Shown piece by piece: positions 1 to 64,000 of a stretch of 64,000 bases of DNA; position 1 is the stretch's first letter, and each line of letters opens with the position of its first letter. Position numbers and translations under genes: made by a program. Source of the DNA: Blochmannia endosymbiont of Camponotus sp. GTDB lineage: Bacteria; Pseudomonadota; Gammaproteobacteria; Enterobacterales; Enterobacteriaceae. The notes under the pieces were generated by a model that searched no databases, had not been told where the DNA came from, and saw only the letters and a list, made by a program, of their open reading frames with translations. The DNA lies in assembly GCF_023586365.1 (NCBI RefSeq), contig NZ_CP097759.1, positions 496,001 to 560,000 on the forward strand. Reading direction: 5' to 3'.

Positions 1-2079
1 ATCTATTGCCCAACAATCTAATTCAATCATATTCTCTGGATGTACAGAATCTTTTTCTGGGTCAAAATCACTAATATTGGCTAAACAAAACCGGGCAGTA
101 TTCCGAATACGTCGATACACATCAGTTGTATGTTTTAAAATAGCATTTGAAATTGTCATTTCTTTAGAATAATCAGAAGAAGCTATCCATAATCGTAAGA
201 TATCTGCTCCGAAATCCTTTATTATTTCCTGAGGGCTAATGACATTACCAAGGGATTTAGACATCTTACGCCCCTGAGCATCTACAGTAAATCCATGAGT
301 CAATACTTCTCTATAAGGCGCTTTACCTGTAATTGCAGTTGATACAATTAAAGACGACATAAACCAACCTCGATATTGATCTGAACCTTCTAAATATAAA
401 TCTGGTGACTGCTTGCGATATTCTAATCTTTCTGGTATCACTGAATAATGAGTAGAACCAGAGTCAAACCATACATCCAGCGTATCTAGCACTTTTTCAT
501 ATTGATCTGCTTCTTCATTGCCTATGATATCTTCAGTTTTTAAGTCCCACCACGCCTGTATTCCATATTGTTCTACATGTTGGGCAATTACCTCCATTAA
601 TTCAATTGTACGCGGATGTAAAATTGAAGTTTTTTTATGAATGAAAAGAGGTATTGGTACACCCCAAACACGTTGCCTTGACAGACACCAATCAGGTCTA
701 TTAACAATCATTGTTGCAATACTGGATTCCCCTTTATTTGGGATCCAATGTACTTGGCGTATTGTTTGCAACAATTTATTTCTTAAATTATATTTATCCA
801 TACTTAAAAACCACTGTGCAGTAGCTTTGAAAATGACTGGAACTGCATGACGCCAACAATACGGATAATTATGTTTATAGTTATGATTTACATGTAATAA
901 AGAACCTGATTGATTTAATAAGTGTATTATTATGTCATTGGATTGAAATACTGGTACGCCATCTAACATAGGGTGCACGTTAGATACATAATGACCTGTT
1001 TCATTTATTATATTAATAATTTCAAAATTATATTTTTGAGCTACAATATAATCATCAATACCATGATTTGGAGCGATATGTACTACTCCTGTTCCAGAAT
1101 CTAGTGCTACATGACCGCTCAATACAACAGGAACATCAAACGGCATAAACGGATGCCGAAATTTTAACGATTCTAAGGAGTTACCTGAAGTTTCTCCCAA
1201 AATTTTCCAAGAAAAACATTGTATGCGCTGCATCACAACATCCACTAAATTAGCCGCAATAATTATATATTTATTATTATTCACAGCAATTAATTGATAA
1301 CTGTAATCTGGATGCACAGAAATAGCTTGATTGGCAGGCAATGTCCAAGGAGTAGTAGTCCAAATTACTAATTCAATAGCACGTTGACATAAATCAATAT
1401 TGAATATTTTAGAAATACGAATATTATCTACTGCAAAAAAAGCAACATCAATAGCCGGAGAACAATGATTATTATATTCCACTTCTGATTCAGCTAATAC
1501 AGAACAACATTGAAAACACCAATGTACAGGTTTCGTTCCTTTATAGAAATAACCATTGGATATAACTTTGCTTAAGCTGCGAATAATATTTGCCTCAGTC
1601 TTAAAATCCATTGTCAAATAAGGTCGCGACCAATCTCCTAAGACACCTAATCTTACAAAATCTTTTTTTTGCATTTCTATTTGATCTAAAACATAATTAC
1701 GACAGATACTTCGAAATTCATTTGGGTCAACATTAATTCCTGGTTGCCCTATTAATCGTTCTACTTGTAGTTCGATGGGTAACCCATGACAATCCCAACC
1801 GGGAATATAAGGAGCATTATACCCCATTAAAGTTTTATACTTCAGAATAATATCTTTAAGTACTTTATTTACTGCATGACCTAAATGAATACTGCCGTTT
1901 ACATAAGGTGGGCCGTCATGTAGTATGAACAATTTTTTTTTACTTTTTTTATGACGAATTGCTTCATATAAATTGTCTTTATACCAACGCTCTAAAATAA
2001 TAGGCTCGCATACAGGTAAATTAGCACGCATTGGAAATAATGTGTGGGGTAAATTCAAAGTATTTTTATAGTTAATCAT
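1..2079 (-). CDS. ileS: Isoleucyl-tRNA synthetase, N-terminal 693 codons (runs off the left edge)
   Basis: Class I aminoacyl-tRNA synthetase charging tRNA-Ile in the cytoplasm. The reverse-strand frame is open from an ATG at 2079 to position 1 with no stop. The HIGH signature is present as HLGHA at residues 65-69, the KMSKS loop at about 605-609, and the motif [10 protein letters not shown] lies between them. The C-terminal anticodon-binding and zinc regions lie outside the window, so integrity of the end cannot be judged. The start overlaps the ribF stop in an ATGA tetranucleotide, suggesting translational coupling; ribF-ileS is also the E. coli order. An A9 run near residue 47 does not break the frame. 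Confidence 0.97.
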
Positions 2080-3050
2080 TTATAAATTATTCCGTTTTTA
2101 TAAATTTTGTTGATATTATTAATTTTATTAAAGTAACTACGTACTTTCATTATATCGCTTTTAATTTGACGCTGTAATGTTTTCACGGAACTAAAATATT
2201 GTTCATCGCGTATTTTAGCTAAAAAAACTACTTTAATATGATAAGTATATAAATTTGTAGATATATTTAACAAATGTACTTCTAATTTTTGTTGATGTTT
2301 TTCAGTAACTGTCGGACGAATTCCCACATTGGCTATACCCGGTAACGGATAATTAGAAATACCATACACTTCCACCGCGTATACACCATGTATGGGTAAT
2401 CGTTTGCCCTGCAATGATACGTTAGCCGTAGGAAACCCAATCCTACGACCTAATTCATTTCCGTGCACTACACGGCCAGAGATGCAATAAGAATGCCCAA
2501 GTAATAATTCAGCATCCAACATTCTATTTTCTGTTAAAGCAACACGTATCGCAGTGCTACTTATTCTTTGATTGTTTTCATCAAAATAAGTGGCGATACG
2601 TATTACTTTAAAACCTTCATTTTTACCTATTTTTTTCAATAAAATAAAATCCCCTTTTCTAAAAGCACCAAACCTAAAATCATCTCCTATATAAACAAAC
2701 CGAACGTCTAATTTAGATATTAATATATTTTTAATAAAATTGTATGCTTCAATAGCAGCAAATTTTTTATTAAAAGTAATACATAGAATGACATCCACTC
2801 CTGCTGTATATAAATAATGCACTTTATCTCTCAATCTAGTTAATCGTATTGCTATTATATTAGATAGATATTCTTGAGGCTGTGGCTCGAAAATCATAAC
2901 TACAATAGGTAATTTTAAAATGTTTCGCTTTTTTTGTAACTTTTCAAGTAATGCTTGATGCCCACGGTGAAATCCATCAAAATTACCGATAGTAAGTATA
3001 CAACCTTTATGACGGGATTTTATATTATGTAATCCTCTAACAAATTCCAT
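2076..3050 (-). CDS. ribF: Bifunctional riboflavin kinase / FAD synthetase
   Basis: Converts riboflavin to FMN and FMN to FAD. The N-terminal nucleotidyltransferase half shows [14 protein letters not shown] at about residues 22-35, the adenylyltransferase signature. The C-terminal kinase half shows [13 protein letters not shown] at about 201-213, then an NVGIRPTV motif near 241. The length (324 aa) is close to the E. coli enzyme (about 313). It is the first gene of a ribF-ileS pair joined by an ATGA overlap and is divergent from rpsT across a 251-bp spacer. It supplies flavin cofactors; riboflavin synthesis genes are not in this window. Confidence 0.96.
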
Positions 3051-3301
3051 GTTAAATTCAAATAAATTCTTAAAAGATATTTATATTTATTCATATATTT
3101 TTAAAAGCACTAACTTATTCTATTAAATTAATTTAAAAATCATATAATAATATAATTATTAAAATAGATTTATAAAAACATTTACAAACATGATGACAAT
3201 TGTATTGAAAATACAAAATAATAATTGTAATATATAATGCATAAATATAGTATAGGGCATGTGTGTGATTAAAATTTTAACATTTTCAGGGATATCTTAT
3301 A

Positions 3302-3568
3302 TTGGCCAACACTAAATCAGCTCAAAAATCTCTTATGAAATCAAAGCAGCAACGCAAGTATAATGCAAGCCGGAGATCTATGTTGCGTACCTTTATAAAA
3401 AAAGTATACACGGCAATTGAATCTAAAGATAAGACAGCCGCAATAACTGCATTCGTTTTTATGCAAAAAATAATAGATCGTCAGGCTTGTAAAGGTTTAA
3501 TTCATAAGAATAAAGCCGCTAGATGTAAATCTAGGGCATATGCCCGTATCAGATATATGGGTCTTTAA
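3302..3568 (+). CDS. rpsT: 30S ribosomal protein S20, UUG start
   Basis: Small primary-binding protein of the 30S subunit. The 88 codons begin [10 protein letters not shown] and include [20 protein letters not shown] and GLIHKNKAA, typical of S20. The start is TTG, read as Met, preceded by a weak AGGG. A rare start codon is also known for E. coli rpsT, where it goes with autoregulation, so it looks conserved and not an error. The gene is monocistronic on the plus strand, divergent from ribF and convergent with dnaJ (69-bp gap). Confidence 0.96.
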
Positions 3569-3637
3569 CTTAAGTAAAAGAGAAATATAACAAAAACATT
3601 TAAAATTATATAGTTTTGACAACATCACAGTAAGCAA

Positions 3638-4765
3638 TCAACGAGTGAGATCATCGAAGAATTTTTTTACGCCATCAAAAAAACTTTTAGATCGCGGGCT
3701 GTTTCGGTTTCCATGAGGTCCCTCAAGACTATCTGACAAATCTTGAAGTAATCGTTTTTGTATATCATTTAATTTCACAGGAGTTTCTACCACCACTCTA
3801 CATAACAAATCGCCATTACCACCGCTTCGAACTGATTTTACTCCTTTTCCTCTCATACGAAATAATTTTCCAGTTTGCGTTTCAGGAGGAATTTTTAATT
3901 TTACCCTCCCATCTAAAGTTGGGACCTCAATTTCTCCTCCCAAGGCTGCCATAGAAAAACTAATTGGTACTTCACAATAAAGATTTTTTTCTTCTCTATC
4001 AAAAATTGGATGTTTTCTAATTTGCACTTGAACATACAAATCTCCTGAAGGTGCTCCATTTTTTCCAGATTCACCTTCACCTGATAAACGTATACGGTCC
4101 CCCGTGTTTACACCGGCTGGAATTTTAACAGAAAGAGTCTTAGATCGTTCTACTCGTCCATTTCCGCGGCATCGATTACAAACTTCTTTAATAATTTTCC
4201 CATGTCCATGGCATGCGGGGCAAGATTGCTGTACAGAAAAAAAACCTTGTCGTATTTGAACTTGTCCTTGACCATGACATGTCATACAAGTAATTATATC
4301 CGAATTTGATCTCGCGCCGCTTCCACGACATTTCTCACATGTTGATAAAGTTGGTATGCATATTTCTTTAATAATTCCACGAACTGCATCCTCTAAACTT
4401 AACTCTATATTATAACGTAAGTCTGATCCTCTACCTGAGCGATTCCTTCTATTTCCTCCAAATATATCCCCAAACACATCACCAAAAATATCGCTAAAAT
4501 CCGCTCCTCCTGAATTTGCTGTTGACCCCATACTTCCTGATTCAAACGCTGCATGACCATACTGATCATAAGCTGCGCGCTTTTCTGAATTACTTAATAC
4601 TTCATATGCTTCTTTAATTTCTTTAAATTTTGTTTCAGCTGTAGTATTTCCTGGATTACGATCTGGATGAAATTTCATTGCCAGGCGTTTATAGGACTTT
4701 TTGATTTCACGCTCATCCGCATTCTTGGAAATGCCCAAAATCTCATAATAGTCTGATTTAGCCAT
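3638..4765 (-). CDS. dnaJ: Chaperone DnaJ (Hsp40)
   Basis: Co-chaperone that delivers unfolded substrates to DnaK and stimulates its ATPase. The J-domain occupies residues 1-70 with the HPD motif near residue 33. A Gly/Phe-rich linker follows (about 75-115). Next come four zinc-binding repeats: [24 protein letters not shown] and CNRCRGNG (about 145-210). The C-terminal substrate-binding domains end at residue 375, the full E. coli-like length. It lies 123 bp downstream of dnaK with no promoter I can recognise between, so it is probably transcribed with dnaK from the sigma-32-like promoter at 6849-6876. Confidence 0.98.
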
Positions 4766-4888
4766 GGTTTCCTTTATGTCCCTTTGTATACCTATTCATT
4801 TAGTAATACATTTATAGATTCAACATGCTTTTTATTTATAATTTTAATAATTACTCTTCTCCTGCTATAAATTTATTTTTTAAAAATA

Positions 4889-6802
4889 TTATTTTTTATT
4901 CTTTATTTCTTCAAATTCTGCGTCTACCACTTCTCCATTTGGATCGGAAGTGCTATTAGAAGACTGAGATTTAGATTGCTCTTGATGTTTTTGACTGGCT
5001 TCTAATAATTTTCCAGAAACTTTAATTAAAGATTGAATTTTGGATTCAATTTCATTTTTATCTTCGTTTTTTATAACTGATTCTAATTCTTTTAATGCGT
5101 CTTCTATAGAAGACTTATCATCTAGTGATAGATTATCACCAACTTCCGTTAATTGTTTTTTGGTACTATGCAATAAATGATCAGCTTGATTTCGAATTTG
5201 CACCAACTCTTCAAATTTACGATCTGATTCAGCATTAGCCTCTGCTTCTTGAACCATTTTATTAATTTCTTCTTCATTTAAACCAGAAGAAGCTTTAATA
5301 GTAATTTTTTGTTCACGCCCACTATTTTTATCTTTAGCCGATACATGTAAAATACCATCAGCATCAATATCAAAAGTCACTTCAATCTGGGGTATACCAC
5401 GCATTGCCGCTGCTATTCCATCTAAATTAAATTGGCCCAATGATTTATTATCACTTGCTCTCTTTCTTTCTCCTTGTAAGACATGAATAGTGACGGCAGA
5501 TTGATTATCTTCAGCGGTAGAAAAAATTTGACTATGTTTGGTAGGAATAGTAGTATTTTTAGCGATTAACGAAGTCATAACACCCCCCATCGTCTCAATC
5601 CCTAAAGATAATGGAGTCACATCCAACAACAACACATCTTTTACATCTCCAGACAATACCCCTCCTTGCACTGCCGCTCCGATAGCAACAGCTTCGTCAG
5701 GATTAACATCTCTGCGTGGCTCTTTTTGAAAAAATGCAGATACTTTTTTTTGAACAAGAGGCATACGAGTCTGTCCGCCTACTAAGATAACATCATTTAT
5801 ATTGGACACAGACAAATTAGCATCTTTGAGTGCTACCTTCAGCGGCTCCATAGTACGATTAACTAAATCTTCTACTAAGGACTCTAATTTAGCACGAGTT
5901 ACTCTAATATTCATATGCTTCGGTCCAGTATTATCTGCTGTAATATATGGTAAATTCACATCAGTTTGATGCGAAGTAGATAATTCTATTTTTGCTTTCT
6001 CTGCTGCTTCTTTCAGTCGTTGCATTGCTAACGGATCATTATACAAATTAATACGTTGATCTTTTTTAAATTCATCTGCTAAATAATTTATTAAAAGGCT
6101 ATCAAAATCTTCCCCACCTAGATGAGTATCTCCATTAGTAGATAGTACTTCAAAAGTTTTTTCTCCATCAACATCATCAATTTCAATTATTGAAATATCA
6201 AAAGTTCCCCCTCCTAAATCATATACTGCAATTGTACGATTACCCCTAGTTTCTTTATCTAAACCATAAGCTAATGCTGCAGCAGTCGGTTCATTTATAA
6301 TTCTTTTAACCTCTAAACCAGCAATACGTCCAGAATCTTTAGTAGCTTGACGTTGAGCATCATTAAAATACGCCGGAACCGTAATAACTGCTTCAGAAAT
6401 TTGTTCTCCAAGATAATCTTCTGCGGTCTTTTTCATCTTTTTTAAAATTTCAGCGGAAACCTGAGGAGGCGCCATCTTTTGACCTTTAACATCTAACCAA
6501 GCATCCCCGTTATTAGCAGAAATTATTTTATACGGCATGATTTTCACATCACGCTGTACTTCTGTATCTTGGAACCGACGACCAATCAATCGTTTAATAG
6601 CAAACAAAGTATTTTTAGGATTAGTAACAGACTGTCGTTTGGCTGGTTGACCAACCAAAATCTCTCCATCTTGTGTATAAGCAATAATAGAAGGAGTTGT
6701 GCGATCACCTTCACTATTTTCTAATACACGAGGTTTATTTCCTTCAATAATTGCAACACAAGAATTGGTTGTCCCCAAGTCTATGCCAATAATTTTTCCC
6801 AT
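4889..6802 (-). CDS. dnaK: Chaperone DnaK (Hsp70)
   Basis: ATP-dependent chaperone acting with DnaJ and GrpE on nascent and stress-denatured proteins. The ATPase domain opens with [18 protein letters not shown] and contains [15 protein letters not shown] near residue 193 and the [10 protein letters not shown] motif near 340. The substrate-binding domain and the helical lid follow, and the C-terminus keeps the EEIKNKK-like acidic/basic tail. The length (637 aa) matches the E. coli protein (638). GGAGA precedes the ATG with proper spacing. A sigma-32-like promoter lies about 50 bp upstream. Confidence 0.98.
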
Positions 6803-6848
6803 CTATACATCTCCACTGAAAAGTCAATTTAACCACACCATGCACCTG

Positions 6849-6876
6849 ATATGCGGTCGAAACTGTACTTTTCAAC
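6849..6876 (-). promoter_or_regulatory. Sigma-32-like heat-shock promoter of dnaK-dnaJ
   Basis: On the minus strand a -35 box GTTGAAA (6870-6876) is followed after 13 nt by a -10 box CCGCATAT (6849-6856). The known RpoH consensus is CTTGAAA, an 11-16 nt spacer, then CCCCATNT. It sits about 47 nt upstream of the dnaK ATG on the same strand. Confidence 0.75.
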
Positions 6877-7048
6877 CTTAAAACAAATTTGTTTTCAAAA
6901 CTTTTCAAAAAAACATTATATGAATTTAAGATAATTAATTATTTTGTAAACATCACTAATAAAATTATAAAATACCCATATACAACAAACGGATTATTCA
7001 TATAATATTTGATTTTATTCATCGCTACTCTTCGCGAAACACCATCTT

Positions 7049-7092
7049 GTTATACATCTGTATCAATATGAATATTGATACAGATGTATAAC
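7049..7092 (-). terminator. Perfect 21-bp inverted repeat downstream of the thr operon
   Basis: Arms 7049-7069 and 7072-7092 are exact reverse complements around the dinucleotide GA. It begins 123 nt after the thrC stop on the minus strand and lies upstream of the dnaK promoter. No clear U-tract follows, so it may be a processing or 3'-end-protecting hairpin instead of a classical intrinsic terminator. Confidence 0.5.
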
Positions 7093-7215
7093 TATATTGA
7101 CATATATTCTGAATAATTATTTATAATATTATTAAATTCATTAATGAACGCAAAAATATAAAAAACACTGAATTTTAGTATAATACATATATGTTTGTAG
7201 TATACACATAATATT

Positions 7216-8517
7216 TTAAGATATTATTTTTAAAATTAGGTTACGTAACGAAGAAAAACATTTAGATATTTCATACGATAAAATAGGTAATTTCATACGT
7301 TCTTTTAATACAACTGGTAATATTACTTGTATCTTTTTTTTCAAAAAATTTTCTACTAACTCTTTAAATTTAACAGGGTGAGCAGTACCAAGACATATAC
7401 CAAATTCATCAGAATGTAATTTATCACATAGTAATCGATACGCTACAGCGGTATGAGGTTCAGAAAGATATCCTAAATCTGCAATTTCTTGGACTGTCTT
7501 CTCGGTGAGAAGATCATTAACACACCCATATTCCAATTCTTTAATGGATTTATTTTCTCGACGAAACAATTCTTCTATTCTCGACCAATTATTTGGAGAA
7601 CTTACATCCATAGCATTAGAAAACGTTGAAACGGTAGGACGAGGTTCCCAATAACCATACTCTAAAAATCTAGGTACAGTATCATTAATATTAGTAGCAG
7701 CAATAAATTTCTTAACTGGTAATCCAGAAGATTGAGCTAATAATCCTGCTGTTAAATTTCCAAAATTACCACTAGGAACCGCAATAACTAATTTATTGCG
7801 CATTTGATGTGGTAATTGTGATACCCCTTCAAAATAGTAACAAATTTGAGCCAATAATCGACCAATATTAATGGAATTAGCAGAATTTAAATCTAATGTC
7901 TTTCGCAGTACGCTATCATCAAAAGCTTGCTTAACTAAACGTTGGCATGAATCAAAATCTCCGTTTACTGATATTGTAGAAACATTACCTCCTAAAGTGC
8001 AAAATAATTTTTCTTGTAATACACTAATCTTACCTCTAGGATAAAGAATTATAACATGTATATTACTTAAATTCAAAAAAGCATGGGCTACTGCAGCGCC
8101 TGTATCTCCAGAAGTAGCAGTTAAAATAACCATCGGTTTATCAAAGTGATGATTAGTCTGATTTAACATTTGCGCCATTAATCGGCTTCCAAAATCTTTA
8201 AAAGCCAAAGTTGGGCCGTGAAAAAGTTCTAAAACTGCAATATTATTATTTATATACACTAATGGGACTGGAAAATTAAAAGCATTTTTAACACAAGTTA
8301 ATATACTACTTTTTGATAATTCAGGGCCAATATATTTAGATAAAATATGCGTACTGCGTTCTATAAAACTCATTTCTAAAAGAGAATTTATTTCAAATAT
8401 AGAGAATTTTGGAAGATCTTCTGGGAAAAATAACCCCTGATTTTTTCCTAATCCCTGCAAGAGAGCTTGAGTAAACGTGACTTGTTCACTATGTTGTTGA
8501 ACATTATATAGTTTCAT
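7216..8517 (-). CDS. thrC: Threonine synthase
   Basis: PLP enzyme converting O-phosphohomoserine to threonine, the last step of the pathway. The N-terminus [15 protein letters not shown] matches the E. coli enzyme. The PLP lysine is K107 in LAFKDFG. The phosphate-binding [10 protein letters not shown] follows near residue 138, and the [11 protein letters not shown] motif lies near 245. The length is 433 aa against about 428 in E. coli. Its ATG overlaps the thrB stop (ATGA), completing a thrA-thrB-thrC operon with four-base overlaps. Threonine is an essential amino acid for insects, which fits host provisioning. Confidence 0.98.
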
Positions 8518-9455
8518 TCATTATTCACCATAATACGTGCTCCAAGTTTATCTAAAGAACAAATTCGAACAAAACCTGAATTATTTTGTAAATAAAAACG
8601 CGATAACCAATCAGAAATATCTTCGATTACGTAGTGATTATTACATAATACAAAAACTGTTGGGCCAGATCCTGAAATACCACAAGATATAGCACCTCTT
8701 TTCATAATATTATAACGTATACAAGATAACTCAATTGGAAACAATCGCGATCGATAAGGTTCCGCAATGATGTCCTTCATACATCTAATTGCTAAATATT
8801 CTTGCTTAGTATGGCAAGCATGTATAAATCCGGATAAGTATTGACTATGATTGATACAATCTTCACGATCATATTTATTTGGTAATACTGATCGAGATGC
8901 TGCTGTAGATATTTTAATACCTGGATATGCTACAATCCACAACCAATCATCAAAGCTAGGAATTACTTGATTAACGGTATCACAATTCTGCAAAATTAAA
9001 CGCATACCTCCTAAAAAACAAGGAGACACATTATCAAAATGAATTGAACCAGAAATTTTACCTTCCATTTCCCCCATTAGCATGAGCAACTGATCTGTAT
9101 TAAGTGGGCATCCACAATGATAATTCATTGCTACCAACACAGCTACTATGGAACAAGCGCTAGAACCCAAACCAGAAGAAACAGGAATATTTTTTTCCAA
9201 TTTAATACTTAAAAAATATGTTTTTCCTAAAATTTCACAAAATTTCCTCCAACATTGGAATACGATATTTTCTTCTAATTGTACTGGCAATTGACTATGA
9301 AAAAATCCTGTACTTTTTAAACTAAATGCATTAGCATTTTCAATGCTAATGCAATCTCCAAGTAAGCTACCATTTATTGGAGCAATTGCCATGCCTAACG
9401 TATCAAACCCCACTCCAATATTACCAATAGACGCTGGCGCATAAACTCTGACCAT
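8514..9455 (-). CDS. thrB: Homoserine kinase
   Basis: GHMP-family kinase phosphorylating homoserine for threonine synthesis. The ATP-binding signature [16 protein letters not shown] lies about residues 90-105, and the C-terminal [12 protein letters not shown] motif is present. The start chosen is the ATG at 9455 ([12 protein letters not shown]), which aligns with the E. coli N-terminus and has AAGGA 11 nt upstream, giving 313 aa against about 310. An in-frame ATG at 9482 overlaps the thrA stop (ATGA) and would add nine residues; it cannot be excluded. It is the middle gene of the thr operon. Confidence 0.95.
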
Positions 9456-9478
9456 ATCAACACCCATCCTTACTTTTA

Positions 9479-11926
9479 TCATGATAAAGTGCGTAATAAA
9501 TCTGCAAATACCCCTGCTGCTGTAACATCATTGCCTGCGCCATAACCACGTAATACCAATGGTAACGGTTGATAATACCGAGTAAAAAATGCAAGAGCAT
9601 TTTCTCCATCTTTTACTTTAAATAATGGATGATTATTGTTTATAGATTCAATTTGCACGCGACACTGTCCTGCCTGTATATTCCCAACATAACGCAATAC
9701 ATGTCCTAACTTATAGGCCCTCTGAGCCTTATCAGAAATAATATCATCTAGTAAAGACAATTTTTCAAAAAAACTATCTGTATCACTTTTACTTATAAAA
9801 TTATGTGGTATTACTGGATCGACCTGAATATCATTTAATTCTAATTCATACCCCACTTCTCGTGCTAAAATTAATAATTTTCTAGCTACGTCTATACCAG
9901 AAAGATCATCTCTGGGATCCGGTTCAGTATAACCTTTCTTCTGGGCTAATAAAGTTGCAGCAGATAATGATAATCCTTCATCTAATTTGCCAAAAATAAA
10001 CGATAAAGACCCAGACAAAATACCTGAAAAACTGATTAATTCATCTCCAGCATTTAACAAATTTTGCAAATTTTCTATAACTGGTAATCCAGCTCCGACA
10101 TTGGTATCATATAAAAATTTCCTTCGTGATTTTATCACAATATCCCTAAGTTTTCTATACTGCTCCATAGATCCGGTATTAGCTTTTTTATTTGGTGTGA
10201 TCACATGACAACCATTTAACAAAAAATCCACATAATAATCAACTACGTCAATACTACTAGTGCAATCAGCAATAACTGGATTTAACAAATGATTTTCTTT
10301 TATAGTTTCTATCAATTTTTTTAAATTACAAGATTCATGAGTTTTCTTTAGAGATGATTCCCAGTTATTTAAATCAATCCCATTTATATCAATACACATC
10401 ATTCGAGAATTAAGAATACCACATACTCGTAAGTCAATATGTTTATTTTTTAACCAAAGTCTCTGACGTCGAATTTGTTCTATTAAAGCAGTACCAACTC
10501 CTCCAGATCCAATAATAAATACTTCTATTAGTTGATCAGTACTAAATAACATTTGATGAGCTACTCTAATTCCAATAGCAGTAACATTGTTTTTTACCAC
10601 CACCGAAATAGAACGTTCTGAAGATCCTTGAGCAATTGCAATAATATTAATATTAGCGCGAGCTAATGCCTCGAACAATTTGTTAGACAAACCAAGTTGA
10701 GTACGCATACCATCTCCCACAACTGAAATGATTGCGAGATCTCGTATCACATCTATTGGCTCCAAAAGTCCATTTTTTAATTCTAAATTAAATTCTTCAT
10801 TTAATGCAGTGCAAGATTTTGATAATTCTTGATAAGGCACGCAAAAACTTATACTATACTCAGAAGATGATTGCGTAATTAACACTACTGAACATATGGC
10901 CTTAGACATTGCAGAAAATACACGAGCGGCCATGCCAATCATGCCTTTCATTCCTGGCCCAGAAATATTTAACATTACCATATCATTTAAATATGTAATT
11001 CCTTTAACTATATTAGTTGTATCATTATTAATTGGGCCAATTAATGTTCCAGGAGCATGAGGTTTGAAAACATTTTTTATTAAACAAGGTATATGAAATT
11101 GAGCAATCGGCACAATAGTGCGTGGATGTAAAATTTTAGCCCCAAAATAAGAAAGCTCCATAGCCTCTTGATAAGATAATGAATTTAATAATTTTGCATT
11201 AGGTACTTGATGCGGATCACAGGTATAAATACCGTCTACATCTGTCCAAATTTCACAACGACTAGCATCTAAACAAGCCGCTAAAATCGCAGCTGAATAA
11301 TCAGAACCATTGCGACCTAAAGCAACTAATTCACCCTGCTCATTTCCTGCGGTAAATCCAGCCATTAACATAATATCTAAATGAGAAATAGGTATATTTT
11401 TAATACGCCGTGCAGATTCTTCAATATTTACCATAGAGGTCAGATATTCCCTTCCTTGTGCTATAAGATTGTCCACTGGATTAATAACAATTATTTGGAG
11501 ATGCCTCGCATTTAACAGCCCTTCCATTAAAATAATGGACAACTTTTCCCCCAAACAAATAATATTAGCATTTATATTATCTGGGCAAAATTTTAACAAC
11601 GAAATTCCATGTAGTAAATTTTTTAAATGAATAAACTCTTGCTCTAATATAAGACGCAAAGTTATATGATTAAATCCTGGTTGAATCTGCGCTATATCTT
11701 CCAACAAAGTATTAAAAATAGTTTCTATATTGTAAATATGTTCTAACACAGAACTGCCATTTAATGTACGATCAATGACTGATACTAGATAATTAGTAAC
11801 CATTGCAGGCGCCGATAACACCGCTGCTATTTGTTCTTCTTGAGCGTTTTTTTCAAGAATATTGGCGACATGAATAAACTGATTTGCATTAGAAAGCGCA
11901 GTGCCACCAAATTTCAATACTCGCAT
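9479..11926 (-). CDS. thrA: Bifunctional aspartokinase I / homoserine dehydrogenase I
   Basis: Catalyses the first and third steps from aspartate to homoserine. The aspartokinase domain (about 1-290) starts [10 protein letters not shown]. Two ACT-type regulatory segments follow ([13 protein letters not shown] near 323 and [13 protein letters not shown] near 404). The homoserine dehydrogenase domain shows the nucleotide-binding [15 protein letters not shown] near 470 and the TPNKKANTG motif further on. The length (815 aa) is close to the E. coli protein (820), so threonine feedback control could persist. One oddity: the usual KFGGTS motif reads KFGGTA. AGGAG lies upstream of the ATG. Confidence 0.98.
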
Positions 11927-12889
11927 GTCTTATCTCCTAACTATGACTCTAATATCCTAAATTTTTATTAATAAAAATAGACAGCAAAGATCACATAATG
12001 TTTATCCGTATTACTACTATGTTTTATTAGATAAATAATTATAATAAGTAATTAGAAACTAGAACAAACACACATTATATCCAATTATATCATTATATTA
12101 ATTAATGTAGTACTATCTACAATAAAAACTTTTTTAAAAATAATCAATTATTTATTTAAATATATTAAAGTTTTATTAATGTAGTAATATCTGTTTTGAT
12201 AAAAATTATCAAAATGTATATTTACCTTCATATACGTAAATATTTTTTATAAAGTATATACAATGCAGATGCATTCATTAAAAATAGATCAGCTATTCAT
12301 AATAGACCGGTTTCAATAATATTAATGTATTTGTATACTTAAATATTCTTATATTTACACATAAAATACACTAGTTTATTTTAATGAAAATAGTAATAAA
12401 AAATAAAATTACTCATTCTCAATGAGATATTGATATTCTATAAAAATATATTATTACGTTCCTTGATATAAAAATATCAAATATTGATAAAAATCAAAAA
12501 TTAAAGTAGAACTAAATAGATTAATTAAAATAATAAATTTTATAATTCATGCTTAGACATCATGTTGGTTTGTTGAATCACATTTAATATTAATTTTTTA
12601 ATTGGAAATAATTTCAAACGTTTTTAGTAAAAACCCGCATATAAATTGCACTCATACTATAAATACTCTACCAATTGATAATTATTGTTAATTTGAAAAT
12701 TAATATAATTTAATAGAATCAGGATATAAATGCTATTCATCTAGTAAATTTTACTTACATTACATCAAATTCTTAGTATACCGTGATCTCAATTGTATAT
12801 GCGCAATTTTTAAAAAATTAGAAATAAAGATAATATCGCCATACTATTTTAATATATTTTTATTACTGATAAAATATTAATTAAATAAT
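11927..12889. other. Long gene-poor region upstream of thrA
   Basis: A 963-bp, very AT-rich spacer between the holD stop and the thrA start. I find no supported ORF and cannot recognise a thrL-type attenuator leader. It contains three TATAAT hexamers on the minus strand (12074-12097) and two near-identical 18-nt direct repeats (12101-12118 and 12175-12192, one mismatch). A 9-bp-arm hairpin lies at 12194-12214. In E. coli rimI follows holD; this stretch may be its eroded site, but no similarity is visible. Confidence 0.6.
12074..12097 (-). promoter_or_regulatory. Cluster of three TATAAT boxes, possible thrA promoter region
   Basis: Minus-strand TATAAT hexamers occur at 12074-12079, 12084-12089 and 12092-12097, about 150 nt upstream of the thrA ATG. 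No good -35 box is visible at 16-18 nt; the nearest is TTGTAG at 12117-12122, 19 nt from the third box. In DNA this AT-rich such hexamers are common by chance, so this is weak. Confidence 0.25.
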
Positions 12890-13321
12890 TTAAGCATTCA
12901 ATCTAATATCACTAATTTGTCGCCATAAATCACGCTTTGCGTGAATATCACATTTTAATATTGGCAATGATGGAGTAGTTAGACATATACTATTCAAATT
13001 ATTTGATATTACTTTAGTGCCAATCCACCAACAATAACAAGAAAATTCTGATGGAATAATTAAAATTTTAATTTGGTCAATAGTCAACGCGTATACTTCT
13101 CTAGGATTAATCCGCATGGCACGTATAACATCTTTAACAAAAGGATCATCTAATAATATCGGAAAATCCGATGATATTAATAACAAACGAAGACATGGCC
13201 ATAACTTAATCGGATTTATATTATCTAAAACTACAGGATATCGTAACTTCCACAGCGTAATACCTAATTCCTGAAAAACAAACGTATGTGGTTTATTTCT
13301 ATTATTAGCAAGCATAGTCAT
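12890..13321 (-). CDS. holD: DNA polymerase III psi subunit
   Basis: Small clamp-loader accessory protein linking the chi subunit and SSB to the gamma/tau complex. The 143-aa product has no strong motif, but it follows E. coli HolD along its length. Matching segments are QELGITLWKLRYP near residue 18, LISSDFPILLDDPFVKDVIR near 49, and the NPREVYALTIDQIKIL segment near 73. The length matches (E. coli about 137). In E. coli holD lies close to the thr end of the map; its partner rimI is missing here. Retention of psi is notable because many reduced symbionts drop it. Confidence 0.85.
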   Translation of the reverse strand: MTMLANNRNKPHTFVFQELGITLWKLRYPVVLDNINPIKLWPCLRLLLISSDFPILLDDPFVKDVIRAMRINPREVYALTIDQIKILIIPSEFSCYCWWIGTKVISNNLNSICLTTPSLPILKCDIHAKRDLWRQISDIRLNA

Positions 13322-13474
13322 TCATATTTAACATATCATCATTTAGCACGACTAATATAAATAATTTATTCTGACAATAATATTTATACATTTAATACAT
13401 GTACTAAAAATAATTAATTTAAGCATGGTATTGTTTTAGCTGATTCATATATATTCCGATTAAACATTTTATTG

Positions 13475-15184
13475 TTAATGTACATCGTTACATGAAGATA
13501 TACTACCTAAAAACTTTATATTTATTGGTTTATTTAAAATACGGGCATGAGACAACTGCGTTAGTATTTTGTTGCTAGATAACCCTTTGTCTAACTCAAT
13601 AATAGCATGAAAAGAAAATAATTTAATATTACCTATTTCGTGATACCGAATATTATCAATTTTATTCGAAAGTACTCTAATAATATGACGTATTTTAACT
13701 CCATCATTACGCCCTACTGATATGTGATAAGCATCCATATTATCAGAAATTTTAGATTGCAACCTAGTTTTAATAACTCTATTATCGATACAAAAATAAT
13801 TTTGACGATTGCTATTTATACGCATTTTAGAAACTGATCGATTTTTAATAATCGGATCTGGAGGTAATACCAATGGCCGATTTCCTTGCGCTATTTTCAG
13901 CAAAACCGCTGCTAAATTTTCCATTGTCAAGTCTCGCCTCGGTTTTATTTGGGGCAATAGAGATCGATACACATCCAAATCATCATTATCGATACTTAAT
14001 TGATATTCTACCTTATTTGTAAATCTCGATAACCGACAATCAAATAAAGTTTTAGAGGTAGGATACTGAACCTCTGCAATTTTTAAGTTTATTTTACGTT
14101 CAATATGGCGCAACAAACGATATTCTTTATGCTCTACAAATAATAAAGATTTTCCCATGCGTCCTGCTCTACCAGTTCTACCTATACGATGTATATAGGC
14201 GTCAGAATTTATTGGTATATCATAATTTATTACTAAACTAATACGATGAACATCTAATCCACGCGCAGCAACATCAGTAGCTATAAGAATATCTAATCTT
14301 CCATGCCGTAATCGATCTAATGTCTGGTGTCGTGCTGTTTGATTCATATCTCCATTCAAAGCCGCGCTATTATAACCAAATCTCTCTAATATTTCGGAAA
14401 TCTCCAACGTTGCATATTTAGTACGAACAAAAACAATAGCTGCATCAAAATCTTCTGTTTCTAAAAAACGCATTAAAGCGTCATGTTTAGCGATTCCTGT
14501 ATGCACTAACCAATAACTTTGTCTAATATTAGCACACATGCTAGTATTAGAATGAATAAATACTTCTTTTGGATTATTCATAAATCGATAACTTATACGC
14601 CGAATACCCATAGGTAAAGTAGCAGAAAATAATGCTGTTTGACGTTTAACTGGAATATTTTTAATGATACGCTCTACATCTTCAATAAATCCCATACGTA
14701 ACATTTCATCAGCTTCATCTATCACTAAAGTTTTTAATTGAGATAAATTGGCAGTGCCACGGTTTAAATGATCTATTAATCTACCTGGAGTACTTACTAT
14801 AATATGAGGTCTTTTACTTAAAGCATTTAATTGAATGCCATAACTTTGCCCTCCATATAAAGTAACAACATTTATTTTTTTCATATATTTTGCAAAATTA
14901 GAACACACTCTCCCAATTTGTATCGCTAACTCTCGAGTAGGCGTTACAATTAAACCTTGAGAACAAGAATTGTTAATATCAACATTATGCAATAATGGTA
15001 AAACAAATGCCGCAGTTTTTCCGCTACCTGTATGCGCCATTCCTAACACATCATATCCAGCTAATAAATATGGAATGCATTGAATTTGAATAGGTAAAGG
15101 TTTTTCATACCCAACATCATGTAAAACATTGACAATACAACGATTTAACCCTAAATCTATAAAAGAGTCTGCGGTTTTCGACAT
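13475..15184 (-). CDS. deaD: DEAD-box RNA helicase DeaD (CsdA)
   Basis: ATP-dependent RNA helicase for cold-induced ribosome assembly and mRNA decay. The Q-motif region is followed by Walker A AHTGSGKTAAF near residue 52. The DEAD box is in VIDEADEML near 156, SAT is in ALFSATLP, and motif VI is HRIGRTGRAGR near 325. An RNA-binding domain follows near 480-560. The protein is 569 aa against about 629 in E. coli; the basic Gly/Arg-rich C-terminal extension is missing. GAGG precedes the ATG. nlpI, which lies between pnp and deaD in E. coli, is gone. Confidence 0.95.
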   Translation of the reverse strand: MSKTADSFIDLGLNRCIVNVLHDVGYEKPLPIQIQCIPYLLAGYDVLGMAHTGSGKTAAFVLPLLHNVDINNSCSQGLIVTPTRELAIQIGRVCSNFAKYMKKINVVTLYGGQSYGIQLNALSKRPHIIVSTPGRLIDHLNRGTANLSQLKTLVIDEADEMLRMGFIEDVERIIKNIPVKRQTALFSATLPMGIRRISYRFMNNPKEVFIHSNTSMCANIRQSYWLVHTGIAKHDALMRFLETEDFDAAIVFVRTKYATLEISEILERFGYNSAALNGDMNQTARHQTLDRLRHGRLDILIATDVAARGLDVHRISLVINYDIPINSDAYIHRIGRTGRAGRMGKSLLFVEHKEYRLLRHIERKINLKIAEVQYPTSKTLFDCRLSRFTNKVEYQLSIDNDDLDVYRSLLPQIKPRRDLTMENLAAVLLKIAQGNRPLVLPPDPIIKNRSVSKMRINSNRQNYFCIDNRVIKTRLQSKISDNMDAYHISVGRNDGVKIRHIIRVLSNKIDNIRYHEIGNIKLFSFHAIIELDKGLSSNKILTQLSHARILNKPINIKFLGSISSCNDVH

Positions 15185-15778
15185 CTGGGATTACCTCATT
15201 TTAATAAACAATTAACTGTATAAAATACATATCAAAACCCTTTTAAAAAAAATACATAAAAATACACGCATAGACGGATTAAAGTTGTTTCAATAACAAC
15301 GTTCTCGTCATACATATCCTGCGCTTGCAATAATAACTATAATTAAAATAAAATTAACAATATTGATTATAACTGCATGAATACGAGTATAAATTCCATT
15401 TCATAAAGAAGAAAAATATTAATTCGTGAAATGCTATGAAATATTAACCATATATTACTTTGTATAAAGTTTGCAATAGTGTATCATTAATTAAATCGAT
15501 TATTTCCTTAGTACCCATATTTATCTTGTATTATAATTTATTTTATTAAACATCAAATGATTTGATTCGCTTGATTTTTAGGTTACAATATGAACTCTTA
15601 TTATATTATTACCTTATATATGCCTTAATGTCATAACAAACTAATGTACTTAGATTGTTATGAATTTCAAGTCCCAACCTAGCTACACGGTTCGTTACCG
15701 ATATTTTCTATACAAGCAGCCACGCAACTACAATTATCTTGTATACATAAACATATAAAATTTTATCATAGTAAAATA
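15185..15778. other. Spacer between pnp and deaD (ancestral nlpI site)
   Basis: A 594-bp AT-rich gap at the place of nlpI. No nlpI remnant is recognisable. It may contain a long deaD 5' untranslated leader, as in E. coli, and includes a 24-codon ORF at 15444-15518 that I treat only as a candidate. A small 7-bp-arm hairpin (15767-15783) overlaps the pnp stop codon. Confidence 0.6.
15444..15518 (-). CDS. Possible 24-residue small protein upstream of deaD
   Basis: An ATG-started, minus-strand ORF beginning MGTKEIIDLINDTLLQ and ending in TAA, about 260 nt upstream of deaD. E. coli has an annotated small gene, yrbN, between nlpI and deaD, so position gives weak support. There is no convincing Shine-Dalgarno sequence and chance ORFs of this size are common, so this is only a candidate. 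Confidence 0.2.
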   Translation of the reverse strand: MGTKEIIDLINDTLLQTLYKVIYG

Positions 15779-17878
15779 CTATGTGCTTACTTGATGTACT
15801 CCTTTCATACTCAAACGAATTCGTCCTTGACGATCTATTTCTAATACCTTTACTAATACTTCTTGTCCTAATTTCAAATAATCAGTTACTTTATTTATCC
15901 TTCTTTCAGAAATCTGGGAAATATGAACTAATCCCTCTTTTCCAGACAAGATAGAAACGAATGCTCCAAATTCCACAATGTGACTAACTTTTCCAGTATA
16001 AATGGCTCCTATTTCAACGTTTGCAGTGATATCGTTAATTCTACGAATAGCTTGTTTTGCTTTATCATAATCTAAAGCAACTATTTTTATGACACCATCA
16101 TCTTCAATATCAATAATAGTATTAGTTTCTTCAGTCAATGAGCGAATAACTGATCCTCCCTTTCCTATAACATCTTTAATTTTATCTGGATTCACTTTAA
16201 TGCTATATATCCTGGGGGCAAATTTAGAAATTTCTTTCTTAGGAGACTCAATAATTTGTTCCATAATATCTAATATTTGCAGTCGAGCGTTTTTTGCTTT
16301 TTTTAACGCAATATTTATTATGTCATGAGTAATCCCAGCCGTTTTAATATCCATTTGCAACGCCGTTATACCTTGACGACTACCAGATACTTTAAAATCC
16401 ATATCCCCAATATGATCTTCATCGCTAACAATATCAGATAATACCACGAAATCGCTTCCCTCCTTAATCAGCCCCATAGCAACACCGGCAACTGCTGCTT
16501 TAATCGGCACTCCAGCATCCATTAACGCTAAAGATGTACCACAAATAGACGCCATAGAGGACGATCCATTAGATTCAGTAATTTCTGATACTACCCGTAT
16601 TGTATACGGAAACTCATTAGCGTTGGGCATAACCGCTAACATACCCCTTTTTGCTAAGCGGCCATGTCCTATTTCTCTCCTTTTTGGAGCTCCTATGACA
16701 CCTGTTTCACCCACACAATATGGCGGAAAATTATAATGTAATAAAAATCTATCAACACGAGTACCAGTTAATCCATCAATATTCTGTGCATCGCGTTCCG
16801 TGCCAAGCGTAACAGCAACCAAAGCTTGAGTATCACCTCTAGTAAATAATGCTGATCCATGAGTACGCGGTAATATGCCTGTTTTTATATCTATTTTCCG
16901 AATTGTATCTTTTGAACGTCCATCAACACGTAATTTGTTCGTTAAAATACGATAACGAATTGATTGCGCTTCTAAGTAATTTAAAAGACACATTATTTCT
17001 TTTTCGTCTACGGCAGCATGCTGGTGGCTATTCAGCACGGTTCTTACTATATCTTTCTTAATACTATCAACTTGAGCATGACGCTCTTTCTTATCAAGAA
17101 AACAATATGTATCTTGCAAACGCGACTCATACAATTCAGATAAATATGTTTTTAAAGATATATTAACTTCCTTTTCATTCCAAGAATACTTAGTTTTTCC
17201 AACGTTTTTAACTAATTTATTAATATTATGAATTACTATTTGTTGTTGTTCGTGTCCAAATATGATAGCATCTAAAATTTCTTTTTCACTCAGCAAACAC
17301 GATTCTGATTCCACCATCAAGATATTGGATTCAGTCCCTGAAATCACCAAATCTAACTTACTATTAGATAGCTCTGTCGTTGTTGGATTTAATACATATT
17401 GATTTTTAATATAACCAACTCTAGCTGCTCCAATTGGCCCAAAAAATGGAATATCAGATAAACTCAATGCAGCGGATACTCCTATTATTGCTACAATATC
17501 TGGATTTACTTGTGGATTTACTGATACTACTGTAGCAATTACTTGTACATCATTAATAAATCCCTTAGGGAATAACGGCCGAATAGGGCGATCAATCAAT
17601 CGAGACGTTAACGTTTCGTTTTCACTTGGCCGACCTTCTCGACGAAAAAAACCTCCTGGAAATTTTCCAGCAGCATAAGTGCGTTCTTGGTAATTTACAA
17701 CAAGAGGAAAAAAATCTTGTTCTAATCTTACTTGATTAGAACTAACTACCGTAACTAGTACTGTAGTATCACCCATACTCACCATGACTGCAGCATTCGC
17801 TTGACGAGCTATTGTTCCAATGTCTAAAATTACAGTATGCTGTCCATATTTAAATTTATGAATAATCGGATCTAACAA
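15779..17878 (-). CDS. pnp: Polyribonucleotide nucleotidyltransferase (PNPase), UUG start
   Basis: Phosphorolytic 3'-5' exoribonuclease of the RNA degradosome. Two RNase PH-like domains are present: [14 protein letters not shown] near residue 78 in the first, and [28 protein letters not shown] and the [18 protein letters not shown] segment in the second. KH ([15 protein letters not shown] near 558) and S1 ([13 protein letters not shown] near 625) domains follow. It is 699 aa against 711 in E. coli; the last dozen tail residues are missing. The start is TTG with AGGA seven nt upstream, and the N-terminus [16 protein letters not shown] aligns with E. coli. It lies downstream of rpsO, as in E. 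coli. Confidence 0.97.
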
Positions 17879-18058
17879 AATAATATCCTTTTTATAATTT
17901 AATATACAATTTTTAATATGTCTAAGTAATCATAAGAACATCATGATCTTAAATATAAAATTAACAAAATTTCATTTTTTAACTTATTCTCAAAAACCCC
18001 TCAATAAATAAAAAAAATACCGCTTAAAACATTTATATTCTTCACACACTAAATTACA

Positions 18059-18328
18059 TTAGTGACGTAATCCTAAATTTCGTATTAAATTAGTATAATG
18101 TAACATATTATTTTCTTTTAAATATTTCAATAATCTTCTCCGATGAGCGACCATCTTAAGTAATCCGCGGCGACTATGATGATCTTTTTTGTGTTTTAAA
18201 AAATGATGTTTCAAATGATCAATACGTTCAGTTAACAGAGCAACCTGCACCTGAGTAGAACCAGTATCTTTAACGCTACGACCAAATGTAGAAATTATTT
18301 CTCTTTTTTTTTCAGCACTCCAAGACAT
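18059..18328 (-). CDS. rpsO: 30S ribosomal protein S15
   Basis: Early-binding 30S protein that contacts the 16S rRNA central domain. Typical motifs are [16 protein letters not shown] and [19 protein letters not shown]. The start at 18328 (MSWSAEKK) gives 89 aa, the E. coli length, and is preceded by AAGGTG at good spacing. The in-frame GTG three codons earlier lies inside that Shine-Dalgarno sequence and is unlikely. It lies 180 bp upstream of pnp, the conserved rpsO-pnp arrangement. Confidence 0.96.
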
Positions 18329-18337
18329 GAACAGCAC

Positions 18338-18658
18338 CTTTTATTTAAAAACTATATTTAATTTGAAGATACATTATATTTGAAAATTAAATTAAATAAA
18401 ATTGAAATCAATATTCGATTTTCATTGCATTCCTCTATTTAATTAAAAAATAAATTAGATGAAAATAGAAAATATGTTTCTTTGTTTTGCACACTATCCG
18501 CATCTATTAGAAACATACAATAAACACTGTCTAATCTTTATAAAAACCACAGATAACACATATAATTAATTCATACGTTCACGTAATTTGATTTCATCAA
18601 TTATCAAAATGTGTTCACTTTATATTTTTGGCGCGACGAACAACATACATAGATAATG
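18338..18658. other. Spacer between truB and rpsO
   Basis: About 320 bp of AT-rich sequence. It probably holds an rpsO promoter, but I cannot pick one with confidence. Translation in all frames just past the truB stop shows nothing convincingly like the missing TruB C-terminus. Confidence 0.5.
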
Positions 18659-19441
18659 TCAGCATTTTTCATGAAATATATTAGCAAACTCAAGCATAAT
18701 CTTATTCATTGGTGTCAAGAATGCATCTAATTTGCAAAAAACTTGTACATCATCAAAAGAATCATCGCAAAAAATAGATTCCAAAGTTGCTAGATTTATC
18801 ATAGAAGAAGAAATGTACTGTCCTACTGATAAACGACGTAATTCTATGACATGCGCTCCGCAACCTAAATACTCTCCAATATCATTCACCATACTACGAA
18901 TATAAGTGCCTGTAGAACAATGGACATCTAATTCAATAATATTTTCTGTTTTTTTAATAAGATTCAGATTGTATATATGAATCGATCTGGGTTTTCTAGG
19001 AATATGTATTCCTTTTCTAGCGTATTTGTATAAAGGCAATCCACGATATTTTAATGATGAAAACATGGGAGGAATTTGGTTTCTTATTCCTCTAAATGAT
19101 TCCAAACATTGTTCTAACATATAGTCATTTAACTGTACAGGTGACACACTAATAACTGTCCCATCTGAGTCAAAAGTATCAGTACTTACCCCCAACTGAG
19201 CGCTGACTTTATATCGTTTATCAGAATGTAACAAGTATTTAGCAAACTTAGTTGCTTTACCAAAACAAACAGGCAGCATTCCTGTTGCTAACGGATCCAA
19301 AGTACCGGTATGTCCTATTTTTTTGGCATTAAATAATTTTTTAATCTTATTTAATAAAAAACCAGAGGATATTCCTTTAGGTTTGTCCAATAATAAAATG
19401 CCATTAACATCTCTATTTCCTATATTGTTATATCGCTTCAC
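18659..19441 (-). CDS. truB: tRNA pseudouridine-55 synthase, lacking the C-terminal PUA region
   Basis: Makes the universal pseudouridine 55 in the tRNA T-loop and acts as a tRNA folding chaperone. The catalytic motif is GHTGTLDPLATGMLPVCFG near residue 43, with the nucleophilic Asp in TLDP. Other conserved blocks are SSLKYRGLPLYKYAR and CSTGTYIRSMVNDIGEYLG. It ends after LTPMNKIML at 260 aa, about 54 residues shorter than the E. coli protein (314), which removes most of the PUA-type domain. The catalytic core looks intact. It lies between rbfA and rpsO as in E. coli. Confidence 0.94.
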   Translation of the reverse strand: MKRYNNIGNRDVNGILLLDKPKGISSGFLLNKIKKLFNAKKIGHTGTLDPLATGMLPVCFGKATKFAKYLLHSDKRYKVSAQLGVSTDTFDSDGTVISVSPVQLNDYMLEQCLESFRGIRNQIPPMFSSLKYRGLPLYKYARKGIHIPRKPRSIHIYNLNLIKKTENIIELDVHCSTGTYIRSMVNDIGEYLGCGAHVIELRRLSVGQYISSSMINLATLESIFCDDSFDDVQVFCKLDAFLTPMNKIMLEFANIFHEKC

Positions 19442-19475
19442 TAGAAACCTTAATGCATTAATTTTGATTTTTATA

Positions 19476-19850
19476 TCATAATCTTTTTGTAACAGAAATT
19501 AAACTATATACTTTTGATCCTTCGATTAGTGAAGAATCATACTTAAATAACAATATAGGCGCTACACGTAAGCGCATAGTATTAGCTAATAAAAAACGAA
19601 TAAACCGTGAAGCACGTTGTAATATCATAACAGCAGTATCTATTTCCTCCGGACCTTCTTTATCAATAAAAGTCACAAAAATATTAGCATTTTTTAAATC
19701 GTTAGATACTTGAACTCCTGAAATAGTAGGCATACCTATGCGAATATCATCGATCCTATGCTGCAAGATAATAGAAATTTTTTTATGTATTTCCTGAGCA
19801 GTACGCTGAACACGATAACTTTGTTGAAAGTTTATCTCTTTATCTCCCAT
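19476..19850 (-). CDS. rbfA: 30S ribosome-binding factor A
   Basis: KH-like factor required for late 16S rRNA 5'-end maturation. The conserved body runs from [18 protein letters not shown] through [19 protein letters not shown] to [21 protein letters not shown] place the start at 19850 ([10 protein letters not shown]), giving 124 aa. The longer in-frame ORF to 19916 adds a hydrophobic stretch that RbfA does not have. No strong ribosome-binding site precedes either start. The acidic C-terminal tail of the E. coli protein (133 aa) is shorter here. It follows infB after 78 bp. Confidence 0.93.
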
Positions 19851-19928
19851 AAAAATAAATATATATATATTACGCGTGAATAAACACCCGATTATAAATA
19901 ATCTAATAATGAACACACTTAATTTCAG

Positions 19929-22601
19929 TTATACATGAGACATTTTTACCATTTCAAACACTTCAATCATATCTCCCGAATGGATGTTATTATAATTTTT
20001 TATACCAATACCACATTCTATTCCACTGCGTACTTCATTAACATCATCTTTAAAACGCCGAAGTGACTCTAATTCACCTTCATACATTACTATATTATCT
20101 CGTATAACTCTAATTTTGTTATGGCGTTTTATCATTCCCTCAACAACTATGCAACCAGCAACATTTCCATATTTTGGAGAACGAAATACATTGCGTACTT
20201 TTGCTAAACCAATAATTTCATGTTTATATCGTGGTGCTAACATACCATGCACTGCTTGTTTTACTTCATCTATCAAATCATAAATTACTGAATAATAGCG
20301 AACATCTAACTGATCCAACTCAATTATACGCCGAGCAGTAGGATCTGCTCTAACATTAAATCCTAAAACAACCGCATTAGAAGCTGCTGCTAATACAACG
20401 TCAGTTTCAGTGATACCACCAATAGACGAAGACAAAATTTTTATTGTTACATCGCCAGTTGATAAATTTTTTAAGGATTCACGAATAGCCTCAGAAGAAC
20501 CTTGTGTGTCAGATTTAACAATTAAATTTAATTCAGAAACCACACTAGTACTCTTGATACTGGCAAATATATTTTCTATATTAGGTTCTTTTTGACGAGC
20601 CAATTTTATTTCACGAGACTTGCCTTGACGATACAAAGCTACCTCCCGAGCTTTTTTTTCGTTACGAACTACAATCACATTCTCTCCAGCAGCAGGTGAT
20701 CCTGATAAACCCAATAATTCAACGGGGATTGACGGTCCAGCTGAAGTAATGTCATGACCGAATTCATTACGCATAGCACGAACACGTCCATATTCTGTTC
20801 CGCATAAAATTATATCACCACATTTTAGTGTACCTTCACGCACCAGAACAGCAACTACAGGACCGCGTCCTTTATCTAAAAAAGATTCAATGACCATGGC
20901 TCTTGCCATACCATGATGTGCAACTTTCAATTCCAACATATCTGATTGCAATAAAATAGCATCTAATAAATTGTCTATTCCATTTCCTGAAGCAGCAGAA
21001 ACATGTATAAATTGTGTATCGCCACCCCATTCTTCTGGAATAAGACCGTGGTTATTAAGATCATTTTTTATCCGTTCAGGATTAGATTCTGATTTGTCAA
21101 TCTTATTTATTGCTACAACCACGGGCACATTGGTAGCCTTAATATGCTGTATTGCTTCAATAGTCTGAGGCATAACCCCATCATCAGCGGCTACTACTAA
21201 CACAACAATATCCGTTATCTGAGCTCCACGAGCACGCATAGCGGTAAATGCTGCATGCCCTGGAGTATCAAGAAAAGTAATCATACCATTATTAGTACTC
21301 ACATGATATGCGCCTATACTTTGCGTAATACCTCCTACTTCAGAAGAAGCTATTTTAGTTGAACGAATTCTGTCAAGAAGGGATGTTTTTCCGTGATCTA
21401 CATGACCCATAATAGTAACTATTGGCGCTCTATTTTCGGTAGTAGCACCACAACTGGTTATATCAATAGCACGATCATTCATAATCAACTCTTCTAGTTC
21501 ATTTTCACGACGTAAAATAACATTATGACCCATTTCCTCCGCCACTAGTTGAGCAGTATCTTGATCAATAATTTGATTAATTGTTGCTATTATACCTAAT
21601 TGCATCATCACTTTAATAACGCGAGAGCTTTTTATGGACATCTTATTCGCTAATTCAGCTACACTTATAGTTTGCCCAATAATAATATCACGAGTAATTG
21701 TTTGAACAGGTTTATTAAAAACTTGTACTAATGCGCTTTGTTTACGCTTACTTTTATTAGCACGATTCGGAATATATAACTCTTCTTCTATACCAAATTC
21801 ATCAGATGTTGCCTCATATAAACGATGATGATTATTCCTTTTATTTTGTTTAGTTAACTTCCCGCCATTTCGATATCTCGTACGCACACGAGAGCGATTT
21901 CTTCTTTCATTTTCTAATTTTTGATTATTATTTTTCTCTAGCAATTCAGGCGTACAATATAATTTACTATTATTGTAACTATCTCCGAAGTTAGCACGAA
22001 TTGCATTTGTATTATTTAATTCAATATCCCAACAGTTTTTAGTCTTTTTTTTAAGCGACTGCGTTTCCTCTGATACTTGTAAAGACTTGGCTTCAGCTTT
22101 ATGAGATATTTTTCCTATGACTTTTTCTTTATATTCTGTTAATTCAGAATAAGGATGATTCTTTTTGGAAATTTGTGTTAATGACAACGGGCTGGGAGTA
22201 TTACTTATTTTTTTGTTGACCAATCTATTATTCTTTACAATTAAATTAGATGCTTCACGATTAGCATCAAAAACCATTTTGTTTTTTACATCAATAAACT
22301 CAGTTTCTTGTAAGGCAGATTGTACATATGTAAGTTTCTTTCGTATCTCTACTTGTACTTTTTTATTTTTACCGCCGACGCTAGATACACTTAAAATGCT
22401 ACGTGTTTTTCGTTGTAATATTAATTTATTAGATATATCGCTTTTATTATCATTCATATACTTAAATAAAATTTCTTTTTCTCTTTGAGTTACAACACCT
22501 ATTTCTGTTTTTAAAATGCCAATATATGAAAACCATTGTATTAATTGATCTACTGACATTTTCATTTCCACAGCAAACGATTGTATGGTGGTATCTGTCA
22601 T
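19929..22601 (-). CDS. infB: Translation initiation factor IF-2
   Basis: GTPase that delivers fMet-tRNA to the ribosome. The first 50 residues form the IF2N domain ([17 protein letters not shown]). A variable, Lys/Asn-rich linker reaches to about 300. A second IF2N-like domain precedes the G domain, whose motifs are [19 protein letters not shown] (G1), DTPGHAAF (G3) and NKID (G4). Domains II and the fMet-tRNA-binding C-terminal part follow. The length (890 aa) equals the E. coli long form. AAGGAAAG precedes the ATG, 27 bp after nusA. It belongs to the nusA-infB-rbfA-truB cluster. Confidence 0.98.
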
Positions 22602-22628
22602 GGCTTTCCTTAATTATTACTAATAATA

Positions 22629-24143
22629 TTAATGTTTGTTATCATTACTAAACCAACAAATGTTGCGGGCTTCCATAATTAATTCTCCAATTTTTTCTTT
22701 AGTTAATCCTTCAATATCGGAAAGATCCGAAATATCTTGTTCAGCTAACTCTTCTAATGTAGAAATACCACGTTCAACTAATGTTAGTGCTAATTTATAT
22801 TCAATATTAGGCAATCTCAATAATCCTGTAATAGGATGCACAACGGCAGTATAATTATCTTCCTGGATATCTTTTTCATGATGAGTCACAGAAAAATTTT
22901 TTAAAGCACTTTTTGCGCGATCCCTAATTATTTCTACTGTTTTTCTATCAAATTCTTTTATTGATAATAATTCTGTCATAGGTACATAAGCTAATTCCTC
23001 AAGCGAAGAAAACCCTGAATCAATTAAAATTTTAGCAAATTGCTCATTGATATTTAAAGCATGAATAAAAATATTGGTGATAGCACACATTTCAACTTGA
23101 CGTTTCTTTTCCAACTCATCTACAGTCATAATGTTGAGTTCCCATCCACTTAATTGAGACACGAGACGAATATTTTGTCCATTCCTTCCAATAGCTTGAG
23201 GTAAATTAGATTCCTCTACTGAAATATCCATTGTATGCTTATCCTCATCTATCACAATAGACGCAACATCAGCAGGAGACATAGCGTTGATAACAAATTG
23301 AACAGGATTGTCATCCCATAATATAACATCTACACGTTCTCCTCCTAATTCACCAGATACAGCCTGAACACGTGCTCCTCTCATTCCTACACACGCTCCT
23401 ACTGGATCAATACGCTTATCATTTGTTTTAACAGCAATTTTTGCTCGTGAACCAGGATCTCGCGCTGCAGCTTTAATTGTGATTAATTCTTCTCCGATTT
23501 CAGGTACTTCAATACGAAATAATTCAATCAACATTTCAGTTCTAGTACGACTTATAAGTAATTGAGGGCCCTTAAAATCTGGTCGCACCAAATAAAGAAT
23601 ACCACGAATTCTATCTCCCAATCTAAAATTTTCACGAGGTAACATTTCTTCTCTATTAATAATGCCTTCAGCATTATTTCCTAAATCTATACTTATACTA
23701 TCTCTATTAATTTTCTTTACTATACCTGTAACAATATCACCCTGGCGATTTAAAAACTGTTCTATAATAATTGCACGTTCAGCTTCGCGTACCTTTTGAA
23801 CAATAACTTGTTTTGCAGTTTGAGTTGTAATACGATCGAAACTAATAGATTCAATGACATCTTCAACGTAATCACAAATTTGAACTTTTGGATTCTCAAA
23901 TCGAGCTGCATCTAATGTAATTTCTTTAGTAGGTTGAGTTACTTGTTCCACTACAATCCACCTCCGAAATGTATTAATCTGACCTGATTTACGATCAATT
24001 ACAACACGAACTTCAATATCTTGTTCATATTTCTTTTTTGTAGCAGCAGCCAATGCTGTTTCTAATGCTTCAAAAATTTTTTCTTGAGGTACAGCTTTTT
24101 CATTAGAAACTGCTTCTATAACAGCCAAAATCTCTTTATTCAT
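22629..24143 (-). CDS. nusA: Transcription elongation/termination factor NusA
   Basis: RNA polymerase-binding factor for pausing, termination and antitermination. The N-terminal polymerase-binding domain (1-130) is followed by an S1 domain (about 135-200). KH domains follow ([21 protein letters not shown] near 246; [20 protein letters not shown] near 315). Two acidic helix-hairpin repeats lie at the C-terminus (about 360-500). The length is 504 aa against 495 in E. coli. In E. coli rimP lies between the fMet tRNA and nusA; here that 487-bp interval has no gene. Confidence 0.97.
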
Positions 24144-24630
24144 CCCAGTTTCTCAAAATGCTATTTCCTTAATAGCTATTGTATTATTATTGTGTAATTA
24201 AATTTCAAAAAATAACCCACCCCTACATCGTATTGAAAACATGATGTATTGCAATTTATCGGTTCAATTACAAACACTATGATTGTAATTGATACAAATT
24301 AATTTAATCGTCCTATTCATATCAGACAACCTTGTAACACATAACAGAATTCTATTCGATATTATAAAATTAATAAACCTTGAGAAATTTCCATAGAAAA
24401 TAATCAGTGATCTACTTACTTGATAGGTATATCATCAACATAAAAAGAAATCTATTAATATTCTCTAAATATTAACGTTTAACCATAACTAATTTAATAA
24501 ATTGATATTATTTATGTAACTTTACCTAACATCAACATATTTTCTATTATTCTTAAACTACAATACCAGGCCGGTATAACAACACTATACGTATTATTTC
24601 CGTATAGACAAAGCAAACTACTTGATACGG
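24144..24630. other. Spacer between nusA and tRNA-fMet (ancestral rimP site)
   Basis: A 487-bp AT-rich gap at the exact E. coli location of rimP. No ORF or recognisable rimP remnant is seen. A 9-bp-arm hairpin (CAATTACAA ... TTGTAATTG near 24275-24301) is the only structure noticed. It may be the nusA leader. Confidence 0.6.
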
Positions 24631-24704
<74 letters not shown>

Positions 24705-24774
24705 CCTGTATAAAACAATAGGAATTGTATACCATATAACTTCGAAAAAGCAAACTATTTATATTAAGAAACAA

Positions 24775-24860
24775 TACCGAGGACGGGACTTGAACCCGTA
24801 ATCTCAAATAAGAGAACTACCACCTCAAAGTAGCGTGTCTACCAATTCCACCACCTCGGT
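24775..24860 (-). tRNA. leuU: tRNA-Leu (GAG anticodon)
   Basis: Class II tRNA with acceptor ACCGAGG / CCTCGGT, anticodon loop TTGAGGT (GAG), a long variable arm and TTCAAGT in the T-loop. It resembles E. coli leuU and has the same neighbours (secG and the fMet tRNA). Position 1 is A, making an A-U pair where E. coli has a G-U wobble. CCA is not encoded; TTG follows A73. Confidence 0.96.
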
Positions 24861-24874
24861 TATTAATAATCCAT

Positions 24875-24906
24875 TAATATTACTATATGTGATTATAGTA
24901 ATATTA
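24875..24906. repeat. 13-bp inverted repeat between secG and tRNA-Leu
   Basis: Arms 24875-24887 and 24894-24906 are exact reverse complements around a 6-nt loop. It lies just upstream of the tRNA-Leu gene and downstream of secG on the minus strand; possibly a 3' hairpin for secG. Confidence 0.45.
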
Positions 24907-24941
24907 TGATGCATATATAAATTGATAGTTACACATATTTT

Positions 24942-24971
24942 ATATCTTTTTTATATATATAAAAAAGATAT
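24942..24971. repeat. 30-bp perfect palindrome downstream of secG
   Basis: A fully self-complementary 30-nt AT-rich stretch containing T6 and A6 runs, 51 nt after the secG stop. With its T/A runs it could act as a terminator for secG in either direction. Confidence 0.45.
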
Positions 24972-25022
24972 CTCTAATTAATTTATTGGTTGGAAAACCT
25001 ACGCTGAAAATTTATATAATTT

Positions 25023-25307
25023 TTATTGATCTTTCAATTGACTATTTTGCACATTCTTGTGAATATACTTTTGATTTTGTTTACTATTCATATTTCCCAG
25101 CAATAAACTAAATAAAAAAAATAATATAGCTAAAATTACTATTAAACATGTTATACCATCATTGATACCTCCCGAACCCAACATATCCCCTAAAGAACGA
25201 CTACTAAACATCCCTCCTGAATCATTACTTTTGTTTTGCTGTAACATAATCAATGTAATTAAAGCTATTGCTATAATTAAAAATATAACTAAACAAACTT
25301 GATACAT
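25023..25307 (-). CDS. secG: Protein-export membrane protein SecG
   Basis: Auxiliary subunit of the SecYEG translocon in the inner membrane. Two hydrophobic segments are visible (residues 2-20 and about 52-70). They are separated by the conserved cytoplasmic loop LMLQQNKSNDSGGMFSSRS and LGSGG. The length is 94 aa against 110 in E. coli, with a shorter hydrophilic tail. It lies between glmM and tRNA-Leu, as in E. coli. Confidence 0.94.
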   Translation of the reverse strand: MYQVCLVIFLIIAIALITLIMLQQNKSNDSGGMFSSRSLGDMLGSGGINDGITCLIVILAILFFLFSLLLGNMNSKQNQKYIHKNVQNSQLKDQ

Positions 25308-25450
25308 GACACTACATCACCTCATATAAACACATTATGCTTAAAAAAATAAACAATTTCTGCAACTACTAATATTTATTTTTATGTAAAAATATCACAT
25401 AGTTCACTTATATTATAACTATTCGATATACGCATAATATTTAAAATAAA

Positions 25451-26812
25451 TTACTGTTGTATTGACTTTATTTCTGATCTTATTACAGAAGCAATCCTAT
25501 TTGCTAAATATAATATTTTACCATAACGTTTCCCCTCCACCATAATACGAATATACGGTTCAGTACCAGACTGACGCAATAATACGCGTCCTTGTTCAGA
25601 TAACTCCTGTTCCACTGCTTTAGTTTCTTTTCTAACCAAATCAGATTCTAAAGGGCTTTTAATACTAGAACAATATACATTAACTAAAATTTGAGGCAAT
25701 AAAGACACATCGTTGCATAATTCGTACAAACTTACGCAATTATTTACCATTGCGGATAATATTTGAAGAGCAACAATAATACCATCCCCCGTGGTAGTTT
25801 TATCTAAAAGTACAATATGCCCGGAATTTTCACCGCCAATATTCCAACCCTGTTTTTTTAACATTGCAAGTACACATCGATCGCCAACGTTAGAACGTAT
25901 AAAAGGAATATTTAACTGTTTTAATGCCAATACAAGCCCCATATTACTCATAAGAGTTCCTACAATACCACCTGTTAATTGTTTACAATGTAATTTTTCT
26001 CGCGCAATAATGTACAGCATTTGATCGCCATCTACTTTATTTCCAAAATGATCAACCATAATGACCCTGTCTCCATCCCCATCATAAGCAATACCTAAAT
26101 CTGCTTTTTTTGCTAATACATGGGCACGTAATTGTCGAATATCTGTAGTACCACATTCTTTATTAATATTAACTCCATTTGGACGACACGCAATAGTAAC
26201 TACGTCAGCGCCCAACTCACGAAATACACTTGGAGCGATATGATAAGTAGCTCCATTAGCACAATCTACAATTATTTTTAATTTTCTTAAACTGAGATGA
26301 GCAGGGAAAGTTCCTTTGCAAAATTCTATATAACGACCTGCTGCATCAACAATACGACTGGCTTTTCCTAATTCTTTTGGGTCAACGCACGTTAAACATT
26401 TATTTAATTCTATTTCTATAGAATGCTCTACTTCATCATCTAATTTAGTGCCCTTAATAGAAAAAAACTTAATTCCGTTATCATGGAAAGGATTATGCGA
26501 AGCAGAAATTACAATGCCAGCTTCAGCTCTGAAAGCACGAGTCAAATATGCAATAGCTGGAGTAGGCATAGGACCGGTTAATGCAGCAGACAAACCAGCG
26601 GCGGCTAATCCTGATTCTAATGCCGATTCTAACATATACCCAGAAATGCGAGTATCTTTTCCAATAATAATGTAATTAGACCTACCACCACTAAAACGAC
26701 TTAATACTTTTCCTGCAGCCCAACCAAGCTTTAAAATAAAATCTGGAGTAATCGGAATTCTCCCAACTTTACCTCTAATTCCATCAGTACCAAAGTATTT
26801 GCGATGCTTCAT
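25451..26812 (-). CDS. glmM: Phosphoglucosamine mutase
   Basis: Interconverts glucosamine-6-phosphate and glucosamine-1-phosphate, feeding UDP-GlcNAc to peptidoglycan. The N-terminus [17 protein letters not shown] is typical. The phosphoserine loop is [15 protein letters not shown] near residues 99-113. The metal site is DGDGDR near 246, the sugar loop is GGENSGH, and the phosphate loop is [10 protein letters not shown] near the end. The length is 453 aa against 445 in E. coli. It is 13 bp downstream of folP, the E. coli operon order. Confidence 0.97.
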
Positions 26813-26825
26813 ATTAATTTTTGCC

Positions 26826-27665
26826 TTACTTTTCTTGCTGTTTCAACATCATGCGCACCACTTTTAATGCTTCTGCCGTTTCCTTAACATCATGCACTCG
26901 AATAATTTGTACGCCTTGTGTAGCTGCAATCACTGCGCAAGCAATGCTACCTATTAATCTTTGTTTAGGATTATATGAATTAGAACTAAGACTAAGCATC
27001 GACTTACGTGATATGCCTACTAATAAAGGTAAACCAAAATGATGAAAATATTTCAAATTAGCTAATAGCTGATAATTATGTGATAAACTTTTCCCAAACC
27101 CAAAACCAGGATCAAGTAATAATTTATTTCTGCTAATACCCGACGATTCAAAACGAGCGATTTGTTTAGTAAAATACTCGTTTACTACATGTATAACATT
27201 AGAATATATGGGAGAATTTTGCATTGTATTAGGTTCTCCTTGCATATGGACTAAACATACCGGCAGTTTACAATATAATGCAGCCTGCAGCGCTCCTGTA
27301 GCAGTAAGAGAGCGGATATCATTAATCATATGAGCACCGATAGCTGCGCTCTCACGTATTATTAATGCTGATGATGTATTTATTGAAATATAAGTATCAA
27401 AACGCTGTGCTATAGCACGTACTACGGGTATAACACGATCCGCTTCTTCTTCATCGCTGACAACATCGGATCCAGGCCGCGTTGATTCTCCTCCAACATC
27501 AATACAAGTAGCGCCATAAGTAATCATATTAAATACATGATCAATTGCTTTAGGAAGGGTACAATAATTGCCTCCATCAAAAAAGGAATCAGGAGTAATA
27601 TTTAAAATTCCCATAATTTGAATTTCAGAAAAATCTAAAATACGTTTATTTGTAATCAATGTCAT
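26826..27665 (-). CDS. folP: Dihydropteroate synthase
   Basis: Condenses p-aminobenzoate with dihydropterin pyrophosphate in folate synthesis. Signatures are [16 protein letters not shown] near residue 17 and [14 protein letters not shown] near 53. [17 protein letters not shown] lies near 185, and the C-terminus has [12 protein letters not shown]. The start chosen (27665, [10 protein letters not shown]) places MGILN at the same distance as in E. coli and gives 279 aa (E. coli 282). An upstream in-frame ATG at 27689 adds eight residues and lacks a ribosome-binding site. It sits between ftsH and glmM as in E. coli. Confidence 0.95.
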
Positions 27666-27797
27666 AAATTTAAAGACATCTCCAAACATTATTTAAAAAT
27701 TAATTTAAGTGATCTGATTTATATAAAAATGTAAAACATTATTTAAAGCTAACAATAAGTCAAATTTTTTTTGTTTTTATATGAAAATAATCACATA

Positions 27798-29735
27798 TTA
27801 TTGTGATGCAGCATCAGGATTATCATTGTAAGATTCGCTGTCTACTGATTTTGTCCCTTCTACAGAAGAAACACAAGTATCCTTACTGCTATCGTTAGTA
27901 TCAGACGCGTTATTTTCCCATCCAGATGGAGGCTTAATTGATTTTCGATCCATCAAATCATTTATTTGAGATGCATTAATCGTCTCGTATTTTATTAACG
28001 CATCTTTCATAGAATGAAGAATATCCACATTTTCTATCAAAAGATTACGAGCACGTATATAATTTCTTTCAATCAGAAATTTAATTTCCTGATCAATAAT
28101 ACGAGCAGTTTCATCAGACATATGCTTTGCTTTAGCCACTGAACGCCCAAGAAATATTTCCCCTTCTTCTTCTGCATACAATAACGGACCAAGTTTTTCA
28201 GAAAACCCCCATTGAGTTACCATATTTCGAGCGATAGAAGTAGCTACTTTAATATCATTAGAGGCGCCAGTAGATACTTTATTAGGACCATAAATTATTT
28301 CTTCAGCAAGCCTACCCCCATATAATGTAGAAATTTGACTCTCTAATTTCTGTCGACTGGTGCTAATTGCATCGCCTTCTGGTAAAAAAAACGTTACACC
28401 TAAAGCACGTCCCCTAGGGATTATAGTCACTTTGTGAACCGGATCATGCTCCGGAACTAATCTACCAATTATAGCATGACCAGCTTCATGATAGGCTGTA
28501 GATTCTTTTTGAGCTTCTGTCATCACCATGGAACGACGCTCTGCCCCCATTACAATCTTATCTTTAGCTTTTTCAAACTCTACCATCGATACCATATGTT
28601 TGCTATCACGAGCGGCAAATAACGCCGCTTCATTCACGAGATTAGCTAAATCCGCTCCTGAGAATCCTGGTGTACCCCGAGCAATTACTAATATATCTAC
28701 ATCTGATGACAACGGTACATGGCTGATATGCACTTTTAATATTTGCTCTCTCCCCCGAATATCCGGTAATCCTACAACTACTTGACGGTCAAATCGCCCT
28801 GGTCTTAATAAAGCTGGATCTAACACATCTGGACGATTAGTAGCAGCTATGACAATAATACCTTCTTTTCCTTCGAACCCATCCATTTCTACTAACATCT
28901 GATTTAGAGTTTGTTCACGTTCATCATGTCCCCCTCCTAAACCTGCACCTCTCTGACGACCAACCGCATCAATTTCATCAATGAAAATAATACATGGGGC
29001 AGCTTTCTTAGCCTGCTCAAACATATCCCGCACACGAGACGCTCCGACACCAACAAACATCTCTACAAAGTCAGAACCCGAAATAGTAAAAAATGGAACT
29101 TTTGCTTCTCCCGCAATAGCTTTGGCTAAAAGTGTTTTTCCGGTTCCAGGAGGTCCTACCATTAAGACTCCTTTTGGAATTTTTCCCCCTAGTTTTTGAA
29201 ATCTGCTAGGTTCACGTAAATAATCTACCAATTCCTTCACTTCTTCTTTTGCCTCATCACATCCTGCTACATCTGCGAAAGTAGTTTTTATTTGATCTTC
29301 AGTTAGCATACGTGCTTTACTTTTACCGAAAGACATAGCTCCCTTGCCACCTCCTTGCATTTGACGCATAAAGAAAACCCACACCCCAATCAATAATAAC
29401 ATCGGGAACCAAGAAATAAAAATAGATGTAATTAAACTAGGTTCTTCTGGGGGCTCCCCAACAACTTTAACTTTTTTAGTTAAAAGAATGTCGAGTAATT
29501 TCGGGTCATTTACTGGAATATAAGTAGTATAACGATTATTATCCTTTTTAATAACCACAATTTCACGGCCGTTAATGCGAGCTTCTTTAACTTGATCTTG
29601 GTTTAAATCATACATAAAAGTGGAATAATCCAATTTGCGACTGCTTGAGTCGCTAGGCCCAAAATTCTGGAATAAAGACATCAAGACTACTGCAATGACT
29701 AACCAGATCCCCAGATTTTTCGCCATATCACTCAA
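27798..29735 (-). CDS. ftsH: ATP-dependent zinc metalloprotease FtsH
   Basis: Membrane-anchored AAA protease that degrades misfolded membrane proteins and regulators such as RpoH and LpxC. Two transmembrane segments (about 8-25 and 100-122) flank a periplasmic loop. Walker [14 protein letters not shown] lies near 195, Walker B IIFIDEID near 253, SRH near 300-320, and the zinc site HEAGH near 417. The length is 645 aa. The TTG at 29735 has GAGG eight nt upstream and is preferred; an ATG three codons later would give MAKNLG. HflK and HflC, its modulators, are encoded at 46555-48876. Confidence 0.97.
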
Positions 29736-29798
29736 AAGATTAACCTCGCATTACAACAAAATTTAAATAATTTTAACATATCTACATATAAATTATGC

Positions 29799-30425
29799 TT
29801 ATTTACGTTCTTTCGCTACAATATAAATCTCACGAGAATGAGACTTAGAGGCATTTGGCTTACGGATCCTTACTATGTTAAATAAGGAATGCATATCACA
29901 CAAGTATTTATCCAAACCCTTTCCCTGGAAAACTTTCACTAAAAAAGTGCCTCTACGCATTAATACACTACGACATATATTTAATGCCAAATTCCCAAGA
30001 TATATAGACCGACTTACATCGATTGTTGATATACCAGTTGTATTAGGAGACATATCAGATAAAACCACGTTAACTTTTTTATGCCCTACCCATTTGCATA
30101 ATATTTTGAAAATATTAGGATTAGAACAATCTCCTTTCAAAAAGTTCACTCCAGAAATATTACGCATAGACAATATGTCGCACGCTACAATACGTCCTGT
30201 TTTACCTATTTTATTTTTTGCATAAAGTGCCCACCCCCCAGGCGCTGATCCCAAATCTATTACTGTCATACCAGTAGAAAATAATGCATCCATGCGATTT
30301 ATTGCGTCAAGCTTAAACCAAGACCGTGACCGAAGTTTTTGTCTTTGTGCTTCTTTCGCATACTGGTCTTTGAAATGTTTTTGTAACCATACTGAAGAAC
30401 GCGCAGAACGTTTGCTATTTACCAT
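29799..30425 (-). CDS. rlmE: 23S rRNA 2'-O-ribose U2552 methyltransferase
   Basis: SAM-dependent RrmJ/FtsJ enzyme methylating U2552 in the A-loop during 50S assembly. The SAM motif is VIDLGSAPGGWALYAKNK near residue 55. The K-D-K-E catalytic set is visible: Lys in RSRSWFKLD, Asp in VVLSDMSPN, Lys in FLVKVFQG and Glu in SREIYIV. The length is 208 aa (E. coli 209). It is the first gene of an rlmE-ftsH pair with 63 bp between, preceded by a sigma-32-like promoter. Confidence 0.97.
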   Translation of the reverse strand: MVNSKRSARSSVWLQKHFKDQYAKEAQRQKLRSRSWFKLDAINRMDALFSTGMTVIDLGSAPGGWALYAKNKIGKTGRIVACDILSMRNISGVNFLKGDCSNPNIFKILCKWVGHKKVNVVLSDMSPNTTGISTIDVSRSIYLGNLALNICRSVLMRRGTFLVKVFQGKGLDKYLCDMHSLFNIVRIRKPNASKSHSREIYIVAKERK

Positions 30426-30799
30426 ATCAGGTTACTTCTCAAATGTTTTTAATAAACAACATTGACAAAATGTCGATAACTTGTATCTCTTTCAATCTTA
30501 CTTACACAAAAAATAAACATTCCATAAAACAAATAAATTTTTTATTTATATCCAATTTTTATATATTTTTCCAGCTATTACAAATAATAAGCATAAAAAT
30601 ATATCTCATTGTAAATAATTAAACATTTCAAAACAAATGAAAGTAAAAATATAAACTTATTAGTAAAAATATTAATAGCATCATATACTTGTGCTGTTAA
30701 TGTTAATTAACACAATGACTACGAATAAAATTTATTTTTTACTTTCATAATCATCATTTTATAAAATTTTTAAAATAAAAACTAAAATAAAAAATATGT
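30426..30799. other. Spacer between greA and rlmE (ancestral yhbY site)
   Basis: A 374-bp AT-rich gap holding the rlmE promoter near its left end. In E. coli yhbY occupies this interval; no trace is recognisable. I see no other supported feature. Confidence 0.55.
30468..30496 (-). promoter_or_regulatory. Sigma-32-like promoter of rlmE-ftsH
   Basis: On the minus strand ATTGAAA (30490-30496) is followed after 14 nt by CGACATTT (30468-30475), about 43 nt upstream of the rlmE ATG. The -35 box carries all of TTGAAA, and the -10 box matches CCCCATNT at six of eight positions. The E. coli rlmE-ftsH operon is a known RpoH target. Confidence 0.55.
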
Positions 30800-31276
30800 T
30801 TAACAATATTTAACCTGGAGTATTTTATATCTTACTTGCCCTTTCGGAGTATTAATTCGAACAATATCTCCTGCTTTATGACCAATCAAACCTCTAGCAA
30901 TAGGAGAATTGATAGAAATCATACGTTCTTTAATATTTGCCTCATCATCTCCTACAATACTATACGTTTGTCTATATGTTGTATCTAAATTTTCGACATC
31001 AACCGTAGCGCCAAAAACTACTCTATCGTCAGTAGTTAGTTTGGCAATATCTATAATATGTGCATTAGAAAGCTTAGACTCTATTTCTTGAATACGCCCC
31101 TCACAAAATCCTTGTTGTTCTCGAGCAGCATGATACTCAGCGTTTTCTTTTAAGTCGCCATGCTCCCGCGCTTCGGAAATATTTTTTATAATTTCTGGAC
31201 GACGAATATTTTTTAAATAATCCAGTTCTTCTCTCAACTTTTCAGCTCCACGTAAAGTCATTGGGATACGCTTCAT
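30800..31276 (-). CDS. greA: Transcription elongation factor GreA
   Basis: Rescues backtracked RNA polymerase by stimulating its intrinsic transcript cleavage. The N-terminal coiled coil (1-75) carries [16 protein letters not shown] and the tip acidic residues in [16 protein letters not shown]. The C-terminal FKBP-like domain ends with [20 protein letters not shown]. The length (158 aa) is the same as in E. coli. A 296-bp spacer with no visible gene separates it from obgE. Confidence 0.97.
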
Positions 31277-31572
31277 GTTGTACCTTTATTATATTGCATA
31301 CATTTAAACAATAAACAATCACACTACATACAAAAGCATGATTTAATTAAACATTATATATTTTTATCTTTTAAAAACACAAAAATTGTTATTACCCAAC
31401 TTTTAAAAACTTAATTAAAAACATTTCTCTTAATATACATAAATTATTTTATAAATAGCTACGTTTATAAAACATCATAAATTGCGACATTAGGATATTA
31501 AATTTTTTTAAACTTAGCGGTATATTATGTGTATTGTTTTAAAATAACAATAAAATTAGCCAATCCTGATTC

Positions 31573-32628
31573 CTACTCATTGTCCTGTGTATACATAAGG
31601 GTTGTTTCTTGACTTTGAGTATGATGAACAATAAACTTCATAATACTGTTACATAGCGATGATACATTCGTATTATGCACAGAAGATATAGAGTAATAGC
31701 GCCCTTTCCATTTTAAGGAACTAATAACATGATTAATCCTTTTTTCCGCCACGTGTCGTTCCAACAAATCTATTTTATTGAATATTAACCAACAAGGTTT
31801 GCTAGCCAAATTTGTATTGTAATTACTTAACTCATGCTGAATAGTAATAATATTTTCTAATGGATCGGAATCATCCACAGGCGCAATATCAATAAAATGC
31901 AGTAAAATTTGACAGTGTTCTAGATGCTTCAAAAATCGCATTCCTAAACCCAATCCATGAGAAGCGCCTTTAATAACACCCGGAATATCCGCAATAATAA
32001 ATCTATCATAGTTATTAATTTGTACTACACCCAAATACGGTACTAATGTAGTAAATGGATAATCTGCTACCTTTGGTTTAGCTGCCGATATCATACGAAT
32101 AAAACTAGATTTTCCAGAATTAGGTAATCCAAATATTCCAACATTTGCTATTAGAAGCAATTCTAATAGCAAATGTTGGAATTCTCCCGTTGACCCATGC
32201 GTATTAAGTACATTACGACGTACAGAAGATTTAAAATGTCCATTTCCCAAACCATGGCGCCCTCCTTTAGCCACCATCAACCGCTTGTGATGAATACCCA
32301 TGTCTCCTAATAATTTATTTGTTTTTTTATAACTCACTCTGGTTCCCCACGGGACTTTCACAATAACATCTTTACCTCTTTTCCCTGTACAACCACGACT
32401 ACGTCCACATTGTCCATGTCCAGCTCTAAAAACACAATTAGAATGAAAATAATTTAAAGTATTAATATTAGGATCTGCTAATAACCAAACATCTCCACCA
32501 TTTCCTCCATTGCTACCATTAGGTTTCTTCAAAAAAGAAGCTCTTCTTCCTGATTTTTGAAAACTAATACATCCATTCCCGCCGTTACCCGCAATAACCG
32601 TAATATTGGTCATGTCGACAAATTTCAT
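31573..32628 (-). CDS. obgE: GTPase ObgE (CgtA)
   Basis: Essential GTPase in 50S assembly and stress signalling. The glycine-rich Obg fold (1-158) opens with MKFVDMTNITVIAGNGGNG. The G domain has G1 IFGLPNSGKSSF near residue 166, the KVADYPFTTLVPYLG switch region, G3 DIPGVI and G4 NKIDLL. It is 351 aa against 390 in E. coli, with a short acidic C-terminus. The codons joining the Obg and G domains contain a perfect 22-bp inverted repeat (32135-32182) that keeps the frame. In E. coli yhbE lies between rpmA and obgE; it is absent here. Confidence 0.97.
   Translation of the reverse strand: MKFVDMTNITVIAGNGGNGCISFQKSGRRASFLKKPNGSNGGNGGDVWLLADPNINTLNYFHSNCVFRAGHGQCGRSRGCTGKRGKDVIVKVPWGTRVSYKKTNKLLGDMGIHHKRLMVAKGGRHGLGNGHFKSSVRRNVLNTHGSTGEFQHLLLELLLIANVGIFGLPNSGKSSFIRMISAAKPKVADYPFTTLVPYLGVVQINNYDRFIIADIPGVIKGASHGLGLGMRFLKHLEHCQILLHFIDIAPVDDSDPLENIITIQHELSNYNTNLASKPCWLIFNKIDLLERHVAEKRINHVISSLKWKGRYYSISSVHNTNVSSLCNSIMKFIVHHTQSQETTLMYTQDNE
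32135..32182. repeat. 22-bp perfect inverted repeat inside obgE
   Basis: Arms 32135-32156 and 32161-32182 are exact reverse complements around a 4-nt loop (GCAA on the plus strand). The repeat encodes the FQHLLLELLLIANVGI linker just before the P-loop. Such long perfect complementarity inside a conserved coding region is unusual. Confidence 0.9.
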
Positions 32629-32983
32629 AACATACCTCTAACATATCAGCTATATTTATGGTATATACATCTTATCCCTTAATAAATTAGTGTAAATTTT
32701 GTGATAACAAAATTTATTTCATATTGTTAAATAACGTTTTCAGCATTTTTGTTACTTCTATCGTTATCAATATACACAGTTATTTACCTTTCAAATCTAT
32801 ATGGATACATAGGCGTTTTTAATGATTCTTGAACTTTATAAAAAAACACATATGGCATGTTTAAAATACTAATACGATCACCACTAGTAACTATTCAATC
32901 AACAAAATATCTGGGCATGATTAATGTCTTATTCATAAAAATTAAAAATTTTAATTATTAATTAATGCTAACAAATCACGTTT
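32629..32983. other. Spacer between rpmA and obgE (ancestral yhbE site)
   Basis: A 355-bp AT-rich gap where E. coli has yhbE. No ORF, hairpin or remnant that I can support. Confidence 0.5.
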
Positions 32984-33244
32984 CTATTCGTTAGAAACAA
33001 TACTAATAAACCTACGACGCAACGCTCCTCTTTTTTCAAATAAAACTTTCCCAGATTTTAAAGCAAAAAGAGTATAATCCCTTCCACAACCTACGTATTT
33101 TCCTGGATGAAATGTATTGCCTCGTTGACGCACAATAATAGTGCCTGACGATACACATTCACCTCCAAAACATTTAACTCCTAAACGCTTACTATGTGAA
33201 TCTCGGCCATTACGAGTAGAGCCTCCGGCTTTTTTATGTGCCAT
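32984..33244 (-). CDS. rpmA: 50S ribosomal protein L27
   Basis: 50S protein whose N-terminus reaches the peptidyl transferase centre. It begins [20 protein letters not shown] and contains [20 protein letters not shown], both typical. The length is 86 aa (E. coli 85). It follows rplU after 16 bp with a clear ribosome-binding site, the universal rplU-rpmA pair. Confidence 0.97.
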
Positions 33245-33260
33245 TTTTATTCCTTATTTC

Positions 33261-33587
33261 TTAATGATTTGAATTACAATTGCTGATACTTATTATTTTT
33301 ATTGTTGTAAAACACTGACGATGTCCTTGAAATTTACGAAAATGTTTACGGCGTCTAAATTTAATAATCTTTATCTTCCGATTAAGACTTTGAGCTATAA
33401 TTTGCGCTATAATCTGTCCATTTTTTATAAAAGGACTTCCTATGTGAAGGCACTCATTAGACTCAATAAGTAATATTTGATTAAATTCGACTTGATTACC
33501 AACGTCAATATCAATACGTTCTATATGAATCACTTGGCCTTCAACAACACGATGTTGTTTACTACCAGTTTGAAAAACTGCATACAT
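33261..33587 (-). CDS. rplU: 50S ribosomal protein L21
   Basis: 50S protein binding 23S rRNA near L20. The N-terminus MYAVFQTGSKQHRVVEGQVI and the basic KIIKFRRRKHFRKFQGHRQ segment near residue 73 are diagnostic. The length is 108 aa (E. coli 103). It is the first gene of rplU-rpmA and is divergent from ispB over 194 bp, as in E. coli. Confidence 0.96.
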   Translation of the reverse strand: MYAVFQTGSKQHRVVEGQVIHIERIDIDVGNQVEFNQILLIESNECLHIGSPFIKNGQIIAQIIAQSLNRKIKIIKFRRRKHFRKFQGHRQCFTTIKIISISNCNSNH

Positions 33588-33781
33588 AAATAATAATCCA
33601 TCTCTTGTTTATAATCTGATATTATTTCTATACATATTCTTATACATTAAAAAAAAATGTTTCTCAACACAATAATAAAATTTACTACATACTCACAAAT
33701 ATAGTTTAACTTAATAAAAACTAAATTGCGTACGCAAGTAATATATAAATACATGAACATTTTATATTTATAATAATATTA

Positions 33782-34756
33782 ATGAATATTGATCAAATCT
33801 CCGCACTAACTGAACAAGATATGGAAGATGTGAATTCAGAAATCCGCACGCGATTAGCATCTGAAATTACTTTAATCAACAAACTTGTTCAATACATTGT
33901 AAATAGTGGAGGGAAACGAATTAGACCCATGATTACCCTTCTGACCGCAAGGGCGTTACGCTATAAAAAAACACAACATGTTACTATTGCTACATTAATA
34001 GAGTTTATTCATACTGCTACTTTGTTACATGATGACGTAGTAGATAAATCACACATGAGACGAGGCAGGACAACTACTAATATAATTTTTGGTAATGCTG
34101 CTAGTGTATTGGTAGGAGATTTTATATATACACGAGCCTTTCAAATGATGACTGAATTAAAATCCTTGCGAATATTATCTTTGATGGCAGACGCTGTTAA
34201 TATAATTGCGGCAGGTGAGATATTGCAATTAACGCACTGCAATGACCCCACTATTACTATCGCTAGTTACATGAAAATTATTTATAGCAAAACTGCTCGT
34301 TTATTTGAAGTAGCTTCTCAAGCATCTGCTATTTTAGCTGATGCTAATTCGTGCCAAGAAAAAGCATTGCGTAATTATGGACGATATATGGGGATTGCCT
34401 TTCAACTAGTTGATGATTTATTAGATTATTCTGCCTCAGAAACAATATTTGGGAAAAATGTCGGAAATGATTTAAGTGAAGGCAAGCTTACTCTTCCTTT
34501 GCTACACGCTATTCATCATAGCACCTCAAAACAAGCATCGCTTATAATTCAATCTATTAAAAAAAAAGGTAGCCATCGTCACTTGTTCAATATAATTTTA
34601 GATACCATGCACCAACATGGATCATTAGAATACACTCGACAATGCGCTGAAACAGAAGTCAAAAAAGCTATCTCTTGTCTTGATATTTTACCTCCTTCTC
34701 CTTATCGACAAGCATTAGCAAGTTTGGCAGCTTATACGATTCAAAGAATTTATTAA
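33782..34756 (+). CDS. ispB: Octaprenyl diphosphate synthase
   Basis: Trans-prenyltransferase making the C40 side chain of ubiquinone. The first aspartate-rich motif is LLHDDVVDKSHMRRGR near residue 82, the substrate lysine is in GGKRIRPM near 43, and the second motif is QLVDDLLDYS near 212. The length is 324 aa (E. coli 323). It implies that a quinone-based respiratory chain is kept. No good Shine-Dalgarno sequence precedes the ATG. It is the last gene of the block collinear with E. coli 71-72 min; ppa, from another region, follows. Confidence 0.96.
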   Translation: MNIDQISALTEQDMEDVNSEIRTRLASEITLINKLVQYIVNSGGKRIRPMITLLTARALRYKKTQHVTIATLIEFIHTATLLHDDVVDKSHMRRGRTTTNIIFGNAASVLVGDFIYTRAFQMMTELKSLRILSLMADAVNIIAAGEILQLTHCNDPTITIASYMKIIYSKTARLFEVASQASAILADANSCQEKALRNYGRYMGIAFQLVDDLLDYSASETIFGKNVGNDLSEGKLTLPLLHAIHHSTSKQASLIIQSIKKKGSHRHLFNIILDTMHQHGSLEYTRQCAETEVKKAISCLDILPPSPYRQALASLAAYTIQRIY

Positions 34757-34994
34757 ATTTTCACCTTGAAAATCACAAATACATTTGACATTAAAAAATT
34801 ATATATCAAATATAGAAAATATAAAATTGTGATGCTTATAAACATGAAATTCCTTTGTTTTTTAAAAGTATGTAAATATTTTTATTAACTGTAATAAACA
34901 CAACCATGTTGTATTAACAAACATATTGATAATAAGACATATGTGACATATAATTATTTTCAACATTTATTATTTACACAGATAGGCAATATAC

Positions 34995-35528
34995 ATGTAT
35001 TTCAATCAAGTACCAGCGGGAAAAAATATTCCAGAAGATATATACGTGATTATTGAAATTCCAGCTAATTCTGATCCAATTAAATATGAAATTGATAAAA
35101 AAACAGGAATAATATTCGTTGATCGTTTTCTGTTAACACCTATGTTTTACCCGTGCAATTATGGCTATATTAATAATACTTTATCGCTGGATGGAGATCC
35201 AGTTGACGTATTAGTACCTACTCCATATCCTTTACGATCAGGTTGCGTAATACATTGCCGCCCTATAGGTATGCTGAATATGCTAGATGAATCTGGAGAA
35301 GATGCAAAAATAATTGCAGTACCCCATGAGAAAATATCAGAACAATACTCACTAGTGAGAGATATAAATGATTTTTCAATTTTATTACGTAATCAAATTA
35401 GTCATTTTTTTAAAAATTATAAAGAATTAGATTCTGGAAAGTGGGTAAAAATAAAAGGCTGGAGCAATATTAACGCCGCTAAAACAGAAATTTTAAACTC
35501 TTTTGAACGTTTTGAAAAGAAAATATAA
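34995..35528 (+). CDS. ppa: Inorganic pyrophosphatase
   Basis: Soluble family I pyrophosphatase hydrolysing PPi from biosynthetic reactions. The N-terminus has [19 protein letters not shown], and the signature DGDPVDVLV near residue 66 carries metal-binding aspartates. The KWVKIKGWS segment near 150 is also typical. The length is 177 aa (E. coli 176). The gene is convergent with tamB over 64 bp, with no obvious terminator between them. Confidence 0.97.
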
Positions 35529-35592
35529 TATTACACTTTCACTGTATATTAGATCGCATATATTATAAGTTGCATATAAATATAAAAACAAC

Positions 35593-38500
35593 TTAAAAAT
35601 CAAACTTATATAATACGTCAACCGCTTGCTGATTGCTGCCAGACGTAACTTCTAAATATAGCTGCGAACCCAAGCAATAACGCACCGTTATCGTTGTCAA
35701 TAAATCAAAAATGCTAATTCCATATTTAATTTGCAGACCAGGAGCAATATATCCACTTAATGCAACTAACGGTGCAGTACCAATATCTTGAGTATTTAAT
35801 GTTAAATCTTGAACACCAAATATCTTTCCTATTTTATTAATAAACTTCTCGCTATTCCTGACAGTTGCTCCGATTAACAACGATGTTACTATGTTCGTAT
35901 CTGTATTCAAAAGAATTATATTCTTGCTGCCGCTCAAAAAATAAGATGTTATCTCTTGCGAAGAAAGGGATGATGAATCAGAGAAAATTTCTATTTTTGG
36001 TTGACTAAAAGCACCATTAATCCGTATACCAACTATACTCCCTTCTTTAATAGAAGGGTCACAAATTGCTTCAATATCGATATATGGTTGGTTTATCGCT
36101 CCAGAAAACAATAATTGTCCTTTTCGGATTATTAAATTTTGTCCATATGCTTGAAAACAACCAGAAAGTATATCAATATGGCCTGTTAATGCTGAGTGAT
36201 TTTTATTGTATTCAATTTCTAAATTACCCCTTAATTTCGTACGAAAACCCAATCCGTTAAAATTAACATCATTACCAAGACACACGTTAATATTAGCAGA
36301 AAAAGCAATAAATAAATTTTTAGAATTATTTAAAATAAGTTGGAAACTATCATCTAACAAAATCTCCTCTGAAGAAATATTTGTTATATTTTTTGAATAC
36401 TCCTTCATTTCAATATGGGCCCAAGGGATTTCAATGTTGCCTTCTATATGAACTTTTTCTGCAGTAATTGCACAAGTAAAATCAGGAGATATCTTCATTT
36501 TTATTTCGGGAGACATACAAAAATTAATTTGGTTACCTCGTATTTTAAAAAACGCACGTATATTACTAATAGAATCAAAATTCATAATATTCCCGTTTAC
36601 ATGCAACCTACATCCGTAATCTGTATCTATTGTTCCATTTAATACAGCATGATCTCCAAAGAATTTTATAAATAATTGGCCATTTTTTACAAAAAATGGC
36701 GTATCAGGTTTATTAACATTAAAATTTTTTAATTGAGCTGTACCAAAAATTTTTAAGCGATGTTTATATCCATAAAAATAAATATTTAAATTTAATAATC
36801 CATTTACAGGTTCTTTTAACGAAAGCAATGAATTACAAAAAGATACTAACGAAACATTTTCAAAATGTGCATTTCCTACCAATTTAGATGTATTACGTAA
36901 TTTAGTTATTTTAAACAATCCACGGATTTGATCATCATGCCCAATGTTCATAAACCATTTACAACACGAAGTAGTTTGTGTCAATACGATTTTTGCAGTT
37001 ATGTTATTTATTTTAATCGGAAAAATTTCGAGCTCTTCAATAGAAGATTTAATGTTAAATTGTTTTCCTGAAAATAAAATTGTACCCTTAGGTAATAAGG
37101 TTCCTAATATCCAATAACAATCTGTACAATATATACGAGCAGTGTGCATGTTTATTAATCCTGGTAATAAAATTTTTAAAGAAACTACATTAAAATTTTT
37201 AAATGCATCATTCACTTTATTCAATATATTCTTCTTTAAAACATTAGAAATAGGGATTGTGCAATCAATAATTTCCCAATAATGTGAATTCAGGATAACT
37301 TTTCGAGTTAAATATTGATAAGTAAGAACAATATCTTGCATTAATTTCCATGTTCCTGTTGAAGTAACAATGCTTGTTTTGTCAATTTTACTATGCCAAG
37401 TTTTATGAAAAAGATCTAAATTTCCAAAAAGTTTTACTTGACCAGACAACATATCTCCGGAAGCAACTAAATTTAAATAATGTTCTTTAATATTACCTTG
37501 TCCTTGCATAATTAATTGACGTAACGATAAAATTCCACACTTTATCTGATTTGCTTGAAAAAAAATTTTGCTGGGTATAACGGTATCATAACAAATATCG
37601 CCATTTATCATTATTTTGTCAAAATTAAGGTTTTTATCGCGCCAATACAAAGAACATGCATCAATATTTAACAACAATCTAGGAGAATATTTAACGGAGT
37701 TATATAATTTAAATTTTCCATATACACTGCCATTTAATCCAGGTATAAGCACATTGCAATCTGGTGCCGCAAACACAATGTTGAAAATAGAATCTCTTTT
37801 AAAGTCTTCTTGTATTTTTAACGCATTAGGACCCCACTTAATTAGTAATGTGGGTATTTTCCATATACCAGTTGAATTATTATATAATACGCCTATGCAT
37901 GAAATACTATTATTTTCTATACTCCCCCTGATATTTAAATCAGATATTGTTATGTCCCAAGCATCAGAACATACGTGCCCTTGTGTACTGATATTACCTG
38001 AAAAATTTACAGGATATTTTAACCAATTTTGAAAAATATTTATTTTGTTTAATACACACACACTGTTCCAACTAATCATATCGCCCTCCCAATTAATCAC
38101 TCCTTGTATATCAAGATATTCTTCTAATGCGGTCATTCTTAATTTAGAAATAGAACAGCCATTAACATCTCCCTGAGCGTTCATAACCATATGTACTAAC
38201 GATGAAAATTGAGCGCTACTTAATTGAGATATTATCTGAATAGAATAATTTCTTACTTCACCATTTACAGATACATCAAGTTCTTCTATTAAACAATCAT
38301 TCTTTCCTAAAAAAGAAAGTGGTATTTTTCTGCCAACTATAGATATAGTTATAGGCATACCAAATTGTGTTATCTTAGTTTTTAATAATACATGTACTGT
38401 AGAAATAACACCTAAAAAATCACAACAAAGGCATATCTCATTATATAATTCTCCTGCAATAACTAATTTTATTTTACTTACGTCCTTGTTCTCTATATTG

Positions 38501-39429
38501 GTAGAATTACTACTAGTATTAGAATTATATTTCGTATAATTGAGGGTTAGATTTATGGGGTAATACTCTTTGAATATTATGCTACCTATTGCATCAAAGT
38601 ATCCATACGGCAATTTAAGATTCAACTTGATATTTGCGGTCTGATTATATAAATATGTCTGCAAATAAAAATAATTAATAATATAAGAATTATTATTATT
38701 AAAAATATAAAAATTCTCTCCTATGATATCTTTTAGAATTATATCTATAGGAAGATTGAAAGAAGGTAATTTTATTAATAATTTACTAGACAGTAATTTT
38801 AATAAATACTTCATATTCTGTTGATTACTATACTTATATATATCTATCGCATTGGTTGTTATATTTAATACATTTATATCGGAAAGATTTAAAACCGCCC
38901 CTTTGATATTTACAGGCAAAACTGTCAATAAATTATCTTGAAATGTTAATTCAGTATCTAATTTTGTTACTTTAAGCGTAATGTTATTTGAATGAATACA
39001 AGTATTATTCAATACTATATTCTTTAATATTATAGCAAACGGGATAGAAAAAATATTATCTATTTTTATCCTTTCGTATTTTTTATGTGATTCACTCGGC
39101 GCATTGTTTTTTTTTATTTTTATACAAACATCCTCCAAAAAAAGATGATTAATATATATTTTTTTATTCCATATATATTTTAGATTAAAAAAAACATCAC
39201 ATTTATCAACGTTAATTATACTCTTGGCGGTTTCGTATACTACATGAGTTATATTAAAATTACCCCAACTACCAGAAACAGAATCAAATTTTAAACCAGG
39301 AATACAATACGTAATACCTGTAAAAGTTAAATATGTTCCTATATTAGTACCTAATAAAAACACAAAAAATCCGCATACTATTGATATCCATAATAAAAAA
39401 ATAACACAGATTTTTTTTATAAACATCAT
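35593..39429 (-). CDS. tamB: Translocation and assembly module protein TamB
   Basis: Large inner-membrane-anchored periplasmic protein that pairs with TamA in outer-membrane assembly and, in recent models, lipid transport. An N-terminal signal anchor (about residues 5-30) is followed by a long beta-rich region. The conserved C-terminal DUF490 domain contains LTGHIDILSGCFQAYGQNL, RINGAFSQPKIEIFSD and ends VDVLYKFDF. The length is 1278 aa, slightly more than E. coli (1259), with no internal stop. Its ATG overlaps the tamA stop (ATGA). Conservation of such a long frame next to a frameshifted tamA is informative. Confidence 0.93.
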   Translation of the reverse strand: MMFIKKICVIFLLWISIVCGFFVFLLGTNIGTYLTFTGITYCIPGLKFDSVSGSWGNFNITHVVYETAKSIINVDKCDVFFNLKYIWNKKIYINHLFLEDVCIKIKKNNAPSESHKKYERIKIDNIFSIPFAIILKNIVLNNTCIHSNNITLKVTKLDTELTFQDNLLTVLPVNIKGAVLNLSDINVLNITTNAIDIYKYSNQQNMKYLLKLLSSKLLIKLPSFNLPIDIILKDIIGENFYIFNNNNSYIINYFYLQTYLYNQTANIKLNLKLPYGYFDAIGSIIFKEYYPINLTLNYTKYNSNTSSNSTNIENKDVSKIKLVIAGELYNEICLCCDFLGVISTVHVLLKTKITQFGMPITISIVGRKIPLSFLGKNDCLIEELDVSVNGEVRNYSIQIISQLSSAQFSSLVHMVMNAQGDVNGCSISKLRMTALEEYLDIQGVINWEGDMISWNSVCVLNKINIFQNWLKYPVNFSGNISTQGHVCSDAWDITISDLNIRGSIENNSISCIGVLYNNSTGIWKIPTLLIKWGPNALKIQEDFKRDSIFNIVFAAPDCNVLIPGLNGSVYGKFKLYNSVKYSPRLLLNIDACSLYWRDKNLNFDKIMINGDICYDTVIPSKIFFQANQIKCGILSLRQLIMQGQGNIKEHYLNLVASGDMLSGQVKLFGNLDLFHKTWHSKIDKTSIVTSTGTWKLMQDIVLTYQYLTRKVILNSHYWEIIDCTIPISNVLKKNILNKVNDAFKNFNVVSLKILLPGLINMHTARIYCTDCYWILGTLLPKGTILFSGKQFNIKSSIEELEIFPIKINNITAKIVLTQTTSCCKWFMNIGHDDQIRGLFKITKLRNTSKLVGNAHFENVSLVSFCNSLLSLKEPVNGLLNLNIYFYGYKHRLKIFGTAQLKNFNVNKPDTPFFVKNGQLFIKFFGDHAVLNGTIDTDYGCRLHVNGNIMNFDSISNIRAFFKIRGNQINFCMSPEIKMKISPDFTCAITAEKVHIEGNIEIPWAHIEMKEYSKNITNISSEEILLDDSFQLILNNSKNLFIAFSANINVCLGNDVNFNGLGFRTKLRGNLEIEYNKNHSALTGHIDILSGCFQAYGQNLIIRKGQLLFSGAINQPYIDIEAICDPSIKEGSIVGIRINGAFSQPKIEIFSDSSSLSSQEITSYFLSGSKNIILLNTDTNIVTSLLIGATVRNSEKFINKIGKIFGVQDLTLNTQDIGTAPLVALSGYIAPGLQIKYGISIFDLLTTITVRYCLGSQLYLEVTSGSNQQAVDVLYKFDF

Positions 39430-41187
39430 AAATCTGGTCCTAAACTGACGTATAAATATAAAAACTGATGATTCATATTTCCTTTATGAATCAATGGAGT
39501 TGCTATGTCCAATTTTATAGGACCTATTGGTAATTGCCAGCGCGCTCCGATACCTATACCAGATTTAAAACTATTCCATTTAATATCATGAGTAATCTCT
39601 CCTGCGTCTATAAAAATAGCTCCCCACCATTTATTAATTACATTATACTGATATTCAAACGTAGTAGTAATAAATTTAGTAGCGACACCTATAAAAGATT
39701 CAGAATTATCATAAGGATATAAGGATTTATATTTATATCCACGGATACCATTATTTACATTAGAAAAAAATCGCGACATTAAATCAATAGATGAAAAATT
39801 ATTGGTATCTATCCAACTTAAATTTCCACGAGCCAAAATACGATGTTTTTTTAACAATGTCCGAACCCAAATATTTTGAACTTGCACAACAATAAAATTA
39901 ACATCCGATTTCCAACAATTATTAGATATATTAATTGAGTAACGCTGACTATCTCCCCAATACGGTATTATTTCTCCGCGTTTTCGAATACGGGATATAC
40001 TTATCCCTGGATAAATTAACATAATATTTTTAGCGATAATATTATTAGAACAATGATTAAAGTGCCAATGCACATTAATTGAACGTTGCCATTTATGGGA
40101 ACAATTCCAATAACGAGCTATATTTATAGTCGCAGCACTAGACTGAACATTATGTGTATCTTCATGTATCAACCCTCCTTGTAATAAATAATATTCTTCT
40201 AATGGATTAGAAAACAGTGGAATTTTGTAACTTAGGTCAAGATCTTGCTCTGGCCTAGATAAACTAAAATTAGTTTCTAAACTATGTCCGCGCGCATTAA
40301 TCCACGGTTTTTTCCAAATGATTTTAGTTCTAGGGCCTGTATCAATAGCAAAACCAGATCCAGTTGAAAAATTATTTTTTGCGCAAGGATAAAGAAAAAT
40401 ATCTAATACTATTTTTTTTTTTGTTGAAGACGCATATAATCTGAAGAAATCGATATTGATTCAAACCAATTAGTATAAGAAAATCGGCGATTTAATTCCA
40501 TAACGGATGTAGCACTGTAATATTCTCCCAATCGTATATTAGATATATTTTTTAAATAATCTTCCTTAATTTGACTACCATGAAATTTAATTCTTTCAAA
40601 AACATAACGCTGACCACTATAAAAATCTATGTTCCAAATACTCTGACAACGAGAAGGGATGACAATAAGTTGACTATTTTGGAACTTAGCATCAAAATAT
40701 CCTTTAAATAAAGCTAAATTATATAGTTTATTTTTGCACTGTTCGTAATCATTGTGGTTCAATCTTTTCCCAATAAAAGACTTGCTGTCTTTTATTATTT
40801 TCTGGTAATCAACATCCTTTATGCCTTCTCCTCGTATGACGATATTTACATCAGTAACTACAACTGGATCCCCAGGTTCAACTTTAATAACTAATAGATC
40901 AGAGTCTTTGTTCAACGGCTTAAGCGGAAAAAACATCAATGTAGGAGCGTAATAACCCAGTGGGCGCAGTCCAGTTCTAATTGCATTGTCTATTTTTTTT
41001 TTAAATCTGAATCTATATATTTTACATTAGTATTTATATTCAATAATTTTTGACGTACATTATAATTTAATTCGCTATTTAAACCTTCTATTCTTAAATT
41101 GATACTACTATTACATATTAACGGCATAAAACAATATATTACTAAATAGAACCTTATTGTCATATATTTTTTAAAATCCCTAAACAT
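39426..41187 (-). pseudogene. tamA: Outer-membrane assembly protein TamA, split by two poly(A) frameshifts
   Basis: Omp85-family outer-membrane protein, partner of TamB. Segment 1 (41187-40990) holds a signal peptide and the start of POTRA 1 and ends in an A10 run followed by TAG. Segment 2 (about 40992-40409) holds POTRA sequence (LRPLGYYAPT, VVVTDVNIVIRGEGI) and ends in an A11 run followed by TAG. Segment 3 (about 40411-39426) is the beta-barrel (TGPRTKIIWKKPWINARGHS to the C-terminal SLGPDL). One extra A at each run would join all three into about 587 aa (E. coli 577). Sequence conservation across the breaks suggests recent damage, rescue by transcriptional slippage, or homopolymer sequencing error. 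Gene identity is firm; functional status is open. Confidence 0.9.
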
Positions 41188-41570
41188 ATATCAAATCCTT
41201 AATTATACCAAATCTTTAAATAAAGAATTTTCATACTCTATTAATACACTATATTTTTATATAACCCTATATCAAAACATATAATATACATTTTATAATT
41301 TAAAAACATAAAACCTATTTGATAAGGCATATTAATAAATTAAAAAATAATAATTATATTTGTAATATATATTACATGCTATGATATTTGTATCTATTCG
41401 ACATCTACAATTAATATATGAACCCAGCATGATACACCATATTTTTGTGTAAATTATTAATATCTTACTGACGATTCTGACAAATAATATTACAAATTTA
41501 AAAATTAAAACATTGATAGTAATTATTTATTTACCTAATATAAATAATTACTATCAATGCACATAATCAA
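41188..41570. other. Spacer between cysQ and tamA
   Basis: A 383-bp AT-rich gap. It contains the cysQ-proximal hairpin at 41511-41559 and presumably the tamA-tamB promoter, which I cannot identify. No ORF is supported. Confidence 0.5.
41511..41559 (-). terminator. 19-bp-arm hairpin just after cysQ
   Basis: Arms 41511-41529 and 41541-41559 are exact reverse complements around an 11-nt loop, starting 11 nt after the cysQ stop on the minus strand. Position suggests a terminator or 3'-end stabiliser; no long U-tract follows. Confidence 0.6.
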
Positions 41571-42347
41571 TCAACGCGATGAAACTTGAAAAGCGGGATT
41601 TAAAAAAGACTGATTGATATTTTTATAGTGCAAAGGATTGCCATTCCAATCATTAACAACGGCGCCAGCTGTTCTAGCGATTACATGACCAGCAGCCGTG
41701 TCCCAAATTTTAGTACAAGAAAATCTTGGATAAAATTGAGCACTACCTTCTGCTATTAAACAAAATTTAAATGAAGATCCAATATTGATAATTTTATAGT
41801 CTTTCAACCTGTTTAAATAATTGTCCAATTTATATTGATCATAACAAAAATTACTACGACTCATCACTATAATTGGATAACGAGACATACGTACTGCAAT
41901 ATTTATACGTTCTCCTCTAGCATTAATTTTCCATACCTGTCCATTATCTGCAGCATATAACATGTTATACACAGGAACATACACTACTCCCATAATAGGT
42001 TGGCCATGTTCAACGAAAGCAATATTAACAGTGAATTCGCCATTGCGTAATAAAAACTCTCTAGTTCCATCTAAAGGATCTATTAGCCAAAAACAACTTT
42101 TATCTCTACATTCCCGCCATGTAGTAATATCTTCTTCAGATAAAATTGGGATTTCAGGTGTCAAATTTTGCAAATAGTATACAATCATTTTGTGAGAGAA
42201 TAAATCAGCATTAGTTACAGGAGATGTATCTAATTTTTTGTATGCGTTTAACTTTAAACCTCCATTATAAATCCTCATAATTTCTATTCCAGCTTTACGA
42301 GCAATACAACTTATTTTTTCAACCATTTTATGGTAAAAAATCATCAT
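41571..42347 (-). CDS. cysQ: 3'(2'),5'-bisphosphate nucleotidase
   Basis: Inositol-monophosphatase-family enzyme removing 3'-phosphoadenosine 5'-phosphate, the by-product of sulfate assimilation. The metal-binding motifs are SEED near residue 71 and WLIDPLDGTREF near 88. The C-terminal motif is IWDTAAGHVIARTAGA near 216. The length is 258 aa (E. coli 246). AAGGA lies five nt before an ATG-ATG start. It points to retained sulfur assimilation, although the other cys genes are outside the window. In E. coli it also lies between tamA and rplI. Confidence 0.95.
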   Translation of the reverse strand: MMIFYHKMVEKISCIARKAGIEIMRIYNGGLKLNAYKKLDTSPVTNADLFSHKMIVYYLQNLTPEIPILSEEDITTWRECRDKSCFWLIDPLDGTREFLLRNGEFTVNIAFVEHGQPIMGVVYVPVYNMLYAADNGQVWKINARGERINIAVRMSRYPIIVMSRSNFCYDQYKLDNYLNRLKDYKIINIGSSFKFCLIAEGSAQFYPRFSCTKIWDTAAGHVIARTAGAVVNDWNGNPLHYKNINQSFLNPAFQVSSR

Positions 42348-42616
42348 ATATATCCTTTAATAAATTTTTAAGCACTCCATAGCATGGATTCGAAAACACA
42401 GTATATTAATAAACATATTTATAAAATATATACTCAGTTTTAAGCAATCATATACTATAATTATTGATTGAAATAAAAGACACGCGCATTCGTGTGTATA
42501 TCTCTTTAAACAAAACATATACACTTTAATACTCTCATATTACGATAATTAAAAAAAGTTTAAATAAATTTTTTATTACGATAAATAACGATAAAAAATC
42601 ATTGTATTACTTATGA

Positions 42617-43087
42617 TTATTTACCCTTAAGTATTTCATCAAGAATAATGACATTTATTTTAGAAAAAATATCATTGTAAATATGAATATTTATGCTATA
42701 TGTACCAATAGTTCTTAATACATCATGATTAGGCAATCTAATCTGAGATTTAGAAATATTAAAACCAGAAGCCGCTGTGATTGCAGTAGCAATATCACGA
42801 GAACCGATGGAACCAAACAATTTCCCTTCAACACCTGATTTAGCTTTAATAATAATACTACCTAATCTATTAATTGTTTTCGCACAAAATTCAGCCTGAG
42901 CGTGCGCCTCTATAGCTTTAGATTGCAACTCAAGTTGTTGTGCTTTAAATATTTCAATATTTTTCTTTGTGGCTGGCATTGCTTTAGATTTCGGTATTAA
43001 AAAATTACGGGCATAACCTGAACGCACGATAATCTCTGATCCTATATTTCCAAGTTTCTCGATATTATCCAGCAAAACAATCTTCAT
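42617..43087 (-). CDS. rplI: 50S ribosomal protein L9
   Basis: 50S protein with two RNA-binding domains joined by a long helix. The N-terminal domain shows MKIVLLDNIEKLGNIGSEI and the signature SGYARNFLIPKSKAMPATKK; the C-terminal domain has GKLFGSIGSRDIATAI. The start at 43087 aligns with E. coli and has GGAA upstream, giving 156 aa (E. coli 149). An in-frame ATG four codons earlier is less likely. It is the last gene of rpsF-rpsR-rplI. Confidence 0.96.
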   Translation of the reverse strand: MKIVLLDNIEKLGNIGSEIIVRSGYARNFLIPKSKAMPATKKNIEIFKAQQLELQSKAIEAHAQAEFCAKTINRLGSIIIKAKSGVEGKLFGSIGSRDIATAITAASGFNISKSQIRLPNHDVLRTIGTYSINIHIYNDIFSKINVIILDEILKGK

Positions 43088-43141
43088 TCTTATTTCCATA
43101 ATAATATATATAAATTATATTCATTTACAAAAAATTATACC

Positions 43142-43369
43142 TTACTGATGATGATCAGTATATGGTAATAAAGACAGATAACGCGCTCTCTTAATGGCAC
43201 GCGCTAACTGTCGTTGATATCTCGCTCGTGTTCCAGTAATTCTACTTGGAATGATCTTTCCGCTTTCTATAATAGAATGCTGTATTGTAACAAGATCTTT
43301 ATAATCAATATTAATGCATTTTTCCGCTGTAAACCTACAAAATTTGCGATGACGTACAAAACGTGCCAT
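43142..43369 (-). CDS. rpsR: 30S ribosomal protein S18
   Basis: 30S platform protein that binds with S6. It contains [20 protein letters not shown] and the near-invariant [20 protein letters not shown]. The start at 43369 (MARFVRHRK) gives 75 aa, the E. coli length, with GGAG six nt upstream; the GTG/TTG-type extension to 43381 overlaps that site. In E. coli priB lies between rpsF and rpsR; here the 242-bp gap has no gene. Confidence 0.97.
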
Positions 43370-43611
43370 AACTAACTCCATACTTCATTATAAAACTAAA
43401 TATAAATGTAATTAACTTTTTTTAAAATTAAAATTGTTATTTTTCTCCAAATTAAAAAGCTAATCAATATATTCTATACGTACAATTATTATTTTTATTA
43501 CAAAAAAAATTTACAAAAAAACACTAGATCAACACAATACTGAATATATTTAAATAAAATCGGCAACTTACGTACTTCATGCTTGAAAGCATATATATTT
43601 CATTATACTAT

Positions 43612-43965
43612 CTATGTATTAGCTACATAATACTCTTGGTTTTCTTCTCTTTTTTTCATCATAGGAGATGGCTCAACTACCGCATATTTAGTTCGTACAA
43701 TCATGCTACGTATGATATTTTTATTAAAATGAAAATCATCATTTAATTCTTTAACAGTATCTTGAGATGCTTCTATATTTAATAATACATAATAAGCTTT
43801 ATAAAGCTTTTTAACTGGATATGCTAATTGACGACGTCCCCAATTTTCTATGCGATGAACTTTTCCTTGAGCATTAGTAACAATTGTTGTATAGCGATTA
43901 ATTATGCTAGATATTTGTTCGCTAAAATCGGGATGTACCATAAAAACTATTTCATAATAACGCAT
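43612..43965 (-). CDS. rpsF: 30S ribosomal protein S6
   Basis: 30S protein forming a heterodimer with S18. It begins [18 protein letters not shown] and contains [19 protein letters not shown] near residue 43, both typical. The length is 117 aa against 131 in E. coli; the acidic, Glu-extended tail is shortened. It heads the rpsF-rpsR-rplI cluster, separated by 173 bp from rlmB. Confidence 0.96.
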
Positions 43966-44138
43966 ATATTATTTTCCTTTTATTATAAATCTTCCGATTG
44001 TATTGAAAATAACAACATTCTTAAAAAATTACAGATATTTATATTTTTACGTATTTCATCCCTAAATAATTTTTATATAAATTCTCAAACTTCATTTTCT
44101 ATGAAGAAGACTATACTATTATATAATATCAATCCTCA

Positions 44139-44882
44139 TTATTTATATTGACCACGTTGTCTTAATGTTTCAAACAAACATATTCCTGTGGCTACTGAGA
44201 CATTCAGTGATGTCGCAGCCCCTAACATTGGAATAGTAACTAGTTCATCGCATTTTTTCTGAGTCAGATAACGAATACCATTCCCCTCAGAACCCATTAC
44301 GAAGGCTAACGGTCTAATTAATTTGCTGTTAAAAATTAGACGTTGTGATTCTATTACAGTACCAATAATCCAGATATTATATTTTTTCAGTAATTGTAAC
44401 GTCCTAACTAAATTAGTTACTTGCATAAAAGGTATATTATCTACAGATCCACTAGCCACTTTTCTAACTGTTCCATTTAAACATGCTGAACGATTACGGG
44501 GGGCGATGACTATATGTGCACCAGCTGCATCTGCAGATCTCAAACATGCACCCAAATTATGTGGATCAGTCACTCCATCTAATATCACTAATAACGGTGT
44601 AGTTTTACATTGCATTAAAAAATTCGGTAAATCATTTTCTTTCATACAATCATTTGGAACTATTTTAGCAACAATACCTTGATGCAACGCATCTTGCACT
44701 TGAATATCTAACTGTCGGCGACTGCATTCTCGAATGCTAATTCGACGTTGTTTTATTTGATCGATTAACGATTTCAAACGCAAATCTTTAGATTTCTGCA
44801 TAACACATACAGACAAAATTCGATGTGAATAATTATCTAAAACCGACTTTATTGCATGTATACCGTATACTAATTCGCTCAT
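44139..44882 (-). CDS. rlmB: 23S rRNA Gm2251 2'-O-methyltransferase
   Basis: SPOUT-family enzyme methylating G2251 in the P-loop of 23S rRNA. The N-terminal L30e-like substrate domain (MSELVYGIHAIKSVLDN) is followed by the knotted SAM domain. SPOUT motifs are ILDGVTDPHNLGACLRSADA near residue 108, FVMGSEGNGIR near 197 and PMLGAATSLNVSVATGI near 217. The length is 247 aa (E. coli 243). It lies between rpsF and purA; the E. coli genes rnr and nsrR of that interval are absent. Confidence 0.95.
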   Translation of the reverse strand: MSELVYGIHAIKSVLDNYSHRILSVCVMQKSKDLRLKSLIDQIKQRRISIRECSRRQLDIQVQDALHQGIVAKIVPNDCMKENDLPNFLMQCKTTPLLVILDGVTDPHNLGACLRSADAAGAHIVIAPRNRSACLNGTVRKVASGSVDNIPFMQVTNLVRTLQLLKKYNIWIIGTVIESQRLIFNSKLIRPLAFVMGSEGNGIRYLTQKKCDELVTIPMLGAATSLNVSVATGICLFETLRQRGQYK

Positions 44883-45012
44883 TTCATTTATTAAAATAAT
44901 TACTTCAACACACAGTATTGCAGTAAATTTTTCAAGTATCTCCTATACTCTTATCATGAGAATCATCAATTTAATATAATTAAGATGATTTATTAAATAT
45001 TTTATTTATCAT

Positions 45013-45045
45013 AACCGTATTTCTAATTATATTAGAAATACGGTT
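45013..45045 (-). terminator. 15-bp-arm hairpin after purA
   Basis: Arms 45013-45027 and 45031-45045 are exact reverse complements with a 3-nt loop, 64 nt after the purA stop on the minus strand. The stem has several G-C pairs and an AT-rich downstream side, consistent with a purA terminator. Confidence 0.6.
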
Positions 45046-45109
45046 TAATATTTATTAACCACGCAAATAATCTTCTATTCAAAATAAGACATCACTTTCT
45101 TCGTATTAA

Positions 45110-46411
<1,302 letters not shown>

Positions 46412-46554
46412 TTAAAACACCTATTAATTCAGATTAACTATTTTGATGATAAAATTAAATTATAATTTCTATTACATATACCATAACTCTATATATCAAA
46501 CATAACGAATAATAACTATCCAAGAATATGCAAACACCCTTCTTAATTACATAA

Positions 46555-47580
46555 TTAATTATTAACCCCGATAGTACTTTTTGGTGATTTCATAAAACGT
46601 AAAAAATCAGTTTCTGCGCTTAACACCATAAGATCGTTATTGTTTTTCTTAAAACTATTTTCATATGCACGCAAGGTACGTACTAAAGCATAAAATGACG
46701 GATCTTCATTAAAAGTAGTAGCATATAGTTTAGCAGTTTCTGCGTCAGCTTCACCCCGAACGATTAACGACTGACGTTTAGCCTCAGCTAGAGTACGTGT
46801 TACTTCATAATCTGCTGTAGCACGTAATTTTTCCGCTTCTTCTCGTCCCTGGGATCTATGGCGTCTAGCGACAGCATCGCGTTCTGCACGCATACGTTGA
46901 TAAATTGCATCAGACACTTCTGTTGGCAAATTAATTTGCTTGATTCGCACATCCACTATCTCAATACCCAATGCAGCCATACTATTTGGATTAACCAAAT
47001 CAGAAACACGATATTGTTCTGGCATTGACGAATCATAATTTTTCAAATGCAAATTCAACTTTTTAAAGTTATTAAAATAAAATTCTGACACTTCCTCTCC
47101 TGAAGTGCCATTATTTAACGATGCCCGTACATCAGTCATTAATTTATTTCGAGAATCTGTCACAATGCCTTGAACATTCAATCTCCCTAATTCTGAACGT
47201 AAGCGATCGGAAAATTTTCGTTTTATCAGTACTTCCGCTTGGGAAATATCACCCCCTCCTGTTGCTAAATAATATCGACTCAAATCACTAATACGCCATT
47301 TTATATAAGAATCAATAATCAGATCCTTTTTTTCCATAGTAACAAAGCGATCTGCTTGATTGTCCATAGTCTGAATACGCGAATCTAAAATTTTTATTGT
47401 CTCAATAAATGGAATTTTAATATGCAATCCAGGATTATAAATTAATGGATTGTTATCTGCATCACGTAATACTTTGCCAAAACGCAATATAATACCCTTA
47501 TGCCCCTCTTCTATTGTAAATAAAGAAAAAAATAACACTATTATTACACATATAACAAATGAAAAAAAATTTCGTATCAT
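46555..47580 (-). CDS. hflC: HflC, membrane regulator of FtsH
   Basis: SPFH/prohibitin-family protein that with HflK forms a large cage around FtsH in the inner membrane. A single N-terminal membrane segment (about residues 4-21) precedes the SPFH domain (EGHKGIILRFGKVLRD). A coiled-coil region follows (GREEAEKLRATADYEV near 243). The length is 341 aa (E. coli 334). Its ATG directly follows the hflK stop codon with no gap, indicating coupled translation. Confidence 0.96.
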   Translation of the reverse strand: MIRNFFSFVICVIIVLFFSLFTIEEGHKGIILRFGKVLRDADNNPLIYNPGLHIKIPFIETIKILDSRIQTMDNQADRFVTMEKKDLIIDSYIKWRISDLSRYYLATGGGDISQAEVLIKRKFSDRLRSELGRLNVQGIVTDSRNKLMTDVRASLNNGTSGEEVSEFYFNNFKKLNLHLKNYDSSMPEQYRVSDLVNPNSMAALGIEIVDVRIKQINLPTEVSDAIYQRMRAERDAVARRHRSQGREEAEKLRATADYEVTRTLAEAKRQSLIVRGEADAETAKLYATTFNEDPSFYALVRTLRAYENSFKKNNNDLMVLSAETDFLRFMKSPKSTIGVNN

Positions 47581-48876
47581 CTACGACTCTCTCCCTTTGC
47601 GCACAATATCAACACGTTGTATATTAGCCTGTCTTTGATCTAATGCTTTTTCCTCAGGTATAACATTTGTATGACGAGACAGATGGTTACTCTTTGATAT
47701 TAACTGCGCATTATTCATATTAGCATCACTAGTAGCACATATTTTATTTAAGTTCAAAGCATCATCAGTATTATCAATACTATCAGAATATGCAATGTCA
47801 TTGTTATCTTTAATCTGTTTTAATTGACCCGAAGATAGTAATAGTACATTCTGGGTATCTTTTGAATTTACAAATATTTTTCTAGTATTGCTTAACACGC
47901 GCTCCATAGAATTAATATATAATCGCTCACGAGTAATTTCAGGAGCTGCTTTATATTCTGGCAAAATTTTAGTAAATCTTTGTACTTCACCTTGCGCTTC
48001 CAAAATAGTGCGTGCTTTATATGCACGCCCTTCCTCTAAAATACGTTGCGCGTGTCCATTGGCGCGTGGTTGCACTTCATTAGCATAAGCTTCAGCTTCA
48101 CGAATATATTGTTGTTCATTTTCTCGGGCAGCAATAGCATCATCAAATGCTGCTTTTACTTCTTCTGGGGGACGAGCTGTTTGAAAATTTACATCTAATA
48201 AAGTAATACCCATATTATAAGGATATATCGTTTTCTCTAACACCTTTCGAGTATCACTGCGTACCACCGTGCGTCCTTCTGTTAAAATACGATCCATATT
48301 ATATTTTCCAATAACCCCGCGCAAAGCGCTATCAGTAGCTTGACGCAAGCTATCGTCAGCATCAATAACGTTAAATAAATAGTTTTTTGGATCAGTGACG
48401 CGGTACTGTACATTCATCTCTACTCGGACTACATTTTCATCTGAAGTTAACATCATACCAGAAGCTGCTAATTCACGTACTGATTCTACATTTACTGGAA
48501 TTACAACATCAAAAAAAGTAGGCTTCCAATTTAAACCTGGTTGTACTAAATGATGATATTTTCCAAATCTTAAAACTACCCCGCGTTCTGCTTCTTTAAT
48601 CGTGTACAAACCACTAATAATCCACGTAAAAACAACAATAATTAACATTAACATTATAAAAAAATTTTTATTTTTAGGAAATTTTTCAGAATCTTGATTG
48701 CGTTTGTTAAATATATTTAATTTATCAGTTATTTTATCTAAATATTTATCTGCATCTAATATATTAAATTCAGATTTATTCTTGTCTTCAATAGAAGAAC
48801 GATCTACATCATTCTTATCATGATGTCCCCATGGATCATGAATATATTTATAGTTATTAAGATGATTACAAATCAT
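47581..48876 (-). CDS. hflK: HflK, membrane regulator of FtsH
   Basis: Partner of HflC. A hydrophilic N-terminal region with the HDPWGHH motif is followed by a membrane segment near residues 73-92. The SPFH domain follows (KEAERGVVLRFGKYHHLVQP; SDENVVRVEMNVQYRV; DDSLRQATDSALRGVIGKY), then a coiled coil and a variable tail. The start at 48876 (MICNHL) has GAGG six nt upstream and gives 431 aa; the GTG at 48888 overlaps that site. The tail ends QRQANIQRVDIVRKGRES, like E. coli. Confidence 0.96.
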   Translation of the reverse strand: MICNHLNNYKYIHDPWGHHDKNDVDRSSIEDKNKSEFNILDADKYLDKITDKLNIFNKRNQDSEKFPKNKNFFIMLMLIIVVFTWIISGLYTIKEAERGVVLRFGKYHHLVQPGLNWKPTFFDVVIPVNVESVRELAASGMMLTSDENVVRVEMNVQYRVTDPKNYLFNVIDADDSLRQATDSALRGVIGKYNMDRILTEGRTVVRSDTRKVLEKTIYPYNMGITLLDVNFQTARPPEEVKAAFDDAIAARENEQQYIREAEAYANEVQPRANGHAQRILEEGRAYKARTILEAQGEVQRFTKILPEYKAAPEITRERLYINSMERVLSNTRKIFVNSKDTQNVLLLSSGQLKQIKDNNDIAYSDSIDNTDDALNLNKICATSDANMNNAQLISKSNHLSRHTNVIPEEKALDQRQANIQRVDIVRKGRES

Positions 48877-48933
48877 ATTTTTCCTCACACATTATATGAG
48901 CGATATATATATTCCCTTTTTATTTTAAAAATA

Positions 48934-50220
48934 TTAAACAATATAATTTATCAATAATTTATTATTTTTTAATAAACGACCCCAACTTACAGAAGATAAA
49001 TATATTTTTAACCTAATATAATTATCATCTTCAACCCAATATTGTTTAACAACCTGTAGCTTATATAACTTCTCACATAAACCGTTACTTATAGGCATTC
49101 TTAATTCATAAGAAATCATATAATTTGACAACAATTCATTAATAGCTTGCACCAATAAAGAAAGACCTACATTGTTTTGAGCTGATATCCAGACCCGTAT
49201 TGGACAGCCATGATTATCTCGATCAATACGTGGCGCTATTTCTTTCAATTGATCTATCTTGTTCATCACCAAAATCCTTGGAACATTATGAACACTCAAA
49301 TTACTCAAAATACAATGTACCGTGTTAATATTTTGTTCAAATTTTTCATCAGCAACGTCTACAACATGTAATAATAGAGTTGCTTGTACTGTCTCTTGCA
49401 AAGTCGCCTTAAAAGAAGATATTAAACCACGCGGTAAATTTTGAATAAAACCTACCGTATCTGTTAATATAATATCATGAGCACCTTTGTATACAATACG
49501 TCTACTTGTAGGATCAAGAGTGGCAAAAAGTTTCGATGATGTATACGCATGTGATGCGGTCATTGTGTTAAATAAAGTAGATTTTCCAGCATTTGTATAT
49601 CCTACTAAAGAAACAGTAGGCACTCCGATTCTAACACGATGTCGTCTACCCTGTTCCCGTTGGTTTTCTATTTTTTTTAGACGCAATAAAATCTGGGTCA
49701 TCTCCTTACGTAATAAACGGCGATCACTTTCTAATTGCATCTCTCCTGATCCCCCTCGCAAACCAATACCTCCTTTTTGACGCTCCAGATGACTCCATTC
49801 ATGTACTAAACGAGAATTTAAATGCCTCAGTTGAGCTAATTTCACTTGCAACTTACCTTCGTACGTACGTGCACGTTGCGCAAAAATATTGAGAATCAGT
49901 TGATTTCTATCAATTATCTTGCATTTCAACAAACACATAAGATTCCGTTCTTGATGAGGAGATAAAATACAATTGAACAACACAATAGATACGGAATTAT
50001 TTCTAATCATTCGCTCAAGTTCTAATGTTTTTCCGATCCCGATAAAATATTTAGAGTTACAAGTCTTACAATTACTAGTAAGAATATCCAATATCTCCAT
50101 GCCTGCCGTAGATGCCAAAGATAAAAATTCCTGTAAATTAAAATTTTCATTTTGGTTTTTTTTGGCAAAAAAAGTATGAACTAAAATAGATTGATTATTC
50201 AAATAACCTGAATCACACAA
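48934..50220 (-). CDS. hflX: Ribosome-associated GTPase HflX, UUG start
   Basis: Splits stalled ribosomes, especially under heat stress. The N-terminal HflX domain contains YFIGIGKTLELERMI and the conserved RTYEGKLQVKLAQLRHLNSR. The G domain has TVSLVGYTNAGKSTLFN near residue 203, the DTVGFIQNLP G3 motif and NKID G4. The length is 428 aa (E. coli 426). The region GLRGGSGEMQLESDRR has one residue more than the usual GLRGPGETQLETDRR. The TTG start has GGAG nine nt upstream. It lies in the hfq-hflX-hflK-hflC cluster. Confidence 0.96.
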   Translation of the reverse strand: MCDSGYLNNQSILVHTFFAKKNQNENFNLQEFLSLASTAGMEILDILTSNCKTCNSKYFIGIGKTLELERMIRNNSVSIVLFNCILSPHQERNLMCLLKCKIIDRNQLILNIFAQRARTYEGKLQVKLAQLRHLNSRLVHEWSHLERQKGGIGLRGGSGEMQLESDRRLLRKEMTQILLRLKKIENQREQGRRHRVRIGVPTVSLVGYTNAGKSTLFNTMTASHAYTSSKLFATLDPTSRRIVYKGAHDIILTDTVGFIQNLPRGLISSFKATLQETVQATLLLHVVDVADEKFEQNINTVHCILSNLSVHNVPRILVMNKIDQLKEIAPRIDRDNHGCPIRVWISAQNNVGLSLLVQAINELLSNYMISYELRMPISNGLCEKLYKLQVVKQYWVEDDNYIRLKIYLSSVSWGRLLKNNKLLINYIV

Positions 50221-50373
50221 TAAAAGTTACTCCACAAATAAGTTATACACATATAATCACATATAATGAAGTTATCAAACGTTTTATAGTATACCATACT
50301 TAATAGTATTCGATACTACTACATTTAGTACATAATTATACTTAAAAAATTAAAAAGTCTCTGAAATAAACGA

Positions 50374-50619
50374 TCAGAATGTAGTGTGATTGCCAGCACG
50401 ACTAACATAGTATGAAACAACACGGGAAGGGACAATAGTAGATATAGCATGCTTATAAATCATTTGATTCACTGTATTTCTTAACAAAATCACAAATTTA
50501 TCAAAAGACTCAATTTCTCCTTGCAATTTAATACCGTTTACCAAATAAATAAAAACCGGAACGCGCTCACGACGTAATACGTTCAAAAATGGATCTTGTA
50601 ATGATTGAACTTTGTGCAT
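50374..50619 (-). CDS. hfq: RNA chaperone Hfq
   Basis: Sm-like hexameric protein that pairs small RNAs with mRNAs. The Sm1 motif [20 protein letters not shown] and the Sm2 motif with [12 protein letters not shown] are intact, so the RNA-binding rings should be formed. The ATG at 50619 has AAGGA eight nt upstream and gives 81 aa. E. coli Hfq has 102; the disordered acidic tail is missing. It lies between miaA and hflX, as in E. coli. Confidence 0.97.
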
Positions 50620-50701
50620 TTTCAATTTCCTTAAAAATTAATTTTATATTATTCTAAACGGTCTAAATAAAGCAGATGATTTCAAATTTAATTTTTTAAT
50701 T

Positions 50702-51682
50702 TTATATATTAGATGAATTTTTAATTAATATCTTCGATATACTATCAGTCGCCTCAGATAAATTATCACTATTTAACCAACACAAATTCGGCCATCTACG
50801 TAACCAGGTTAATTGTCGTTTCGCAAGTTGCCGAGTAGCATAAATTCCTTTAATTATCATCTGATTATAGTTAATATCGCCAGATAAATATTCCCACATT
50901 TGACGATAACCTACGCAAGAAATGGATGATTTTACTGCTTTGGTATGCAAATCAGATCGATTAAATAATCTAATAACTTCATCTTCAAACCCGATATCTA
51001 ACATTCTATGGAAACGTTTCTCAATTCGTTTATATAACAAATCACGACTTGATGGAACAATAGCAAATTGTTGAAATCGATATTTCAGTTTTTGACTATT
51101 AATTAGTTTTAATTCTGTCCATGTTTTACCAGAAATAAAAAAAATTTCTAATGCTCGGATTATTCTCTTATGATCATTTAAATGAATTTTGTTGGCCGAA
51201 ATCGGATCAATATGTTTTAATAAATCGTGTATATTTATCCATCCCGTTCTTTTTGCTTCATATTCCAGATCATCACGAATTTTTTGATTAGTTGCTGGTA
51301 AAATAAACAACCCCTCTAGCAGAGTTTTAAAGTATAACATCGTTCCACCCACCAACAAAGGTGTATGTTCAGATTGTATAATATTTTCCATTTCATTATC
51401 TGCATCACGATAAAAATCTGCCACTGAATAACATTCAACTGGATCACGAATATCTATCAATTTATGCGGGGCTAGTTTTAATTCTTCAGCAACAGGCTTA
51501 GCTGTCCCGATATTCATATCACGATATATCAAAGCCGAATCAACACTGATAATATCTATTTTTTCTTTTCTTTTTTTTAAAGCTATAGCTAAACTTGTTT
51601 TCCCGGCAGCCGTAGGACCCATTAAAAATATAACTAACGGTTGATGTTTAATAAAATTCTCCCTTAATTTACATAAAATCAA
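50702..51682 (-). CDS. miaA: tRNA dimethylallyltransferase, start uncertain
   Basis: Adds dimethylallyl to A37 of tRNAs reading UNN codons. The P-loop is FLMGPTAAGKTSLAIAL, followed by ISVDSALIYRDMNIGTAKP and LLVGGTMLYFKTLLEGL. The C-terminal region has SCVGYRQMWEYLSG and YATRQLAKRQLTWLRRW. The length is 326 aa if the TTG at 51682 is used (E. coli 316). No ATG or GTG precedes the P-loop. An ATT at 51652 has AGGGAG six nt upstream and is an alternative start. mutL, its E. coli upstream neighbour, is absent. Confidence 0.95.
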   Translation of the reverse strand: MILCKLRENFIKHQPLVIFLMGPTAAGKTSLAIALKKRKEKIDIISVDSALIYRDMNIGTAKPVAEELKLAPHKLIDIRDPVECYSVADFYRDADNEMENIIQSEHTPLLVGGTMLYFKTLLEGLFILPATNQKIRDDLEYEAKRTGWINIHDLLKHIDPISANKIHLNDHKRIIRALEIFFISGKTWTELKLINSQKLKYRFQQFAIVPSSRDLLYKRIEKRFHRMLDIGFEDEVIRLFNRSDLHTKAVKSSISCVGYRQMWEYLSGDINYNQMIIKGIYATRQLAKRQLTWLRRWPNLCWLNSDNLSEATDSISKILIKNSSNI

Positions 51683-51883
51683 AAATATTATTACCTGAAA
51701 TCATTTTTACAATTTATCAAAAAATTCAATTATTTCAAGATACATGTTAACTCTTATATATATACGTATGTGCATAAGTATCAATAAATATTTCTTAAAA
51801 ATACTGAATGTATGATAATTTATTTAATATAATAATTGTTGATTTTTTTGTTTATTAATTTACAGTAAATACATTTTTTGAGA

Positions 51884-53155
51884 TCATGAATGATCTAATA
51901 ATTTTTGTTGTGACATCATGAAATAAGAGCATAAGCCTTTGTACAAAGCATTAGCTATTTTTTCTTGATATCCGTTATTAACCAACAGAAATTCTTCTTT
52001 TACATTGCTAATAAATCCAGTTTCTACTAAAATAGATGGAATATCAGGAGATCGTAATATACCAAAACTAGAATATTCAGGTATATCCTTATGTAAAGGA
52101 GTAATATTTTTTAATTGATGTAAAACATGTGCTGCAATATCATACCCTGCTCTTTGAGCGTAACCAAATTGTAAATCTAAAACTAAATGATTAAAATACG
52201 GATCACTATGATAGCTGGTTAATATATCTCCCAATCCTCCCAATAACTCTGCGTGTTTCTCACTGCGTTGTAGCCAATGTATCATTTCACTTTTAGCGCG
52301 ACGATTAGATAATACCCAAACTGATGCCCCTCTAACATTAGTGTTTAAAGCAGAATCTGCATGAATAGACACTAATACATTTGCTGCTCTTTTTCGAGCC
52401 AAATTAGAGCGTTCCATGACCGATAGAAAATAGTCTCCATCACGAATCATAACAGCTTTAAAACTCGGATCTAAATCCAATAATGTTTTTAGTTTTTTAG
52501 CTATGTTAATCGTAATATTTTTTTCATATATTCCATGGCGACCTGTAGCTCCTGGATCCTGCCCTCCATGTCCAGCATCGATAGCTACAATAATAGGAGA
52601 TAATGTCTTATTGTGGTTCTGATTTTTTCTAAATTGCGTATCTATTATTCTCTCTTGATTATTTATTACTTGACCTGAATTAACATGAATTTTACGGTGT
52701 ATAATGGGGGATATTTTGCGAGTATTTACATCAGAGACGGTAAACATTTTTTTTTTCAAAATTGTTAATACAATACGATAATGTTCTTTTATTTGTTTTT
52801 GTGCTACCGTTCCTATGTTGGAAGGAGAAGTTAAATCTAATACTATACGTATACTTTGGTGATTAAGAGATGTATTTGTTCGAATACGTTTAACTAAATT
52901 AGTGCCATTAAAATTTATTGGAAATATATTTTTTTGAACTTTAGATGTTTTTAAAAGATCTATTACAATTCTTTCCGGGTTATGCAAGGAAAATACCATA
53001 TACATGGGAACAACAGCGCTATCTAATGTTACTATAGCTTGATTTGTATTATTGGTAACAGAGATTGAACTAAGAGTTGATGCTATAACTGGGTCAACAC
53101 ATAAATATTTTGAAAATATTGTCATTACGAAAATTATTTCGTATTTTAACTTCAT
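51884..53155 (-). CDS. amiB: N-acetylmuramoyl-L-alanine amidase AmiB
   Basis: Periplasmic zinc amidase cleaving peptidoglycan for daughter-cell separation. A signal peptide (about residues 1-25) precedes an AMIN domain. The Amidase_3 domain shows IVAIDAGHGGQDPGATGRHG, NVLVSIHADSALN and SILVETGFISN, which carry the expected His and Glu zinc/catalytic residues. The start at 53155 overlaps the tsaE stop (ATGA) and has GGAAG upstream, giving 423 aa (E. coli 445); an earlier ATG at 53173 is less likely. E. coli order is tsaE-amiB-mutL-miaA. Confidence 0.95.
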   Translation of the reverse strand: MKLKYEIIFVMTIFSKYLCVDPVIASTLSSISVTNNTNQAIVTLDSAVVPMYMVFSLHNPERIVIDLLKTSKVQKNIFPINFNGTNLVKRIRTNTSLNHQSIRIVLDLTSPSNIGTVAQKQIKEHYRIVLTILKKKMFTVSDVNTRKISPIIHRKIHVNSGQVINNQERIIDTQFRKNQNHNKTLSPIIVAIDAGHGGQDPGATGRHGIYEKNITINIAKKLKTLLDLDPSFKAVMIRDGDYFLSVMERSNLARKRAANVLVSIHADSALNTNVRGASVWVLSNRRAKSEMIHWLQRSEKHAELLGGLGDILTSYHSDPYFNHLVLDLQFGYAQRAGYDIAAHVLHQLKNITPLHKDIPEYSSFGILRSPDIPSILVETGFISNVKEEFLLVNNGYQEKIANALYKGLCSYFMMSQQKLLDHS

Positions 53156-53640
53156 GTTTCTAACTTCCAACATGCTAACAAAGTATCTAACATTTTGTTA
53201 CCTAAACTACTAAAAGATTCTATAATGACTTTCCTAGATTCTTTACGATCATGATAATTTATCGTTACTGAAATATCTTCTTTTGGTAAAATTCCCATTC
53301 CTTGTTTTGGCCACTCTATTAAGCATACAGTGTAGCCATCAAAATAATCTCTAATCCCCATGTACTCTAGTTCTTCTGAAGAAGTTAACCGATAAAAATC
53401 AAAATGACATACACGCCAATGCGTCAAAATATAAGATTCAATTAAAGTGTAAGTAGGACTATGTATATGGCCATTATGTCCTAATGCATTTAAAAATCCC
53501 TTACAAAAAACAGATTTTCCTGATCCTATATAACCATTTAAATAAATCACACAACCTTGAACACAAACAGAAGCCAAAGTAGCACCTAATGACAGGGTTT
53601 TTAATTCATCAGATAATACCAATACACATTTCTTCATCAT
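53152..53640 (-). CDS. tsaE: tRNA threonylcarbamoyladenosine biosynthesis ATPase TsaE
   Basis: ATPase subunit of the TsaB-TsaD-TsaE machinery that makes t6A37 in ANN-decoding tRNAs. The Walker A motif is YLNGYIGSGKSVFCKGFL near residue 33, followed by HIHSPTYTLIESY, CHFDFYRL and YMGIRDYFDGYTVCLIEWP. The length is 162 aa (E. coli 153). The usual Asp in the GDLGAGKT-type loop is Tyr here. It overlaps amiB by four bases. nnr and queG, which precede it in E. coli, are missing. Confidence 0.95.
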   Translation of the reverse strand: MMKKCVLVLSDELKTLSLGATLASVCVQGCVIYLNGYIGSGKSVFCKGFLNALGHNGHIHSPTYTLIESYILTHWRVCHFDFYRLTSSEELEYMGIRDYFDGYTVCLIEWPKQGMGILPKEDISVTINYHDRKESRKVIIESFSSLGNKMLDTLLACWKLET

Positions 53641-54227
53641 TAATATAAATTTAAGATCTTATACGCTAAAGTATTATTATAAGTAAAATAATATAAAAAA
53701 TATTAACATAATCACTCATCATTCAATTAATTTTTTGTAGATACATAACAATATATATATAAAACTCATATAACAAATATAAAATTATAAACAACACTAA
53801 TCACATCGCTCTACGCTAAAGAAAATTTTTTCGTTAAAATTAAAAAATAATAATCTATGCGCACTTAAAATTAATTTGTATTACTACAAACTACCCCAGC
53901 AAATAATTTACTCTTTATATCAATGTTAGGAGTTGATATAGAAAATAAGAGTAAATCAATCTCAAATCAAATGTATTCAAAAAAAATAATCGTATACTAT
54001 TTATACTTATAAAAGCGAAAATAATTTTGTCGTATTCGCTATCCATTAATTTGTCAAACTCATTGCCATATCAATAAATATACATGCTCAATTTATTTTT
54101 AAACGACAAACAATTTTTAATTTATATATAATTGCCGCGCTAAAATATATTAATATTACACTTATTTTAAACTGTATTTAGAATGAGTATACAATGGTAA
54201 TTAATGATATAAAATTAAATACTAAAA
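53641..54227. other. Spacer between tsaE and tRNA-Gly (ancestral nnr-queG site)
   Basis: A 587-bp AT-rich gap in place of nnr and queG. No ORF or remnant is recognisable. A two-stem inverted repeat is present at 53906-53956. Confidence 0.55.
53906..53956. repeat. Two-stem imperfect hairpin upstream of tsaE
   Basis: An outer 10-bp stem (53906-53915 with 53947-53956) encloses an adjoining 8-bp stem (53916-53923 with 53933-53940). There is a 6-nt bulge and a 9-nt loop containing TTAGGAG. It could be an RNA structure; its function is unknown. Confidence 0.4.
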
Positions 54228-54303
54228 TGGAGCGGGAAACGAGATTTGAACTCGCGACCCCAACCTTGGCAAGGTTGTGCTCTCCCAGCTGAGCTATTCC
54301 CGC
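54228..54303 (-). tRNA. tRNA-Gly (GCC anticodon), CCA encoded
   Basis: Acceptor GCGGGAA / TTCCCGC, anticodon loop TTGCCAA and T-loop TTCAAAT form a complete cloverleaf very close to the E. coli glyV/X/Y tRNAs. E. coli has three tandem copies here; one remains. The 3' CCA is encoded, unlike the other three tRNA genes in the window. Confidence 0.97.
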
Positions 54304-54458
54304 TTACTTTAAATGAAAAATTAAAAACATAGCTACTTATTCAATGAATCTACATCATATATTTGACAACAATTACAAACTACATCAACTAACTAATTTA
54401 GTTAATTGATTTTTCTTGCGCTTTCAAATAATATCTAAATTATGAATTTTATGGCGCT

Positions 54459-54998
54459 TTATAATTGTATAAAATGCTCGCGATAATACATTAATTCTGA
54501 AACAGATTCGCGAATATCATCTAATGCGCAATGGGTTTTCTGTAATCGTAATCCAGATATCAAATCTGGTCTCCAGCGCATCATTAATTCTTTAATCGTA
54601 CTCACATCTAAATAACGATGATTAAAATATGATTCTAATTCTGGCATATATCGGAGTAAAAATAGACGATCCTGAGCTATACTATTTCCGCATATCGGTG
54701 ACTTTTTAAAATCGACCCAATTTATTAAAAATTTTATTGTCAAATTAGATGCGCTAATCTCATCCAATGCACTACATCTCACCTTTTCTATCAAACCAGT
54801 AGCGCTATGAACACGCATGTTCCAGTCGTCCATTAATAATAGCTGAGATTCAGATTGATGTATCGGTATAACAGGACCTTCTGATAAAATATTCAATTTA
54901 CTATCGGTAACTAAAGTAGCCACTTCCAAAATACGATCCCGTTCTGGATTTAATCCAGTCATCTCTAAATCAATCCATATCAAATTATCATCACGCAT
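54459..54998 (-). CDS. orn: Oligoribonuclease
   Basis: DEDDh 3'-5' exonuclease degrading two- to five-nucleotide RNAs at the end of mRNA turnover. Catalytic motifs are WIDLEMTGL (Asp/Glu at the start), SIAQDRLFL (Asp near residue 112) and [10 protein letters not shown] (His and Asp near 158-163). The length is 179 aa (E. coli 181). A GGGG run lies just upstream of the ATG. The tRNA-Gly gene lies 155 bp downstream on the same strand. Confidence 0.97.
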
Positions 54999-55710
54999 AT
55001 AACCCCGCTTATGCCTATATACCGAAAATCTTTACTTCAATAAGTGAATTACTACAGTACCGAATCATTTTATTCATATTACTCACACTATTCTTATTCT
55101 ATATTAAATATTCATAAAACACATCAAATACTGTTTGTATATAACTCTAATAGATATCAGTCTACAATTTCATAATTTCAGATTGATACTAACATATTCT
55201 GTAAACACACATCAAATATAAAAAAAATAAATCATCGCATTATTTAAATAAAATTACAGATTTATTATTTACAAATTTCATTTTTACAATATTTCAGAAA
55301 TAATAAAATTGATTACTAACAAATCACAAACAATTTCAGCTATAAATTTGAATAATGCTACAAGTATGAATAATTATTTTCGATCTCAAATTTAAAATAA
55401 ATTTATGATCTATAAAGATTTCTCACAACTACATTTATAAAATCTATAACCTCATATATTCCTAAAAAATCAACAAAAACCATATAATTAATAATCACTA
55501 TAACTGTATCGATGTTTATCGATAATACAATTAACTATATTTCTACAGTGAAACTGTAACAACTTTTACAACTTTTGAGCGATTAATAACATATTATATG
55601 TTATACTGGTCTTTGAAAGAAATATGAATTTCCAACGAAACTACAGCGAAATACATAATCTAATCACTATCTCATAATTACGAATTAATCATCCAAATTG
55701 GGTATACATT
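54999..55710. other. Spacer between orn and psd (ancestral rsgA site)
   Basis: A 712-bp divergent, AT-rich region where E. coli has rsgA. I find no supported ORF or rsgA remnant. It should contain the orn promoter and the psd-mscM promoter. TATACT at 55599-55604 is a possible -10 element for psd, but no good -35 box was found. Confidence 0.5.
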
Positions 55711-56601
55711 ATGTTAGAAAAAATACAGATTTTATTGCAATATTTACTACCAAAGTACTGGATTACTTATTTGGTAGGACTTGGAGCCTCATGGAAAGGT
55801 GGATGGATAACACGTTATGCTATTCTTCTGTTTATTCATATTTATAAAATAGATATGAAAGAATCCGATAAACCTAATTTAACCGATTATACAACATTTA
55901 ATGCATTTTTTACTCGAAAACTACATAAGAATGCTCGACCTATCGATAGCAATCCATCTACGTTAATTATCCCGGCTGATGGGATCATCACTCAAATAGG
56001 GAAAATAAGCCAAACAAATATCTTTCAGGCAAAAAATGCCCCTTATAATTTGGATGGGTTACTAGCAGGTCATGACAATATCATTGACTATTTTATTAAT
56101 GGAAGTTTCGTTATTATTTATATACCCCCTCAAAACTGCCATCGCATCTACATGCCTTGTACCGGAACACTCCGTGAAGTGCTATATATACCCGGTAATT
56201 TATTTTCAGTACATCCAAAAATTACTAAAAATATGCCTAATATATTTTCTCGTAATGAAAGAGTCATCTGTTTATTTGAAACAGATTTTGGCTATATGGC
56301 TCAAATTTTAATTGGCGCTATAATAGTAGGGAGTATTGAAACTACATGGTTAGGCACAATTACCCCGCCACGCGAAGGTGTTGTTAGACATTGGCGTTAC
56401 TCACCAAATAATACAAATACCGATGATTCAATAATATTACAAAAAGGGCATGAAATGGGTTTATTTAAATTAGGATCTACTGTTATCAATTTGTTCGGGG
56501 ACAAAAAAGTTATCTTAAACAATCTACTACAACCGTATGATATTGCTCGTATTGGAATGCCTTTAGCACAAGGATATAGTCAAAAAAATAATCATACGTA
56601 A
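55711..56601 (+). CDS. psd: Phosphatidylserine decarboxylase proenzyme
   Basis: Inner-membrane enzyme making phosphatidylethanolamine. It self-cleaves at LGST to form a pyruvoyl group; that motif is present in [12 protein letters not shown] near residue 253. The partner residues of the autocleavage triad appear as Asp in [11 protein letters not shown] and His in NCHRIYMP. The length is 296 aa against 322 in E. coli, mainly a shorter C-terminus. It shares the plus strand with mscM 46 bp downstream, the E. coli psd-mscM operon. Confidence 0.96.
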
Positions 56602-56647
56602 TTTACATTATATATTTTTCAGAATCATGCAATAATATTGTGTCTAT

Positions 56648-59600
56648 ATGATTACTATTCAAAAGAAAATTATATTTTTTAAATATTTTTTTTTATTGAC
56701 ATACATAATAACATGGTTACTTCCATCAGTAACATTTTCTTATAACTTTTCAGATGAACAAGAAATAAAGAAATATTTACAATATGCACAGAAAAAAGAG
56801 CATATAAATGCTCATCAAAAAGCCATTATAGATGATTTACAATCTGCGTTGCATTTTATTTTTGAACGAAAATGTTCTAATATTAAAATTCAAGAATACC
56901 AAAACATCATAAACGACTTTTCATACATAACTCTTCAATTATATGAAGAGTATAATAATACATCTAATATCATCATTAATATCGATAAAAATCTTTCTGA
57001 AAATGAGCTAAAGCAAAAATTATTTCACATTGATCATCAATTAACAGATTTGTCGGAACAATTACAACGAGAACATGATCATGTACGTTCTATTAATGAA
57101 TCATTGATATTGTTACCGCAACAACAAATTATAGCTAAAAATATATTAGATAATTTAGAACAACGACAAATATTATATACAAATGCAAATACTTTAATAG
57201 AACAAGCTAAATTTGCTGTATTACAATCAGAGCAAGCAGCTAGACAATTAAAAGTGGCCGAACTTAAGCTTTCTGAACTAAGCATCAATAATCGTAAAGA
57301 ATTATCCCGGCTACGCATAGAATTGATTAAAAAAAAATACAATTATATAAACAATGAAGCACGTATACTAAGACACCAGTTAAATTGTTTATATCAAAAA
57401 GAAAAAAACCAATCCATTGATTATACCAAAAAAACACTATCAGAACATAGTAACACATTACCAAAATCCATCGAAAAACAATTACAAGTCAATCGTGACC
57501 TATTAATTATTTTAAATCAACAAACGCACCGCATGAACAACATCGAGTCGAAAAAGCAAGAAGTTGCATCATGTATATTACAAGTACGCCAGACCTTCAA
57601 CAACTTAATTGAACAAGCACAATGGGTAGATACATCTTCAGTTCTTAAAGAAACGCTGCGTTCTCAAGTCTCTAAGTTACCAGAAACACCTAAATCTCGA
57701 CAACTAGATCATGATATGGCTCAACTAAGAAATAAACGTCTACAATATGAAAATCAATTGAATAAAATAATACCACTATCATCGCAAATTAAACAAGACG
57801 ACGGCACACCGCTAACAACTCCTCACAAACATATTTTGGAGACGCAACTCACCATACAACGTAACCTTATCACTGCATTATTAAATAGTTTTGATGCACA
57901 AATCTTAGAATTAACAAAATTAAAAGCTGCTCATAGACAGCTTAAAGAAGCGCTACAAGATGTACAAAAAGCTACACATCGCCATTTATTTTGGATTGCT
58001 GATTTTCATCCAATTACTATATCTTATCCTGTAAACGTTTATCAAGATTTGTACAAACTATTAACTTTAGATGAATTTAATTACCAAATAATATCTTCGT
58101 TAAATAGGATCTTTACTACTCGAAAAACACTGATACTAATAATATCATGTATTATAATATCAGCTGGATTGTATTGTGCTATACATCATCATTATCAAGT
58201 ATTTTTAGAGCAATCCAGTAAAAAAATAGGAAAAGTAAATCAAGATACTTTCTTACTCACTTTCTATAATATATGGTACTCAATGTTGATAGCTTTACCA
58301 ATCCCGATATTATGGGCAGTCGTAGGGTATAGTTTAAATCATGATTGGTTGTATCCTATTTCTGTTGCAATTAATGACGGAATTAAAGTTACAACTTTTA
58401 TACTATGGGCATCCATAGTAGGAGCTTATTTCTCGTCCTCAAAAGGATTATTTATTGCTCATTTTGGTTGGTCTAAAAAAAGAGTTCAACAAGTTTTTTC
58501 GCATCATTATACCTGGGCTGTTGGAACAATTGTTTTTTTAATAATGATGCTAACTATATTTAATAATTATAACGACAGAGAGTTTTCCAATACTTTAGGT
58601 CGTTTATGTTTTATTCTATTATGCATTTATTTAACTTTTATTACCAATAACCTAAAACGTTCTGGATTGCCTTTATATTTAAACAAACATGATTCTTCCG
58701 ACAATATCATTAATCATGGTTTATGGAATATAATAATATGCGCACCAGTAATAGCAGCAATCTCTTGCATGTTAGGCTATTTGTTTATCGCCCAAGAATT
58801 ATTAGCACGACTGGAAACATCGTTATTCATTTGGATTATATCGTTAATCGTATACCATATAATTCGTAGGTGGACATCGATCCAACGGCGTCGTATTGCT
58901 TTTGAACGCGCCAAACAAAAACGAACTCTACAATTAACTCTAAGAATGCACAATGAATCTAATTCTACTCAACTACTACAAACTAACAAATTGGTATCTA
59001 ATGATGAAAAAACTAGTAAGATTTTAGATTTAGATACCATTAGCACACAATCATTGCAATTGATACGATCTATTATTACTATTATTGCCCTATTATTAAT
59101 GACTTTATTATGGTCTGAACTACATTCTTCATTTTCTTTTTTAGAAAACATTACATTATGGGATGTGACCTCTACTATAAAGGGGGTAGATAACATTCAA
59201 CCTATAACATTAAATTCATTTCTTATTGCTGTTCTAGTAATTGTTATTACCAAAAAAACAGTGAAAAATTTACCAGCATTTTTAGAACTTACCGTTTTAC
59301 AACATTTAGACCTCACACCAGGCACAGGATATGCTATTACCACGCTAATTAAGTATATATTGATGTTCCTTGGTGGAATAATAGGATGTTCTTTGATAGG
59401 CATAGAGTGGACTAAAATACAATGGTTAATAGCAGCATTGGGTGTTGGGTTAGGTTTTGGATTACAAGAAATATTTGCTAATCTCATATCTGGTTTAATG
59501 ATACTTTTTGAAAAACCAATTCGTATTGGTGACACCGTAACTATTAACAAACTTACCGGTAATATTACTCGCATTAACACTCGTGCAACTATCATTACTG

Positions 59601-60034
59601 ATTGGAATCATAAAGAAATCATTATTCCAAATAAAGAATTTATTACAAAACAATTCATTAATTGGTCCCTATCGGATACATTAACACGAGTAGTACTACG
59701 CGTACCTGCTCCTTTGGAAACAGATATGAAAAAAATAGTAAAAGTTTTATTACAAATAGCAAAAAATTCTTCTTTTTCCTTACACACCCCGCCTCCAGAA
59801 GTATATTTAGTAGATTTACAACAAGGATTACCTATCTTTGAAATACGAATACATATATCAGATATAAAACTGCGTATGCCTTTATGCCATCAAATGCATA
59901 TGTTAATTATAGAATATTATCAAAATAATGGAATAAAATTACCATACATACCTTCCTATCTTTTTAATAATCAACTATCTATTAATAATTTTGATTCTAA
60001 CTACCCGAATACAAATTATTACACAATAACATAA
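56648..60034 (+). CDS. mscM: Mechanosensitive channel MscM (YjeP)
   Basis: Large MscS-family channel opened by membrane tension. A signal peptide (about 1-30) leads into a long, coiled-coil-rich periplasmic domain to about residue 480. Many hydrophobic segments follow from about 495. The conserved MscS pore and beta domain is at about 920-1100, with LGVGLGFGLQEIFANLISG, FEKPIRIGDTV and ITDWNHKEIIIPNKEFI. The length is 1128 aa (E. coli 1107). It is convergent with efp over 13 bp; a weak 7-bp-arm hairpin spans both ends. epmA, next to mscM in E. coli, is absent. Confidence 0.95.
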   Translation: MITIQKKIIFFKYFFLLTYIITWLLPSVTFSYNFSDEQEIKKYLQYAQKKEHINAHQKAIIDDLQSALHFIFERKCSNIKIQEYQNIINDFSYITLQLYEEYNNTSNIIINIDKNLSENELKQKLFHIDHQLTDLSEQLQREHDHVRSINESLILLPQQQIIAKNILDNLEQRQILYTNANTLIEQAKFAVLQSEQAARQLKVAELKLSELSINNRKELSRLRIELIKKKYNYINNEARILRHQLNCLYQKEKNQSIDYTKKTLSEHSNTLPKSIEKQLQVNRDLLIILNQQTHRMNNIESKKQEVASCILQVRQTFNNLIEQAQWVDTSSVLKETLRSQVSKLPETPKSRQLDHDMAQLRNKRLQYENQLNKIIPLSSQIKQDDGTPLTTPHKHILETQLTIQRNLITALLNSFDAQILELTKLKAAHRQLKEALQDVQKATHRHLFWIADFHPITISYPVNVYQDLYKLLTLDEFNYQIISSLNRIFTTRKTLILIISCIIISAGLYCAIHHHYQVFLEQSSKKIGKVNQDTFLLTFYNIWYSMLIALPIPILWAVVGYSLNHDWLYPISVAINDGIKVTTFILWASIVGAYFSSSKGLFIAHFGWSKKRVQQVFSHHYTWAVGTIVFLIMMLTIFNNYNDREFSNTLGRLCFILLCIYLTFITNNLKRSGLPLYLNKHDSSDNIINHGLWNIIICAPVIAAISCMLGYLFIAQELLARLETSLFIWIISLIVYHIIRRWTSIQRRRIAFERAKQKRTLQLTLRMHNESNSTQLLQTNKLVSNDEKTSKILDLDTISTQSLQLIRSIITIIALLLMTLLWSELHSSFSFLENITLWDVTSTIKGVDNIQPITLNSFLIAVLVIVITKKTVKNLPAFLELTVLQHLDLTPGTGYAITTLIKYILMFLGGIIGCSLIGIEWTKIQWLIAALGVGLGFGLQEIFANLISGLMILFEKPIRIGDTVTINKLTGNITRINTRATIITDWNHKEIIIPNKEFITKQFINWSLSDTLTRVVLRVPAPLETDMKKIVKVLLQIAKNSSFSLHTPPPEVYLVDLQQGLPIFEIRIHISDIKLRMPLCHQMHMLIIEYYQNNGIKLPYIPSYLFNNQLSINNFDSNYPNTNYYTIT

Positions 60035-60047
60035 GTATTATTATGTT

Positions 60048-60614
60048 TTACTTTGCTCGGGATATATATATGCCTAAACGAGTATTAATTTTAATTAATT
60101 CCCCCAATTGAATAAAAAATGGAACTTTAACTACAGCGCCAGTGCTGACGGTAGCTAATTTAACGCCAGCCGAGCCAGCGCTATTCTTTTTTATTGGAGT
60201 AATTTTTATAATTTTTAACTCTACATAATCAGGAGGAGTTACAAGAATTGGTACTTTATTCCATAGAGTTACTATGTAATGTAATTGAGTTGTAATCCAT
60301 TTTACGTTCGATCCTATTATTTTTGCAGCAACTGCGATTTCCTCAAAATTCCTTTCATCCATGAAATACCAAAATTCATTATTATGATACACATAAACCA
60401 ACCTAACCTCCATGATATTAGCTGATTCTAAAAAATCTCCAGACTTGAAAGTCTTCTCTAGGATTTTACCAGAAATTATTTGTCTAAACCTCACACGACT
60501 AAAAGCTTGCCCTTTTCCAGGTTTTATGGATTCGCTACTAATGATAACACACGGTTCTTTATTTTGAATGATCTTAAGTCCAGTTTTAAATTCATTAATG
60601 CTGTACAATACCAT
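60048..60614 (-). CDS. efp: Elongation factor P
   Basis: Relieves ribosome stalling at polyproline. The three-domain length (188 aa) equals E. coli. The modified lysine is kept as Lys34 in [12 protein letters not shown]. Other matches are [24 protein letters not shown] and [11 protein letters not shown]. In E. coli Lys34 is beta-lysylated by EpmA after EpmB makes beta-lysine. Those genes flank mscM and efp in E. coli but are missing here. The gene lies after groEL, separated by a 38-bp perfect inverted repeat. Confidence 0.96.
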
Positions 60615-60653
60615 AAAAATTATTCTGAATAAAATCTATAAAAATTAATTAAC

Positions 60654-60731
60654 ATTTTACGATAATCACTGAAACAAACAACCCTAATCTAGTTAGATTA
60701 GGGTTGTTTGTTTCAGTGATTATCGTAAAAT
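60654..60731 (-). terminator. 38-bp perfect inverted repeat after groEL
   Basis: Arms 60654-60691 and 60694-60731 are exact reverse complements separated by two bases. It starts nine nt after the groEL stop and ends about 40 nt before the efp ATG. On the minus strand a T-rich stretch follows. It is likely the groESL terminator or a very stable 3' stem. Confidence 0.75.
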
Positions 60732-60740
60732 TGATCTCAA

Positions 60741-62408
<1,668 letters not shown>

Positions 62409-62427
62409 TTAATAAGTTAGTCGCGAA

Positions 62428-62721
62428 TTATTTCTCAACGATAGCAAGGATATCGCTTTCTGACATAATCAATACTTCTTCATTATCAATTTTCTCCACT
62501 TTCACACCATACCCGTCATTGAAAATTACGGTATCACCAATACGTACATCTAAAGCTTTTACCCCCCCGTTTTCCAAAACGCGGCCATGACCAACAGCCA
62601 ATACTTCTCCACGAGTAGATTTTCCTGCTGCCGATCCAGTCAGTACAATGCCTCCCGCAGACTTCGATTCAACCTCTTTACGTTTAACAATTACACGATC
62701 ATGCAATGGACGAATTTTCAT
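62428..62721 (-). CDS. groES: Co-chaperonin GroES
   Basis: Heptameric lid of GroEL. It begins [18 protein letters not shown], has the mobile loop [20 protein letters not shown], and ends SDILAIVEK. The length is 97 aa, as in E. coli. It heads groES-groEL and is preceded by a strong sigma-32-like promoter. Confidence 0.98.
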
Positions 62722-63134
62722 TTAATGCTCCCTAATTATGTTATCTAATTATTCGCATCCTACATTAATAAATTCTGACATTGAACATCAAATGCAAATT
62801 TTATTAATACTCATCACTTCAGGACAATACTTAAAATGGGGGCATTCAAGATTGCTTCAAGGGGGAATGCGAAAATTTTTATATATGTACATGTTCACGC
62901 CTTCATAAGTACATCTTCTTATAATCAATAAAAATTAATATTTATTTACTTAGTACTTCACACACAATCATTATCTAGTATAATGAATCAACGATTCATA
63001 CAAAACATCATGCCATTATTAACATGAATATACAATTAAAAATAATCGGTAAGACATTTCTTTTATGTTGTTTAAAAATTTTTTCCATAGCAATGTAATT
63101 GACAGATACCTAATCGAATTATTTACAGAGAAAA
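62722..63134. other. Divergent spacer between groES and cutA
   Basis: A 413-bp region holding the groE heat-shock promoter on the minus strand and presumably the cutA promoter on the plus strand, which I cannot assign. E. coli genes between groES and cutA (for example aspA and dcuA) are absent here. Confidence 0.55.
62834..62861 (-). promoter_or_regulatory. Sigma-32 heat-shock promoter of groES-groEL
   Basis: Minus strand CTTGAAG (62855-62861) is followed after 13 nt by CCCCATTT (62834-62841), a near-exact match to the RpoH consensus. It is preceded by a C-run as in the E. coli groE promoter and lies about 113 nt upstream of the groES ATG. Confidence 0.85.
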
Positions 63135-63452
63135 ATGATAATAATTTTATGCACCACACCTAACGATATGTCCATTGTTTTGAATTTAACAAAAGCTTTA
63201 TTACATCATAAATTAGCGGCATGCATAACTTTATTATGCGAAGTTCGCTCGTTTTATTATTGGGACAACACCTTGAAAGATCAGGATGAATTACAATTAT
63301 TAATCAAGACACGCAGTTCCTTAAAAGGAGCGGTGTTAAACACAATTAAACAATTACACCCCTATAAAGTTCCAGAATTTCTAGTGCTCCCCATTATAGA
63401 TGGGGAGCCAAATTATTTATCATGGATGCAATCTGTATTACGGAAACACTAA
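63135..63452 (+). CDS. cutA: Divalent-cation tolerance protein CutA
   Basis: Small trimeric PII-like protein linked to copper tolerance; its exact role is unsettled. It contains ILCTTPNDMSIV, KLAACITLLCEVRSFYYWD, KTRSSLKG and the conserved HPYKVPEFLVLPI. The length is 105 aa (E. coli 112), with a shortened N-terminus. dsbD (dipZ), which follows cutA in E. coli, is missing. Confidence 0.93.
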   Translation: MIIILCTTPNDMSIVLNLTKALLHHKLAACITLLCEVRSFYYWDNTLKDQDELQLLIKTRSSLKGAVLNTIKQLHPYKVPEFLVLPIIDGEPNYLSWMQSVLRKH

Positions 63453-63815
63453 TGTTCTATAAATACAAAAAACAGAACAATCATTGATAATGCAACCCCA
63501 ATAATTATAATCGCCACTTATGTAGTATATAAGATAAACTTTATTTTTAAAATTTAATTATAATCATAATATTTAAAAATTAGAAAAAGCAAATCCCATC
63601 TTATATTAAGGTTACGCAAATCTTCCTGATTGAATGAATAACATATAAATACTTTCTTCCAATGAAGATCTTATCTGAAACCATTTTCTATTTAAAAGTA
63701 CTTTTAAATAGAAAATGGTTTCATCGACAAATAAAATATATTGACGAATTCAAAAGAATAAAGATAATACAATTAGATTTCTTTTGTATACATGTGTAAC
63801 AAACACAACTAATAA
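63453..63815. other. Spacer between cutA and tRNA-Phe
   Basis: A 363-bp AT-rich gap. The only feature is the 48-bp perfect palindrome at 63676-63723. No dsbD remnant is recognised. Confidence 0.55.
63676..63723. repeat. 48-bp perfect palindrome between cutA and tRNA-Phe
   Basis: Bases 63676-63699 and 63700-63723 are exact reverse complements with no loop, centred on AAAAGTACTTTT. It lies 223 nt after cutA and 92 nt before the tRNA-Phe gene. It could form a cruciform or a transcript hairpin. Confidence 0.8.
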
Positions 63816-63888
<73 letters not shown>

Positions 63889-64000
63889 CATCTTAAAGAC
63901 CCCATCCAGTTGATTTGACGTTTCAATAAACTAATAATTATTTTTGCTGCATATCTACAAAATTTTCCATAGAGTTATAAACAACTCCAGGCATCTTCTA

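Follow-up and report, generated by a model that had tools for sequence, protein, structure and literature searches.

Frameshifts of ytfM (tamA) in homopolymeric tracts are already known in Blochmannia: a comparison of three genomes found the gene frameshifted in poly(A) tracts through independent events, the indel of B. pennsylvanicus being located differently from that of B. floridanus and B. vafer, and the same paper speaks of genes that each carry one indel within such a tract (PMC3017870, 2010). According to PMC5009743, the RNA polymerase of bacteria slips on stretches of 9 A or T, genes of aphid and ant symbionts give 12-50% corrected transcripts, and corrected transcripts are reported for a histidine gene of an ant symbiont.

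The tamA of the Blochmannia endosymbiont of Camponotus sp. analyzed here is the same gene with poly(A) indels, but it carries two breaks at once, and it was compared in 13 genomes rather than three. The literature searched contained no report of a double break in tamA and no paper in which Blochmannia occurs alongside TamA as a whole word; besides PMC3017870, Blochmannia and ytfM were mentioned together in PMC2808357, which deals with an E. coli strain. As far as these searches go, the double break, the further genomes, an in-frame state in one relative (G007) and an extra change in another (G011) are new.

Structure of the broken gene and its surroundings

The window, that is, the whole 64-kb stretch analyzed, spans positions 496001-560000 of a genome (G000) that consists of one contig of 790,497 bp. 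As the initial annotation had described, tamA lies there in three open frames of the minus strand, separated by an A10 and an A11 run that are each followed directly by TAG (Table 1). Its statement that both breaks need repair in the same direction also holds, as the frame passes from 1 to 0 at run 1 and from 0 to 2 at run 2, and the segments between the runs, of 61, 189 and 327 codons, contain no further stop. The coupling of tamA to a fully open tamB through an overlap was likewise found as claimed.

Table 1. Features of the tamA-tamB locus, in window coordinates.
Feature	Position	Strand	Remarks
tamA segment 1: start (ATG at 41187), first part of POTRA1, through A10 to TAG	40990..41187	-	65 codons + stop
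Run 1: A10 (coding strand), then TAG; first frame break	40993..41002	-	out of frame in 8/13 genomes
tamA segment 2: remaining POTRA region, through A11 to TAG	40409..40992	-	matched in 13/14 genomes
Run 2: A11 (coding strand), then TAG; second frame break	40412..40422	-	out of frame in 4/13 genomes
tamA segment 3: barrel, to TGA overlapping the tamB start	39426..40411	-	matched in 13/14 genomes
tamB, unbroken, 1278 codons	35593..39429	-	TamB PF04357, E 1.3e-46; matched in 13/14 genomes

The proposed order of the segments, POTRAs and then barrel, was borne out by Pfam matches to POTRA (PF07244, E 1.2e-8) on the ORF at 40409-40939 in segment 2 and to Omp85 (PF01103, E 1.3e-21) on the ORF at 39426-40172 in segment 3; the locus has the POTRA domains followed by an Omp85 barrel, with tamB adjoining, that mark a TamA. 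The Pfam positions in the unbroken G003 gene put run 1 within POTRA1 and run 2 where the last POTRA match ends, immediately ahead of the barrel. Of the proteins scanned, that of G003 alone matched the TamA-specific domain PF17243, which run 1 interrupts in the window genome. A Pfam search of segment 1 alone (41000-41187) gave no match, and a signal peptide judged by eye is probable in this segment. At the DNA level, 40960-41187 matches 11 of the 14 genomes surveyed at E<=0.001, ten of them at the place of tamA, the match in G005 being one of 23 bases located elsewhere. A search of the window genome for a second TamA found none, the sole other Omp85 match being a separate 807-codon frame that we read as BamA.

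Only three A/T runs of at least ten bases occur in the window, and two of them are the tamA breaks. The third, an A10 of the coding strand at 52747-52756, lies within an open amiB-like gene (51884-53173), which makes that gene a candidate both for a future break and for use as a slippage control. Genes listed by the initial annotation as carrying intact A9 runs were ileS, ispB, mscM and rpsO; the list had omitted tamB itself, which has one at 39107.

State and history of both runs in the genus

The survey covered 14 genomes of the genus including that of the window, and tamA and tamB were found in 13. Relatives were taken as B. pennsylvanicus (G004, 791,654 bp), B. floridanus (G002, 705,557 bp), B. 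vafer (G012, 722,585 bp), B. turneri (G005, 749,321 bp) and B. obliquus (G006, 773,940 bp). The genomes out of frame at run 1 are G000, G001, G004, G008, G009, G010, G011 and G013, and the run is A10 in all five genomes of the window's subclade; seven of these eight breaks have one frame relation and that of G011 (A9) has another. The run is in frame in G007, where it is one base longer, and its place is in frame with no A run of 8 or more in G003 (A7), G012, G002 and G005. At run 2, the frame is lost in G000 (A11), G007 (A10), G012 (A11) and G002 (A9) and kept in the remaining nine genomes, with A12 in G001, G004, G008, G009 and G003; the four nearest relatives of the window genome all have A12, in frame. 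The comparison of relatives that the initial annotation had called for distinguishes a run 1 break common to many genomes from a run 2 break private to one within the subclade.

Both breaks coincide in G000 only, tamA is entirely open only in G003 and G005 (2/13), and in G007, G012 and G002 it is open except for the break at run 2. These states agree with PMC3017870, B. pennsylvanicus being broken at run 1, and B. floridanus and B. vafer at run 2. All 13 tamB genes consist of one open frame; that of G005 holds an A11 run yet stays open.

Searches of G006 with tamA segments 2 and 3 and with tamB gave no match for any of them. There, cysQ and ppa match opposite ends of a 6.2-kb stretch (C1:105800-112000) without tamA or tamB, whose other main ORFs were recognized by eye as obgE, rpmA, rplU and ispB; the block from obgE to ppa appears by eye to be inverted with respect to the window. 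Judged from G006, the TAM can be lost in the genus, a point against continued use of the broken tamA. All states of tamA occur in the genus, namely intact, with a break at run 1 only, at run 2 only or at both, and missing along with tamB, and this range offers a natural test of the load of homopolymer breaks that one gene can bear. Two wider contig scans yielded no Blochmannia loci: the one with tamB as query confirmed nothing, and the one with an alignment as query returned 16 loci from other organisms, which were set aside.

Mapped onto a protein tree of tamB with 13 rows, the states of run 1 require at least two changes and those of run 2 at least three. G007 is placed between the two groups that have a broken run 1 (support 97/99 for its joining the five and 83/89 for the nine), so that run 1 either broke twice or broke once and regained its frame in G007. 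G002 and G012 have long branches, and one event or two may underlie their breaks at run 2. On either history, the break at run 1 predates the split of G000, G001, G004, G009 and G008, unless each separately lost a base. Run 1 seems to be an old break, and run 2 apparently arose on the terminal branch. The initial annotation had handled both breaks as a single phenomenon; their ages seem to differ.

Sequencing error, considered from the outset as an alternative, is very unlikely at run 1, where A10 recurs in five genome records of one subclade, and possible at run 2. Homopolymers of 11-12 bases are prone to error, and the A11 of run 2 is private to the window genome within its subclade, as it would be if its length were an assembly error in a gene that has the old run 1 break only. 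We give this reading a slim chance, given that three other genomes have also lost the frame at run 2, that a B. pennsylvanica record (791,499 bp) holds a protein of only 252 aa (P0001) whose start inside segment 3 suggests an upstream break in that strain too, as far as can be told from a protein alone, and that the ytfM indels of B. floridanus and B. vafer are placed elsewhere than that of B. pennsylvanicus (PMC3017870). Another protein that starts in segment 3 (P0002, 258 aa) was set aside because its contig is short (4,217 bases). The database TamA clusters P0027 (504 aa) and P0028 (512 aa) have internal starts inside segment 2, past run 1, and the missing first segment misleads users of the database.

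Selection on the three segments

Pairwise codon-model estimates of omega were obtained for the 10 pairs that five genomes form and the 3 that another three form, the pairs not being independent; G002, G012, G003, G005 (divergent) and G007 were left out, and all eight genomes used carry the run 1 break. In segment 1, omega was 0.09-0.46 in the 12 usable pairs, the G004-G008 pair having been excluded for unbounded dS, and differed from 1 at p<0.05 in 10 of the 12. Values were 0.083-0.321 for segment 2 (p<0.05 in 13/13 pairs; p at most 0.034) and 0.107-0.305 for segment 3 (p<0.001 in 13/13 pairs; p at most 5.3e-4), similar to the 0.184-0.256 of the unbroken tamB. The dN/dS analysis that had been suggested for the three segments therefore detects purifying selection, with omega of 0.08-0.32 in segments 2 and 3. 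Nine genomes were divided into segments, and no stop lies inside any segment; in a rough neutral simulation (one relative, 600 runs, nominal 0.23 hits/site), segment 2 acquired a mean of 3.3 stops and was stop-free in 2% of the runs, and segment 3 acquired a mean of 6.1 and was never stop-free.

As the break at run 1 is present in every paired genome, segments 2 and 3 came under selection through a product that crosses run 1 or one that begins at an internal start. An internal start would yield a protein lacking the first segment, and segment 1 is itself conserved. G011 gives no sign of relaxed selection despite its other frame relation. As the first break is common to the subclade, the gene has probably depended on slippage for a long time, to judge from this selection.

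On the branch leading to the window genome, the changes unique to G000 (N:S) were 6:3 in segment 1, 6:6 in segment 2, 7:7 in segment 3 and 33:32 in tamB. Tested against the neutral share (0.77 N for segment 3), only segment 3 departs from neutrality (P 0.026), segments 2 (0.062) and 1 (0.33) being indistinguishable from it. The gene does not look like a pseudogene in having no extra stops and an omega well below 1 across the subclade, with segment 3 alone departing from neutrality on the window genome's own branch. It does resemble a gene rescued by slippage, with its breaks in long A runs and the remainder open, and purifying selection flanks the break at run 1; for the private break at run 2, the test on the branch has little power.

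A further possibility is that slippage kept tamA working at run 1 and that the break at run 2 has now inactivated it, leaving a very young pseudogene. This would suit a run that is broken in the window genome and A12 and in frame in its four nearest relatives, the requirement for two corrections instead of one, and the joint loss of tamA and tamB in G006. We nevertheless consider it unlikely: G007, G012 and G002 likewise have a tamA that is otherwise open around their run 2 breaks, and the 7:7 of segment 3 matches both tamB and the segment 3 of three sister genomes (15:14; Fisher p 1.0 in both comparisons), a match of little weight if the break is very recent. The rescue by slippage put forward in the initial annotation gains support for run 1, broken in 8 of 13 genomes with segments 2 and 3 constrained, and is weaker for the private run 2.

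Slippage and other possible routes to a full-length TamA

Overall, we think it probable that the frameshifted tamA is still used, rescued by a slipping RNA polymerase. The polymerase would slip at each long A run and generate a mixed pool of mRNA, of which a minority of molecules would join the frames and be translated into full-length TamA. The run 2 break would be a later change in the window lineage, at a site repeatedly broken in the genus, and a full-length mRNA would now require correction at both sites; if, as in other symbiont genes, 12-50% of transcripts were corrected per site and the sites acted independently, about 1-25% of the transcripts would be full-length, a figure that is arithmetic and not measured. 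Production of a spread of transcript lengths would also lead one to expect the situation of G011, with an A9 run, another frame relation and selection that gives no sign of being relaxed. That slippage still yields some full-length TamA is the most likely interpretation of the genomes compared, and it is well supported, though indirectly, for the run 1 break; the private run 2 break could instead be a recent inactivation or an assembly error.

The same fusion product would result from a route absent from the initial annotation, a -1 shift of the ribosome on A_AAA_AAA, a heptamer that stands in the upstream frame directly before the TAG at both runs and fits the frame required. The dnaX site of E. 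coli, A_AAA_AAG, shifts strongly according to PMC5009743, and it shares with the tamA runs an A run in a lysine context. It differs in that no stimulators were found here and in that the frame relation is not kept in G011, where run 1 requires a different shift. By eye, no AGGAG-like stretch is present in the 30 nt upstream of the runs, and the 80 nt 3' of them fold no better than shuffled sequences (z +2.30 and +0.92, with 199/200 and 168/200 shuffles folding at least as well). A ribosomal shift with a downstream structural stimulator is unsupported by this folding, and ribosomal shifting as a whole seems to us very improbable.

The tamA breaks have a counterpart in hisH, which an A11 run divides in the window genome (G000:C1:69591-70168) and nine others (10/14); run length and frame relation are identical in all ten. 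In the window genome the run lies about 60 codons in, between frames of 65 and 162 codons, with the frame relation of the tamA breaks. Corrected transcripts are reported from a frameshifted histidine gene in B. pennsylvanicus (Tamas et al. 2008), reportedly hisH, to which the hisH of the window genome is comparable. That gene differs from tamA in having one break against two, and in that transcripts were measured there and genes alone here. PMC12779916 regards hisH as pseudogenized in several lineages, which runs counter to the slippage reading. It is also conceivable, although quite unlikely, that the out-of-frame state of run 1 is itself kept by selection as a fixed dimmer, with little TamA made by slippage, and hisH working likewise after a first segment of similar kind; such a dimmer would account for the loss of frame at run 1 in 8 of the clade's 9 genomes, 7 of which keep the frame at run 2.
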